From assembly GCA_009885285.1 (NCBI GenBank), contig VFKX01000005.1, forward strand, positions 1 through 50,282: a stretch of 50,282 bases of DNA. Reading direction: 5' to 3'. This document shows, piece by piece, positions 1 to 50,282 of this stretch. Within the stretch, counting starts at the first letter, position 1; every line of letters begins with the position of its first letter. The position numbers were made by a program, and so were the translations under genes. The notes beneath the pieces were generated by a model. It was not told the origin of the DNA. It did no database searches and saw nothing but the letters and a program-made list of their open reading frames with translations. The DNA comes from Candidatus Falkowiibacteriota bacterium (GTDB lineage Bacteria > Patescibacteriota > Patescibacteriia > Patescibacteriales > UBA12465).

Positions 1-212
1 ACAACGAGAGCTTGAGGTGAACCTTGAAATCCTTGAGCTTCATACCAGCGAGCGATACTGAAGTGATCGGGATTGGAGATGATGCGGACGGCGATGGCGT
101 CGGAGTCAGTTAAAGAACCGGAAGTCTGAGCCTGAGAATAATTAGCATCCGCTAAAAATACAATTAGTAACAACACCGCCCCAATGGTTAATATTCTCCT
201 ATTCTTAATCAT
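1..212 (-). CDS. Partial secreted protein (5' end only; continues past window start), MIKNRRILTIGAVLLLIVFLADANYSQAQTSGSLTDSDAIAVRIISNPDHFSIARWYEAQGFQGSPQALVV
   Basis: Open frame from ATG at 212 to window edge without a stop, N-terminal signal-like hydrophobic segment; same strand and 21 bp downstream of the 234-6020 gene. Confidence 0.75.
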   Translation of the reverse strand, partial: MIKNRRILTIGAVLLLIVFLADANYSQAQTSGSLTDSDAIAVRIISNPDHFSIARWYEAQGFQGSPQALV

Positions 213-233
213 ACTTCACAAAGATTAGCATAC

Positions 234-3200
234 CTAGTTAATCGGGGCGCATTGACCGTTATTACAAAATATCTCTTGTGACTTCGCACTTTCGTTCTTA
301 TAGCTGTCAAGCGCACTAACGGCAAAATAATCATTCTTAAATTCAAATTGCGAAGAATTAAAACTTAAAGTAGCAGCAGCTGATAAAGAATCGAAAGATT
401 CACCATAAGCGCCTGATTTAATACCATGATATAAACGATACGACGTGGCCCCATCAATAACATTCCATTTGAATATGGCTGTGGAACTAGAAATAATCAA
501 GCCAAAACTACCTGGAGTGGCTGGAGGTGTCTTATCAGTCGGAGTAATTGTCTTTTCTACAGACAAAGGACTCTCAACCTTATTCGTTGAAATAACACTG
601 AGCTTAAAGACATAGGGGACATTATTGGTCAGGCCGGTTAAGGTGGTGCTACATGAATATGTATTACCTGATAAAGTACAAGCGCCTAAGCCCACCGCCT
701 TCTCGAGCATCGCTCCCTTGCCTGACTTTAAGTAATAAACTTTATAAGAACCGACTTGACTAGCTGAGGATTGCCAGTTTACTCTCACTGCCCCACCGGT
801 TTGCAAATCAGTAACTGAACTAATGTCGCCACCGGAAATACTGGCTTCGCGGAAGAAATATGATTCTTTAAGCACACTCCAAATACATAAGCCATCGGCC
901 GATCCGTCATTATTTTGATCAGGACCGCAAGCCGAACCGATGTTCGAACAGGTGTTCTTATCAGTACTGCAAACTAAGTTAGATCCTTGCCCGCGAATAA
1001 CAGCCCGGTTAATGATAGCTGGTAAATCATCTAGCGTTCCGGATGTTCCTGCATCGCGGCAATAATAGAACTTATAATTATAATCTGAGCAACTACCACC
1101 AATTGAACCGGTACAATTGTCGGCCCAAGGAGACCAAAGACCGTTAGCAGCTACTGGCGGCCAGGTATTTTTACAAGAGAAAACATAAATATTAGCGGCA
1201 TGGTTATAGTTATTTCCTCCGGAATAGACATTGCAACAATTATTTGAGCAAATTTCATCAGTACAAGAACAAGTACCACTGGCGCAAATACCGCCACTAA
1301 AATTACTCATATTAACTGTGGCCTTGACTTGGGCTTCCGCGTCGGTTGCTCCTGATGTCGCAGACACAAAAACTTTATTTCTAGCTAAACCGGTGACGGG
1401 TAAGATTGAGGCGACAGCTGGATTAGGATTCTGGAAAGTCCAGGTCCAGAAATAGCCAGTAGTTGGTTGAATTGGCTGTCCGCCCAAGCTATAGGCCTGA
1501 GCAGTGAAGACCTTATCTTTATCAACTACAGTATCAAAAGTCTTATCACTCACATCTGCATCTTTTTCATCCAGGCCGTTTTCTGTAGTGTTAAACAAAT
1601 ATGAGGACGGAGAAACTTTGACATCATTAATGGCGCAAATTCCGGCCATCGGGCCCTGATCAGACAAAGTTGAGAATTTAATAATCTGGGAATTCGGATA
1701 ATTCTTGCCATTCAAGCTAATATTCTCTCCGGGAATATATGAGCTGGTATCAACATTTAAATAACCCAATCCGTTAAATCCTATTCCAGAATAACTCAGC
1801 ACGCCCGACTGGCTGTTTAAAGCGGCATCGCCCAAAACAACAAAATAATAGTTAGAAGAGGCATTTAAAAGTTTTCGAGGCGCAAAGGAAGCAGAAGAAG
1901 TTTCTCCGGTCGTCTCTCCGCTGGCAGTTCCCGGGACAGCACAATATAGATTATTGGAATTTGGTGTATCGGCTAAGGCCTGGTCAGAGAATTTCATAGC
2001 CAAGCTTTTCCATTCGTACTTAATGGCAGTCAATATTTTGGTAATTAAACCTTTACTCTGCAGAGCTAATAAGTGATCAATAGAATCGGCCTCAGCCACA
2101 AAAGTGCCGGACGGGCAAACTCCGTTACCATAGACTCTCTCTTCAAGCAACATGATATTGTTTTGTAAGCTAGAGATATCCATCTTCTGATTAAAGTTTA
2201 CCTGGATAACTGAATTACGACAGACCTCATCTTCCATGTGCGCCGGTGAAGTGCTGACGATGGCTGGCCGAGCTTCGCAGCAAGTGTCTTGTCCACAGCC
2301 GACAGTCTCCGGTGAGCCACATTCATTATCGCTTGAGCAGCCGCAACATAGTCCGCGGCTAGCGCCTGAACAATTACCCTTATCAGCTAAACATTGGAGT
2401 TTCGGGTTCAGGGCTGTGCAAGCATCCGTAGTTGCGCCAGGCTGACAGCAGCAAGTACCGCAGTCAGTATCGAGCGTGCCTAATTGTCCGCTCGGAGAGA
2501 AACAGCCAAATCCGGCAAAAGTACATTTGTCGGTCGCGCAAGTTGAAGAAGCACTACCAGCGCAAGTTAAACCAGGTCCAGTTGGAGGATTTGCACAATT
2601 ATCAACACAGGTAGTTAGACTATCAAAAGTACCGAGTCTCACAGGTGTTGAACTAGCACAAATATTTTCATTGGTCAGAGGAATGGCTTCGCAATTATAG
2701 TAAGCGCAATAACCATTATCAGCTCCGCCGGTAATCGCGGTTCCTAAAGTACAAGAGTCATCGCCTGGAGCTGGTGTCTTATTAGAATTAAAACAGCAAC
2801 GAGAATTAGCACTGCAAGCGGTAAAATCTAAACCGGGACATGGATCAGAATTAACACAATCTGCAGTACAGGCCCCAATGCTCGGATAATTTCCAATTTT
2901 TACCGGTGTGCTCGATGCACATTGTGTCGGGTTAGTCGCCGAACAATCATAATAGGCGCAATATCCGAAAGAAGGATTGCCGGGAATAGAAGAAATAAGA
3001 GTACCATCGCCGCCGCGACAAATATCATCGGCTGAGGTAGCAGTCTTTTTGGAATCTAAACAACAAGCATTGCTATGATCAGCACACTCAGATCCGGTGA
3101 GGTTAGAGCAATCAGTACAAACACCGCTCGGAAAAGCAGTATTGCTAGTATCGCAGAATTGACCGCCATGGTCAGCGCAATTACAAGCAGCATCATGCTC

Positions 3201-6020
3201 AGCTGCTGTCGTTCCCACAGAAGCACAACCCCCGCAACTACCCAACGTAGCACCGGTAGTCTTTCCAGTATCTGACCCACACGTTCCCTGGCAGGTCAAA
3301 GGCGCACAGCAGTCACGAGCATCTTGGCCTATAGTACAACAACAATCGCATTTAGGCTGATCAGGGACAATGCATTTATCAGGCTCTCCGACATTTGGAT
3401 TATCAGAGCAAGTTGCTCCGGCAGCACAAATCTTGGCGGAAACACAGTGTCCGACTTCAGAAATATTCTGGCAAGTGAAATCAGTCGAACAAACAGAACA
3501 ATCGGAAGTTAAGCTCACACAGCGATTACCAGTCGACCGGGTCCAGCCATTTGGGCAAGAGGTCGGTATAGTGATTTCCCAATGTTTGTCTTTATTGCAA
3601 GTTTGCGGAGTAGTGAAATTTTTCCCACCCAAGGTATAAGATAATGAAGTCGGCAGGTCGCAAGTCGCGCCGGCGCCATTCTTAACGCATTTATCTAAAG
3701 AGGCGTCATAGGTGCAATTATTCAAACCCAGTTCACCGCAACCACTGACAGTGCTGCAGGAATAATCGCAAGCGCCGACAATCTTCGATCCGCCTCCGGC
3801 ATAAGGAGAACAAGTTCCCGGAACATTCGGACAAGTCGCGCCGGTCTGGCAGGATCCGAAATAAGAGGCCAGGCCGGAACAGCTATAAGCATATGGATTT
3901 GGCGTGGTTGTTGAAAAGCCCGTATTAAAACTCCATTCAAAAACTGAAGTCGGGATATTGATAAAACAATTATCCAGGGTGTCAACACAGCGCCCCTTGC
4001 CGTAAGTATTCTGCGGGCAGCAGACCTTTGTGCCACAATCAGAATTGGAACTACATTCTCCGATAGAAAAGTTTACTTCATTGCCCCATTTGCTATTCTT
4101 AATCACCCGAGCCGGACCAGTAATTGAGCCTACTGGGACTTTGGCCTGAATGGTGTCTGCCCGGCCATCTTTAGCAATCGTGCCGGTGGCGGATTTCTGA
4201 TTATTAAAGTGCACAAGGCCGACATTATTCAATTGACCAAAATATTCACCCCAGAAAGTTACCGGCGTAGCGATAGGGCCAAATTCAGGTTCAATCTTAC
4301 AAATACTGCTGCTCAAATCTAAATTTGCATCAGAATGAAAAGTATTCGGGTTCAATTTCTGAGTATCAATCGTAGTAGTTCCCCGAACAATCTTGATTGT
4401 TTGATATCCATCAACCAATCCGGCCGGCACTTTAACGACAATCTGATTATCCTTCCAGACTGAATTGAGGCACATGTCTGGAAAATCATAAGCTGCTTCA
4501 GTGTTACCAAAAAATACTTGAGAGGAACCGCGAGCACCGCCAAAACCATTACCTCGAATCGTCACGTATTGTCCGGCGTTCCCAGCGGTCGGCAGGAATG
4601 AAGAAATAAAAGGACCCTCTCCCGGCTCAGGCTCTTTTGTAAAACTTAAAAAATTACTTTTCTCTGCATGTCCATTGATATTATTCTGCACAAAACTGCC
4701 GGACTGTCCAGATCTGATATTTGGCGTAGTAGATGTGCCAGTTAAGCCGACCGGGTTACTGAAACTGGAGCTGAGCGCCTGAACATTACTCTGATAATTA
4801 CCAAAATAGGCGCTACCGGAAAATAAATTTATACCCTGATACCCAACTTGTGAACTCAATGCTCCGGTATTCGGACTCAAATAGCATAAACCCGGGCGGG
4901 AAATATTATTAACCTGAAAATCTGCAATATCCGGCCCATAAGTATTACCGGTCGTGTCCTCAAGATTGTCAGCATTCACAACTTTAATAGATCCGACACT
5001 AGCGCCGCTCGGCACCGCAATGACAATTTCAGTATCTCTCCAAGTATTGGCGCAGGCAGAATTAAGTTCGACTGGATTGCGGCCATCGCGGGGATTACCA
5101 TTGCCTTCAAATACTACCTTACTGGTCGTAGCCGAATACGAACCGAAATTCTTACCAATGATTGTTATAAAATTACCGACAGCGCCGTTCGGTGTAGCAA
5201 TATTGCATGTAGTGGCACAATCACTGTCGACTTTACAGGTCTGATTCGGATTATTGTCACAGAAACCGCCGTTCGGGCTGATAGCAGTAATGACTGGCGG
5301 ACCAAAACAAGTACAGGACGTCGGGTTACAGGTTAAATATTCTGAACAATGGTTATTATCGGCATCGCAAGTGGCGTTAGTTAAATCGCTATCGCAAGGA
5401 TCACCCAGATTCCCTCTCGGCTTACAGCCACAATCGCCAGCATCGCAATAATCGCTCGGAGCGCAGATTTGAGCCGCTGCCTGACAGCCAGGATTTATAT
5501 TGGAGTCGCAACTAGTCGGAGCATTGCCGCCTCCGCCGCCGCTACAATTAGAACCGACACAAGATCCATATGATCCCCCGCTACAAACCATGGCACCGCC
5601 GCAACCACAAGACATGCTCTCGCCATCGAGACAGCCGCTAGACGAACCGTTAGTCGCACCGCTTAAACGGGAAATAATAAAAGTCGCAATTGCCCATGAC
5701 GATAGCACAATTACTAAACCAATTACCGCATTCTTGAGTAAACTTTTGGCTTTAGTCAGTTTTTCTTCATCGCCTCCGGAACTCATCCATAAAAAACCTG
5801 CATAAATAATCAAGCCGACGGCAATAACTCCTAGAAAACCTAAAGCGATATTAATAATCCGGCCGACAATTGTGCGCGGATCAGTAGTGGCAAGAGCCCC
5901 ATTCAAACCGGTGCCGACTTCATTAGTGCCAAATCCTTGAGCCAGCACAAAATTTGAAACCAGAAGTCCGGCTGAAATTAGGAAAAAGATTAATAGATTT
6001 TTTTTAGAGATTCTATTCAC
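234..6020 (-). CDS. Giant (1928 aa) cysteine-rich surface protein: T4SS-pilin (TrbC/VirB2)-like N-terminal double-TM module + IPT/TIG-like domains + Cys-rich modules + Big_5/Ig-like + FnIII-like region
   Basis: N-term DPRTIVGRIINIALGFLGVIAVGLIIYAGFLWMSSGGDEEKL..AVIGLVIVLSSWAIATFIIS; repeated 'PxITxISPNGG..ITIIGKNFG' TIG-like motifs; dozens of Cys; 'RPAIVSTSPAHMEDEVCRNSVIQVNFNQKMD' Big_5-like. Confidence 0.85.
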   Translation of the reverse strand: MNRISKKNLLIFFLISAGLLVSNFVLAQGFGTNEVGTGLNGALATTDPRTIVGRIINIALGFLGVIAVGLIIYAGFLWMSSGGDEEKLTKAKSLLKNAVIGLVIVLSSWAIATFIISRLSGATNGSSSGCLDGESMSCGCGGAMVCSGGSYGSCVGSNCSGGGGGNAPTSCDSNINPGCQAAAQICAPSDYCDAGDCGCKPRGNLGDPCDSDLTNATCDADNNHCSEYLTCNPTSCTCFGPPVITAISPNGGFCDNNPNQTCKVDSDCATTCNIATPNGAVGNFITIIGKNFGSYSATTSKVVFEGNGNPRDGRNPVELNSACANTWRDTEIVIAVPSGASVGSIKVVNADNLEDTTGNTYGPDIADFQVNNISRPGLCYLSPNTGALSSQVGYQGINLFSGSAYFGNYQSNVQALSSSFSNPVGLTGTSTTPNIRSGQSGSFVQNNINGHAEKSNFLSFTKEPEPGEGPFISSFLPTAGNAGQYVTIRGNGFGGARGSSQVFFGNTEAAYDFPDMCLNSVWKDNQIVVKVPAGLVDGYQTIKIVRGTTTIDTQKLNPNTFHSDANLDLSSSICKIEPEFGPIATPVTFWGEYFGQLNNVGLVHFNNQKSATGTIAKDGRADTIQAKVPVGSITGPARVIKNSKWGNEVNFSIGECSSNSDCGTKVCCPQNTYGKGRCVDTLDNCFINIPTSVFEWSFNTGFSTTTPNPYAYSCSGLASYFGSCQTGATCPNVPGTCSPYAGGGSKIVGACDYSCSTVSGCGELGLNNCTYDASLDKCVKNGAGATCDLPTSLSYTLGGKNFTTPQTCNKDKHWEITIPTSCPNGWTRSTGNRCVSLTSDCSVCSTDFTCQNISEVGHCVSAKICAAGATCSDNPNVGEPDKCIVPDQPKCDCCCTIGQDARDCCAPLTCQGTCGSDTGKTTGATLGSCGGCASVGTTAAEHDAACNCADHGGQFCDTSNTAFPSGVCTDCSNLTGSECADHSNACCLDSKKTATSADDICRGGDGTLISSIPGNPSFGYCAYYDCSATNPTQCASSTPVKIGNYPSIGACTADCVNSDPCPGLDFTACSANSRCCFNSNKTPAPGDDSCTLGTAITGGADNGYCAYYNCEAIPLTNENICASSTPVRLGTFDSLTTCVDNCANPPTGPGLTCAGSASSTCATDKCTFAGFGCFSPSGQLGTLDTDCGTCCCQPGATTDACTALNPKLQCLADKGNCSGASRGLCCGCSSDNECGSPETVGCGQDTCCEARPAIVSTSPAHMEDEVCRNSVIQVNFNQKMDISSLQNNIMLLEERVYGNGVCPSGTFVAEADSIDHLLALQSKGLITKILTAIKYEWKSLAMKFSDQALADTPNSNNLYCAVPGTASGETTGETSSASFAPRKLLNASSNYYFVVLGDAALNSQSGVLSYSGIGFNGLGYLNVDTSSYIPGENISLNGKNYPNSQIIKFSTLSDQGPMAGICAINDVKVSPSSYLFNTTENGLDEKDADVSDKTFDTVVDKDKVFTAQAYSLGGQPIQPTTGYFWTWTFQNPNPAVASILPVTGLARNKVFVSATSGATDAEAQVKATVNMSNFSGGICASGTCSCTDEICSNNCCNVYSGGNNYNHAANIYVFSCKNTWPPVAANGLWSPWADNCTGSIGGSCSDYNYKFYYCRDAGTSGTLDDLPAIINRAVIRGQGSNLVCSTDKNTCSNIGSACGPDQNNDGSADGLCIWSVLKESYFFREASISGGDISSVTDLQTGGAVRVNWQSSASQVGSYKVYYLKSGKGAMLEKAVGLGACTLSGNTYSCSTTLTGLTNNVPYVFKLSVISTNKVESPLSVEKTITPTDKTPPATPGSFGLIISSSTAIFKWNVIDGATSYRLYHGIKSGAYGESFDSLSAAATLSFNSSQFEFKNDYFAVSALDSYKNESAKSQEIFCNNGQCAPIN
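2590..3080 (-). repeat. Two tandem ~85-aa-spaced cysteine modules inside the giant protein
   Basis: CCLDSKKTATSADDIC...GYCAYYDCSATNPTQCASSTPVKIGNYPSIGACTADC versus CCFNSNKTPAPGDDSC...GYCAYYNCEAIPLTNENICASSTPVRLGTFDSLTTCVDNC. Confidence 0.85.
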
Positions 6021-6067
6021 AAATTTAATATACGCGAATTAATTCTGCCGCTGCGACAGATTGAAAG

Positions 6068-8767
6068 CTACTGGCAATTACCATCTGCCCCCAAGGCGCT
6101 ACTCGGAGAACCAAAACAACATGACGGCTGAGCCTCAGTGGCAATACAGCCCGGACCAATGCTCGGCTTATAGCAATTTTGGTAAATATCTTTGACTCCA
6201 GAACCGACTTGCGCCCGGAAAGTCAGAGATTCTGCAAAAGGCGAATGATTAATCTTGGTAATTGTCAGGTCAGGCTCCCCATCCAAAGGAGACACGTCTT
6301 TATTTTCACTGGTAATCCAATATCCTAAGGCGCTAGGCGAAGATGCTCGCAGATTTATCAGCTTATGTTCAAAAGTTGATGTCCCATTATTAACGATGAC
6401 GCTGCCGGTGTCCAGAGTGCTATTAAGCATTAAGCCGTTAAAGCTGATAGTGATAGGGTCGGCTAAATTTATACCGCTCTGTCCCTGAATCGGAGAAATT
6501 GACGTTATCTGCGGCGGTGTCAGCATGATCGTGTCATTAATATAGAAAGACCATTTGTATTTATCCTTCTTATTAACATTAACTGTTGTGCTGTAATTAT
6601 CATCATAAAAGTCCAGAGGCCCCTCCGCATAAGTATTTCTGTCGCCATCAAAAGAATTGGTGGCCGCATCCACAATACCGTCAAGACTGCTCAAATTCGC
6701 CAAAGGATAATTATGCCCCTGCGCATCCTGGCAAGTCTGGTATCCTAAAGAAGTCGGAGCGCAAATGTTATAAGGAGCGGAGGCGGCGCAATCTGAATTA
6801 GCTGTACAAGTTTTTAAATTTGCCGAAACCAACTCAATAGCTAAATGACTGGACGCCGGTAAGCAATAAATTTCCTCGCCGCATCCATTAACACCACATT
6901 TAACGTCCGAGATAAATTCTAAAGTCTTATAGCCATTACTGACTTTAAATTTTCCGCCCAAGAAACTACCGACACAGACATTATTCTGGCAGCTATATGA
7001 ACGACAATCAGAATTTCTAGTGCAGCCACCTCCAGCTAAAGTGCTCGAGGCATTAGCGTTTACCACCTTGATAAAATTCGCTACTTCGCTAGCGGTTCCG
7101 GAAACAGTGACTGGGTTAATGGCTTCATTAAAATTAATCTGGATAGCGGAATTCATCGGCCGGTCTTGCTTATCGTTTGATTGGCTTAATTCTTGTCTGT
7201 CCTGGCCGCCGGATAAAGGACGAACCAATAAGGCAGTATTATTGGAAGTGGTTACAGCTACGGTGTTTCCTGAAGCCCCGGCTACTTTTGCGCTTAAGTT
7301 TACAGTTGTGCCACTCAGTCCGACATTGATAGCCTCATGGCCACTCAACTTTGCCTGAATATTACTGGCCTGTGTGCCGGCATTACAAATTGCCGGTACG
7401 GCGATATTGTTATTCGCTCCAGTCCTGGCGAATGTGTAAACTGTATCATTAATAGTCAAAGTGTCAGCCAGTCTTTCCGGGGAAATCGAGATTGTCCAAA
7501 GACTGCCGGCCGGATGACTGGCAGCTGTCAAGGTTAAATAATTTGCGAATACCGCCTCGCCGCTCGCATTAAAATCAGCGGCACCGAGCAGGTTATTGGC
7601 TGCATCGAATAACTGAGCTTTGTCCGGAGCATCAGCCGGCACAGCTACTTTCAAGCTCGATAATGCGCCATGATAATTTAAAACGACGGTAGCACCTGCC
7701 GGGTTAATGCTATTAACACTGGCGGCCGAATAAGTGTTCGGACAAGAACTGATAAGGATGGCGCCAGTAGCAGCGGCCGCTGGAGTTACAACCTTAAAAA
7801 GATCTTTCTGATTGTCGGGCAATGGAAAAATTCCTGCAGGTGCAACTACCGGCGGCGTCAAATCAAAATTTGTATTGACGGTAAACGACCACTGAGCGAA
7901 GTCGGCCGAGCAGCTCCGGAACATTGAAGTGCCATCCAATTTTTCAAAATCATTAGTCAGCTTAATAGTGTATCCAGTATTAGCGTTGGTTGACCCTAAT
8001 GGTGTCAGCGGCATCAGGACTAAAGTCTTGTTTACTCCCGTCACACTAACCAGAACATTAGTTATATTAGCGTTAGTACTAGGACAAGCCGTACTCGTAC
8101 AAGCGTCACCCAGCTCAGTCTTATATATTCTAATAGCCAACGGATTTATTTTATTACAATCGGCTGCGTCGCAAGCGCAAGCCGAACCGGCAGTATTAAC
8201 ACAGACCGAATCTAATTTCATCTCTTCCTTAAAAGTTACCATGATGGAGGTATTGCGCGGTACATCAGTCTGAGCGTCTTCCGGATAAGTGCCTGCTATT
8301 GTACAGGCACCAATTGCTCCGGCGCCGGCATTCAAAGAATTTCCGCCAGGACCATTTAAATCAGTTCCTACATTTGCGCCAGTAGCGGCCATTAAGCGCG
8401 ACAGAACGAAAGTTGTAATACCCCAGGCAGACAAAATTATAGCCAAGCCTATAAGAGCGTTAGTTAAAATCTTTTTGGCACTAGAAATTTTTTCTTCTTC
8501 GCCGCCAGAAGTGGTCCACAGGAAACCGGCATACATAATCAGGCCGACGGCAATCACTCCTAAGAAACCTAAGGCCCACTGAATAATGCGACCAATAATA
8601 ATTCGGGGGTCAGTAGAACTCAAGGCGCCGCCCAGACCATTGTTAACCTGATTAATTCCGAAGTCTTGCGCAGACGCAAAACTGGCACCAAGAATGAAAT
8701 AACTTGCCGCCGCGATAACGATAATTAGGCTTAATGATAAGCCTCTATGTTTTATATATTTAGCCAT
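6068..8767 (-). CDS. 899-aa paralogous surface protein: T4SS-pilin-like N-terminal module + Big_5/SbsA-like Ig domains, Cys-rich end
   Basis: N-term FGINQVNNGLGGALSSTDPRIIIGRIIQWALGFLGVIAVGLIMYAGFLWTTSGGEEEKI nearly matches the 1928-aa protein; 'YPEDAQTDVPRNTSIMVTFKEEMK' and 'NSAIQINFNEAINPV' Big_5-like motifs. Confidence 0.85.
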   Translation of the reverse strand: MAKYIKHRGLSLSLIIVIAAASYFILGASFASAQDFGINQVNNGLGGALSSTDPRIIIGRIIQWALGFLGVIAVGLIMYAGFLWTTSGGEEEKISSAKKILTNALIGLAIILSAWGITTFVLSRLMAATGANVGTDLNGPGGNSLNAGAGAIGACTIAGTYPEDAQTDVPRNTSIMVTFKEEMKLDSVCVNTAGSACACDAADCNKINPLAIRIYKTELGDACTSTACPSTNANITNVLVSVTGVNKTLVLMPLTPLGSTNANTGYTIKLTNDFEKLDGTSMFRSCSADFAQWSFTVNTNFDLTPPVVAPAGIFPLPDNQKDLFKVVTPAAAATGAILISSCPNTYSAASVNSINPAGATVVLNYHGALSSLKVAVPADAPDKAQLFDAANNLLGAADFNASGEAVFANYLTLTAASHPAGSLWTISISPERLADTLTINDTVYTFARTGANNNIAVPAICNAGTQASNIQAKLSGHEAINVGLSGTTVNLSAKVAGASGNTVAVTTSNNTALLVRPLSGGQDRQELSQSNDKQDRPMNSAIQINFNEAINPVTVSGTASEVANFIKVVNANASSTLAGGGCTRNSDCRSYSCQNNVCVGSFLGGKFKVSNGYKTLEFISDVKCGVNGCGEEIYCLPASSHLAIELVSANLKTCTANSDCAASAPYNICAPTSLGYQTCQDAQGHNYPLANLSSLDGIVDAATNSFDGDRNTYAEGPLDFYDDNYSTTVNVNKKDKYKWSFYINDTIMLTPPQITSISPIQGQSGINLADPITISFNGLMLNSTLDTGSVIVNNGTSTFEHKLINLRASSPSALGYWITSENKDVSPLDGEPDLTITKINHSPFAESLTFRAQVGSGVKDIYQNCYKPSIGPGCIATEAQPSCCFGSPSSALGADGNCQ

Positions 8768-8827
8768 TGTTTAAAGTGATAAAAGTTTTTAAACTGGCGC
8801 GCTTTATGGTACAATCTGAATGCTTCC

Positions 8828-8833
8828 ATTATA
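8828..8833 (-). promoter_or_regulatory. Putative extended -10 element (TGTTATAAT) upstream of the surface-protein cluster
   Basis: Reverse complement reads ..TGTGTTATAATGG ~60 bp upstream of the 8767 start; no good -35. Confidence 0.4.
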
Positions 8834-8884
8834 ACACAAACAGCCGTAAATGAAAAAGGGTTTTACCGTTTTATACTTGCTTCT

Positions 8885-10351
8885 ATGAAAATCGATAGGG
8901 TTATAAAAAAGTTTCAAGAAAATCATCCCGACGAAGATCCTTCGATCATCGCCATCGCTTATGATTTTGCCAATGAAGCGCATCAGGGCCAGCTTCGCAA
9001 AAGCGGCGAACCGTATATCCAGCACCCCCTGCACACTGCCTACATATTAGCTGAAATTAAGGCTGACCTAGCCACCGTGGTGGCCGGCTTATTGCATGAC
9101 GTGCCGGAAGATACTGACAGAACACTTGAAGACGTTAAAATATTATTCGGCCCGGAAATTGCTACTCTAGTTGAAGGCGTGACAAAATTGGGAAAAATAA
9201 AATATCGCGGCATAGAACGCTATCGGGAAAACCTCAAGAAGATGTTTTTAGCCATGGCCAGCGATTTACGAGTCATTTTTATTAAATTCTGCGATCGACT
9301 CAATAATCTTCGAACCTTAGAAAACCTGCCGCCGGAAAAACAGAAGCGTATTGCCCAAGAAACCCTGGAAATTTACGCCCCCATTGCCGGATTACTCGGT
9401 ATCGGGCGCTTAAAATGGCAAATGGAGGACATCTGTTTCAAAGTTCTTTTCCCGGATAAGTATCATGAACTGGAGTATAAATACGAAGTTGAGAAAAAGA
9501 TTGAGCGCAACCGCTTTTTCTATAACTTAAAAAGCATTTTGACTCCAAAACTGGAAGAGTCCGGATTAAAATACAATATCGAGGTCAGGTTTAAACACTT
9601 ATACAGTATTTATCGCAAGATGCAGGAGAAGGATAAGCAATTTGACGAAATCTATGACGTTTTCGCCCTTCGCCTGATCGTTCCGACGATTGATGATTGC
9701 TATAAAGCGCTCGGTATCATTCACACGATTTGGAAACCGAAGCCCAATCGATTCAAAGACTATATCGCTGTTCCCAAGCCCAACGGCTACCGTTCGCTAC
9801 ATACGACTATCTTCGGTCCCGAAGGCAAGACCACTGAATTCCAAATCAGAACCCAGGAAATGCACGAAGAAAGCATTTATGGCTTATCTGCTCATTGGTA
9901 CTATAAACATCAACGTGGCCAAGCGACCTATAAAGCACCGACCTGGGTTGATGAGATTATCGAGATCCAAAAAGAAATTACCAATACTAACGAATTTGTT
10001 AAAAAGATCAAGCTCGATATTTTCCGAGATCGTATCTTCGTCTTCTCGCCTAAGGGAGATGTTTTTGAGCTACCGGAAGGAGCAACCCCAGTAGACTTTG
10101 CCTATGCCGTCCATTCCAATATTGGCAATAAGGCGACGGGCGTGATAGTTAATGACCGCCTCGGGCGCCTAGACCAAGAGCTCAAAAATGGTGACTTCGT
10201 GGATATTATTATTGAAAAAAAACGGCCGCATCCGAATCGGGACTGGCTAAAGTTTGTTAAAACTAAAAGAGCTAAAGACCGCATCAAGCAATTTGCTAAA
10301 AAATCTACCCTGGACAACATCAAGCGCTTTATTCCGGGTATAAACAAATAA
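8885..10351 (+). CDS. RelA/SpoT-family (p)ppGpp synthetase/hydrolase (HD + synthetase + TGS; no C-terminal ACT/RRM)
   Basis: HDVPEDT, GYRSLHTTIFGPEGKTTEFQIRT, TGS region DRIFVFSPKGDVFELPEGATPVDFAYAVHS. Confidence 0.95.
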   Translation: MKIDRVIKKFQENHPDEDPSIIAIAYDFANEAHQGQLRKSGEPYIQHPLHTAYILAEIKADLATVVAGLLHDVPEDTDRTLEDVKILFGPEIATLVEGVTKLGKIKYRGIERYRENLKKMFLAMASDLRVIFIKFCDRLNNLRTLENLPPEKQKRIAQETLEIYAPIAGLLGIGRLKWQMEDICFKVLFPDKYHELEYKYEVEKKIERNRFFYNLKSILTPKLEESGLKYNIEVRFKHLYSIYRKMQEKDKQFDEIYDVFALRLIVPTIDDCYKALGIIHTIWKPKPNRFKDYIAVPKPNGYRSLHTTIFGPEGKTTEFQIRTQEMHEESIYGLSAHWYYKHQRGQATYKAPTWVDEIIEIQKEITNTNEFVKKIKLDIFRDRIFVFSPKGDVFELPEGATPVDFAYAVHSNIGNKATGVIVNDRLGRLDQELKNGDFVDIIIEKKRPHPNRDWLKFVKTKRAKDRIKQFAKKSTLDNIKRFIPGINK

Positions 10352-10379
10352 AAAAACCGCCAGCTATTGTTAGCGGCGG
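10350..10379 (-). terminator. Intrinsic terminator for the 10402-10659 gene
   Basis: Minus strand: CCGCCGCTA-ACAA-TAGCTGGCGG followed by TTTTTTT. Confidence 0.75.
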
Positions 10380-10401
10380 CAGGACTTAGTCTTGAATATA
10401 T

Positions 10402-10659
10402 TTACCAAGCTGGTAATCTATTTAGCGTACTTGCTCCATAAATTAGCTCACGCAAATAATGCAATAACAGCGACATCAACATATTTGCCAAGCATAACAA
10501 ATACATTATCACGAGCACATTACTTAGCTCGTCAATCAGATCTATCTGCCAGCAAATATCAATAATACCAAGAACGATATATACTAGGCCGACAGCGAAC
10601 ATTGAAACAAATGCCAGTAAGACGAATTTTTCACAAGCGGATTGCAAAAATTTATTCAT
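10402..10659 (-). CDS. Small hypothetical membrane protein (85 aa, two predicted TM)
   Basis: Hydrophobic ORF with downstream terminator. Confidence 0.6.
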   Translation of the reverse strand: MNKFLQSACEKFVLLAFVSMFAVGLVYIVLGIIDICWQIDLIDELSNVLVIMYLLCLANMLMSLLLHYLRELIYGASTLNRLPAW

Positions 10660-10781
10660 ATCAGATAAATTATAAGTTGTTAATGATCAAAACCCCATAT
10701 TTACAGGATTATTGTACTACACAATAACAGTGGCACGCAAGGCTAGATCATAAACAAACATTAAAAACCGAAAATATATAC

Positions 10782-10809
10782 AAAAAGACCCTCAAACGAG
10801 GATCTTTTT
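10782..10809. terminator. Bidirectional-looking hairpin terminator downstream of the S21-like gene
   Basis: AAAAAGACCCTCAAACGAGGATCTTTTT. Confidence 0.7.
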
Positions 10810-10830
10810 ATATACTTTTCAATATTTCTA

Positions 10831-11073
10831 CTAGGAACGCATTGTGCTTTCCGGTAATTTGCCAGTTTTACGTAAAAACTCATTTTTCTTACGCAAATCC
10901 AACCCGATTAATGCGTGTTTTTTCTGCTTTTGCTTGGTTTTTTTAGGTTCCAAGTGCTGTTTTGAACGCGCCTTTTCTAAGCGCTTGCTATTTTTCAAGC
11001 CTTTCTTGAATTTTCTCAAGAAACTTTCAAAACTTTCACCTGGCTTTCTCTTAAAGTCCGCCATAAAGTCCAC
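10831..11073 (-). CDS. rpsU: 30S ribosomal protein bS21-like
   Basis: FKRKPGESFESFLRKFKKGLKNSKRLEKARSKQHLEPKK..RKKNEFLRKTGKL, basic, size and pattern of bS21. Confidence 0.75.
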   Translation of the reverse strand: MDFMADFKRKPGESFESFLRKFKKGLKNSKRLEKARSKQHLEPKKTKQKQKKHALIGLDLRKKNEFLRKTGKLPESTMRS

Positions 11074-12433
11074 CTTCCTTTCTATTATTTAATCTTTTCT
11101 CGATTAATTTATCTTTTTTTAATAATCTTTCTTTGATTTTCTTGTAAACGACAGTTTCTTGGGCACCTGAATCCATGTCCCGCATCAAGATTGTTCCATC
11201 CATTATTTCTTTTTTACCTAGGATTAAACAAGTTTTTGCTTGCATGGCAGTGGCCTCCTCAAGCTGTATCTTTAAGCTATCTGAGGCAAAAGACTGGCGT
11301 ACATTAAATCCGGCACCACGCAAATCATCGAATAATTGCAAAGATTTGAGCTTAGCCTGGTCGCCCAACTGGGCAATAAACACTATATCTTCTTCCTGGC
11401 TTTTAATCAAGAGCTGGCGATCCTTAACGCGGGCCAGCGTTCTTTCAACACCGATAGCCAAACCAATGGCCGGAGTTGAGACTCCACCCAGATTTTCCAC
11501 CAAGGAATCGTATCGTCCACCGCCACCGAGAGCAATCTTACCTAAAAGCGAACCATCGTCATTTATCGGCCAGAACTCAAAAACGGTATCATTGTAATAA
11601 GTCAGGCCGCGCACGAGGTACGGGCTAAAATTATAACTGATATTAAGCTCATCTAAGAATTCTAGGGTCTTCGTGAAATGCTCGCGACTGCTTTCTGATA
11701 AATAATCAGCAATCTGAGGCGCTTCTTCGCGAAGTTTAATGCAGTCATCGTCCTTACAATCAAGCAAGCTCAGAGGATTCTTCAATAAATTATTTTTGCA
11801 TTGATTACAGAGCTTGGACCGGCGCCCTCTTTCTTTATAGAAAGCACCGAGCTTATTACTATATTCTTTATGACATTCAGCTGTACCAATGCTGTTTATT
11901 TGAACTTGAGTCTTTATTCCTAACTCGGTAAAAAAATTATGAGCCACTGTAATCAGCAAAGCTTCTGCTAACGGCTTATCCTCTCCAATGATCTCTAAGC
12001 TCATCTGAGTTGATTCGCGATAATGTCCAGTTTGTAATTTTTCATGACGGAAAATCGGACCAAGAGAAAATAGCCGCGATGGCAAGCCTGACTCACCCAT
12101 ATTATTTTCCAGATAGGCCCTAATAATACCCTGAGTGATCTCCGGACGCAGGACCATTTTTTCATTCTTTTCGCCCTCTACAGGATAAAATTCGCGTTCA
12201 GCCCCATGACGAGTTGACTTCTTATATAAGTCATAGCTCTCCAAAATCGGAGTCTTAATCGGCGTAAAGCTATAGATCTTAGCAAAATCATTAGCTTTAT
12301 TAACGATAAAGTCAAAATAGCGACATTCCGCCCCAACCCAATCCTTCATCCCTAAAAGGCGACTCGGAGTCTTTTCACTTCTACGCACAGCGGGCTTGAC
12401 GGGCTCCAACTCTCCTTTTTTTCTTCTAGGCAT
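11051..12433 (-). CDS. hisS: Histidyl-tRNA synthetase
   Basis: Class II HisRS motifs (ALGGGGRYDSLVENLGG, GLAIGVERTL, RPEITQGIIRAYLENN); start MPRRKKG at 12433 preferred over ORF start 12475, which would overlap lepB. Confidence 0.95.
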   Translation of the reverse strand: MPRRKKGELEPVKPAVRRSEKTPSRLLGMKDWVGAECRYFDFIVNKANDFAKIYSFTPIKTPILESYDLYKKSTRHGAEREFYPVEGEKNEKMVLRPEITQGIIRAYLENNMGESGLPSRLFSLGPIFRHEKLQTGHYRESTQMSLEIIGEDKPLAEALLITVAHNFFTELGIKTQVQINSIGTAECHKEYSNKLGAFYKERGRRSKLCNQCKNNLLKNPLSLLDCKDDDCIKLREEAPQIADYLSESSREHFTKTLEFLDELNISYNFSPYLVRGLTYYNDTVFEFWPINDDGSLLGKIALGGGGRYDSLVENLGGVSTPAIGLAIGVERTLARVKDRQLLIKSQEEDIVFIAQLGDQAKLKSLQLFDDLRGAGFNVRQSFASDSLKIQLEEATAMQAKTCLILGKKEIMDGTILMRDMDSGAQETVVYKKIKERLLKKDKLIEKRLNNRKEGGLYGGL

Positions 12434-12440
12434 ATATTCT

Positions 12441-13010
12441 TTATTTATTATATTGATTCCAATAATTCTTATCAAAAACAGTGACGTCCTTCAGCGGCCA
12501 ACCTCGAAACAAAACTTTACCGGTCACAAAACTTTTATTTACGGGGCCAAAACTGCGAGAGTCTTTTGAAGCAGCCCGATTATCACCAAGCACGAAATAC
12601 TCATCCGGCCCGACAGCCACCTTTAATTCACTGGAATCGAAAGTAATTAACTCACCCGCCAGATACTTCTCATTAATAGCTAGGCCATCAGGATTCTCTG
12701 AATTAAAAATCAGCACTTTACCATCCTTAATCTGCACTTCTTCGCCAGGCAAACCGATAACTCGCTTAATGAAATACTCTTGGGGATTGCGCGGATAACG
12801 GAAAACAATAACCTGGCCGCGTTCCGGTTGAGCAAATCGATAACTGAGCTCATCGATGATTAAGTATTCATGATCATGGAAATTCGGTTCCATTGAAGCC
12901 CCTTTAACATAGAAGGGTTGAATCAGAAAGTATCGGACCGGCAAGATAATAGCCAAGGAAATAGCAATTACCTTGGTGATTTCCCAAACGAACAAAAAAA
13001 ACTTCTTCAT
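12441..13010 (-). CDS. lepB: Signal peptidase I
   Basis: VKGASMEPNFHDHEYLIIDE, RGQVIVFRYP, YFIKRVIGLPGE, YFVLGDNRAASKDSRSFGPV. Confidence 0.95.
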   Translation of the reverse strand: MKKFFLFVWEITKVIAISLAIILPVRYFLIQPFYVKGASMEPNFHDHEYLIIDELSYRFAQPERGQVIVFRYPRNPQEYFIKRVIGLPGEEVQIKDGKVLIFNSENPDGLAINEKYLAGELITFDSSELKVAVGPDEYFVLGDNRAASKDSRSFGPVNKSFVTGKVLFRGWPLKDVTVFDKNYWNQYNK

Positions 13011-13099
13011 ATCGTAAAAAATATAAATATATTGACTAACGCAAGCACTACTGTATCAGAAAAATACCAAAAAATCAAATGAGTGATTTTATCTAACAT

Positions 13100-14161
13100 T
13101 TAGTAAATAAACATCGCATCACCATAACTGAAGAAGCGGTAGTGATTGACTATGGCTTGACGATATGCCTCGTCAATGTTTTCCTTGCCCGCTAAAGCAC
13201 TAACGAGCATAAGCAGTGTTGATTTGGGCAAATGGAAATTAGTTATTAAGGCATCGACAATCTTCAGCTTGATCCCAGGATAAATAAATATATTGGTCCA
13301 AAACGACTGGGCCTTGATTTGACCTTGATTATGTTCCCTCTGAAACTTACTCCAATCAGCAGACTCTAAAGTCCTACAGCTGGTGGTGCCAACTGGAATA
13401 ATTCGTCCCCCTTCTTGTTTAGCTCTCATAATGACCTTCGCAGCTTTCGCGTTTATTTCAGCCCACTCGCTATGCATTTTATGGTCCAAAATATTTTCAG
13501 TCTTGACGGCGGCAAAAGTACCGAGCCCGACATGTAGCGTCACTGTCACTATTTTTACGCCCTTCGCCTTAATTTTCTTCAAGAGGCGATCTGTAAAATG
13601 CAGTCCGGCAGTCGGCGCGGCTGCCGACCCAGCCTTGTTGTCATCAGCAAAGACGGTCTGATAATTTTGCTTATCGCTGCTTATTTTATCCGTCCTTTTG
13701 ATATACGGGGGTAATGGTACAATCCCGATTCTCGATACCGACTTCATAAATTCTGCACCGGACTGATTAAACTTAACTTGCCAGGTACCGTCTTCATTAT
13801 TTTTTATGATTTGTGCGCTCAGGCGGCACTTAGGAAAAGTGATTTCCATTCCCTCGCGAACGCGACCGCCTACCATGCATTCCCAAACATCAGATTTGAT
13901 TTTATGGTGCAAAAATATTTCAACCGCTCCGCCGCTATTTTTTTTATGACCCAAGAGGCGAGCCGGAAAAACCTTAGAATCATTTAAGACCAAAACGTCG
14001 CCTTTATTTAAATAATCGACAATGTCATAAAAAACGTGATGCTGAAAGTCACCGGTTAATTTATTAAGCGCCAGCAAGCGACAGTGGTCACGAGGACTGC
14101 TAGGCTGTTGAGCAATTAACTCAGCGGGTAAATTATAATCAAAATCACTAGTCTGATACAT
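13100..14161 (-). CDS. queA: S-adenosylmethionine:tRNA ribosyltransferase-isomerase
   Basis: FDYNLPAELIAQQP, DVLVLNDSKVFPARLLG, AAPTAGLHFTDRLL, THVGLGTF-like HVGLGTFAAV. Confidence 0.95.
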   Translation of the reverse strand: MYQTSDFDYNLPAELIAQQPSSPRDHCRLLALNKLTGDFQHHVFYDIVDYLNKGDVLVLNDSKVFPARLLGHKKNSGGAVEIFLHHKIKSDVWECMVGGRVREGMEITFPKCRLSAQIIKNNEDGTWQVKFNQSGAEFMKSVSRIGIVPLPPYIKRTDKISSDKQNYQTVFADDNKAGSAAAPTAGLHFTDRLLKKIKAKGVKIVTVTLHVGLGTFAAVKTENILDHKMHSEWAEINAKAAKVIMRAKQEGGRIIPVGTTSCRTLESADWSKFQREHNQGQIKAQSFWTNIFIYPGIKLKIVDALITNFHLPKSTLLMLVSALAGKENIDEAYRQAIVNHYRFFSYGDAMFIY

Positions 14162-14170
14162 ATAATATTC

Positions 14171-15187
14171 TTACTTTTCAGCCATATTTTTTAAACCCAG
14201 GTGCTGATATCCAAGAGCAGTCACTAACCTCCCGCGTGGCGAACGGTCCAAGAAGCCTAATTGCATAAGATAAGGCTCGTAAATATTTTCAATCGTATCC
14301 ATTTCTTCGCCGCTAGCCGCTGCTAAAGTATTCAAGCCGACCGGACCGCCCTTAAACTTGTGGATAATGGTTTCCAGGATACGGCGATCAACCAAGTCAA
14401 GACCTAGTTCATCAACCTCTAATGTCTTAAAGGCCTCCAAACTAGTCAGCAAGGAAACCTGGCCATCGCTTTTTACCTCACAATAATCTCGAACGCGTTT
14501 CAATAAGCGATTAGCGATACGCGGCGTCCGGCGACTGCGGCCGGCGATTTCCCGCCGAGCCTCCTCATCCATGCGCACATTTAAGATGCCGGCGCTGCGT
14601 CCGATAATTTTCTCAATATCTTGATTCTCATAAAAATTAAGATGGTGTGTCACACCAAAGCGATCTCTCAGAGGAGCCGACAGTAAACTGGCTAAAGTCG
14701 TGGCGCCGATAATAGTAAACTTCGGCAAATCCAAACGCAAAGTCCGGGCACTCGGCCCCTTACCCATAATAATATCCAGCGCATAGTCCTCCATCGCCGG
14801 ATATAATATTTCCTCAACGACTTTGGGTAAGCGATGGATTTCATCAATAAATAAAATATCTCCCGCCTCAAGGTTAGTCAAAATGGCCGCCAAGTCACCG
14901 CTCTTTTCAATAGCCGGGCCCGACGTCACGCGGATGTTAGCCCCGATTTCATTAGCGATAACATGGGCTAAAGTCGTCTTGCCCAGACCAGGAGCGCCGT
15001 ATAGCAGGATATGTTCAATTGCTTCTCCCCTTTTTTTAGCAGCCGCAATAGTTATTTCCAGGTTCTCCTTAATCTTCTGCTGGCCCACATATTCCCGAAA
15101 CGATTTGGGGCGCAACGATAAATCAAGGGCTACATCACCTTGTCTTTCAATCGGACTAATTAAGCGCTCGGCTTCAGTAATTGGCAT
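14171..15187 (-). CDS. ruvB: Holliday junction branch migration DNA helicase RuvB
   Basis: [36 protein letters not shown], sensor and C-terminal winged-helix motifs. Confidence 0.97.
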
Positions 15188-15196
15188 ATAGATATT

Positions 15197-18193
15197 TTAA
15201 ACCTCCCGGAATTCACAAATTGAATTAAAGTCACAGAACTTACACATAGGCGAGGGCGTCGGCGTAAAATCGCGCTTATTGATTGCGGCAATCTCCTCCA
15301 GTATATCGAGACGAAGTTTAGTAATGTCTTTTTCCTTAGCTTGGAATGAAAACTTTTCGCCGCTTTCCAGATAATAATAACTGAGAGCGCTGACTTTGAT
15401 GCCTAAGAACTCTTCCAGAAATAACTGATACAAGATTAGCTGCCGCTTATCCTTAAACTCTAGCTTCTCCTTGTTTTTACCGGTCTTATAATCAACTACC
15501 TCCAAGGTTCCATCGCTTAACTTATCGACGCGATCGATAGCGCCTTTAATGACAGCGCCGCCGATCTTAAAGGAAAACTTTTTTTCCAGAAACAAAATCT
15601 CGGTATCAGTTGGACCAGCCTTATAGGCGATCAGAAACTTTTTCAAAGCCTCGCGACCCTTGATCTGATATTTATCACGCTCTTCTTTGGAAGCATAGCC
15701 GTCGTCCTGCCAGAACTCGGCATATAGCTCCATGAGTCGTTCTTCATTCAGTAGCGCGGTTCGGGCTCGCTGCTGTTCAAGCTCGCTCGCAGTTTTTTCC
15801 AGCCCGGCAAACAAGTCGCCTTGCAAGATTCGCCGCTCACTCAAAAATGGTAAAAGAAAATTATATAAAGTATTGTGCAGTACCCGGCCGAAAATGAGCG
15901 AAGCTTTATCAGTCGAAGCAGGAATCTTCAAAATGAAAGCAAACTTGTATTGCAGAGGGCAACTGGAATAGGCAGCCAATTGCGAGAAAGAAAACTTATC
16001 CGGCAGAGGGTATTTCTCAGCCGCACTTTTCTCGACCGGCGATATTTCCCGCGAGTTCAAGTAATGCAAATCGCGCAAAAAATCATTCTTCTCGCTTAGC
16101 GCCAATTCCGGTCCAATAACACTGGTCAACCCCATCTCTTCAATGAATCGCGAAGGCTTCTTCTCGCGCGCGCCGCCGTAGTCTTTAGCTCCAGTCAAAT
16201 AAAGTTCATCCTTGGCACGAGTCGCAGCTACATAGAACAGGCGCCGCTCCTCTTCAATATGGGCGTCAGCACTAACTGTCAATTTTTCCCGCACCATGGC
16301 ATCGGGAATCGAAATTTTCTCCGAACGCGAAATAGTTGGGAACTTCTTGTCGACTAGATTAACCATGAAAACATATTTAAATTCCAAACCCTTGGCGCCA
16401 TGGACGGTCATAATTTTCACCATTTCGCTGTCAGCAAAATCCAGTTTTAAAGAGCCAGTCTCTCCGGCTTCCAGCTCCAGATTAATAGCTGCCAAGAAAT
16501 CGCCCAAGCGCAAATCAGGTTCGGTTTCCTCCATCGTCTTAATTTTTTTGTATAATTGATTGAGTAAGGAGAAAGTTTCTAGGTCGCGGTCATGATCTAG
16601 GCCCGCTAGTAAGCCAGAGTCGTAAGCAAAACGCAAAAATATCTTAGTCGGCTTGGCCGTCGGTGCCATCTGCGAAAACTCATTAATTAAGGCCAATAAT
16701 TTATCAATATTCAAAACACTTTCCGAACTTAGACCACTGATCTGATCAACATTCTTCAAAGCCTCATACAAAGACCAGACTTTACGGCTCGCCACCTTGT
16801 TAATGGTAATCAGGTCAAGATGGGAAACCTTAAATATTTCCATGTTCAAGACGCGAAAAATCGCCGCTGACTCATGATAATTGTCCAACAAACGGAAGAA
16901 GGCCAAGATATCTAAAATTATGGGCTTATAGTACAGGCCGCGCCAAGACATGAATTGATTAGGAATTTGCTGTCTGGTCAATTCCTTAACATAAGCCTCG
17001 GCAGTGTCGTTAGCCCGAACTAAAATCGCGAAGTCAGACCAGCTCACCTGACCCGCTCCGGCCTCATACAATTCTTTAATTTTCAGGCCGACAAAAGACA
17101 ATTCGTCGTGACCGGATTCAAAATTTAAAAACTTAACTGGAGTAGAAACAGGCTTAGTTGAGTCAATTTCTCCCTTGGCTTGCAGTTGTTTATTCAGTTC
17201 TAATTTCGCTTCCAGGCGGTTTGGATTATTATGCTGGATAAAGCGATATGAGTGATCAAGAATCGCCTGCCGCGAACGATAATTTTCAGTCAGGACTATT
17301 TCTTTCGCCTGCGGATAATCGTCCTTAAACTGCATGATATTTGACAAGGAGGCGCCCCGGAATTTATAGATGGCTTGATCGTCATCACCAACGACCAGTA
17401 AATTATTTTTCGGTGCCGCCAACATTTTCACTAATTCATATTGAGCCCAATTCGTATCTTGGAATTCATCAACCATGACGTATTTGAATTTATCTCGGTA
17501 GTACTTCAAGATATTTTTTCTTTCCTTAAATAACTTCAAGGTATAGGTAATCAAATCACCGAAGTCAAGAAAATTGTTTTCTAAAAGCAGCTGGTTATAA
17601 GTGTTAAACGCACCAGCCAATTCCTTAATCCTGTCTTTTTCCTGAGCCTCTTCTTCTGTATCATCCGGTAGGCCAGATTCCAGAGAATCAGCATATTTCA
17701 AATATTCCGCTGCGGATATATTTTCATCTTTTAAGCGGGAAAAATGCCTTAACATTTCCGAAATGAATTTCGTGGGATTACCTAATGGTCTATAATAATC
17801 CAGCTTAAAACGGCTAAAGTTTTTCTTAACGATCACCCATTGGTCAGTTGAACTCAGAAGCTTAAAGGCCGGATTAAGGCCGATATCTAAACCAAATTCG
17901 CGCAGCACCCGTTCAGAAAATCCGTGGAAAGTATTTATCCAGAGATCAACGTATCCGTAAGGCATGACCTTATCCGCTCGCTCTTCAAGTTCTCCGGCGG
18001 CTTTCTCGGTAAAAGTCAGGAGTAGAATTTCGTCTGTCCTAATCTTCTTTTCGAGCGCCAGATAGGCCAGACGATTAATCAACACTGTCGTCTTGCCCGT
18101 CCCGGCGCCAGCGATAATTAAAAGCGGATCTTGATCGTGAACTACTGCCGCCTGCTGCCCCTTATTCAGTTTCTTCAATAATTCGGAAGCCAT
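15197..18193 (-). CDS. UvrD/PcrA-family helicase fused to C-terminal RecB/Cas4-like PD-(D/E)XK nuclease with four-Cys (Fe-S) signature
   Basis: GQQAAVVHDQDPLLIIAGAGTGKTTVLINR, VDEFQDTNWAQY, VMTVHGAKGLEF; C-term GRVLHNTLYNFL, GAIDRVD, EVVDYKTGK, YSSCPLQYKF..CKFCDFNSICEF. Confidence 0.92.
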   Translation of the reverse strand: MASELLKKLNKGQQAAVVHDQDPLLIIAGAGTGKTTVLINRLAYLALEKKIRTDEILLLTFTEKAAGELEERADKVMPYGYVDLWINTFHGFSERVLREFGLDIGLNPAFKLLSSTDQWVIVKKNFSRFKLDYYRPLGNPTKFISEMLRHFSRLKDENISAAEYLKYADSLESGLPDDTEEEAQEKDRIKELAGAFNTYNQLLLENNFLDFGDLITYTLKLFKERKNILKYYRDKFKYVMVDEFQDTNWAQYELVKMLAAPKNNLLVVGDDDQAIYKFRGASLSNIMQFKDDYPQAKEIVLTENYRSRQAILDHSYRFIQHNNPNRLEAKLELNKQLQAKGEIDSTKPVSTPVKFLNFESGHDELSFVGLKIKELYEAGAGQVSWSDFAILVRANDTAEAYVKELTRQQIPNQFMSWRGLYYKPIILDILAFFRLLDNYHESAAIFRVLNMEIFKVSHLDLITINKVASRKVWSLYEALKNVDQISGLSSESVLNIDKLLALINEFSQMAPTAKPTKIFLRFAYDSGLLAGLDHDRDLETFSLLNQLYKKIKTMEETEPDLRLGDFLAAINLELEAGETGSLKLDFADSEMVKIMTVHGAKGLEFKYVFMVNLVDKKFPTISRSEKISIPDAMVREKLTVSADAHIEEERRLFYVAATRAKDELYLTGAKDYGGAREKKPSRFIEEMGLTSVIGPELALSEKNDFLRDLHYLNSREISPVEKSAAEKYPLPDKFSFSQLAAYSSCPLQYKFAFILKIPASTDKASLIFGRVLHNTLYNFLLPFLSERRILQGDLFAGLEKTASELEQQRARTALLNEERLMELYAEFWQDDGYASKEERDKYQIKGREALKKFLIAYKAGPTDTEILFLEKKFSFKIGGAVIKGAIDRVDKLSDGTLEVVDYKTGKNKEKLEFKDKRQLILYQLFLEEFLGIKVSALSYYYLESGEKFSFQAKEKDITKLRLDILEEIAAINKRDFTPTPSPMCKFCDFNSICEFREV

Positions 18194-18215
18194 GGAATGA
18201 TATGATTAACTTTCT

Positions 18216-19535
18216 TTAAAACTTCAAAATGCTCTGGAATTTTTCCTCTTTCGCTTGACCAATTAAAGCCAGATTCAGGCCGCGATCGAGGAAGATTTTC
18301 AGAGCGACCGCGCGAATTTCTGCGGCTGTCACTTTATTAATTTTTCTTAAAAATTCTCCGGGGGTCATTATCTGCTTACGTAAAACTGCTTGGCGTGCAT
18401 ACCAAGTCGCGAGGTTATCAGTCGCCTCCATCTGCAATAATGATTTGCCTTGTAAAAGATCCTTGGCGCGTTTCAGCTCCTTAGCAGTCACCAGCTCTTC
18501 GGTCAACTTCTTGTATTCTGCTAAAATAATCTTTACGGCCGCTTCGGCTTTGGCAATCGGGACACCCGCCTGAGTAGTGAGATAACCGGAATCGGAATAT
18601 GTTTCGTACATGGTTCTGACGTAATAAGCTAAACCATTCCTTTCCCGCAAATTTATAAATAAACGAGAGCTCATGGAACCACCTAAAATAATTGATAGAA
18701 GCTTCAGCTTAAATTCATCCGGATGGCCGATAGGAAAAGCGCGCACGCCCAAAGATAAATTAATCTGATCTGTTTTTTTGTAAACCGCTCGTACAATCGG
18801 CGCCTTCTGAACTTCTTTAACCGCCAGTTTATCCTGCCACTTATTGACTTTAAATTTTGAAAACATTTTAACGGCCTCTTTTTTAGCCACCTCCGTGATG
18901 CCGCCCACTAAAATGACATGCATGGATTTTGATCCGTACTGCGTCTCTAAATATTTGATAAAATCAGCCCTCTTAAAACTTTTAATATTTTCCTTCGTGC
19001 CGATCGTTTCCCAGCCAGCCGGAGTATCGCCGTACAAAACAGACTCAAAGACATCCTCGACATGCATCATCGGATTATCTTCATACATATTCAATTCCTC
19101 GATTATCACACCCTTCTCACGCTCGATTTCCTCTTCTTCCATTTTAGAATTCAAGAGCATGTCACTAACAATGTCCAAAGCCAGCGGTAATTTCGAGGCA
19201 GCCACCTTTACCCAATAGCCGGTGTATTCTTTACTGGTAAAAGCATTATATTCTCCACCCAAGGAGTCAAGCTCGCTCGATAGAGCTAAGGTATTGGGAC
19301 GCTTATCAGTCCCCTTAAAAAACATGTGTTCTAGGAAATGAGACAGGCCGTTATTCTCTCGGGTTTCATATTTTGAGCCGGCTTTAAGAATGACTAAAAC
19401 GGTGGCGGTCGGTGCCCCCTTAATAGGCACGGTAATTAACGGAATTTTATTTGACAGAACTTTGACTTTATATTTATTCATATAATTGCGGGCTAAATTT
19501 AATAATAACAGCTTTTCGTGTTTTAAATTTACCAC
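18216..19535 (-). CDS. M16-family (pitrilysin/insulinase-like) zinc peptidase; start may be the internal MNKYKVKV
   Basis: GLSHFLEHMFFKGTDKRPN (HxxEH) and downstream E; M16 architecture. Confidence 0.92.
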   Translation of the reverse strand: MVNLKHEKLLLLNLARNYMNKYKVKVLSNKIPLITVPIKGAPTATVLVILKAGSKYETRENNGLSHFLEHMFFKGTDKRPNTLALSSELDSLGGEYNAFTSKEYTGYWVKVAASKLPLALDIVSDMLLNSKMEEEEIEREKGVIIEELNMYEDNPMMHVEDVFESVLYGDTPAGWETIGTKENIKSFKRADFIKYLETQYGSKSMHVILVGGITEVAKKEAVKMFSKFKVNKWQDKLAVKEVQKAPIVRAVYKKTDQINLSLGVRAFPIGHPDEFKLKLLSIILGGSMSSRLFINLRERNGLAYYVRTMYETYSDSGYLTTQAGVPIAKAEAAVKIILAEYKKLTEELVTAKELKRAKDLLQGKSLLQMEATDNLATWYARQAVLRKQIMTPGEFLRKINKVTAAEIRAVALKIFLDRGLNLALIGQAKEEKFQSILKF

Positions 19536-19594
19536 ATCTTTGATATAATTTAAAGGCGACCAGAATATACCTTCATTATTAATAAACGGAGATT

Positions 19595-20311
19595 ATGCCT
19601 TATAAAATAAGCGATCACAATTTCGTCCTCAACCACGGCAAACAATATAAAATCATGCGCGTCAAGGATATGGCCGACGAGGAAAAGCCGCGCGAAAAAA
19701 TGGTCAAAGATGGCGCCGGCACTTTAAGTTCGGCCGAACTGCTCGCCATTGTTCTCAGTGTCGGAACAAAAAAAGAGGAAGTTTTTTCCATGTCCAGTCG
19801 TCTACTGCGAGAATACGGAGAAAAAGGCATTGCTTATCAAAGAGACCCGAACATAATTGAGCGCGATTTGAAGATTCCCCTGGTAAAAGCCTGCCAGATA
19901 GTCGCCTGTTTTGAATTAGGGCGACGATTTTATCAGAAAAAACCGGGTGGCTCTATAACTATTCGGACCGCTAAACAGGCTTTTGATTACTTAAAAGACA
20001 TGGGTAATCTAAACAAAGAGCAATTCCGTGGGCTATATCTAAATACTCATTATCAGTTAATCCATGACGAGGTAATTTCTATCGGCACTCTCGACTCATC
20101 GCTAGTAGCCGCCCGCGAAGTCTTCCGTCCGGCCCTGGAGTATTCCGCTGCCGCTATTATTATCGCCCACAACCATCCTTCCGGCGTCGTCAAGGCGACC
20201 AAGGCTGATGTTGAAGTTACTAATAAACTTATTGAAGCTGGCAATATTCTTGACATTGAGGTCCTGGATCATCTGATTATCGCTAAGAATAAATTCGCCA
20301 GCATTATCTAG
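19595..20311 (+). CDS. radC: RadC family JAB/MPN-domain protein
   Basis: LSSAELLAIVLSVGTK; HNHPSGVVKATKADVEVTNKL; LDHLIIAKNKF. Confidence 0.95.
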   Translation: MPYKISDHNFVLNHGKQYKIMRVKDMADEEKPREKMVKDGAGTLSSAELLAIVLSVGTKKEEVFSMSSRLLREYGEKGIAYQRDPNIIERDLKIPLVKACQIVACFELGRRFYQKKPGGSITIRTAKQAFDYLKDMGNLNKEQFRGLYLNTHYQLIHDEVISIGTLDSSLVAAREVFRPALEYSAAAIIIAHNHPSGVVKATKADVEVTNKLIEAGNILDIEVLDHLIIAKNKFASII

Positions 20312-20314
20312 ACC

Positions 20315-20614
20315 ATGAAGAAAAAATACCAGATAACCACAAAGAGTCAGCTCCTGCGTGATGAAGCCAGCGTAAAATTTCACGTTAAAAGCGACGATTA
20401 TTTCGGCACCATCGCCACAGTTTTAAATTTACTCGAGCAGCGCCTAAAAAAAGACAGCGATATCGATACCACTGTCTTAAATACAACTCTGAAGAATCTC
20501 CGAGACGATCTCTTATTTCTGCAAGAAAATTACGAAATAAAGATTCGTCCTCAAATTAGACCAAGTGCCAAAAATAAGAAAATTATCCCGAAAGGCAAGC
20601 TGATCAGCCAATGA
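20315..20614 (+). CDS. Hypothetical protein (99 aa), convergent 64-bp overlap with the O-antigen ligase-like gene
   Basis: ORF starting 4 bp after radC stop, charged/helical composition. Confidence 0.6.
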   Translation: MKKKYQITTKSQLLRDEASVKFHVKSDDYFGTIATVLNLLEQRLKKDSDIDTTVLNTTLKNLRDDLLFLQENYEIKIRPQIRPSAKNKKIIPKGKLISQ

Positions 20615-21852
20615 TCAAAAATCATGATAATTATCAAAGCCACTAAAATCGCCCCGGAAAAAGCCGCGCGGTGATTTTTTGAATAAGTTGAAGCTAAAAA
20701 CGACAAGAAGAAAATTAAGGCAAAAACGCCACACTCCGACCACAATAAAAGAAAAACATTGTGCACCGGTTGGTAATTCCAGCCCTCTTTTTTATTAGCA
20801 TCAGTATCCCGCAAATATTGCGGGTAATTGCCGACGCCAACCCCAATCAAACTATTGTCCATTATCACTTCCTTGGATTGCATGACATATTCACTGCGCT
20901 CATCAATAGAAATTTGTTCCAGCCGGGTATCAGCTTTAATCCTGACTTGCAAGAGCGATTGATACGGATAACCGATGATAAAAATCATGACTCCAGAAAA
21001 GTATATCAAAGCTAAATATCTACCGATAATCCAGCGGTCTCTTTTTAACAAGAAGCTAATCAGCAAGGCTAATAAACCAAAAGCATAGGCAATCCAAGCA
21101 GTCCGGGAAAAAGTAAAAAATAGGGCCAATAAGGCTACAAAATAAAAAAGGAAAAGAAAAATTGACTCACTAATTTCTCTCCAGCCCCGGATTATTTTTT
21201 TCTTAGCCAAGAGGTAGGCCGCCAGAATTAAAGTGATAGCTAGTACGCCGCCAAATATATTCGGGTGGTCCATGCCGCCATAAACCCTCAGCCAGCGCCC
21301 AGAGGCTGTCTCAATAACCGATGTTCCCAAGGCTTCCGGGTTGTGTGCTGCCAGTCCTAAATATTTAGAGACTGGAGAAGTTTGGGTTAAAAATTGATAA
21401 ACACCAAGCGTGGCTTGAAAAAATATGCTCAATAAAAAGATATAAATGATTTTGGAACGGTGAAAAAACTTATTTTCAAAATCCACTATTTTCGTACCCT
21501 CTCTGACAATATAAAAAACTCCAACCGCCATCAAGAAAAGCAGATAGTAAAAGAAGGCAAGTAACTGATCAGGGGCCACAAAAAATGAGACGAGAATAGA
21601 TATCTCCAGTCCGGCCAAAGACCACCACATCCAAGAAATCTTGACTCCTACCTCGGGGCGCTTAAGCTTATAAACAAAGAAGGTTATCAAAGTTACTAGC
21701 AATAAGAGATGGCTAACATAAAGACTGATTTCGTTAAAATTAGTATCCGCCGGCACCAAAATCAGCTTTGTCTGCCAAGGCAAGAGAAAGACAAAAAGGT
21801 AAAAGGAGTACTCAATTACTCTCTTTAAAGATTTCGTGAATTTTGTTTCCAT
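20551..21852 (-). CDS. O-antigen ligase/Wzy-like polytopic membrane protein
   Basis: Multiple TM, FSRTAWIAYAFGLL and YQPVHNVFLLLWSECGVFALIFFL typical of Wzy_C/O-antigen ligase. Confidence 0.8.
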   Translation of the reverse strand: METKFTKSLKRVIEYSFYLFVFLLPWQTKLILVPADTNFNEISLYVSHLLLLVTLITFFVYKLKRPEVGVKISWMWWSLAGLEISILVSFFVAPDQLLAFFYYLLFLMAVGVFYIVREGTKIVDFENKFFHRSKIIYIFLLSIFFQATLGVYQFLTQTSPVSKYLGLAAHNPEALGTSVIETASGRWLRVYGGMDHPNIFGGVLAITLILAAYLLAKKKIIRGWREISESIFLFLFYFVALLALFFTFSRTAWIAYAFGLLALLISFLLKRDRWIIGRYLALIYFSGVMIFIIGYPYQSLLQVRIKADTRLEQISIDERSEYVMQSKEVIMDNSLIGVGVGNYPQYLRDTDANKKEGWNYQPVHNVFLLLWSECGVFALIFFLSFLASTYSKNHRAAFSGAILVALIIIMIFDHWLISLPFGIIFLFLALGLI

Positions 21853-22714
21853 ATTTTTCAGCGAATTCCCGGCGTCGGTCGCGCAGGTATAGTTTTAACA
21901 TTGAATCATTAATGACAACGCCATCTGAGTTATTCATGGCGGCCAGCAATTCCGGCGGCATAATGGCTAGCTGGATTTTTTTGGCAAATTTCTCAAAACA
22001 ATCACCAACTAAATTTCTACTGTCCACGGCCTGTGGCAATATCTCCGACTCTGAACGACTAGAATTATTGGCCAAGCAAAAGCCCTCATATGTATTATTC
22101 TTATTATACAATACAACTAGGGTGCGACGCCAATAATCAAAATATGGGTCTTGACCGGCTAAACGAAGACTATCAATATTCAGATAATCAGCACTCAAAT
22201 AAAAACTCAGGCAAATTTTATCCCGCTTGTTGTCTATCCGGGGACGAGAGTTTAAAATCTTAGCTAGTCCAGTGCAATAGAGACGAGTTAGCCATAGACG
22301 ATGTGGTGAAGTGACAATAAAAAAATCGATATCACTGCCATCGCGCAAATTATTCTGTCCGATAGAGTTGGCTAACGCTATCATCTTAACAGCTGACCAA
22401 ATTTGAAAAATTTTAACAAAACGCCGGGCAATCCTAATCTTTCTTAAGCTATAATTGTGGCGCTGTTGTCTTATTTCTGTAATTTCATTCCGCCCTTTAA
22501 GAAAATATAAACCCCTCTGGTAAGCAATGATTGGCATATTGCTAGCAGCTTCGTTATCCAGTAATTCCGTGATATTAGTAAAATCGATTTTCTCAGTCAG
22601 CCATTTCCAAATTTCAAAGGAAGTGAGAGGATAATCGAACATATCAAAGAAAGCAATCATGCTGATGATTGCCTTCCGATTTTTTAATTTTTCTTCAGAT
22701 TCTAACTGCGTCAT
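21812..22714 (-). CDS. Predicted nucleotidyltransferase-fold protein
   Basis: NSIGQNNLRDGSDIDFFIVTSP (GxSD-x-D style NTase motif); overlaps downstream gene by 41 bp. Confidence 0.6.
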   Translation of the reverse strand: MTQLESEEKLKNRKAIISMIAFFDMFDYPLTSFEIWKWLTEKIDFTNITELLDNEAASNMPIIAYQRGLYFLKGRNEITEIRQQRHNYSLRKIRIARRFVKIFQIWSAVKMIALANSIGQNNLRDGSDIDFFIVTSPHRLWLTRLYCTGLAKILNSRPRIDNKRDKICLSFYLSADYLNIDSLRLAGQDPYFDYWRRTLVVLYNKNNTYEGFCLANNSSRSESEILPQAVDSRNLVGDCFEKFAKKIQLAIMPPELLAAMNNSDGVVINDSMLKLYLRDRRREFAEKYGNKIHEIFKESN

Positions 22715-22731
22715 TAAATTATTTTAGCTTT

Positions 22732-23862
22732 CTACTGCCCTAATTTCGGCCGGTCAATTGTCAAAACTTCAATGTCGCTCGTGCCCCCGGTAATCTTCAT
22801 GACATCCTTATCAATCTTTTTAAATTCAGAAGAAGCATTATTATAATGATTAACTGTTGTCGACAAACTAAGCCCAAGTTTCTTGATAAACTCATCATAA
22901 CCGGCCATATGCTTGCCTAACTTCTCAATATTAGCCTTAATTTCCATGGCTTTTTCCTCAATTTGCATGGCTTTTAAACCCTGCAAAACGGTTTGCAAAT
23001 AAGCCAGGAAAGAGGTTGGCGATACAATAATAACTTTCTTATCGCGATAGGCATACTCAATCAAGTCGCGGGTATTAACTTTAACGGCGCCAACTTTGTT
23101 AACAAGTAAATCGTAATAAATAGCTTCCGAGGGAATGAACATGAAAGCGAACTCCATTGTCCGGCGTTCTGGCAAAACATACTTTGAAGTTTCGTCAATG
23201 CGATTTTTCAAATCTTTCTTGAATTCCTGCTCTAGCTTTTCGCGCGAAACCGCATCCGTAGCATTTAAGATACGCTCATAATTTTCCAGAGAAAACTTGG
23301 CGTCAATCGGAATAACTTTATCTTTAACAAAAACGACGGCGTCAACGATCAAATCTTTACCGGTCTTTTCATCCTTACCCATCTTATACTGCATTTGGTA
23401 TGATCCTGGCGGCAAGACGTTGCGTAGTGTTTCTTCTAGAAAATATTCGCCAAGCACGCCCCGCTGTTTCGGATTTTTAAGAATATCTTGTAAACTCTGC
23501 AATTGCGAGGAGAAGTTAACCACTTGCTTATTTGTTTCATCTAGCTTAGTCAGCTTTTCAGTCACGTCAGCAATTAAGCGCGCTGATTGAGCAGAAATAT
23601 TCTGCACAATCTTAGCTGTTTGGCCGAATTGATCCTGATTAGCGCGGTGCGTTTCCGATAGCTTCTTGTCGAGCTCAGTCCGCAATTCGCCGTTCTGCAA
23701 AGACAAGTTTGATAGTTTTTCTGATTGCTTAATCAAGCGCTCTGCCAGAGCATCAAGCTTACCGCTATCCGTACTGTCTTTTTTTCTGAGCAGCAAAGCA
23801 ATGACGGCGCCAACGCCGATGATTAAGACAAGTAATAAAATTCCAATTAAATAATTATTCAT
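22732..23862 (-). CDS. rmuC: DNA recombination protein RmuC family
   Basis: N-terminal TM, coiled coil, LGEYFLEETLRNVLPPGSYQMQY, DAVVFVKDKVIPIDAKFSLENYER. Confidence 0.92.
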   Translation of the reverse strand: MNNYLIGILLLVLIIGVGAVIALLLRKKDSTDSGKLDALAERLIKQSEKLSNLSLQNGELRTELDKKLSETHRANQDQFGQTAKIVQNISAQSARLIADVTEKLTKLDETNKQVVNFSSQLQSLQDILKNPKQRGVLGEYFLEETLRNVLPPGSYQMQYKMGKDEKTGKDLIVDAVVFVKDKVIPIDAKFSLENYERILNATDAVSREKLEQEFKKDLKNRIDETSKYVLPERRTMEFAFMFIPSEAIYYDLLVNKVGAVKVNTRDLIEYAYRDKKVIIVSPTSFLAYLQTVLQGLKAMQIEEKAMEIKANIEKLGKHMAGYDEFIKKLGLSLSTTVNHYNNASSEFKKIDKDVMKITGGTSDIEVLTIDRPKLGQ

Positions 23863-23935
23863 ATGAGTATATTATATCCTAAGGCTCAGGATTTTTAAAG
23901 TTGACAATTGAACGTAAATATATGATTTTGAACAA

Positions 23936-23964
23936 GAAAAAAGGCCTTAAATAAATTTAAGGCC
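23936..23964 (-). terminator. Intrinsic terminator of the 23984-24520 gene
   Basis: Perfect hairpin GGCCTTAAATAAATTTAAGGCC followed on minus strand by TTTTTTC. Confidence 0.85.
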
Positions 23965-23983
23965 AGTAAGCTAATTGCGATTT

Positions 23984-24520
23984 TTAATTTGAGCAAACAA
24001 TGCGGTAATGGAAATCATCACTATATTCGAATCCGAAATCAATTGGATAAGCGAATAAGCTTGTGCCGCTTGTACTTGTCTTTAACGAAATAACGAATAA
24101 ATTATTTTCGCTATCTTGTGTTAAGAAAAATGTTGGATAGCCGTTATTCGCTAATAAATCAAAATGTTCCTTGCGAAATTTGTAAATCTGAGCCTGAGTC
24201 ATTACTAAATTGTTCAAATTTACGTCAATTTTGATAAACATTTCTCTCAATGTCATTTTTTGATTATCACGAACTTCATAAACTGTTGCTTCTGTTCCGA
24301 TAGAGCCGAAGCTTGTTTTATCTAAGTTGTATCGATAATAATCTTTATCAAAGTAAGCGCAGAAGCTTGGCAAATGGTTTGATAAATTATCATTTTCGAA
24401 GGCTGTGATAATGACGTGCTTTTCTACTTTTTTTACTTCCCTTTGGAATTGGGCATTAGATGCTGTTAAACCTGTGATAACTAGTAGTGCCGATACGAAT
24501 AATCTGATAACGTTTTTCAT
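23984..24520 (-). CDS. Orphan secreted protein (178 aa) with signal peptide MKNVIRLFVSALLVITGLTASNAQ
   Basis: Own consensus promoter, leader and terminator; no family recognised. Confidence 0.75.
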   Translation of the reverse strand: MKNVIRLFVSALLVITGLTASNAQFQREVKKVEKHVIITAFENDNLSNHLPSFCAYFDKDYYRYNLDKTSFGSIGTEATVYEVRDNQKMTLREMFIKIDVNLNNLVMTQAQIYKFRKEHFDLLANNGYPTFFLTQDSENNLFVISLKTSTSGTSLFAYPIDFGFEYSDDFHYRIVCSN

Positions 24521-24559
24521 TGTTTTTCCTTTTTTTAGTTAATATATATAAGATTTCAA

Positions 24560-24599
24560 TTATCGATCAAGGCCCTGATGACAAGGCTCTGGTCGATAA
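24560..24599. promoter_or_regulatory. Long imperfect inverted repeat in the 5' UTR of the orphan secreted gene
   Basis: TTATCGATCAAGGCCCTGATGACAAGGCTCTGGTCGATAA folds into a near-continuous hairpin. Confidence 0.6.
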
Positions 24600-24660
24600 C
24601 TGAATCTCTATTAACTATTGTTGTCAAAGTTCTTTCTCGCTTCTCAATCTTACAAGGTAA

Positions 24661-24689
24661 ATTATAGCATAGAATTAAAGTATTGTCAA
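24661..24689 (-). promoter_or_regulatory. Perfect sigma70-type promoter TTGACA-N17-TATAAT
   Basis: Reverse complement TTGACAATACTTTAATTCTATGCTATAAT. Confidence 0.85.
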
Positions 24690-24739
24690 GCATCTGAACA
24701 AAGATACAATAATATTGTACTAATATTAGCCACTATACA

Positions 24740-24767
24740 AAGAACCGACCTTTTTAGGCCGGCTCTT
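24740..24767 (-). terminator. Hairpin terminator downstream of mscL
   Basis: AGAACCGACC-TTTTTA-GGCCGGCTCT (two wobble/mismatch positions). Confidence 0.55.
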
Positions 24768-24803
24768 AATTTTATACTCTGCTAAATATTTTCTCTTAAA
24801 ACC

Positions 24804-25241
24804 TCACTTCTTAAGCAAATCTCGTATTTCCATTAACAACTCCTGATCCTTGGATAATGGAGCGGCCTTCTTCTCAACGGCCTGTTCTGCCTTAATAATT
24901 GGCTCCAGTTTTCTCTTAATCCGGCTCATGACTTTGACAGCCACGAAGACGGTTAATGCAATTATCAAGAAATCAAGGACATTCTGCAGAAAATTACCAA
25001 TGTTCAAGGTAATCGCCTGTTTAACGACGGAACCATCAATCATCACTGCCTCTTTAAGAATAATCTTGAGCTCAGAGAAGCTTACCCCGCCCATCAAGAC
25101 GCTTAGTGGCGGCATAACGATATCAGCCACCAACGACGAAACAATCTTCCCAAAGGCGCCGCCAATGATAACAGCGATGGCCAAATCAAGGACATTACCC
25201 TTGACCGCGAATTCCTTGAATTCTTTAAAGAAATTTTTCAT
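24804..25241 (-). CDS. mscL: Large-conductance mechanosensitive channel
   Basis: FKEFAVKGNVLDLAIAVIIGGAFGKIVSSLVADIVMPPL. Confidence 0.97.
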   Translation of the reverse strand: MKNFFKEFKEFAVKGNVLDLAIAVIIGGAFGKIVSSLVADIVMPPLSVLMGGVSFSELKIILKEAVMIDGSVVKQAITLNIGNFLQNVLDFLIIALTVFVAVKVMSRIKRKLEPIIKAEQAVEKKAAPLSKDQELLMEIRDLLKK

Positions 25242-25252
25242 ATCATATTTAA

Positions 25253-27778
25253 CTAGACCCAGGTGACGCCAGCAACTTTGTCACCATCTTCTTTAAATCT
25301 CATAATCTTCACTCCTTGAGTATCGCGACCAAGAACACTAACCGACTTAAACGGTGTTCTGATAACTTGGCCATTTTCAGAAATTACAATTAAATCGCGA
25401 TCATCCATTGCATCGGAGTTAACCAAGAAGGCGTTCGTAATATCACCTGTCTTATCAGTCACTTTAGCAGTTTTAATGCCGCTACCGCCTCTGCCCTGAA
25501 TCTTATAAGCAGAGAAATCTGTACGTTTACCATAACCACGAGCCATGATTGTCAAAATTTGATAATTACGTTTCCGCTCCTTATCAGTCTTGGCAATGCC
25601 GACGCCGATTAAAGTATCGTCCTTATGTAATCTAATGCCGTGAACACCGGCTGCGCCGCGTCCCATTTCTCGGACGTCGGTTTCCTTAAATCGGATAGCC
25701 TGGCCTTTGGCGGTAATTAACTGGATATGGTCACTGCCGGAAGTCGGCTTAACCCAAATCAGCTTATCGCCTTCACCGATCTTAATAGCAATCAAACCGC
25801 TGCGACGGACATTAGAGAAAGCGGTCAATTCCACCTTCTTAACTAATCCCTGAGCAGTAGCGAAGAATAAATATTTACTGAAGACTGCTTTATCTAAAGG
25901 CAGAATTGAAGAGACTTGCTCGCCGCCGATCAGCTGCAGGAAATTTACAACCGGTGTGCCTTTGGCAATACGGGAGGCCTGAGGGATTTCATAGACCTTA
26001 AGTTGGAAGACGCGTCCTTTAGTTGTAAAGAAAAGCACGTCATTATGAGTTTGGGACGTAAACATGAATTCCACCAAGTCTTCTTCCTTAGTAGTTAATC
26101 CCATCACGCCCTTTCCGCCGCGCGCCTGGACTTTGAAGGTATCTGGTTCAATGCGCTTGATATAGCCGTCCCGAGTCATCATAACGACAGTTTCCTCGTT
26201 CGGAACCAGATCTTCCATGCTGAACTCCTTAATGCCATGAGCGACAACCTCGGTCCGGCGTTTATCACCGAATTTTTCAGCCAATTCCATCAGTTCGTCC
26301 TTCACAATCGTTTTCATGCGGGCCACGGATTTCAAAATCGCTTCGAGCTCCTTAATGATGCGCATTTTTTCCTTCCATTCTTCTTCGACGCGCATCTGTT
26401 CCAGGTTCGCTAAGTTCTGCAAACGCATCTCTAAAATAGCGACAGCCTGCCGTTCAGACAAAGCAAACTTCTTGATTAAGCTGAACTTAGCGACTTCCTT
26501 ATCCTTAGATGCTTTAATGGTCTTAATAACATCATCAATATTTTTTAAAGCAATCATTAAGCCTTCTAAAATATGGGCGCGATCTTTGGCTTTATTTAAA
26601 TCAAATAAAGTCCGACGTCTAACTACTTCCTGGCGGTGTTTGATATACTCCTCCAAAATCATTTTCAGAGTCAGAACTTTCGGCTGAATACCGTCAACGA
26701 GCGCCAACATATTCAAATGAAATGTCGTCTGCAGTGAAGTATGCTTATACAAGCTATTTAGAATTTTCTTAGGATACGAGTCTTTCTTAAGTTCAATGAC
26801 GATGCGGACACCGTCTTTATCGGACTCATCGCGCAAACCTTTTATTCCTTCGATTTTCTTTTCGCGGACTAAGTCAGCAATCTTTTCTACTAAATCAGCC
26901 TTATTAACCTGATAAGGAATTTCAGTGACGATAATCCGGAAGCTGCCATTCTTTTCTTCCTCGATTTCCGCTTTACCGCGCACGACTACACCGCCCTTGC
27001 CGGTGGCATAAGCCGCCAAGATTTCTTTCTTATCATAAATAATCCCGCCGGTCGGGAAATCAGGACCCTTAACGAATTTCATCAAGTCCTCAACACTGGC
27101 ATCTGGATTTTCAATCAAATGATCGATGGCTCCAGCCAATTCCTTCAGGTTGTGGGGAGGAATATTTGTCGACATGCCGACAGCAATACCCATCGTGCCG
27201 TTTAGTAATAAGTTCGGCAGTTTTGAAGGCAATAAACGCGGTTCTTTATGGCTGCCATCGTAGTTAGGGATAAAGTCAACCGTATCTTTATCAATATCAA
27301 AAAGCATTTCTTCGGCTACGGCAGATAATTTTGCTTCGGTATAACGCATAGCCGCAGCATTATCGCCATCCATCGAACCGAAATTTCCTTGACCGCGGAC
27401 CAGTGGATAACGCATGGAAAAATCCTGCGCCATTCTGACCATGGATTCATACACAGCACTATCACCATGTGGATGGTACTTACCTAAAACTTCGCCGACG
27501 ACAGTGGCAGATTTACGGAATTTAGCATTAGCTTTCAGACCAACGCTCCACATCGCATATAAAATACGGCGATGAACCGGTTTCAGACCGTCGCGGACAT
27601 CCGGCAAAGCTCGGGAAACAATAACGCTCATCGCATATTCCAGATACGAACGTCCCATTTCCTCAACAATCGGCTGTTCTTCAACAATGCCAAACTCAGT
27701 TTTCTTACGTAAGTTTGCTCCGATTACAACCGGCTCTTCTTCATTAATATTCTTTTTTTCTTCCTCAGGTTTAGACAT
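25253..27778 (-). CDS. gyrA: DNA gyrase subunit A
   Basis: [52 protein letters not shown] catalytic Tyr, C-terminal QARGGKG box. Confidence 0.95.
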
Positions 27779-27787
27779 AAAGAAAAT

Positions 27788-28273
27788 TTAGTAAGCAATT
27801 AAGGTTATCCCTTCGCACCCAAGCGGTATCACGCAGGGCTTAGTCTCGCCGACAGTCGGCATACAATCTATATATTTAGGACAATTAGACACTGCCGGAG
27901 AGGAGTTTTTTGGTGTAGAGGTGGCGATTGGTACCGAAGTGCTAGCGATAGGGGTCGACGACGTGGCTACAACAGCCGACGAAGACGCATTCTTAGCAGT
28001 ATTATCCATTAAGCCCTCTAAAAATTTATCACTCGCTTCTTTTTCAGCCATTGCCTTATCTTTTTTTATTCCGTCCAGTTTGTTTCGCGCCTCAGCCAAA
28101 GTTTTTTCTAAGTCAGCTTTTAAACCTTGCCATTCAGTTGACGGCTGCTCTTGACTGCGATTATTCTGCCAAACATTCTTTAGGTTTAAACCCCAAAGGA
28201 TGAGAATAATCAAAGCGATGGAGCCGATAGCGACCCTCATCTGAAATTTCTTCTTGGCTGAAATCTCGTTCAT
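27788..28273 (-). CDS. Hypothetical single-TM exported protein with Ser/Thr/Ala-rich linker and four-Cys C-tail
   Basis: IALIILILWGL TM; C-term NCPKYIDCMPTVGETKPCVIPLGCEGITLIAY. Confidence 0.7.
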   Translation of the reverse strand: MNEISAKKKFQMRVAIGSIALIILILWGLNLKNVWQNNRSQEQPSTEWQGLKADLEKTLAEARNKLDGIKKDKAMAEKEASDKFLEGLMDNTAKNASSSAVVATSSTPIASTSVPIATSTPKNSSPAVSNCPKYIDCMPTVGETKPCVIPLGCEGITLIAY

Positions 28274-28296
28274 AGCGTTTTAATAATTTTTAAACT

Positions 28297-28899
28297 CTAC
28301 TCTTTGATGCCGTCCAAATTGATATCATATAGGATTTGCTCAGCCAATAAACGATATTTAAGAATCTCTTCCGGAGTAAACCAAATCGGAATTTCTCTGG
28401 CGGCATCTTCGATAGGATCAGAACAATGAATCAAATTGCGGACTGCACGTTCATCAACACTGGCTAATTGATAAGAATCTAAGGTATAGTCACCGCGAAT
28501 CGTGCCGCCATCAGATGATAAAGGTTCGGTCGCACCCACAATTTTCTTAACAATGCCGACAGCCTGATTGCCTTCCCAAATCATCGGAACAATCGGACCA
28601 CAGGTCATAAATTTAACCAAAGCCCGGACAATATCCTTGCCATATTCAATCGCCTCTTTGTCAACCACCATACCGGCCGCCTTTCTATCTTCAACAATTC
28701 TTTCGCCCTTTTTAGTAAACCAGGCGTCGTCTTTATTATAATGATTCCAGATTTGTTCTTCAGTAGCCATGGAGATTTTCAAGGCCACTAATTTCAAACC
28801 AGTATTTTCAATTCTCTTAATCACTTCGCCAATCAAGCCGCGCTGAACAGCGTCGGGCTTAAGAATAACAAAAGTTCTTTCGTGTTTCGGGTGTGTCAT
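28297..28899 (-). CDS. ndk: Nucleoside diphosphate kinase with insertions (200 aa)
   Basis: ERTFVILKPDAVQRGLIGEVIKRIE; VKFMTCGPIVPMIWEG; active-site NLIHCSDP. Confidence 0.95.
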   Translation of the reverse strand: MTHPKHERTFVILKPDAVQRGLIGEVIKRIENTGLKLVALKISMATEEQIWNHYNKDDAWFTKKGERIVEDRKAAGMVVDKEAIEYGKDIVRALVKFMTCGPIVPMIWEGNQAVGIVKKIVGATEPLSSDGGTIRGDYTLDSYQLASVDERAVRNLIHCSDPIEDAAREIPIWFTPEEILKYRLLAEQILYDINLDGIKE

Positions 28900-28903
28900 A
28901 ATT

Positions 28904-29548
28904 TTAAATACTTAATATTACTAATTCCATATCTTCGCTAGGAAGATCTTTCTTGGATATTTTTAATTTTTCTTCCATAATCGGCGTTAAACCGATTTCT
29001 TTAATAAACTTCTCAATCTCATCCAGATCATACTTTACATCTTTAGTCTTATAATGCATCGGAATGACAATTCGCGGTTCGATTTGCGAAATAACCTCTA
29101 CTGCCTTCTTGGCATCAAGAGTATAATGGCCGCCGACTGGAATCAACAGGATATCAGTACCAGCCAGCTTCTCGAGCTGCGCGTCTGTCAGGACATGACC
29201 GAGGTCTCCGAGATGGGTAACGGAAATATCATCAATTTCAAAACGATAAATAACATTAGTGCCTCTTTCAGTGCCATTCTTATCATCATGATAAGAATCA
29301 ACACCTTCAATCAGGACACCTTTAAAGTCATACTCACCCGCACAATCAATAATAAAAGGAGTGCCTCGCAAAGCTTCCGTATTATTATGATCCTCATGCT
29401 GATGAGAAACCGTAACGATATCGGCTTCAAAATTCGGCACCTTAAGTCCGCTTTCTTTATTAAACGGATCGGTGACGACAGTAACGCCATCCGGACCGGC
29501 CTTATCTTGAAGCTTAAAACAAGAATGCCCTTGCCAGGTAATAATCAT
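28904..29548 (-). CDS. Metallo-beta-lactamase-fold hydrolase, UlaG-like
   Basis: MIITWQGHSCFKLQ, VTVSHQHEDHNN, HLGDLGH, IPMHYKT. Confidence 0.9.
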   Translation of the reverse strand: MIITWQGHSCFKLQDKAGPDGVTVVTDPFNKESGLKVPNFEADIVTVSHQHEDHNNTEALRGTPFIIDCAGEYDFKGVLIEGVDSYHDDKNGTERGTNVIYRFEIDDISVTHLGDLGHVLTDAQLEKLAGTDILLIPVGGHYTLDAKKAVEVISQIEPRIVIPMHYKTKDVKYDLDEIEKFIKEIGLTPIMEEKLKISKKDLPSEDMELVILSI

Positions 29549-29652
29549 AAATTAATCAATAAAAATAGGCTTTAGAACCTTAGCTCCATTATATCAGAGC
29601 ACTTCGTTGGGGTCAACCGAAGACACTTGACTTTTTTGGTTATTATTAAGCA

Positions 29653-30504
29653 TTATTTCAATAATATTTCTATGCTCCCCTCAAGATCAGTCCTTTTTAC
29701 AGGGATTCTCAAGTTCGATGCCCGCTCTAAAAATTGACCCCCAGGATGACCATAACGGTTATCTACTCCAACTGAAATAACTATTAACTCCGGCTTAATC
29801 ACCTCCAGAAATTCCCAACTATTAGACGTATTTGAACCGTGGTGCGAGGCTTTGAAAATATTTATGTCTTCAAGCCAGCCGATTTGCAAAAGCGCCCGCT
29901 CAACAAAATCTGCATTATCTCCGGCGAGCAAGACCGTTCGGCCGCCACAGTTGATCTTGGCCGTTACAGAGTTATTGGCGTCCTCCTTAATTACCAGAGA
30001 TTCAGGATCAATTAATCTAAGACTACAACTGGAGTCCAAATCGACTCTCAGCTGTCCCTGAACCTCGATTAATTTAACATTGTATGCACGGGCGACCCTC
30101 AATAACTCTATAAAGTTTAATGAACTAGACTTTTTTCCCGAATATATCAAGTTATTTACTTGATAGCGCTTAACTACTTCTACTAGTCCAATAATATGGT
30201 CGTCATGATAATGACTGATCACTAAATAGTCAATTTTACGCTGATAAAAGGGCAAATATTGACCCAAGCCCTGCAGAACTAAGTTATCCGGGCCGCCATC
30301 AAATATAATGGTGTGACCGCTTGCTGATTCAAGCAAAACGGCATCTCCTTGACCAATGTCAAAGAAGACTAATTTTGTCCCAGAATGACTAATATTAATG
30401 AAAAAATACATTATAATTATTGCCAATACCGTAAATACTCCGAATAATCTCAACAACCTACGGATATTTTCCTTTCTTTTGTTTTTGAAATCATTCTTTT
30501 TCAT
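29653..30504 (-). CDS. ComEC/Rec2-type MBL-fold protein, N-terminal TM (stand-alone)
   Basis: VFFDIGQGDAVLLESASGHTIIFDGG, SHYHDDHIIGL, VLLAGDN, FKASHHGSNTS. Confidence 0.88.
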   Translation of the reverse strand: MKKNDFKNKRKENIRRLLRLFGVFTVLAIIIMYFFINISHSGTKLVFFDIGQGDAVLLESASGHTIIFDGGPDNLVLQGLGQYLPFYQRKIDYLVISHYHDDHIIGLVEVVKRYQVNNLIYSGKKSSSLNFIELLRVARAYNVKLIEVQGQLRVDLDSSCSLRLIDPESLVIKEDANNSVTAKINCGGRTVLLAGDNADFVERALLQIGWLEDINIFKASHHGSNTSNSWEFLEVIKPELIVISVGVDNRYGHPGGQFLERASNLRIPVKRTDLEGSIEILLK

Positions 30505-30566
30505 ATCCTCATTCTACAGGCGCCGACCTTAAGAAATGATAAAAATATAATAAAAGTCTCTGCCCA

Positions 30567-30595
30567 TTGACAAATTCCAATAAATGTTATATAAT
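30567..30595 (+). promoter_or_regulatory. Perfect sigma70-type promoter TTGACA-N17-TATAAT
   Basis: TTGACAAATTCCAATAAATGTTATATAAT, 58 bp upstream of the 30653 ORF. Confidence 0.88.
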
Positions 30596-30652
30596 AATTA
30601 GTTCCTTAAAATATTAATATACATACAAAACAGGCCGAGGAGGGCCAACAAA

Positions 30653-31378
30653 ATGTCAACAAATACACAAGTTTCAGTTAAGCGCAATGCGCCGGTAGCA
30701 AACATCAGCGCAATGGGTGACCAGATTTTTCGTCAAAAAACAGTGGATTGGCTAAGAGAATCTTTGAGTAAAGGATCAGAACAGTGCTTTGATTTTGTTC
30801 AGTCAACGACAGACAGAACTGTATTCGGTGAATCAAGATTTTCGAAAATTTTTGGGCAATCTCCGTTTTCCGGACTAACAGAAGAGCTTTTCCATGCCGG
30901 AATAGTATACGTAGATGCCAAATACACAGACGTTCGCATTTACAAGAATGTCCTGGTAAAGATGCCAAACATTTCATGCTTGAGGTCCTGTGACGATCAT
31001 TTCTGCGCAGTGCCAGTCGACAAGGATTTAGAACAGAACCCGGAAATCATCTTCGTGCCGAAACACTTTCGGCAAACTCTTTTCGTTACCGATGAACAAG
31101 CAAAACCAGTTACAAAAACTAAAGTATTTAGGAATTTCTTCGTAAAAGAAAATTTCTTAAACAGAATGGCGGTATGCGACATCATCATCCAGGCAAAACA
31201 TGACTTCCAAACAGGAGAAGAACATCTGGTGATAAATTACCAAAACGTCAGGTGCAACAAACAGGTGGCTGTTGAGTATGACATTAAAATCGGCGTATCC
31301 CAGATGCCAGAGAACAGCGATCAAATTCTCATTCCTGGTAGCAAGCAATGTTTAAGCTTTATCAAACGTAACGCTTAG
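30653..31378 (+). CDS. Orphan cytosolic-looking protein (241 aa)
   Basis: Strong SD (GAGGAGG), perfect promoter, own terminator; no family recognised. Confidence 0.8.
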   Translation: MSTNTQVSVKRNAPVANISAMGDQIFRQKTVDWLRESLSKGSEQCFDFVQSTTDRTVFGESRFSKIFGQSPFSGLTEELFHAGIVYVDAKYTDVRIYKNVLVKMPNISCLRSCDDHFCAVPVDKDLEQNPEIIFVPKHFRQTLFVTDEQAKPVTKTKVFRNFFVKENFLNRMAVCDIIIQAKHDFQTGEEHLVINYQNVRCNKQVAVEYDIKIGVSQMPENSDQILIPGSKQCLSFIKRNA

Positions 31379-31400
31379 CAATCAATAAAAAGTCTTATTA

Positions 31401-31428
31401 AAAACCATCAATCACTGATGGTTTTTTT
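31401..31428 (+). terminator. Intrinsic terminator of the orphan gene
   Basis: AAAACCATCAATCACTGATGGTTTTTTT. Confidence 0.9.
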
Positions 31429-31433
31429 CTATA

Positions 31434-31462
31434 CAAAAACCGCCCTGATTCCGCAGGCCGGT
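31434..31462 (-). terminator. Intrinsic terminator of the Lys-rich protein gene
   Basis: Minus: ACCGGCCTG-CGGAAT-CAGGGCGGT-TTTTG. Confidence 0.75.
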
Positions 31463-31514
31463 CTCTGTATAATTTTCAAATCAATAAAATTTATTGTAAC
31501 ATAAATTTTAGAAA

Positions 31515-31658
31515 TTACTTTTTCTTTTTAACGACTTTTTTGACAGCCTTCTTAGGAGCAGCCTTTTTGACGACTTTCTTTACGGCCTTCTTGATGACTT
31601 TTTTAGGAGCCTTCTTGATGACTTTCTTTACAGCCTTTTTGACAACTTTCTTTTTCAT
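31515..31658 (-). CDS. Lysine-rich low-complexity protein (47 aa), histone H1/HC-like: MKKKVVKKAVKKVIKKAPKKVIKKAVKKVVKKAAPKKAVKKVVKKKK
   Basis: Manually translated ORF missing from the ORF track; near-ideal SD (GGAAGGGGGTGATAT ATG), promoter and terminator. Confidence 0.85.
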   Translation of the reverse strand: MKKKVVKKAVKKVIKKAPKKVIKKAVKKVVKKAAPKKAVKKVVKKKK

Positions 31659-31728
31659 AATATCACCCCCTTCCTTAAATAAATTGAAATTTATTTTTAT
31701 TTTTTAATTAAAAACTTTTCTTAAAATA

Positions 31729-31757
31729 ATTATATAACTTTTTTAAATAACAAGCAA
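31729..31757 (-). promoter_or_regulatory. Putative promoter TTGCTT-N17-TATAAT for the Lys-rich protein
   Basis: Reverse complement of ATTATA-N17-AAGCAA, ~70 bp upstream of the ATG. Confidence 0.65.
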
Positions 31758-32068
31758 TACATTTTTTATTTTTTAAGAGACTAAATTATTATTATAAAAT
31801 ATTTTTACAACATATTCTTAATATTTATAAAAGCAGCGGCATGCGCAACGCATTATAGTTAATATCCATCGGTATAATTATAAATAATAAATGATATGCG
31901 CCATCAAAATAATATTTGCTTAACTATCGCCAACACTAATAACATTCAACTTAAAATATATTAATTAACATAAAAAATATTTATCAATCTTGATTATCAT
32001 AAATATATTTTCTTAAACTTGCTTATCCTCTCAATGACGCTCAAAATTATTTTCAATCTTATCGATTA

Positions 32069-32113
32069 TAAAAAAAATCCGCCGCTCGATTCCGAGAGCG
32101 ACGGATTTTTTAT
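32069..32113. terminator. Strong bidirectional terminator (glyS side)
   Basis: AAAAAATCCGCCGCTCGATTCCGAGAGCGACGGATTTTTT. Confidence 0.85.
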
Positions 32114-32149
32114 TTTTTTTCTTCCACAAGAGCTTCTTCCGATTGAATG

Positions 32150-33538
32150 CTAAATCCGGGACCGGAAAAAATTTTCTAACTCACTTATCTTAATTCTCTC
32201 TTGTTGCATATTATCCCGATTGCGGACCGTCACTTCAGAATTTTCTAAGGTTTCAAAGTCAACCGTGAGGCAAAATGGGGTCCCAATCTCGTCTTGGCGG
32301 CGGTAACGCTTACCGATATTGCCGTTATCATCAAATTCACAGCGCCAATCCATCTTTAACTTATCAAATACTTCTCGAGCTTTAGCCACCAACTCTGGTT
32401 TATTCTTCAGAAGCGGAAAAACGGCGATCTTAATCGGGGCTAACTTCGGAATGAGCTTTAAAACAATTCTGGTCTCACCTTCTAATTCTTCTTCTTGATA
32501 CGCTTCAGACAGAACTGCTAAGAATGTCCGACCGACACCAGCCGAAGTCTCAACAATATGAGGAATGTATTTCTCATTTGTTGCCGGGTCCAAGTAATTA
32601 AGCTCCTTTCCGGAATATTTGGAGTGCTGGGTCAGATCATAATCGCCACGAGCATGAATGCCTTCCATTTCCTTGAAACCAAAAGGGAAGCGATATTCAA
32701 TATCATACGCCTCTTTAGCATAGAATACTAGATTCTCATGCTTATGCCATTGCAGGTTGGCCGGATCAATTCCTAAATCTAAATAAAATTGCCAGCGGGT
32801 TTCTTTCCATTTATCAAAATAGGTCATGTCATCGCCCGGTTTCACAAAATACTGCATTTCCATCTGTTCGAATTCTCTGGTCCGGAAAATAAATTGTCGG
32901 GCCGTAATCTCGTTGCGGAAAGCTTTACCGATTTGCGCAATACCGAAAGGAATCTTAACGCGAGCGGAGTCCAGAACGTTCTTATAGTTAACGTAAATTC
33001 CTTGACAGGTCTCGCCGCGCAGATAAGTCGGTTCTTTAGTCCAGTCACCAGTAAAATTACCGAGATTAGACTGAACTAACAAATTAAACTTACGGCCGGG
33101 AGTAAAATCAGCCGCTCCGCAATTCGGACATTTAATCTTATCGCGGTTAGCTTCAAAAATGATATTTATCTCGTCTTCGGTCATCTTTTCATCAGCAAAA
33201 ATACCGGCTTCATCAAGTAACGTATCTAATCGCAAGCGGGCATGACATTTCCGACACTCCGTTAGCGGATCGGAAAAGCCTTTAACGTGGCCCGATGCTT
33301 CCCAAATTTTCGGACTCATGAAAATTGCTGAATCTAAACCAACAATGTCATCACGCATCTGCGTCATCGCCTTCCACCATTCTTTCTTGATGTTGTTAGC
33401 TAACTCCACGCCATAAGGGCCAAAATCGTAAACAGCGGCAAAGCCATCATAAATTTCTGAGGAGGGAAAAACAAAACCACGGCGCTTACAGAGGGAAATA
33501 ATCTTGTCCATTGAATTGTCAGCGGTATTTTTCTTCAT
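32150..33538 (-). CDS. glyS: Glycyl-tRNA synthetase (class II, single-chain type)
   Basis: RRGFVFPSSEIYDGFAAVYDFGPYGVELANNIKKEWW, FRNEITARQFIFRTREFEQMEMQYF. Confidence 0.96.
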   Translation of the reverse strand: MKKNTADNSMDKIISLCKRRGFVFPSSEIYDGFAAVYDFGPYGVELANNIKKEWWKAMTQMRDDIVGLDSAIFMSPKIWEASGHVKGFSDPLTECRKCHARLRLDTLLDEAGIFADEKMTEDEINIIFEANRDKIKCPNCGAADFTPGRKFNLLVQSNLGNFTGDWTKEPTYLRGETCQGIYVNYKNVLDSARVKIPFGIAQIGKAFRNEITARQFIFRTREFEQMEMQYFVKPGDDMTYFDKWKETRWQFYLDLGIDPANLQWHKHENLVFYAKEAYDIEYRFPFGFKEMEGIHARGDYDLTQHSKYSGKELNYLDPATNEKYIPHIVETSAGVGRTFLAVLSEAYQEEELEGETRIVLKLIPKLAPIKIAVFPLLKNKPELVAKAREVFDKLKMDWRCEFDDNGNIGKRYRRQDEIGTPFCLTVDFETLENSEVTVRNRDNMQQERIKISELENFFRSRI

Positions 33539-33549
33539 ATATTTATATA

Positions 33550-35241
33550 TTACATTTCATCAAGTGCTTTTATGCCTAAAATTCTAAATCCATTATCTAA
33601 GACTTGGGCCAGCGACTTGATTAAAGCTAGACGGGCCCGTCGCACCTTCGGGGCTGACTTCATGATATTGATTTCATGGTAATAATCGCTGAACATCTGA
33701 ACCAATTCAAATAAATACTTCGCCACTTCACTCGGATTATATTTTTCTCCGGCGGAAGCAATCACATCGGGATATTTCGCCATTTTAATCATTAAGTCTT
33801 TCTCTCTTTGCTCAACTAATAGGCTAAGATCCGCAAACCCGAAACTGAAGCCGGCTTTTCTGACAACACTCTTTAATCTAGCATAGCCATATTCTAAATA
33901 ACAAGCCGTAAAGCCGTCAAAGCGAGCCGCTTCATCAATATTAAAAGTGATTATTTTATCAGCACTGACTTTCAACATCTCGAACTTAATGGTGGCAATC
34001 GTCAAAGCTAAAGCAACCTCAGCAATCTTTTCTTTATTCCAATCTTGGTGGCGCTGACTAGTCTCAGTGAACAGCTTTTCAAAAAGTTTATCTCGTAAAA
34101 ACTTATAAGTAATAACGTTGCCTGTTCGCGAGGACATCATTCCGCTAGGCAAAGTAACAAAATCGTAGGTGAGGTGCACCATCGGCTGCTTATAGCCGAT
34201 CAGCTCCAAGACTTTAAATAATTGTTTGAAATATAAGCTTTGGCGCACATCCACGACGTAAATAGAACGAGTTAAGTCGTATTTTTTAAACTTCTCGGTC
34301 GCTAAAGCCAAGTCAGCCACTGGATAAAGTGCTGTCCCGTCTGACCGAATGACCGGTAAGACCCCAAGACCAAATTCTTCAAGGTCAGCAATGATTGCGC
34401 CTTCACTCAAGCGCAATATTTTTTTAGCCTTTAACTGTTCTACTAGTTTCAGGCCTTCGTCAATCACTTCATTCTCGTAATACGTTTCCTGAAACTTAAT
34501 ACCTAGCTCTTTATATATGGAAGCGAAATAATTAATACTCCATTGCCTGGTTTCTTGCCATAATTCATAATTCTTGCCAGCTCGGCTCTCGACCTCTTTC
34601 ATAATCTTCACTACCTCATTCTTATCATCAGGATTATCAGTTAAAAGCTGACTAGCCTCGGAATAACACTTGCCCAATAAGTAACCTTTGTCCTCAGAAC
34701 TTTCTTTATACTTTGGGCTTTTCTGCCAGTTCCAAATAGTTTTAGCGACATGAATGCCGAAATCATTAATATATGATACCGGAATAGAAGTAAAACCATT
34801 GGCAGACAATAAACGATTAACGGTATCGCCGTAAGAAATATTACGTAAATGGCCGACATGGTATTCCTTATGCGTATTACCGTTGGAAAATTCTATCATT
34901 ACCTGTTTATTTGCACCCTGATCGTTCTGTCCGTAACCCTGATTCAGGCTTCTGATTTTTTTTACCACCTCTTGGCTTAAATAAGCAGGCAAAATATAGA
35001 AATTTAGATAAGGACCAGCCGCTTTAATATCAGAAAAATATTTTTTCAGCTTCTCGTCATTCTTTAATTTAAAAGCTAGTTCTATAGTAAATTCAATCGG
35101 ATTCTTCTGATTACGCTTAGCCTCCTCAAAACAAGCGAGGCTGAGGTCGCCTAAACTTGAGTTTGGTGGATATGTAAAATTAGCCCTGTCCAAGCTTAAT
35201 GCCTCCTTGATTATTTTTTTTACTTCATCGAGCAAGTACAT
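33550..35241 (-). CDS. argS: Arginyl-tRNA synthetase
   Basis: IEFSNGNTHKEYHVGHLRNISYGDTVNRLL, MMSSRTGNVITYKFL, DALR C-terminal domain. Confidence 0.96.
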   Translation of the reverse strand: MYLLDEVKKIIKEALSLDRANFTYPPNSSLGDLSLACFEEAKRNQKNPIEFTIELAFKLKNDEKLKKYFSDIKAAGPYLNFYILPAYLSQEVVKKIRSLNQGYGQNDQGANKQVMIEFSNGNTHKEYHVGHLRNISYGDTVNRLLSANGFTSIPVSYINDFGIHVAKTIWNWQKSPKYKESSEDKGYLLGKCYSEASQLLTDNPDDKNEVVKIMKEVESRAGKNYELWQETRQWSINYFASIYKELGIKFQETYYENEVIDEGLKLVEQLKAKKILRLSEGAIIADLEEFGLGVLPVIRSDGTALYPVADLALATEKFKKYDLTRSIYVVDVRQSLYFKQLFKVLELIGYKQPMVHLTYDFVTLPSGMMSSRTGNVITYKFLRDKLFEKLFTETSQRHQDWNKEKIAEVALALTIATIKFEMLKVSADKIITFNIDEAARFDGFTACYLEYGYARLKSVVRKAGFSFGFADLSLLVEQREKDLMIKMAKYPDVIASAGEKYNPSEVAKYLFELVQMFSDYYHEINIMKSAPKVRRARLALIKSLAQVLDNGFRILGIKALDEM

Positions 35242-35262
35242 AGTCGTATCGGAGTAATTAAT

Positions 35263-36516
35263 TTATCTAGTCACTCGGACAAAATTGAATTTTCCTTTCT
35301 GAATAACAACGGCTACTGTATCACCAAAAGCGATCTGCTTCTTAATATCCTTAATGACGACCATATCGCTATTCTCATCTTGGTCAGCCTTTTCAATTTT
35401 TATTTTAATGGCGCCTTCTTCAATCTTCTGACGCGCCTCAGTTTTACTCTTAACCAAACCGGTTTCCACTAATAAATCTACCAGAGTATAATTGTCCCGA
35501 GTGGTCTTGTACTCAGCCATCTCGACCGGCACTTCTTTTTTCTGAATAGTGCTGATGAAATTTTCTTGCGCCTTATTAGCGGCTTCTTGACCGTGATTAA
35601 TCCTAGTGATTTCATGAGCTAGTTTCATCTTATAGTCGCGCGGATTAACCTCGCTGGATGACAATTTCGCCTTTATCTCATTAACTTCGTTAAGAGAAAT
35701 ATTCGTGCACAATTCAAAAGCGGGTACAAGAATTCCATCAGGCCAAGACATGGCCTTGCCGTACATTTCATTTGGCCCTTCATTTAAAGACATCACGTTC
35801 CCTTCAGTCTTGCCCATCTTCTTGCCGGTTTCATCAGCCAAAAGCTTCATCGTCATCACGAATTTTTCCTTGTTCTTTAAAGTCCGAAGCAAATCGCGGC
35901 CGCACATCATATTAAACATCTGATCATTGCCGCCGATTTCCAAATCAACATCCATAACGACGCTATCATAGGCCTGAGTCAAAGGATATAAAAATTCATG
36001 AAGGTAAATCGGTTTTTCCTCTTTCAATCTTTCCTGAAACATGTCACGCTGGATCATTTGCTGAACAGTAAAATTTGAGGCTAGCTCAATTAGATCACGG
36101 AAAGCTAATTTATCATTCCATTCACTGTTATACATTATTTTAGCCGGATTTTCTCCGTCAAACTTTAGATAAGCCGAAGCCTGCTCCATGTAATTGGCAG
36201 CGTTAGCCAGAACCTCTTCGCGGGACATTTTTTTTCGAGCCGCTTTCTTGTCAGTCGGATCGCCAATCAGACCGGTAAAATCACCGATTAAAAATATCAC
36301 TTCGTGTCCCAAAGCTTGGAATTGCCCAAGTTTATTTATAGAAATAGCGTTACCAACATGTAAAGAAGGGGCGGTTGGATCATAGCCGCAATAAAGCCGG
36401 ATTCTCTCACCACTCAGCAGCTTTTTTTCTAAATTTTCGTAGCTCGGGTAGATTTTTTCTACACCACGGGTTAAAAGCTCAGCTACCAGTTTTTTATCAG
36501 TTACAACCTTGGTCAT
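35263..36516 (-). CDS. tyrS: Tyrosyl-tRNA synthetase
   Basis: YCGYDPTAPSLHVGNAISINKL, GGNDQMFNMMCGRDLLR, ETGKKMGKTEGN, C-terminal S4-like region. Confidence 0.96.
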   Translation of the reverse strand: MTKVVTDKKLVAELLTRGVEKIYPSYENLEKKLLSGERIRLYCGYDPTAPSLHVGNAISINKLGQFQALGHEVIFLIGDFTGLIGDPTDKKAARKKMSREEVLANAANYMEQASAYLKFDGENPAKIMYNSEWNDKLAFRDLIELASNFTVQQMIQRDMFQERLKEEKPIYLHEFLYPLTQAYDSVVMDVDLEIGGNDQMFNMMCGRDLLRTLKNKEKFVMTMKLLADETGKKMGKTEGNVMSLNEGPNEMYGKAMSWPDGILVPAFELCTNISLNEVNEIKAKLSSSEVNPRDYKMKLAHEITRINHGQEAANKAQENFISTIQKKEVPVEMAEYKTTRDNYTLVDLLVETGLVKSKTEARQKIEEGAIKIKIEKADQDENSDMVVIKDIKKQIAFGDTVAVVIQKGKFNFVRVTR

Positions 36517-36604
36517 ATATGGATATTATTCTTTGGTATTAATTAAAAAATTATGATATAATCCTATCAGACTTTCATAAATATTTCAATTAAATTTCAA
36601 ACGT

Positions 36605-37579
36605 ATGTTTTCTTACAGAACTCTATTAAAACAGGCCTGGACCATCACCTGGGAACATAAATATCTTTGGTTTCTTGGACTATTCGCTTCATTAGTTGCT
36701 GGCGGCGGTTCTTGGGAATATCAGGTTATCACGCAAAACTTAGGCCAAAGTCCAATTGATGGTTCATTCATGCGTCTGGGCGGCATTTTAGCTATTGGCG
36801 ATGTGATAAAAAATTTCTTCCTCGGCCTCGTTACGTTGGCACAGCAAGACTTTTGGACCATCCTTAGCGTTACTTCTATCATCTTAATTTCTGTAATCTT
36901 ACTGACTTTTTTCATCTGGATGGCTATCACTTCTCAGGGAGCCTTAATCAGCAGTGTTAAAAAAATCATAACTGCTAAGAAAAAGCCGGAAAATCTCACT
37001 GTGCGCGATAGTTTAAGCGAGGGGTACAAACATTTTTGGCCAGTATTAGGTCTGAACATCTTCGTCAAAGGCCTGATTTACCTGATTGTTTTCCTCATCA
37101 GCCTCCCCCTCCTATTCATGGTCGTCAGTAATTCATTTGCTCTATACGTCGCTTATATCATTATCTTTGTGGCCTTTATTCCAGTAGCCATGGGCTTATC
37201 TCTGATGATTAAGTATGCTATCGCCTATAAAGTCATCGAAAATAAGTCATTTGTCGCCTCTCTGGAACATAGCTTTAGATTATTCCGCAATAATTGGCTA
37301 GTAAGTTTAGAGATGGCGGTTATCCTCTTTCTGCTTAATTTCCTATTCAGTGGAGTAGCCTTAATTGCTCTGTCTCTGATATTATTGCCGCTATTCCTTA
37401 TCGGCCTGATGTTTAATGCCTTCTGGTTAACTATTGTTTCCTTATTCTTGGCCATTGCTGTCGTTATTATCTTCGGCTCAATTCTCACCACCTTCCAAAC
37501 TGCTTCCTGGACCAACCTCTTCTTACATTTAAAAGAAAAAGGCGGACTGGCAAAGCTAGAACGCTTATTCTCAAGATAA
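36605..37579 (+). CDS. Polytopic membrane protein, hypothetical (glycerophosphodiesterase-membrane-domain-like)
   Basis: Multiple TM; MFSYRTLLKQAWTITWEHKYLWFLGLFASLVAGGGS. Confidence 0.8.
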   Translation: MFSYRTLLKQAWTITWEHKYLWFLGLFASLVAGGGSWEYQVITQNLGQSPIDGSFMRLGGILAIGDVIKNFFLGLVTLAQQDFWTILSVTSIILISVILLTFFIWMAITSQGALISSVKKIITAKKKPENLTVRDSLSEGYKHFWPVLGLNIFVKGLIYLIVFLISLPLLFMVVSNSFALYVAYIIIFVAFIPVAMGLSLMIKYAIAYKVIENKSFVASLEHSFRLFRNNWLVSLEMAVILFLLNFLFSGVALIALSLILLPLFLIGLMFNAFWLTIVSLFLAIAVVIIFGSILTTFQTASWTNLFLHLKEKGGLAKLERLFSR

Positions 37580-37614
37580 ACCGTCCTATCTAAATTATTG
37601 ATCCAACCAAACCT

Positions 37615-40600
37615 ATGAGTGATCTCGCCTCCATTGAGAATTTAATTAATCCGACCGACGACGAAGAGAGCGTTGCCGGTCTTTTTGCGAAAAAACAAGG
37701 AGAAATTAAAAATAAAGAAATAGAAAAGGAAACCAAAGAAGCTGCGCAGCAGTTAGGCTTTGACTATGTAAATTTATCCGGCTTCCCTATTAGCCCCGAG
37801 GCTCTCGCCCTAATCCAAGAGCAGAGAGCCAAGGAACTGGGCGCTATCTGTTTTTATTATGACGGCAAGAGCATTAGACTCGGCTGTGTTAGCCCGACTA
37901 CAGAGGTTAAGGCAGAAATGACTCGGCTCGGCGACCAATACTTTGCCAATACCAAACTTTATCTAATATCCACGACTAGTCTAGAAATCGGTTTAGAGGC
38001 CTATAAAAATCTACCGAAAGTTAAGAAATATGAAAGCGGTGTAGAGATTACCGAAGAAAACCTGGAAAAATTCAAGAGCGATATCAGCAGTTATAAGAGC
38101 TTGAATGAAAAAATCAATGAAGTAAATATCACTGATATCATTACTTTAATACTCGCCACCGCCATGAAAGTCAGGGGTAGCGATATCCATATTGAAGCCG
38201 AGGAAACTGGCGTCGTCATCAGAATCAGAATTGACGGTGTCTTACAAGAAGCAGCCGTGATAGACAGAACGAAGTGGAATAAAATCGTATCCCGTTTAAA
38301 AATTCTGGCCAGAGTCAAGATTAATATTGATAACCAACCGCAAGACGGACGCTACACCATTTATTTAACCAATAAAAAAATAGATGTCCGTGTTTCTTTC
38401 CTGCCGACAGCCTATGGCGAAAGCGTCGTCATGCGTCTTCTTGACTCATCATCAGTGGCTCTCGAATTTGAAAGTCTTGGTATCAGACCGGAGATCATGC
38501 CTTTACTGGCTCGGGAAATCTCTAAGCCTAATGGCTTAGTGGTCACCGTCGGTCCGACTGGTAGCGGCAAAACAACAACTTTATACGCCGTTTTAAATAA
38601 GCTTAACCGTCCCGGCACAAAGATTATTACCCTGGAAGACCCGATTGAATATCAGCTTAAAGGCATTAACCAAAGCCAAGTCGATGAAAAGCGCGGCTAC
38701 ACTTTCTCTGATGGTCTGCGCTCGATTTTGCGCCAAGACCCTAACGTCGTCATGGTTGGAGAAATTCGCGATTTAGAGACAGCAGAAATTGCCGTCCAAG
38801 CCTCGCTGACCGGACATCTCGTCCTTTCCACTATGCACACCAATGATTCCGCTGGTTCAATTCCTCGATTGATTGACCTTGGAGTTAAGCCGTATTTCCT
38901 GGCGCCATCAATCAATGTCATTATCGGCCAACGCTTAGTCCGAAAAGTCTGCCAGACTTGCCGCGTTGAGCATGTACTTAGCGTTGATGAGTCCGAACAA
39001 ATCAATAAAATCCTGGCCGTACTTTCTCCAAAAGCCGGCGTTAACATCCCTTCAACTTTGCCGACCATCTATGCTGCCGGACCAGGCTGTGATCAATGCA
39101 ATTTTATTGGTTATAAAGGTCGCTTAGGCATCTATGAGGTCTTAGCCATGAATGACAAGCTTAAGCAATTAACTATTGATCAGGCGCCTTCTTTTAAACT
39201 TTTGCAGCAAGCCATTGAAGACGGCATGATTACCATGTTGCAGGACGGTATCCTTAAAATAATGGACGGACTAACTTCTATAGAGGAAGTTTACCGCGTT
39301 ATCGGCAACTTCGACTATATCAATGAGCTTTACGATGTTGTTATCTCTCAAACAATCGGCCGCGGCGTAAAAATAACACCTGCTCAATTCCAAAAAGCTG
39401 GCGAATTAAGCCAAAGTATTGGCGACATTTCGCAAGCCGTCAAAGATATCCCTACCGGAGAAATCATTAATCTGGTCTTAGCACTGGGCGCTGTTAGCGA
39501 TGCCGGCGATATTCACATTGAGCCAACCGAAATTGACGTCAAAGTCCGCTTCAGAATTGATGGTGTCATGCACGATGTTTTAAGCTTACCAAAAACCAGT
39601 TATTTTCCGCTTCTTTCAGAAATAAAAATATTGGCCGGTGCGCCGACCAACGTTAAGCGGGCTACATTTGACGGCCGCTTCGCAATTTATCTGCCCGACA
39701 ATAAAGTTGACTGCCGTTTATCCATTATTGCCGGCGGTTACGGTGAAACAATCGTTATCCGCTTACTATCAACTTCAGCTGCAAATTTAGACATGAATAA
39801 GTTGGGCATTACTGCTGTTGCCTTCGACTCCCTGCAAGAGGCCATGAAGAAAACTAGAGGTATTATCATCACGACCGGTCCAACCGGCAGCGGTAAGACT
39901 ACCACCCTATACAGTATTTTGAATAAACTTAATAAAGCGGACGTTAAGATAATTACGGTTGAAGATCCAATTGAATATCAGTTGGCTGGTGTCATGCAAA
40001 CCCAAATTGACGAAGAACGCGGCTATACTTTTGCCTCTGCCATGCGCTCCTTGCTGCGCCAAAACCCGAACATCATGATGATCGGTGAAATCCGCGACAG
40101 TGAAACAGCCAAGATAGCGATTGAAGCCTCCTTGACCGGTCACTTAGTGCTTTCTACTATTCACGCGAATTCCGCCGCCAGTGCCATCTCTCGTTTCGTC
40201 GGCCTCGGTGTTGACCGGCAGACCCTAGCCAATTCTATTGAATTCGCCATCGGTCAACGTTTAGTGCGCCGCCTCTGTCCGTACTGTAAAAAGGTAGCCG
40301 ATGTTTCACCGGAAGAAATTAAACACGTCCAGGATATATTAGCGAATATTAAAAACCCCAAGATTACTATTCCGACTAACCTGTTCTTTTATACTGGCGT
40401 CGGCTGCGTTAAATGCGGCCAGATTGGCTATAAAGGACGTCTAGGCTTATATGAAACCTTAACCATGAGCCCGAATATCCAAAAACTGATTCAAACGGAA
40501 AATGTTATTGATGTGGATATTGAGAATGCGGCCGTCAGCGAAGGCATGGTGACCATGATTCAAGACGGCGTCTTAAAAGCTTTAAATGGCGACACTAGCC

Positions 40601-40626
40601 TTGAAGAAGTTTTCCGCGTAATTTAA
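37615..40626 (+). CDS. Tandem-duplicated PilB/GspE type IV pilus/T2SS assembly ATPase (1003 aa, two complete ATPase modules)
   Basis: GPTGSGKTTTLYAVLNKLN and GPTGSGKTTTLYSILNKLN; EDPIEYQL twice; VGEIRD/IGEIRD; GHLVLSTMHTND and GHLVLSTIHANS; CQTC..CDQC and CPYC..CVKC Zn motifs; MshEN-like N-term. Confidence 0.95.
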   Translation: MSDLASIENLINPTDDEESVAGLFAKKQGEIKNKEIEKETKEAAQQLGFDYVNLSGFPISPEALALIQEQRAKELGAICFYYDGKSIRLGCVSPTTEVKAEMTRLGDQYFANTKLYLISTTSLEIGLEAYKNLPKVKKYESGVEITEENLEKFKSDISSYKSLNEKINEVNITDIITLILATAMKVRGSDIHIEAEETGVVIRIRIDGVLQEAAVIDRTKWNKIVSRLKILARVKINIDNQPQDGRYTIYLTNKKIDVRVSFLPTAYGESVVMRLLDSSSVALEFESLGIRPEIMPLLAREISKPNGLVVTVGPTGSGKTTTLYAVLNKLNRPGTKIITLEDPIEYQLKGINQSQVDEKRGYTFSDGLRSILRQDPNVVMVGEIRDLETAEIAVQASLTGHLVLSTMHTNDSAGSIPRLIDLGVKPYFLAPSINVIIGQRLVRKVCQTCRVEHVLSVDESEQINKILAVLSPKAGVNIPSTLPTIYAAGPGCDQCNFIGYKGRLGIYEVLAMNDKLKQLTIDQAPSFKLLQQAIEDGMITMLQDGILKIMDGLTSIEEVYRVIGNFDYINELYDVVISQTIGRGVKITPAQFQKAGELSQSIGDISQAVKDIPTGEIINLVLALGAVSDAGDIHIEPTEIDVKVRFRIDGVMHDVLSLPKTSYFPLLSEIKILAGAPTNVKRATFDGRFAIYLPDNKVDCRLSIIAGGYGETIVIRLLSTSAANLDMNKLGITAVAFDSLQEAMKKTRGIIITTGPTGSGKTTTLYSILNKLNKADVKIITVEDPIEYQLAGVMQTQIDEERGYTFASAMRSLLRQNPNIMMIGEIRDSETAKIAIEASLTGHLVLSTIHANSAASAISRFVGLGVDRQTLANSIEFAIGQRLVRRLCPYCKKVADVSPEEIKHVQDILANIKNPKITIPTNLFFYTGVGCVKCGQIGYKGRLGLYETLTMSPNIQKLIQTENVIDVDIENAAVSEGMVTMIQDGVLKALNGDTSLEEVFRVI

Positions 40627-40642
40627 TTTTGTAATTATTCTT

Positions 40643-41218
40643 ATGATCAGCCCTAAATTTTTAGAAGAACTCAGAAAAGACTACCAAGCCAATGAATCAG
40701 AGCGTCGCCAGATAATCAGCGCCTCCAACAATATCTTGTTTGAGGCTAAGAAAACAATATTTGCCCTGCAAAGACAAGATTTTAAAACTGCCGTGACTAA
40801 AATTGCAGCCAACGAAGAAAATCTAAAAAATCTCGCCAAACGCTTCGGCCAAGAACGATTGAACAAGGAAGGGGCTTATAAAGCAGCGGCCGAAGAATAT
40901 CTTGAAGGCAAGACTTTTTTCTTGGTCATTAAGGGTAAAAAAATAGAAGCAACTCCAGGTTTGCAACTTGACTATGAGGCTTATCTCGGCGGAATTTGTG
41001 ACTTAATTGGCGAATTAGTCAGATACGCAACTAACCAAGCCGCTAACGGCAAATTCACCGCTGTGGCAAAAATCAAACAAGGTGCAGAGGACATTATGGC
41101 GCAACTGATTGACTTTGATATGACTGGCTACCTTCGAACCAAATATGACCAAGCCCGTGGCCACTTGCGTAAACTTGAGCAGATGGCCTATGAAATCAAA
41201 TTAAGGGGTAAAAAATAA
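40643..41218 (+). CDS. Translin/TRAX-family protein (putative C3PO-like RNase)
   Basis: GLQLDYEAYLGGICDLIGELVRYATNQAANGKF..YLRTKYDQARGHLRKLEQMAYEIKLRG aligns by eye to translin/TRAX C-terminal half; EEYLEG upstream. Confidence 0.85.
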   Translation: MISPKFLEELRKDYQANESERRQIISASNNILFEAKKTIFALQRQDFKTAVTKIAANEENLKNLAKRFGQERLNKEGAYKAAAEEYLEGKTFFLVIKGKKIEATPGLQLDYEAYLGGICDLIGELVRYATNQAANGKFTAVAKIKQGAEDIMAQLIDFDMTGYLRTKYDQARGHLRKLEQMAYEIKLRGKK

Positions 41219-41229
41219 TCCTTCCCCTT

Positions 41230-41730
41230 ATGATGATTGCTATAATCTCCGACATTCACGACAATGTCGCTAATTTAGAGAAGTGCTTGAGTTGGTGTCT
41301 TAAAAACGATATAGAGAAGCTAGTCGCCTGTGGCGATATGGCAAATATTGATACAATTGCCTATTTATCTGCTAATTTTCCGGGAGAAATATATTTAATT
41401 GACGGTAACGCCGAGCTTTATGGTGAACGTGAACTTGAACCGTTCACTAATATCATTTATAGCGGTGAGATAGGCTTAAGAGAAATCGGCGGTCTAAGAA
41501 TCGGCTTCTGCCACCAGCCAGAAAAGATTAAGAAAGTTTTTAAACTGGCACAAACGGCTCCGGACTTCATCTTTTACGGACATACTCATAAACCTTGGCT
41601 CGAGCGCGACGGAGATACGACCATAGCTAATCCTGGTAATCTCGCCGGCATTATCCATCAAGCCACCTTCGCCGTCCTTGATTGCCAATATAAAAAATTA
41701 GATTTAAAAATACTTGCTGATTTAAAATAA
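41230..41730 (+). CDS. Calcineurin-like phosphoesterase, YfcE/MJ0936-type
   Basis: IAIISDIHDNVANLEKCL, VACGDMAN, DGNAE, YGHTHKPWLERDG. Confidence 0.9.
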   Translation: MMIAIISDIHDNVANLEKCLSWCLKNDIEKLVACGDMANIDTIAYLSANFPGEIYLIDGNAELYGERELEPFTNIIYSGEIGLREIGGLRIGFCHQPEKIKKVFKLAQTAPDFIFYGHTHKPWLERDGDTTIANPGNLAGIIHQATFAVLDCQYKKLDLKILADLK

Positions 41731-41742
41731 GTCCTTAACAAT

Positions 41743-42528
41743 ATGGACAATCTTTCAAAATTAAAAAGCGTCTTGATCGGCACGATTAAGGCAGCCGGAC
41801 TCGCCATCATTAAAGATTATAATGATCTGGATATGAAGAGCGTTAAGCTTAAATCTGCTCGCGACCTAGTGACCGGAGCGGATTTAAAAAGTGAAAAGAT
41901 AATCTTAGACAAAATCAAAGCTAGCTTTCCTGATCATCAAATACTGTCCGAGGAATCAGGCCGCAGCGGCAAAAAAAGCGACTATCTCTGGATTATCGAC
42001 CCGCTCGATGGGACCACGAATTTTTTCATGCATAACCCGCTCTGGTCGGTTTCGATTGGACTAGCGTATAAAGGCAAAATGATAATGGGCGCTGTTTATG
42101 CTCCCATGCAAAAAGAGTTATACCACGCCGTCCTCGGTCAGGGTGCGTATCTGAATAACAAGAAAATTACGGTCAATAATGACCCGATCAAATCTTTAAA
42201 CGCCTTCTGTCATGGTCGGGAAATTAAAAATATTCAGAGAATGGTTAAATACTTCGCTTACCAAAAAGAGCATAGTCTTGATTGCCGACAAATCGGCAGT
42301 GCCGCCATTGAAACAGCTTATGTGGCTGCCGGCCGACTCTCATCGATCCTTATTCCCGGGGCCTGGCCTTGGGATGTAGCAGCTGGCACGATTCTAATTA
42401 GAGAAGCTGGTGGCAAGGTCACCGACTTTAACGGTCGAGAATGGAATCACGCCGAAAGAGATTATTTAGGGGCAAGTCAGAAGTCGCATAAAAAAATACT
42501 TAAAATTATAAAATCACTGGGAATATAA
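41743..42528 (+). CDS. Inositol monophosphatase/FIG superfamily phosphatase
   Basis: ILSEESG, IIDPLDGTTNFFMHNPLWSVSIG, WPWDVAAGTILIREAGG. Confidence 0.95.
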   Translation: MDNLSKLKSVLIGTIKAAGLAIIKDYNDLDMKSVKLKSARDLVTGADLKSEKIILDKIKASFPDHQILSEESGRSGKKSDYLWIIDPLDGTTNFFMHNPLWSVSIGLAYKGKMIMGAVYAPMQKELYHAVLGQGAYLNNKKITVNNDPIKSLNAFCHGREIKNIQRMVKYFAYQKEHSLDCRQIGSAAIETAYVAAGRLSSILIPGAWPWDVAAGTILIREAGGKVTDFNGREWNHAERDYLGASQKSHKKILKIIKSLGI

Positions 42529-42542
42529 TTACCGAACTACTT

Positions 42543-42570
42543 AAAAGCCATCCGTAAAGATGGCTTTTAT
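42543..42570. terminator. Bidirectional terminator between the IMPase and uvrA genes
   Basis: AAAAGCCATCCGTAAAGATGGCTTTT. Confidence 0.8.
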
Positions 42571-42581
42571 ATTTCACTTTT

Positions 42582-45071
42582 CTAGATAATCGCTTTCAGA
42601 TATTTACCGGTATGGCTTTTGGGGTTCTGAGAAATTTCAATCGGCGTACCAGCGCCAACCAAGTAACCACCAGCATCTCCGCCTTCTGGCCCCATATCAA
42701 TAATCCAATCTACGGATTTAATAACATCCAGATTATGTTCAATAATCAAAACAGTATTACCCTGATCAACCAACATGTTTAAGACTTTTAGTAATCTATC
42801 AATATCAGCAAAATGCAGGCCAGTGGTTGGTTCATCAAGAATGTATAAAGTCTTGCCAGTCGCGCGTCGAGATAATTCAGTCGCCAGCTTGATGCGCTGC
42901 GCTTCACCGCCTGAAAATGTCGTTGCACTTTGACCGAGTTTGATATAGCCCAAACCAACTTCGTCCAAAGTCTTCAGTTTTTGACTGATCGCCGAGTGCC
43001 CCTTAAAGAATTCTTTAGCTTCTTCAATGGTCATCTCCAGGACCTCATAAATATTTTTACCTTTATACAAAACTTCTAAGACTTTGGACTGAAATTTCTT
43101 GCCGCCACAGACATCGCAAGTCAGATAAACATCGGATAAGAATTGCATCTCAACTTTAATAACACCATCGCCAGCACAATTCTCACATCTTCCGCCAGGG
43201 ACATTAAAAGAAAAATGTCCGGCACTTAATCCCTTAACGCGCGCTTCCGGCAAGTCAGCAAATAAATCTCGGATATAGGTAAACAAACCGGTATAAGTAG
43301 CGGGGTTAGACCGCGGCGTCCGACCAATCGGCGATTGATCAATGTCAATCACTTTATCAATATGCTCTAGCCCGGTTAAATCTTTATGAACACCCGGTTC
43401 AGTCTTAGCACGATAGAATTTTTTGGTCAGGGCATTGGCTAAAATATCATTCATCAAAGTTGACTTGCCGCTACCAGAAACACCGGTAATAGCCACTAGT
43501 TTTCCCAGAGGAATATCGACGTCAACATTCTTTAAGTTATGTTCAGTGGCACCCGATATCTTAATAGACTTGCCGTTACCCGGTCTAAATATTTTTGGCG
43601 TTTTAATTTCTTTTTTTCCTGACAGATAGGCACCGGTAAGAGATGGGGCACAATCCTTAATATCTTCTGGTAGACCAGAAAACAGGACATTGCCACCAAA
43701 ATCACCTGCTCCGGGACCGATATCAATCAACCAATCGGCCGCCACCATTGTCGAAGCGTCATGTTCAACTACAATCACGGTGTTGCCGTTATCTCGCAAT
43801 TCTTTCAGGGTCAATATTAACTTATCATTATCACGTTGATGTAGGCCAATAGAGGGCTCATCTAAAACATATAAGACACCGCAGAGAGCTGAGCCGACTT
43901 GCGAAGCTAAGCGGATACGCTGGGCTTCTCCGCCGCTCAAAGTGGCGGCTGCCCGACTCAGAGTGAGATAATCGAGGCCGACGTTAGCGAGAAACTCCAG
44001 GTTCTTCACCATCTCCTTAATGATTGGTTCGGCAATTTTGGCGCCGCCGTTTAAACCGGCCGAATTTTTTATCCACGAAGATAGAAGTTCTACCGCGGAC
44101 TTAATACTTTTATCAGTCACTTCAATGATGGACAAACCGTCAATCTTTACCAGTAAGGATTCTGGTCGCAAGCGAGCTCCCTGGCATGACGGGCACAAAG
44201 CAGTCCGCATTACCTTTTCAATCTCCTGCTTAACAAATCCGGACTTGGTCTCCTGATACTTTTCTTCAAGCGCAGCTAAAATACCTTTAAACTCGCTATC
44301 GCCTCTGAGTAATAGATTTTTATGGACAGTATTTATATCCTTAATAGCGGGACGCAAGCTGAAGTCATGCCGTTCTGCCAACTTTTCCAATTCAAATAAT
44401 AAGCCACTCACGCTTAGATTAGCATGAGATAAAGGCTTAATAGCTCCTTCCGGGATACTAAGGTTATTATTAAACACTAATTCTGGGTCAATTTCTGACT
44501 TTGTTCCCAATCCGCCGCAAACCAAGCAGGCTCCATGGCCAGAGTTGAAAGAAAAATCGCGTGGCTCTAGCTCAACGCGGCGATAATCGCAATTAGGACA
44601 AGAAAAATATCTTTCTAGGCGCACTGATTTAATTTCGCGGCCGCGAACCGTCTTAGCCGTCTTTTTTTCTTCAGACGCTCTCTTCAGCTTAATTTGGCAA
44701 TGCGGGCAAAACGGCTGTCCGGCTCGAGCATACAACAAACGCAGATAATCATAGATTTCTGTGATAGTGCCGACGGTCGATCGCGGATTATGGCCCACTG
44801 TCCGCTGATCAATTGAAATAGCCGGCGACAAGCCTTCAACCGAATCAACATCCGGCTTATCCATCAAACCGACAAATTGGCGGGCATAGGAAGACAGGGA
44901 CTCGACATAACGGCGCTGCCCCTCGGCATAAATAGTATCAAACGCTAAAGATGATTTTCCTGATCCTGATAGGCCGGTAATGACCACTAGCTTATCTCGA
45001 GGAATGTCTAAATCAATATTCTTGAGATTATTAGTCCTTGCCCCGCGGATCTTAATGAAATTCTCGGCCAT
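42582..45071 (-). CDS. uvrA: UvrA-family ABC ATPase, short (829 aa) UvrA lacking the UvrB-binding region
   Basis: [34 protein letters not shown]; two [18 protein letters not shown] signatures; three Zn/Cys motifs; truncated interval between CPHC and CPNC. Confidence 0.95.
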
Positions 45072-45168
45072 GTAATTGGTGAATATTAAAAAATAATAGG
45101 TTTATTGTAGCGGAAAATCATTTAAAAAACAAGCCTAGCCGCGGTAGGCCAGACTTACCCTAAACTCC

Positions 45169-46206
45169 TTAAAATATTGGGTAAAAAATCTTTAAGATAG
45201 CGATCAATATCTTATCGGAAAACTTTATATTCCTACCGGCCGCTTCGAAAGGAATAGCTTCCTTTTTCCAGCTCTCGATAATTTTCTTCAAATCAGATAC
45301 TAACTGCTTTTGCTGAAAAAACATGCCGGCTTCAATATTCCAACGAAAAGACAAAATATCCATGTTTTGCGAGCCGATAACGCCCTCATTATCATCAATT
45401 AGCATGATTTTAGCATGATTCATGGTCGGCATCAGGTAAAACTTCACGCCCATGGCCGACATCCGGCATGAGTTAAGATAATTAACTTTATTTAGAGGCT
45501 TTACGTCAGTATCGTCAGGAATAATAATTTCGACGGTTACACCGCGCCGACAAGCATCGTCGAGTAAAGCTAGCATCCAGCGAGGCGGCAGTAGATATGG
45601 GGTCGCCATCCGAATAGACTCCTTAGCTCCAATAATCTTCTTTTTATAATACTCGCTCAAATGATAGCCGCCCCGGGTCACCGATAAATTATCAACGATC
45701 CAGGATTTTATCTTCTTAACAAGTGGCAAGCGGCTATATTTTAGAACTGACTCTTTTTTACCTCCGGCCATTTCATAGCCGTAAGCAAAGGATTTTAAAA
45801 GAGGCTTGACGATATATCCCTGAAGCTTAACCTGCATATCCCGCCAATTTCTGGTTTTCTCTTCAATATTAACTCCCCCGATAAGAGCAGTCTTATTATC
45901 AATGATAATTATCTTGCGATGCGTGTGCCTGAACCAATGAGAGAAAAAAATGAACTCGGCCCCCGCCTGTCGCAACTCGGTAATTGTTTCCGCCTTCAAA
46001 GAATTACTGCCATATGAATCAGCAATTATCACCACTTCAATGCCCGCTCGAGCCTTTTCCTTAATCAGCTTCAGAAAATCATGAGTCTCTCGAGTATCAT
46101 TCAAAAAAATATACATCTCAATATAAATGGATTTACTGGCGGCTGCCATGGCTTTAAACATAGCATCCCAAGCTTTATATGAAGTTGTATAGAGCCGGTA
46201 TTTCAT
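45169..46206 (-). CDS. Phospholipase D/cardiolipin synthase-like protein
   Basis: Two HxK(x4)D motifs: HTHRKIIIIDNKTALIGGVN and MNHAKIMLIDDNEGVIGSQN. Confidence 0.93.
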   Translation of the reverse strand: MKYRLYTTSYKAWDAMFKAMAAASKSIYIEMYIFLNDTRETHDFLKLIKEKARAGIEVVIIADSYGSNSLKAETITELRQAGAEFIFFSHWFRHTHRKIIIIDNKTALIGGVNIEEKTRNWRDMQVKLQGYIVKPLLKSFAYGYEMAGGKKESVLKYSRLPLVKKIKSWIVDNLSVTRGGYHLSEYYKKKIIGAKESIRMATPYLLPPRWMLALLDDACRRGVTVEIIIPDDTDVKPLNKVNYLNSCRMSAMGVKFYLMPTMNHAKIMLIDDNEGVIGSQNMDILSFRWNIEAGMFFQQKQLVSDLKKIIESWKKEAIPFEAAGRNIKFSDKILIAILKIFYPIF

Positions 46207-47027
46207 TGAATGTAACTGGCTAAAAGTTTCTTTATTTTAGGAATTGCTTTATCTGTCGCTTTTTCGCCTATCCGAATTAGCTCATCAGTCACAGCTTTAC
46301 TGAAATAGCTTTGCAAACCCTGGTCTTTGACCAGCATAGAAGTATCTGGTTCAATAATAATATCCGCGCCCCGAATATCGGCCTTTGCCAAGTTATGTAA
46401 GACAATCCGAGTACTGCGTAAAATGACTTTCGGCATGGTAAATTTCCGATTTACAAATTCATTCTGATGATACAAATTTACACCAATAACAATATCAGCC
46501 CCCATGTTCTTCACTAGATTACAAGGAACCGGATTACTAAGTCCGCCATCGACACAAAGTTTGCCGGCATGAGAAACAGGCTTAAAGACCAAAGGAACGG
46601 CCACGCTCGCCTGAACCGCACGCGCGACATCACCCGTCTCAAAGATGTAAGGCAAACCACTGATTAGGTCAGTGGCAACAATACGCAAAGGTATTTTCAA
46701 ACTCGCAAAAGTATAATGATTCAGGCTTTTTTTCAAAACCGCATTAACCTTGCTACCCCCGATAAATCCGCCGGTCAAACTGAAGTCAAGAAACATTGGT
46801 AGATTCTCTAAAGGACGTTCGGCTAATTCTGCCTGCATCTTCTTAACATCGGCATGGGCGGCATAATAGGCAGCTATCCAAGCGCCGATACTAGCGCCAC
46901 TTAAATAATCAATGGGGATGCCATGCTTAACAAGCGACTTAATCACACCAATGTGAGCAAATCCCCGAAAAGCACCGGAGCCAAGAGCCAGACCGATAGT
47001 TTTACGCCCTACAACTTGCTTTTGCAT
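46203..47027 (-). CDS. Patatin-like phospholipase (RssA-like)
   Basis: LALGSGAFRGFAHIGVIKSL, SGASIGAW (GxSxG), DGGLSNPVP. Confidence 0.95.
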   Translation of the reverse strand: MQKQVVGRKTIGLALGSGAFRGFAHIGVIKSLVKHGIPIDYLSGASIGAWIAAYYAAHADVKKMQAELAERPLENLPMFLDFSLTGGFIGGSKVNAVLKKSLNHYTFASLKIPLRIVATDLISGLPYIFETGDVARAVQASVAVPLVFKPVSHAGKLCVDGGLSNPVPCNLVKNMGADIVIGVNLYHQNEFVNRKFTMPKVILRSTRIVLHNLAKADIRGADIIIEPDTSMLVKDQGLQSYFSKAVTDELIRIGEKATDKAIPKIKKLLASYIQ

Positions 47028-47038
47028 ATGTGTCTGGT

Positions 47039-47383
47039 TTATTGATGGCCGCCGACTTGCTGATGCTCTCGGATTTCCGCCACCTTGAGCTTGATCTGAG
47101 CATTGGTAATCTGCTGCGGATTCTGCAGGCGAACCTCTAGCTCCTTTTCGATCTCGTCTTCATTATTTACGCCTTCGGCCGCAATATCCTGCCTAATAGA
47201 TTCTTTAATGGCATCCAACTCTTTCGCATCGCGAGATTTTAAAAATTCCTGAGCTGTCTCAGCCTTGATTTCTTCCAGATGCTTGTCGTAGTCATGTGAT
47301 TTTTCGGAAGACTTAGTGTTAAATTCGGCAGCGGCCTGCTCTGCTTCAGCAGAGAAACTCTGCAAATGATTTTCTAGATTCAT
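47039..47383 (-). CDS. Hypothetical charged/coiled-coil protein (114 aa)
   Basis: Helical, acidic ORF just upstream of the patatin gene. Confidence 0.6.
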   Translation of the reverse strand: MNLENHLQSFSAEAEQAAAEFNTKSSEKSHDYDKHLEEIKAETAQEFLKSRDAKELDAIKESIRQDIAAEGVNNEDEIEKELEVRLQNPQQITNAQIKLKVAEIREHQQVGGHQ

Positions 47384-47613
47384 ATGTTTAATAAGATTAC
47401 TATTGAATTCAAGTACATATTACCATATCTACAATAATCATCATACTGATAAGTTTTGTTGTTTAACTAGTAATTCAATCATCGGCCGGGCAATCGGAGA
47501 TATATCAATATCATTGAGTTTATCAAGGTCAATAAACGCGGCACCGAGATGAAAGCGTTGACCGCCAGCAAGATTATTCATAATTACAAGTTATCATAAA
47601 TATTGCCGAAAAA

Positions 47614-47640
47614 CAAAAACTCCGGCCATTACCAGAGTTT
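47614..47640. terminator. Hairpin immediately preceding repeat copy A
   Basis: AAACTCCGGCCATTACCAGAGTTT. Confidence 0.6.
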
Positions 47641-47643
47641 TAA

Positions 47644-47723
47644 GTGTAGTCTTCAGGTCTGAAATTTATCAAAATTTTGATGGGATTATTGGGGAAATTG
47701 AGAAGTGGGCGGAAGTTTTAGGC
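47644..47723 (+). repeat. Direct repeat copy A (~80 bp)
   Basis: gtgtagtcttcaggtctgaaatttatcaaaattttgatgggattattggggaaattgagaagtgggcggaagttttaggc; about 85% identical to 49492-49571. Confidence 0.9.
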
Positions 47724-47746
47724 TAAATAAAAAATAATTAAAAAAG

Positions 47747-47773
47747 AACCCTCATCTTTTTTAGATGAGGGTT
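47747..47773 (-). terminator. Intrinsic terminator for the 47847-48404 genes
   Basis: AACCCTCATCT-TTTTT-AGATGAGGGTT with poly-T on minus strand. Confidence 0.85.
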
Positions 47774-47846
47774 AAGTGGTTTAAATGAGATGTTAGTTAT
47801 TCTTAGAAACAAATATCCAACCCGTGAGACAGAACCAGATAAGGTG

Positions 47847-48113
47847 TCATACTTTAAATGAATATCCCAGGATTGTTAGTGCGGCAAGAAAACAAAAGAA
47901 ATAAGTGAATGGTAATCTTGGCCAACTTTTTAAAGTGGAGTGAAAGTAATCATTTTCTAAAAAAGGAAAAGCTATTAATAGAAATAATCCTAGAACTTTT
48001 ATTCCCGCTAAAACAACCGAGGTATTATTCCAACTACACTTTTGGTTCTCTGGAATACTAGATTCTAGTTTTAACGTACGTCTTATTAAGTAGGGGGCCT
48101 TATTTATATCCAC
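47847..48113 (-). CDS. Small hypothetical membrane protein (88 aa)
   Basis: Two hydrophobic segments; 3 bp from the next ORF. Confidence 0.6.
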   Translation of the reverse strand: MDINKAPYLIRRTLKLESSIPENQKCSWNNTSVVLAGIKVLGLFLLIAFPFLENDYFHSTLKSWPRLPFTYFFCFLAALTILGYSFKV

Positions 48114-48116
48114 ATC

Positions 48117-48404
48117 TTAATCTTCATTCTGTTTATTTTCATCGCTGCTTATATTAAGCCAAAGAACAACAAGGGTCATTGTAATTAGGAGCGCACTAAC
48201 ACTTGCTGGCATTTTTATTAGCGATAATCCAATTCCTAGAATAACAGTTGCGCAAACACATAGCAGATAAAACGTTGCCGAAGTAAAGCTCTTAAAACCA
48301 TTTAAGATTCTAGCGACACCTAGTCGCATAACTCCGATAAAAGATATAATGGCAAGGATTAACCCTATTACAGCAAAAATTATAATTGATTCCACATGTT
48401 CCAT
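48117..48404 (-). CDS. Small hypothetical membrane protein (95 aa, ~3 TM)
   Basis: Hydrophobic ORF, divergent to the TrmB-like gene. Confidence 0.65.
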   Translation of the reverse strand: MEHVESIIIFAVIGLILAIISFIGVMRLGVARILNGFKSFTSATFYLLCVCATVILGIGLSLIKMPASVSALLITMTLVVLWLNISSDENKQNED

Positions 48405-48473
48405 TTTTTTGAATTTTTGTGTCCATATTCTAGGACAGTTATTAATTTGTGAATGAACTTATTTATTAATAAC

Positions 48474-48502
48474 TTGATAATAAATCAATTATGTGTTATA
48501 GT
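48474..48502 (+). promoter_or_regulatory. Promoter TTGATA-N17-TATAGT for the TrmB-like gene
   Basis: Spacing 17 bp, 46 bp upstream of ATG. Confidence 0.7.
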
Positions 48503-48508
48503 AAATAG

Positions 48509-48526
48509 TGTCGACTAACTACGACA
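48509..48526. promoter_or_regulatory. Inverted repeat TGTCG-ACTAACTA-CGACA, candidate operator
   Basis: Located around the expected transcription start of the regulator gene. Confidence 0.45.
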
Positions 48527-48547
48527 AATGACTAATAATTTAACCTT

Positions 48548-49378
48548 ATGCTTGATGAGATTTTTGAAAAGTTTGGCTTTAAAAAAGAACACTCTGATGT
48601 TTATTTAACGCTTCTCGAGAGTGGGGTTATATCGGCCGGGAACTTAGCGAAACGTTTAAATATACCAAGAACAACCTTGTACGGATTGTTAAACGATTTG
48701 GCACATGGCGGATTAATTCTTCAAAGCGAAAAAGAAAATATTAAACTATGGCAAGCTGTAAATCCGGAAAATATCAAAACTATTATTAATGAGAAAATAA
48801 ACTCCTTGGAAAATACTAGAAATAATTTTGATAATGTTTTGGAAAAATTAAAAGCATCACAGAAGACTGATTTTATGAGTCCCAAGTTCAATTATTTTGA
48901 GGGAGCGGAAGAAATGAAGACAATGTTAAAAAATGTACTGTTGCATGATAATTTACAAACCGAACTTTGTTGGCCGATTAAAGATATAATAAAGGTTGTC
49001 GGAGAAGAGTTTTTACATGAATTTAACAAAAAAAGGGTCCGCAATAATATCTACATTCGAGTTATTTGGCCAATAGATAAAACTGGGGACATTACTAAAG
49101 ATGTTTTTCTTGCCCCTGGCAAGGAAGTAAAACGAGAAGTAAGAATTGCCCCCGAGGGTGTTGATTTTTCTATGGGCTACTGGGCTTATGGGAACAAAGT
49201 AATATTTATGTCTTCTAAAAAAGAGAATTTTGGTTTTATTGTTGAGAGTAAAGAGCTAAGACAACTTTTAAAAACACAATTTGAAATACTCTGGAATATC
49301 TCGAAACCACTCAAGGAAGACATTGAATCTTCTAAAAAGTTTTTAGATGATATTATTAGGCCAAGATTAATTAAATAA
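48548..49378 (+). CDS. TrmB-family-like HTH transcriptional regulator
   Basis: FGFKKEHSDVYLTLLESGVISAGNLAKRLNIPRTTLYGLLNDLAHGGLI winged-helix pattern plus C-terminal effector-like domain. Confidence 0.85.
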   Translation: MLDEIFEKFGFKKEHSDVYLTLLESGVISAGNLAKRLNIPRTTLYGLLNDLAHGGLILQSEKENIKLWQAVNPENIKTIINEKINSLENTRNNFDNVLEKLKASQKTDFMSPKFNYFEGAEEMKTMLKNVLLHDNLQTELCWPIKDIIKVVGEEFLHEFNKKRVRNNIYIRVIWPIDKTGDITKDVFLAPGKEVKREVRIAPEGVDFSMGYWAYGNKVIFMSSKKENFGFIVESKELRQLLKTQFEILWNISKPLKEDIESSKKFLDDIIRPRLIK

Positions 49379-49387
49379 TAACCTCCT

Positions 49388-49434
49388 CCCCGCACTCAAA
49401 GAGCCAGCGCTTCGATGGCTCTTTTCATGCGGGG
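49388..49434. terminator. Long stem-loop after the TrmB-like gene
   Basis: CCCCGCA-ctc-AAAGAGCCA-gcgcttcga-TGGCTCTTT-tca-TGCGGGG. Confidence 0.6.
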
Positions 49435-49456
49435 TTTCCTGTCCTAATAAAAAAAT

Positions 49457-49489
49457 AAAAGAACGAGCAGTTAATGATCGTTCTTTTTT
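49457..49489 (+). terminator. Intrinsic terminator hairpin immediately preceding repeat copy B
   Basis: AAAAGAACGAGCAGTTAATGATCGTTCTTTTTT. Confidence 0.8.
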
Positions 49490-49491
49490 AC

Positions 49492-49571
49492 TTGTAGTCT
49501 TAAAGTCTGATATTTCTCAAAATTTTAATGAGATTGTTGGGGAAATTGAGAGGTGGGCGGAAATTTTAAGC
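49492..49571 (+). repeat. Direct repeat copy B (~80 bp)
   Basis: ttgtagtcttaaagtctgatatttctcaaaattttaatgagattgttggggaaattgagaggtgggcggaaattttaagc. Confidence 0.9.
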
Positions 49572-50282
49572 ACTGATTTCTAGAGGAACCTTTAACTTTA
49601 AGCCAAAAATGTTAGAAAATATTTTTAAAATATCTTCCTGTTCCTTCCAATCGCTTGAAGATGTTGTTAATGAGATAAGAATAAATTTTATTTTATCGGC
49701 TCTGCTTTTGATAGCAGAGAAATATTGATGAATAATTTGTGGTTTATCAATAAAATCAGAAAAATAATCAAAATCAATATTTAACACAATATTATTTTCA
49801 GTTTCTAATATCTTTTCTAAATCAGTTACTCTTTTTCTTTGATAATGTTTAATTTTTGGTATATTTCCATTGAAAAAGCAGTCGTCATTTAGTCCTCCTT
49901 TGTAATAAGTGCTCGTTTCCTGTTTTACAAAAAAATACAATTTTTTATTATCAAAAAAATTATAGAAAATCGCGGGTATTAAATAATTTCCCCAAAGGAA
50001 TGTTTTAAAATCATCTTTATTTTTAATTGCGACAGTATCATTTCTAAATTGTTCTAAATTCTTGTAAAAGTTTAATCCATTATTTTTTATTTTGGTTGCT
50101 AATTCCTCACAATAAGCGGTGCCTGCATCAAAATGATCATCTATGTGGACATAGGTATATTTGCCAAAATCTTTATTTTTTATACCATCTAAAAAACACC
50201 AAAAGGATAGGCGGTGATTATCCATTAAATATATTTTGTCTTTTTGAAAGAAAAATAAAAGATTTTCTTCTTGCGTGTGGTC
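49566..50282 (-). CDS. UPF0489 / arginase-fold protein (partial; open frame continues past window end)
   Basis: KIYLMDNHRLSFWCFLDG..YVHIDDHFDAG..VLNIDFDYFSD; frame from 50282 to the annotated Met (50225) has no stop, so the true start lies outside the window. Confidence 0.75.
   Translation of the reverse strand, partial: DHTQEENLLFFFQKDKIYLMDNHRLSFWCFLDGIKNKDFGKYTYVHIDDHFDAGTAYCEELATKIKNNGLNFYKNLEQFRNDTVAIKNKDDFKTFLWGNYLIPAIFYNFFDNKKLYFFVKQETSTYYKGGLNDDCFFNGNIPKIKHYQRKRVTDLEKILETENNIVLNIDFDYFSDFIDKPQIIHQYFSAIKSRADKIKFILISLTTSSSDWKEQEDILKIFSNIFGLKLKVPLEISA

Follow-up and report, generated by a model that had tools for sequence, protein, structure and literature searches.

A conserved tandem pair of giant, pilin-headed candidate surface proteins in Patescibacteria and its same-genome match to a short pilin

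Patescibacteria are ultrasmall, probably host-attached bacteria. The closest described counterparts of the proteins analyzed here are pilins and adhesins of T4SSs and giant proteins of Patescibacterium danicum and its relatives. Known VirB2-type pilins are processed by signal peptidase and pack into a helical filament (PMC9905601). In Patescibacteria, VirB4 together with PrgI marks a T4SS of the Gram-positive type (PMC12102498), arrays of 2–11 small pilins are known (PMC12102498, PMC12857230, PMC10633639), and the T4SS with its pilin array proved essential in the one species in which this was tested (PMC12857230, PMC10633639). A PF18895-based survey of 3035 genomes of these bacteria describes arrays of small pilins and reports no PrgB-like adhesins; since the Gram-positive-type class lacks VirB2, co-option from other T4SSs was considered there (PMC12102498). 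Among Paceibacteria attached to methanogens, T4SS pilins and Ig-fold proteins are found among the highly expressed genes of unknown function (PMC10936435), which fits the theme of the present work, but in another class. In Patescibacterium danicum and its relatives, members of the class ABY1, proteins of over 4000 aa were proposed to be adhesins, and one is annotated as a fibronectin type III domain protein; that study reports no full-length homologues of these giants and, in its available part, mentions no pilin module (PMC11809585). Here we describe a tandem gene pair, A and B, in which a pilin module is fused to a long ectodomain. This architecture is real, widely conserved and, judging by open-access full texts, apparently undescribed; the available parts of three papers on patescibacterial pilins make no mention of giant pilin fusions (PMC12102498, PMC12857230, PMC10633639).

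The window, 50,282 nucleotides long, is the whole of contig C109 of a Candidatus Falkowiibacteriota genome (1.43 Mb in 118 contigs). Its relevant features are the following.

3–212, minus strand: gene C, N-terminus of a secreted protein without a pilin module, cut by the contig end; it clusters with 800–1500-aa orthologues directly downstream of B in relatives, one of which (L071) has a He_PIG Ig domain.
234–6020, minus strand: gene B, giant pilin-headed candidate surface protein of 1928 aa (open reading frame; Pfam domains; in 33 other genomes an orthologue immediately follows A).
5940–6020, minus strand: gene B signal peptide, residues 1–27, with an AxA-type site before Q28 (read by eye from the sequence; helix 3–27 in the model).
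5676–5876, minus strand: gene B T4SS_pilin module, residues 49–115 (PF18895, 40.0 bits in the whole protein and 45 bits for the module alone; NF045849, 40.5 bits; helices 48–79 and 85–124).
4335–4613, minus strand: gene B, best of three TIG domains, residues 470–562 (PF01833, 48 bits).
2124–2273, minus strand: gene B Big_5 Ig-like domain, residues 1250–1299 (PF13205, 30.1 bits).
576–815, minus strand: gene B fibronectin type III domain, residues 1736–1815 (PF00041, 27.6 bits).
6068–8767, minus strand: gene A, pilin-headed candidate surface protein of 899 aa (open reading frame; Pfam; alignment of 18 orthologues).
8669–8767, minus strand: gene A signal peptide, residues 1–33, with an AxA-type site before Q34 (read by eye from the sequence).
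8405–8599, minus strand: gene A T4SS_pilin module, residues 57–121 (PF18895, 41.6 bits).
7880–8305, minus strand: gene A, first Big_5 Ig-like domain, residues 155–296 (PF13205, 55.6 bits over three stretches; a CopC-like beta sandwich among the structure matches).
6110–6205, minus strand: gene A conserved C-terminal motif GSGVKDIYQNC...SCCFG, residues 855–886 (invariant columns in 18 orthologues).
11051–12475, minus strand: histidyl-tRNA synthetase, conserved flank of the locus (Pfam; synteny).
12441–13010, minus strand: signal peptidase I gene, conserved neighbor of the locus (PF10502, 151 bits); it adjoins hisS beside A–B in most class-level loci.

Both large reading frames and the close spacing of the same-strand cluster, with gaps of 21 bp (213–233) and 47 bp (6021–6067), had been pointed out in an earlier note on this DNA and were reproduced here. 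The signal peptidase I gene may be functionally tied to the A–B locus. The remaining genes of the contig are mostly housekeeping (RelA/SpoT, HisRS, signal peptidase I, QueA, RuvB, gyrase A and others), and no plasmid DNA similar to the window was found.

The N-termini of A and B had been likened to T4SS pilins of the TrbC/VirB2 type. This resemblance holds at the level of PF18895, whose gathering score (26.6 bits) is exceeded by both proteins and which is matched by all 19 members of the module alignment, and it extends, for B, to one NCBIfam model of a conjugation-associated pilin, NF045849 (cut-off 40 bits; B 40.5, P1, a short pilin of the same genome described below, 39.1, and A 29.0). By contrast, the classical TrbC/VirB2 profile, PF04956, stays below its cut-off of 27.9 bits (21.1 for the B module alone, 15 in the whole protein; best member E 3.9e-5). 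A and B share the domain family, signal peptide and two helices with the PF18895 pilins of the patescibacterial VirB2-like arrays (PMC12102498, PMC12857230, PMC10633639). Classical VirB2, TrbC and TraA are likewise two-helix pilins with a signal peptide, and their profile match to A/B is full-length but weak; unlike A and B, they are about 100 aa long, lie in T4SS operons and carry no ectodomain. NF045849 covers the same module, but as an 80-position model of a small protein without an ectodomain. Judging by its name, Mbov_0395, we take this family to come from mycoplasma conjugative elements; the score of B, nearly matched by P1, hints that Gram-positive-type conjugation may also employ a pilin of this kind. 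With 899 and 1928 aa, A and B fall outside the size range of small stand-alone pilins (about 125–150 aa), in which P1 of the same genome lies.

The similarity between the two proteins themselves was overstated in the earlier note. The modules, called almost identical, share 56% of their residues, and the signal peptides show no conservation. After the AxA site come an amphipathic stretch and a long helix, which a short Gly/Glu/Lys-rich loop separates from a second helix; the AF2 model agrees with this layout. For the B module, modeling of the N-terminus, which the note had proposed, yields helices 3–27, 32–42, 48–79 and 85–124 (pLDDT 74.6), so that a signal peptide helix and two predicted helices of the module (48–79, 85–124) stand beside the AxA sites seen in the sequence. 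Orientation in the membrane beyond these predicted helices is putative. When its profile was compared with the individual sequences of TrwL and TraA, the module gave no match, and neither did the negative controls; since the accepted VirB2 pilins TrwL and TraM (pKM101) match each other only at E 0.24, such a comparison cannot rule out homology. A profile search of solved structures with the module found no pilin, and fold searches with the helical hairpin returned generic helix hairpins with no VirB2-type pilus among the matches listed, which proves nothing.

Beyond the module, the long TIG/Ig-like/Cys-rich ectodomains noted before are borne out by Pfam: B carries TIG (three stretches), Big_5 and fn3, and A carries Big_5 (three stretches). 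Gene B encodes 125 cysteines after residue 130, amounting to 6.5% Cys over the whole protein; VKOR was not found in the genome of the window, and any disulphides in this Cys-rich part are hypothetical. In A, prediction confidence is highest at residues ~330–520 (pLDDT about 90), where structure matches include an FlgL-like stretch with a CopC-like one nearby (probability 1.00 but E 0.002–0.02). The expectation that the ectodomains vary freely is contradicted by the orthologues of A, which are 38–74% identical to the protein of the window and share an invariant C-terminal stretch, VGSGVKDIYQNC...SCCFG. Ectodomains of B differ across the class and include LamG, CBM_4_9, TIG, Big_5, TSP3 and dockerin-like stretches. 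No C-terminal LPxTG sorting signal is present at the ends of A (...LGADGNCQ) or B (...NGQCAPIN). In this respect, the two proteins differ from PrgB (aggregation substance), a long surface adhesin for a Gram-positive-type T4SS, whose role resembles the one proposed here for A and B. PrgB is held by a C-terminal LPxTG motif (PMC12857230), and A and B instead have the N-terminal pilin module. More generally, conjugative Gram-positive T4SSs use LPxTG adhesins where the ectodomains of A and B would act.

The same A–B tandem pair is present in 33 further genomes, which excludes chance as its origin. The fusion of the module to long ectodomains is real and widespread, and its topology fits extracytoplasmic display. 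Within the family of the window, A and B are adjacent in nearly every readable locus; the gene order is A, B, C, a ~100-aa protein and one or two TSP3-repeat membrane proteins, and the locus is divergent from the RelA/SpoT gene and near those for HisRS and signal peptidase I. Orthologues of gene A are found in contigs named Falkowbacteria, Uhrbacteria, Magasanikbacteria and Buchananbacteria, the closest (74% identical) being from a Falkowbacteria MAG; by its named relatives, the genome of the window belongs to Candidatus Falkowbacteria. In the class as a whole, the locus is usually flanked by lepB-hisS-rpsU-yqeY on one side and ybeY-dgkA-ftsA on the other. There, gene A encodes 550–1045 aa and intact frames of gene B free of N encode 2262 to 4675 aa; overall, B ranges from about 1500 to at least 4675 aa. 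Of 144 genomes of the class, 63 have a gene A match (E<=1e-40); in a sample of 44 nearly complete genomes of the class, one per genus, at least 30 contain a module-headed reading frame of more than 1000 aa (frames in the fetched loci were checked for runs of N). A frame of 14,266 aa in one genome (G124, C1:501271-544029), a candidate for a record-size B, was rejected because it is mostly a run of N. In two class-level loci ftsZ is located further on, and loci L177–L196 hold a stable place in the cell-division neighborhood. One to three proteins with a single membrane helix and calcium-type TSP3 repeats always follow B or C (for example, L178:16285-18170).

The genome of the window has 12 PF18895 matches above the cut-off, among them six short pilins that form a compact array on contig C16. 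The first gene of the array, P1 (~127 aa; 126 aa in this genome), is the closest short relative of A and B: on a profile built from the A/B modules plus P1 of this same genome, B scores 180, A 177 and P1 164 bits, and the next short pilin of the genome 118. In the other family genomes that were read, P1 also heads a six-pilin array, scoring 105–165 bits versus 53–110 bits for the other array pilins; one genome (G420) holds two copies of P1. A high-scoring short pilin is present at the class level too, and P1 as a family-wide entity is established for the family of the window. P1 ends just past the second helix, and A and B thus resemble P1 with an added ectodomain. No T4SS genes were found beside the P1 arrays. 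The essential T4SS locus of Southlakia epibionticum contains six pilins, the same number as the Falkowbacteria array (PMC12102498, PMC12857230, PMC10633639).

The module tree is poorly resolved, with A and B modules interleaving; thus, pairwise identities were compared using permutations instead. If the modules descended merely from old duplications, A would be expected to resemble the P1 of its own genome no more than the P1 of any other. Within the family of the window (22 genomes), to which all these statistics apply, the same-genome excess of identity is +0.084 for A–B, +0.051 for A–P1 and +0.068 for B–P1, values reached in 0 of 5000 permutations, and that of A or B with P2–P6 is at most +0.014. 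When only one genome per genus is retained (n=7), the mature module still yields exact p values of 0.0002 (A–P1), 0.0004 (B–P1) and 0.0002 (A–B), and the control pilins P2 and P6 are not significant. The P2–P6 controls argue against base composition as the cause. The excess of A and B with P1 peaks in mature residues 28–47 (+0.110 and +0.119) and is also found in both helices; the signal peptide shows no such excess (−0.006 and +0.018, not significant). Weak couplings are also found among P2–P6 (for example, P4–P5, +0.026), as expected if the array pilins pack together.

Gene conversion has to be weighed here. In one locus (L068:631-10228), about 300 nt of DNA, most of the module, show 100% identity between A and B, with sharp divergence afterwards, and exact A–B matches of 64, 44 and 34 nt are found in other genomes. 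The tract in L068 represents recent conversion or duplication, or else an assembly artefact, the contig containing 100 N. The A–B coupling is thus partly gene conversion. If the whole A/B/P1 match were a by-product of ancient, recurrent conversion with no functional meaning, A and B would have separate roles. We find this highly improbable: P1 shows no long exact DNA matches to A or B beyond cross-genome levels, and its coupling spares the signal peptide, a region that conversion would normally be expected to include; this argues against conversion as the cause. Ancient conversion could nevertheless account for part of the A/B–P1 coupling.

The same data bear on the possibility that a pilin module acquired in the distant past now acts only as a signal peptide and two-helix anchor in the cytoplasmic membrane, making A and B single long adhesins that form no polymer. 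A two-helix topology with the C-terminal ectodomain outside would work for such proteins, neither A nor B has a visible C-terminal anchor, the module is present in other architectures as well (for example, proteins of 374 and 394 aa in the same genome), and A and B are unlinked to T4SS genes. However, a plain anchor has no reason to match one short pilin, in its mature part only and genome by genome, and we consider it unlikely. The match of the mature module to P1, in the absence of conversion tracts, argues for co-assembly rather than mere membrane anchoring. The earlier note had placed a membrane anchor and a polymerisable base on an equal footing; the same-genome coupling with P1 tips the balance toward the latter.

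Thus, A and B are, in our judgment, probably giant accessory pilins that associate with P1 and carry adhesive ectodomains; their match to this one short pilin suggests incorporation into a pilus-like structure for sticking to other cells. In the proposed sequence of events, SecYEG would export A and B and signal peptidase I would trim them, as for VirB2-type pilins; once in the membrane, the two-helix module would have its short charged loop on the inner and its two ends on the outer side; in its mature form it would pack, either within the membrane or in a filament, against the stand-alone P1 of its own genome; a chromosomal Gram-positive-type T4SS (VirB4/PrgI) would run the assembly of A, B and P1; and the Ig/TIG/Cys-rich C-terminal part would be displayed outside as an adhesin. 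A C-terminal extension of a VirB2-type family member is expected on the outside. The coupling supports, at the level of sequence, the steps from the module to assembly; filament formation, dependence on a T4SS, surface location, adhesion and cell–cell attachment are inferred further steps. A VirB4-type ATPase and PrgI are encoded in the genome, on contig C36 and hence outside the window, and A and B are distant both from T4SS genes and from the P1 array; no T4SS gene was matched around the A–B loci. Against a filament, subunits of 900–4700 aa would be sterically hard to fit in a thin pilus, except as rare subunits at its base or tip. To our knowledge, if they are part of a filament, A and B would be far larger than any known VirB2-family pilin. 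A more specific picture, a decorated T4SS pilus made of the small major pilin P1 and two giant pilins that bear 0.8 to over 4 thousand adhesin residues on its surface or tip, is conceivable, and we offer it tentatively.

Alternatively, A and B could be parts of the T4SS machine that line or cap the channel at the cell surface, forming a giant VirB5/VirB6-type platform whose ectodomains span the wall and S-layer. The universal presence of A and B within the family fits such a structural role, as does the high conservation of the ectodomain of A with its C-terminal motif, and VirB6 proteins with large hydrophilic domains are known (PMC12857230). Nevertheless, we regard this placement as improbable: the ectodomains are strings of Ig, TIG, fn3, LamG and carbohydrate-binding domains, which, like the length range of B, are more usual for surface contact, and, unlike VirB6, A and B have only two membrane helices.

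Other combinations of pilin-like modules were also encountered. In five families of another class, a conserved operon (L197–L210; for example, L199:2890-12364) contains a second form of pilin–ectodomain fusion: two ~330-aa proteins, each with three T4SS_pilin-like two-helix modules, are followed by a pilin-headed PKD-repeat protein (typically 1494–1673 aa where complete) and a ~740-aa PKD membrane protein. The genome of the window encodes two proteins with a pilin-like two-helix stretch in mid-protein (L021:1024-2208 and L020:6199-7322), one of which has a weak VanY-like carboxypeptidase match at its end (18.5 bits, cut-off 25; motif HGSGRAIDL...EPWHW), the other being Cys-rich. The NCBIfam model of the CPR pilus protein PamR (NF058578) has no match in the genome of the window and elsewhere matches only the PKD repeats of other proteins.

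The A–B architecture may be shared by some giant proteins of the class for which homologues had seemed to be missing (PMC11809585); their membership in the A–B locus is a candidate assignment. Co-assembly with a defined short pilin is a strong lead. If the decorated pilus proves true, it would be unlike known conjugative pili and would provide the host-contact factor that the T4SS of Patescibacteria has so far lacked. For the questions of host attachment in Patescibacteria and of the purpose of their T4SS, the conserved A–B pair offers a concrete, testable candidate.

Follow-up and report, generated by a model that had tools for sequence, protein, structure and literature searches.

A gene in the window (the whole stretch of DNA that was analysed, 50,282 nucleotides long, from a small-genome bacterium of Candidatus Falkowbacteria) codes for a 191-residue protein of the translin/TRAX superfamily which, judged from its sequence, is TRAX-like, i.e., of the catalytic type, rather than translin-like. 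It is probably a catalytically competent protein resembling the TRAX of archaeal C3PO, acting as a metal-dependent single-stranded RNA endonuclease in the form of a homo-oligomer. C3PO has been studied mostly as an RNA-interference factor. The present protein represents a predicted and apparently intact nuclease of the C3PO type that a large group of streamlined bacteria has retained, for the most part through vertical inheritance, and the one genome checked for Argonaute has none. Since a C3PO-type protein is conserved in bacteria and Argonaute is absent from the checked genome, an ancestral role outside RNA interference becomes directly testable, and the bacterial protein offers a small, single-gene C3PO system for biochemistry. 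Bacterial translins are already known, having been reported in 2012, and the present protein belongs to this known kind. Within the literature searched, in which no paper combining “translin” and “Candidate Phyla Radiation” was found, two things look new: that the protein is conserved class-wide in the Patescibacteria, and that it has E84 as a fifth invariant acid.

Family assignment, predicted fold and active-site residues

The open reading frame begins with an ATG at position 40643 and ends with a stop codon finishing at 41218. The gene and its motifs are located as follows.

40643-41218, + strand: TRAX-like translin-family protein, predicted single-stranded RNA endonuclease, 191 amino acids (Pfam PF01997; AlphaFold2 model; Foldseek matches to human TRAX and archaeal C3PO)
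40892-40906, + strand: EEYLE motif, residues 84-88, with E85 and E88 equivalent to human TRAX E126 and E129 (HMM alignment to 3pja_J; invariant in 71 homologues)
41000-41014, + strand: DLIGE motif, residues 120-124, with D120 and E124 equivalent to human TRAX D193 and E197 (HMM alignment to 3pja_J; invariant)
41132-41152, + strand: LRTKYDQ, residues 164-170, with invariant R165 and K167 (invariant columns of alignment A1; alignment to NEQ131 and AfTRAX)

The protein matches the Translin family of Pfam (PF01997) with an E-value of 1.7e-20 and 74.4 bits, the curated cut-off being 25.9 bits, and residues 20-189 are aligned with positions 2-205 of the 205-position profile, such that a full domain over the cut-off places it in the translin/TRAX superfamily. 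A preliminary description of the window had proposed a bacterial translin/TRAX homologue on account of a C-terminal half that aligns with these proteins. The homology is borne out and the C-terminal likeness is real, but the domain spans nearly the entire protein and not that half alone. Its credible sequence relatives in the PDB are NEQ131 (the C3PO of Nanoarchaeum), translins, AfTRAX and human TRAX. The genome to which the window belongs (a 1.43 Mb, 95.3%-complete draft assembly in 118 contigs) contains a single translin-family gene. The same reading frame (40643-41218, + strand) also matches the models PRK14562.1-2 to -6 of NCBIfam, which bear the name “haloacid dehalogenase superfamily protein”, with a best E-value of 3.9e-19 and below the cut-offs of the models themselves; this name looks like a misannotation, which archaeal TRAX proteins may carry too.

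The AlphaFold2 model, built from A1, is all-helical, with a mean pLDDT of 97 and a pTM of 0.90. A Foldseek comparison with the PDB places the human TRAX chains 3pja_L, 3pja_K and 3pja_J on top (TM 0.88), followed by NeC3PO, including its complexes with ssRNA and ssDNA, and AfC3PO (TM 0.79-0.85), with translins ranked lower than TRAX. All of the best 50 PDB structural matches listed are translin, TRAX or C3PO. The all-alpha translin fold, which the preliminary description had set as a test of its proposal, is thus the fold predicted by the model, and no conflicting fold was seen. SepCysE, an adapter for tRNA-Cys, was considered since papers on SepRS mention translin, and was rejected because no SepCysE entry appears among the best 50 structural matches; the translin superfamily includes TRAX and not SepCysE (PMC5424206).

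The nuclease activity of human TRAX requires E126, E129, D193 and E197 (PMC9753400). In the alignment of the bacterial profile (A1, 64 sequences) to PDB 3pja_J, with residues counted from the printed alignment, these four correspond to E85, E88, D120 and E124, respectively, and all four catalytic acids are therefore present in the protein. The EYLE and DLIGE motifs had previously been placed at the TRAX catalytic EYVE and DLTGE sites; the alignment to human TRAX is exact, although the first motif has the fuller form EEYLE, its added E84 being itself invariant. The four acids are unchanged across 71 distinct bacterial homologues, in a set whose mean column identity is 45%. They are included among the 10 invariant columns out of 191 (K36, E84, E85, E88, D120, G123, E124, R127, R165 and K167), and the chance of finding all four catalytic positions there is 4e-6 by a naive hypergeometric calculation that treats the columns as independent. 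Fly translin carries Q at the position of D120, and this, together with the presence and invariance of the four acids, underlies the TRAX-like assignment. By homology, the four acids would be expected to cluster in space. The LRxKxD motif is common to the bacterial protein and archaeal C3PO, as seen in the alignment with NEQ131 and AfTRAX, and the LRTKYDQ segment is possibly RNA-contacting or structural.

Eukaryotic TRAX acts in RNA interference as a hetero-octamer with translin. In human and Drosophila C3PO (PDB 3pja and 3axj), the four human catalytic residues of TRAX align with the bacterial ones, and in structure it is human TRAX that matches best. The two systems differ in that the eukaryotic complex combines TRAX and translin, whereas the present genome contains neither the second paralogue nor the Argonaute partner (no Piwi match) of a C3PO serving as RISC activator. 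The best PDB match in sequence is NEQ131 (NeC3PO) of Nanoarchaeum equitans (PDB 5jr9, 5jrc and 5jre; E-value 8e-13, or 4.6e-25 by profile; 27% identity in the structural alignment), likewise a member of the translin family, whose EYVE and DxxGE motifs are of the TRAX type. In NeC3PO, Trax alone can degrade RNA via oligomerisation (PMC9051087). NEQ131 differs in its archaeal origin, its longer N-terminus (the match starts at chain residue 39) and the Q that precedes EYVE. AfTRAX of Archaeoglobus fulgidus (AfC3PO; PDB 3zc0 and 3zc1) resembles the bacterial protein in length class, shares its fold (TM 0.79-0.85) and has ELVE and DAVGE motifs, yet its pairwise sequence similarity is weak (E-value 1.4e-5). 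NEQ131, AfTRAX and human TRAX all have Q at the position aligned with the invariant E84, the extra acid of the bacterial set.

Distribution, descent and genomic context

Close relatives of the gene were found at 17 loci in other assemblies, with 45-88% identity (Candidatus Falkowbacteria, other Patescibacteria and further bacterial assemblies, among them chromosome CP066698.1), and these, with the low dN/dS given below, put the reading frame far beyond chance. Of 380 genomes sampled evenly from the phylum, 26 have the gene; 22 of these belong to the window's class, probably ABY1 of the GTDB. Only about 4 of 347 phylum genomes outside the class carry it, as against 135 of the 286 within. The gene occurs in 56 of 60 close relatives; in the genus all 16 sampled genomes have it (own genome counted), as do 19 of 20 remaining family members. 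The earlier statement that translins are mainly known from eukaryotes and some archaea is outdated, both by these figures and by Gupta et al. 2012 (J. Mol. Evol., cited in PMC3834833), the subject of which, by its title and citation, is translin-superfamily proteins of eubacteria, and to that extent the same superfamily in bacteria as that described here. There is one gene per genome in the genomes searched; those with two matches contain a single gene found as two HMM pieces. The gene is missing from about half of the class and hence dispensable there.

The dN/dS ratio is about 0.02 between the two closest orthologue pairs, in which synonymous sites are unsaturated (these sites are saturated in the remaining pairs tried), and the gene is under purifying selection. 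In a maximum-likelihood tree of 65 sequences, the families f163, f5, f4, f8, f165 and f185 and the window's order each group together, with f4 inside f6. The exceptions are L051, which falls within the clade of the order, and the non-class sequences L003 and L020/L022, which are nested among class members; two archaeal sequences both have very long branches. Since the gene tree largely follows the families of the class, descent appears mainly vertical; a tree of this shape would be expected from such descent combined with some transfers and frequent loss. A mobile origin was rejected, as no copies were found in plasmid and phage records, no relative was found in viral contigs scanned with one degenerate pattern, and the AlphaFold2 model has no significant structural relative among viral structures.

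The immediate neighbours of the gene are the following.

37615-40626, + strand: fused tandem PilB/GspE-type pilus ATPase, upstream (context conserved in the window's order only)
41230-41730, + strand: YfcE-type metallophosphoesterase, downstream

In the window's order, the translin gene sits after pilB and a membrane protein, and a YfcE-type phosphoesterase is often next downstream; pilB and the phosphoesterase are neighbours solely in or near this order. Elsewhere in the class, a P-type ATPase, MltG-like or glycosyltransferase gene commonly lies upstream, and MurD-like or glycosyltransferase genes lie downstream, often with overlapping ends; all genes outside the window were identified by judging their sequences. 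Across 55 loci no conserved operon partner was found, and the varying neighbours are ordinary genes that give no hint of the substrate.

Proposed function and alternative explanations

As the predicted active site is complete, and is conserved in roughly half of the class, a working RNA-cutting enzyme is very probable. The preliminary description had suggested a C3PO-like nuclease, which is well supported as a candidate by family, predicted fold and catalytic residues, and which can now be refined to a TRAX-like, archaeal-C3PO-like protein. Since there is one translin-family gene per genome, the single TRAX-like protein would assemble as a homo-oligomer, forming the entire shell with an active site in every subunit (compare Archaeoglobus and Nanoarchaeum). 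E85, E88, D120 and E124 would coordinate a divalent metal and cleave single-stranded RNA within this shell, and the cutting would proceed without Argonaute, for which no Piwi-domain match was found in the 95.3%-complete genome. The role may be a general turnover of short single-stranded RNA alongside PNPase and RNase Y; as to the substrate, our guess is short RNA debris or tRNA leaders.

The genome also codes for RNase Y, PNPase and an NrnA-like DHH protein. In the class, PNPase is found in 269 of the 286 genomes and RNase Y in 261, while RNase R/II (RNB domain) occurs in just 3. The patchy distribution of the translin gene is not explained by these enzymes, and the replacement of any of them was rejected, because the first two are near-universal regardless of translin and the third is nearly absent. 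The replacement of a nanoRNase was likewise rejected, as the genome keeps the NrnA-like protein. With the DHH protein, PNPase and RNase Y all encoded, no RNA-decay gap that the translin protein obviously fills was found. Little is known of the enzymes of RNA decay in the Patescibacteria, to which the protein adds a probable nuclease. It is conceivable, though doubtful, that the Patescibacteria possess a C3PO branch of their own, in which the invariant E84 alters cleavage chemistry or substrate and which performs a core RNA-turnover step in a class nearly devoid of RNase R/II.

A narrower form of the same explanation would make the protein a dedicated accessory nuclease of tRNA processing, acting after RNase P to remove 5' leaders or fragments of tRNA. 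Translin-TRAX of Neurospora clears the 5' leaders released by RNase P, or tRNA fragments (PMC3834833), archaeal TRAX genes share a putative ancestral operon with the gene for SepRS, an enzyme that charges tRNA (PMC5424206), and the present genome contains an RNase P RNA. The absence of any tRNA-related conserved neighbour across the 55 loci speaks against such a dedicated role, to which we give a rather small chance; removal of RNase P-released leaders, in the manner of Neurospora, may be one specific and tentative option for a general RNA-cutting enzyme.

The main rival to catalysis is a non-catalytic, translin-like protein that binds ssRNA or ssDNA and shelters or regulates RNA, with the acids playing a structural part. 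Translin subunits bind nucleic acid while lacking the complete catalytic set of TRAX, and the C-terminal portion of the bacterial protein, with its LRxKYD motif and its Y-E-hydrophobic-R-G ending, resembles translin. Yet the invariance of the four catalytic acids at a mean column identity of 45%, the Q of fly translin in place of D and the structural ranking of TRAX above translin all argue for a nuclease and render a purely binding function unlikely.

Eukaryotic C3PO works with Argonaute in RNA interference, which might suggest an RNA-interference or anti-phage component in bacteria as well. This is highly improbable: no Piwi domain occurs in the 95%-complete genome, PADLOC gave no match for the translin-family protein or its two neighbours, no defence-like conserved neighbours were found in the 55 loci, and the gene, unlike defence genes, is mainly inherited vertically, and no copies of it were found in phages or plasmids. 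Archaeal or eukaryotic contamination of the metagenome bin, which the 118-contig draft state of the assembly might have allowed, is refuted by the same upstream pilB context in independent assemblies, including chromosome CP066698.1, and has bacterial neighbours on the same contig against it as well, so that its probability is negligible.

Additional genes in the window

The PilB/GspE-type ATPase (37615-40626, + strand) is a tandem duplication of 1003 aa with two T2SSE domains. The fused tandem form is found at all Falkowbacteria loci with the translin gene, as well as at L073 and L076, and a version of 567-578 aa at L074, L075, L077 and L079 of the same order.

The UvrA protein at 42582-45071 (- strand; 829 aa) has no match to the UvrB-interaction domain. 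Its orthologues measure 818-850 aa in Falkowbacteria (one 687 aa) and 952-970 aa in other genomes of the order. As the UvrB-interaction domain (PF17760) is found in a different ORF of the genome, on contig C26, the UvrA of the window looks UvrA2-like.

Two very large, adjoining ORFs of 1928 and 899 aa occupy positions 234-8767 (- strand). They combine a T4SS_pilin domain close to the N-terminus with Ig-like domains of the TIG or Big_5 type, and are probably cell-surface proteins.
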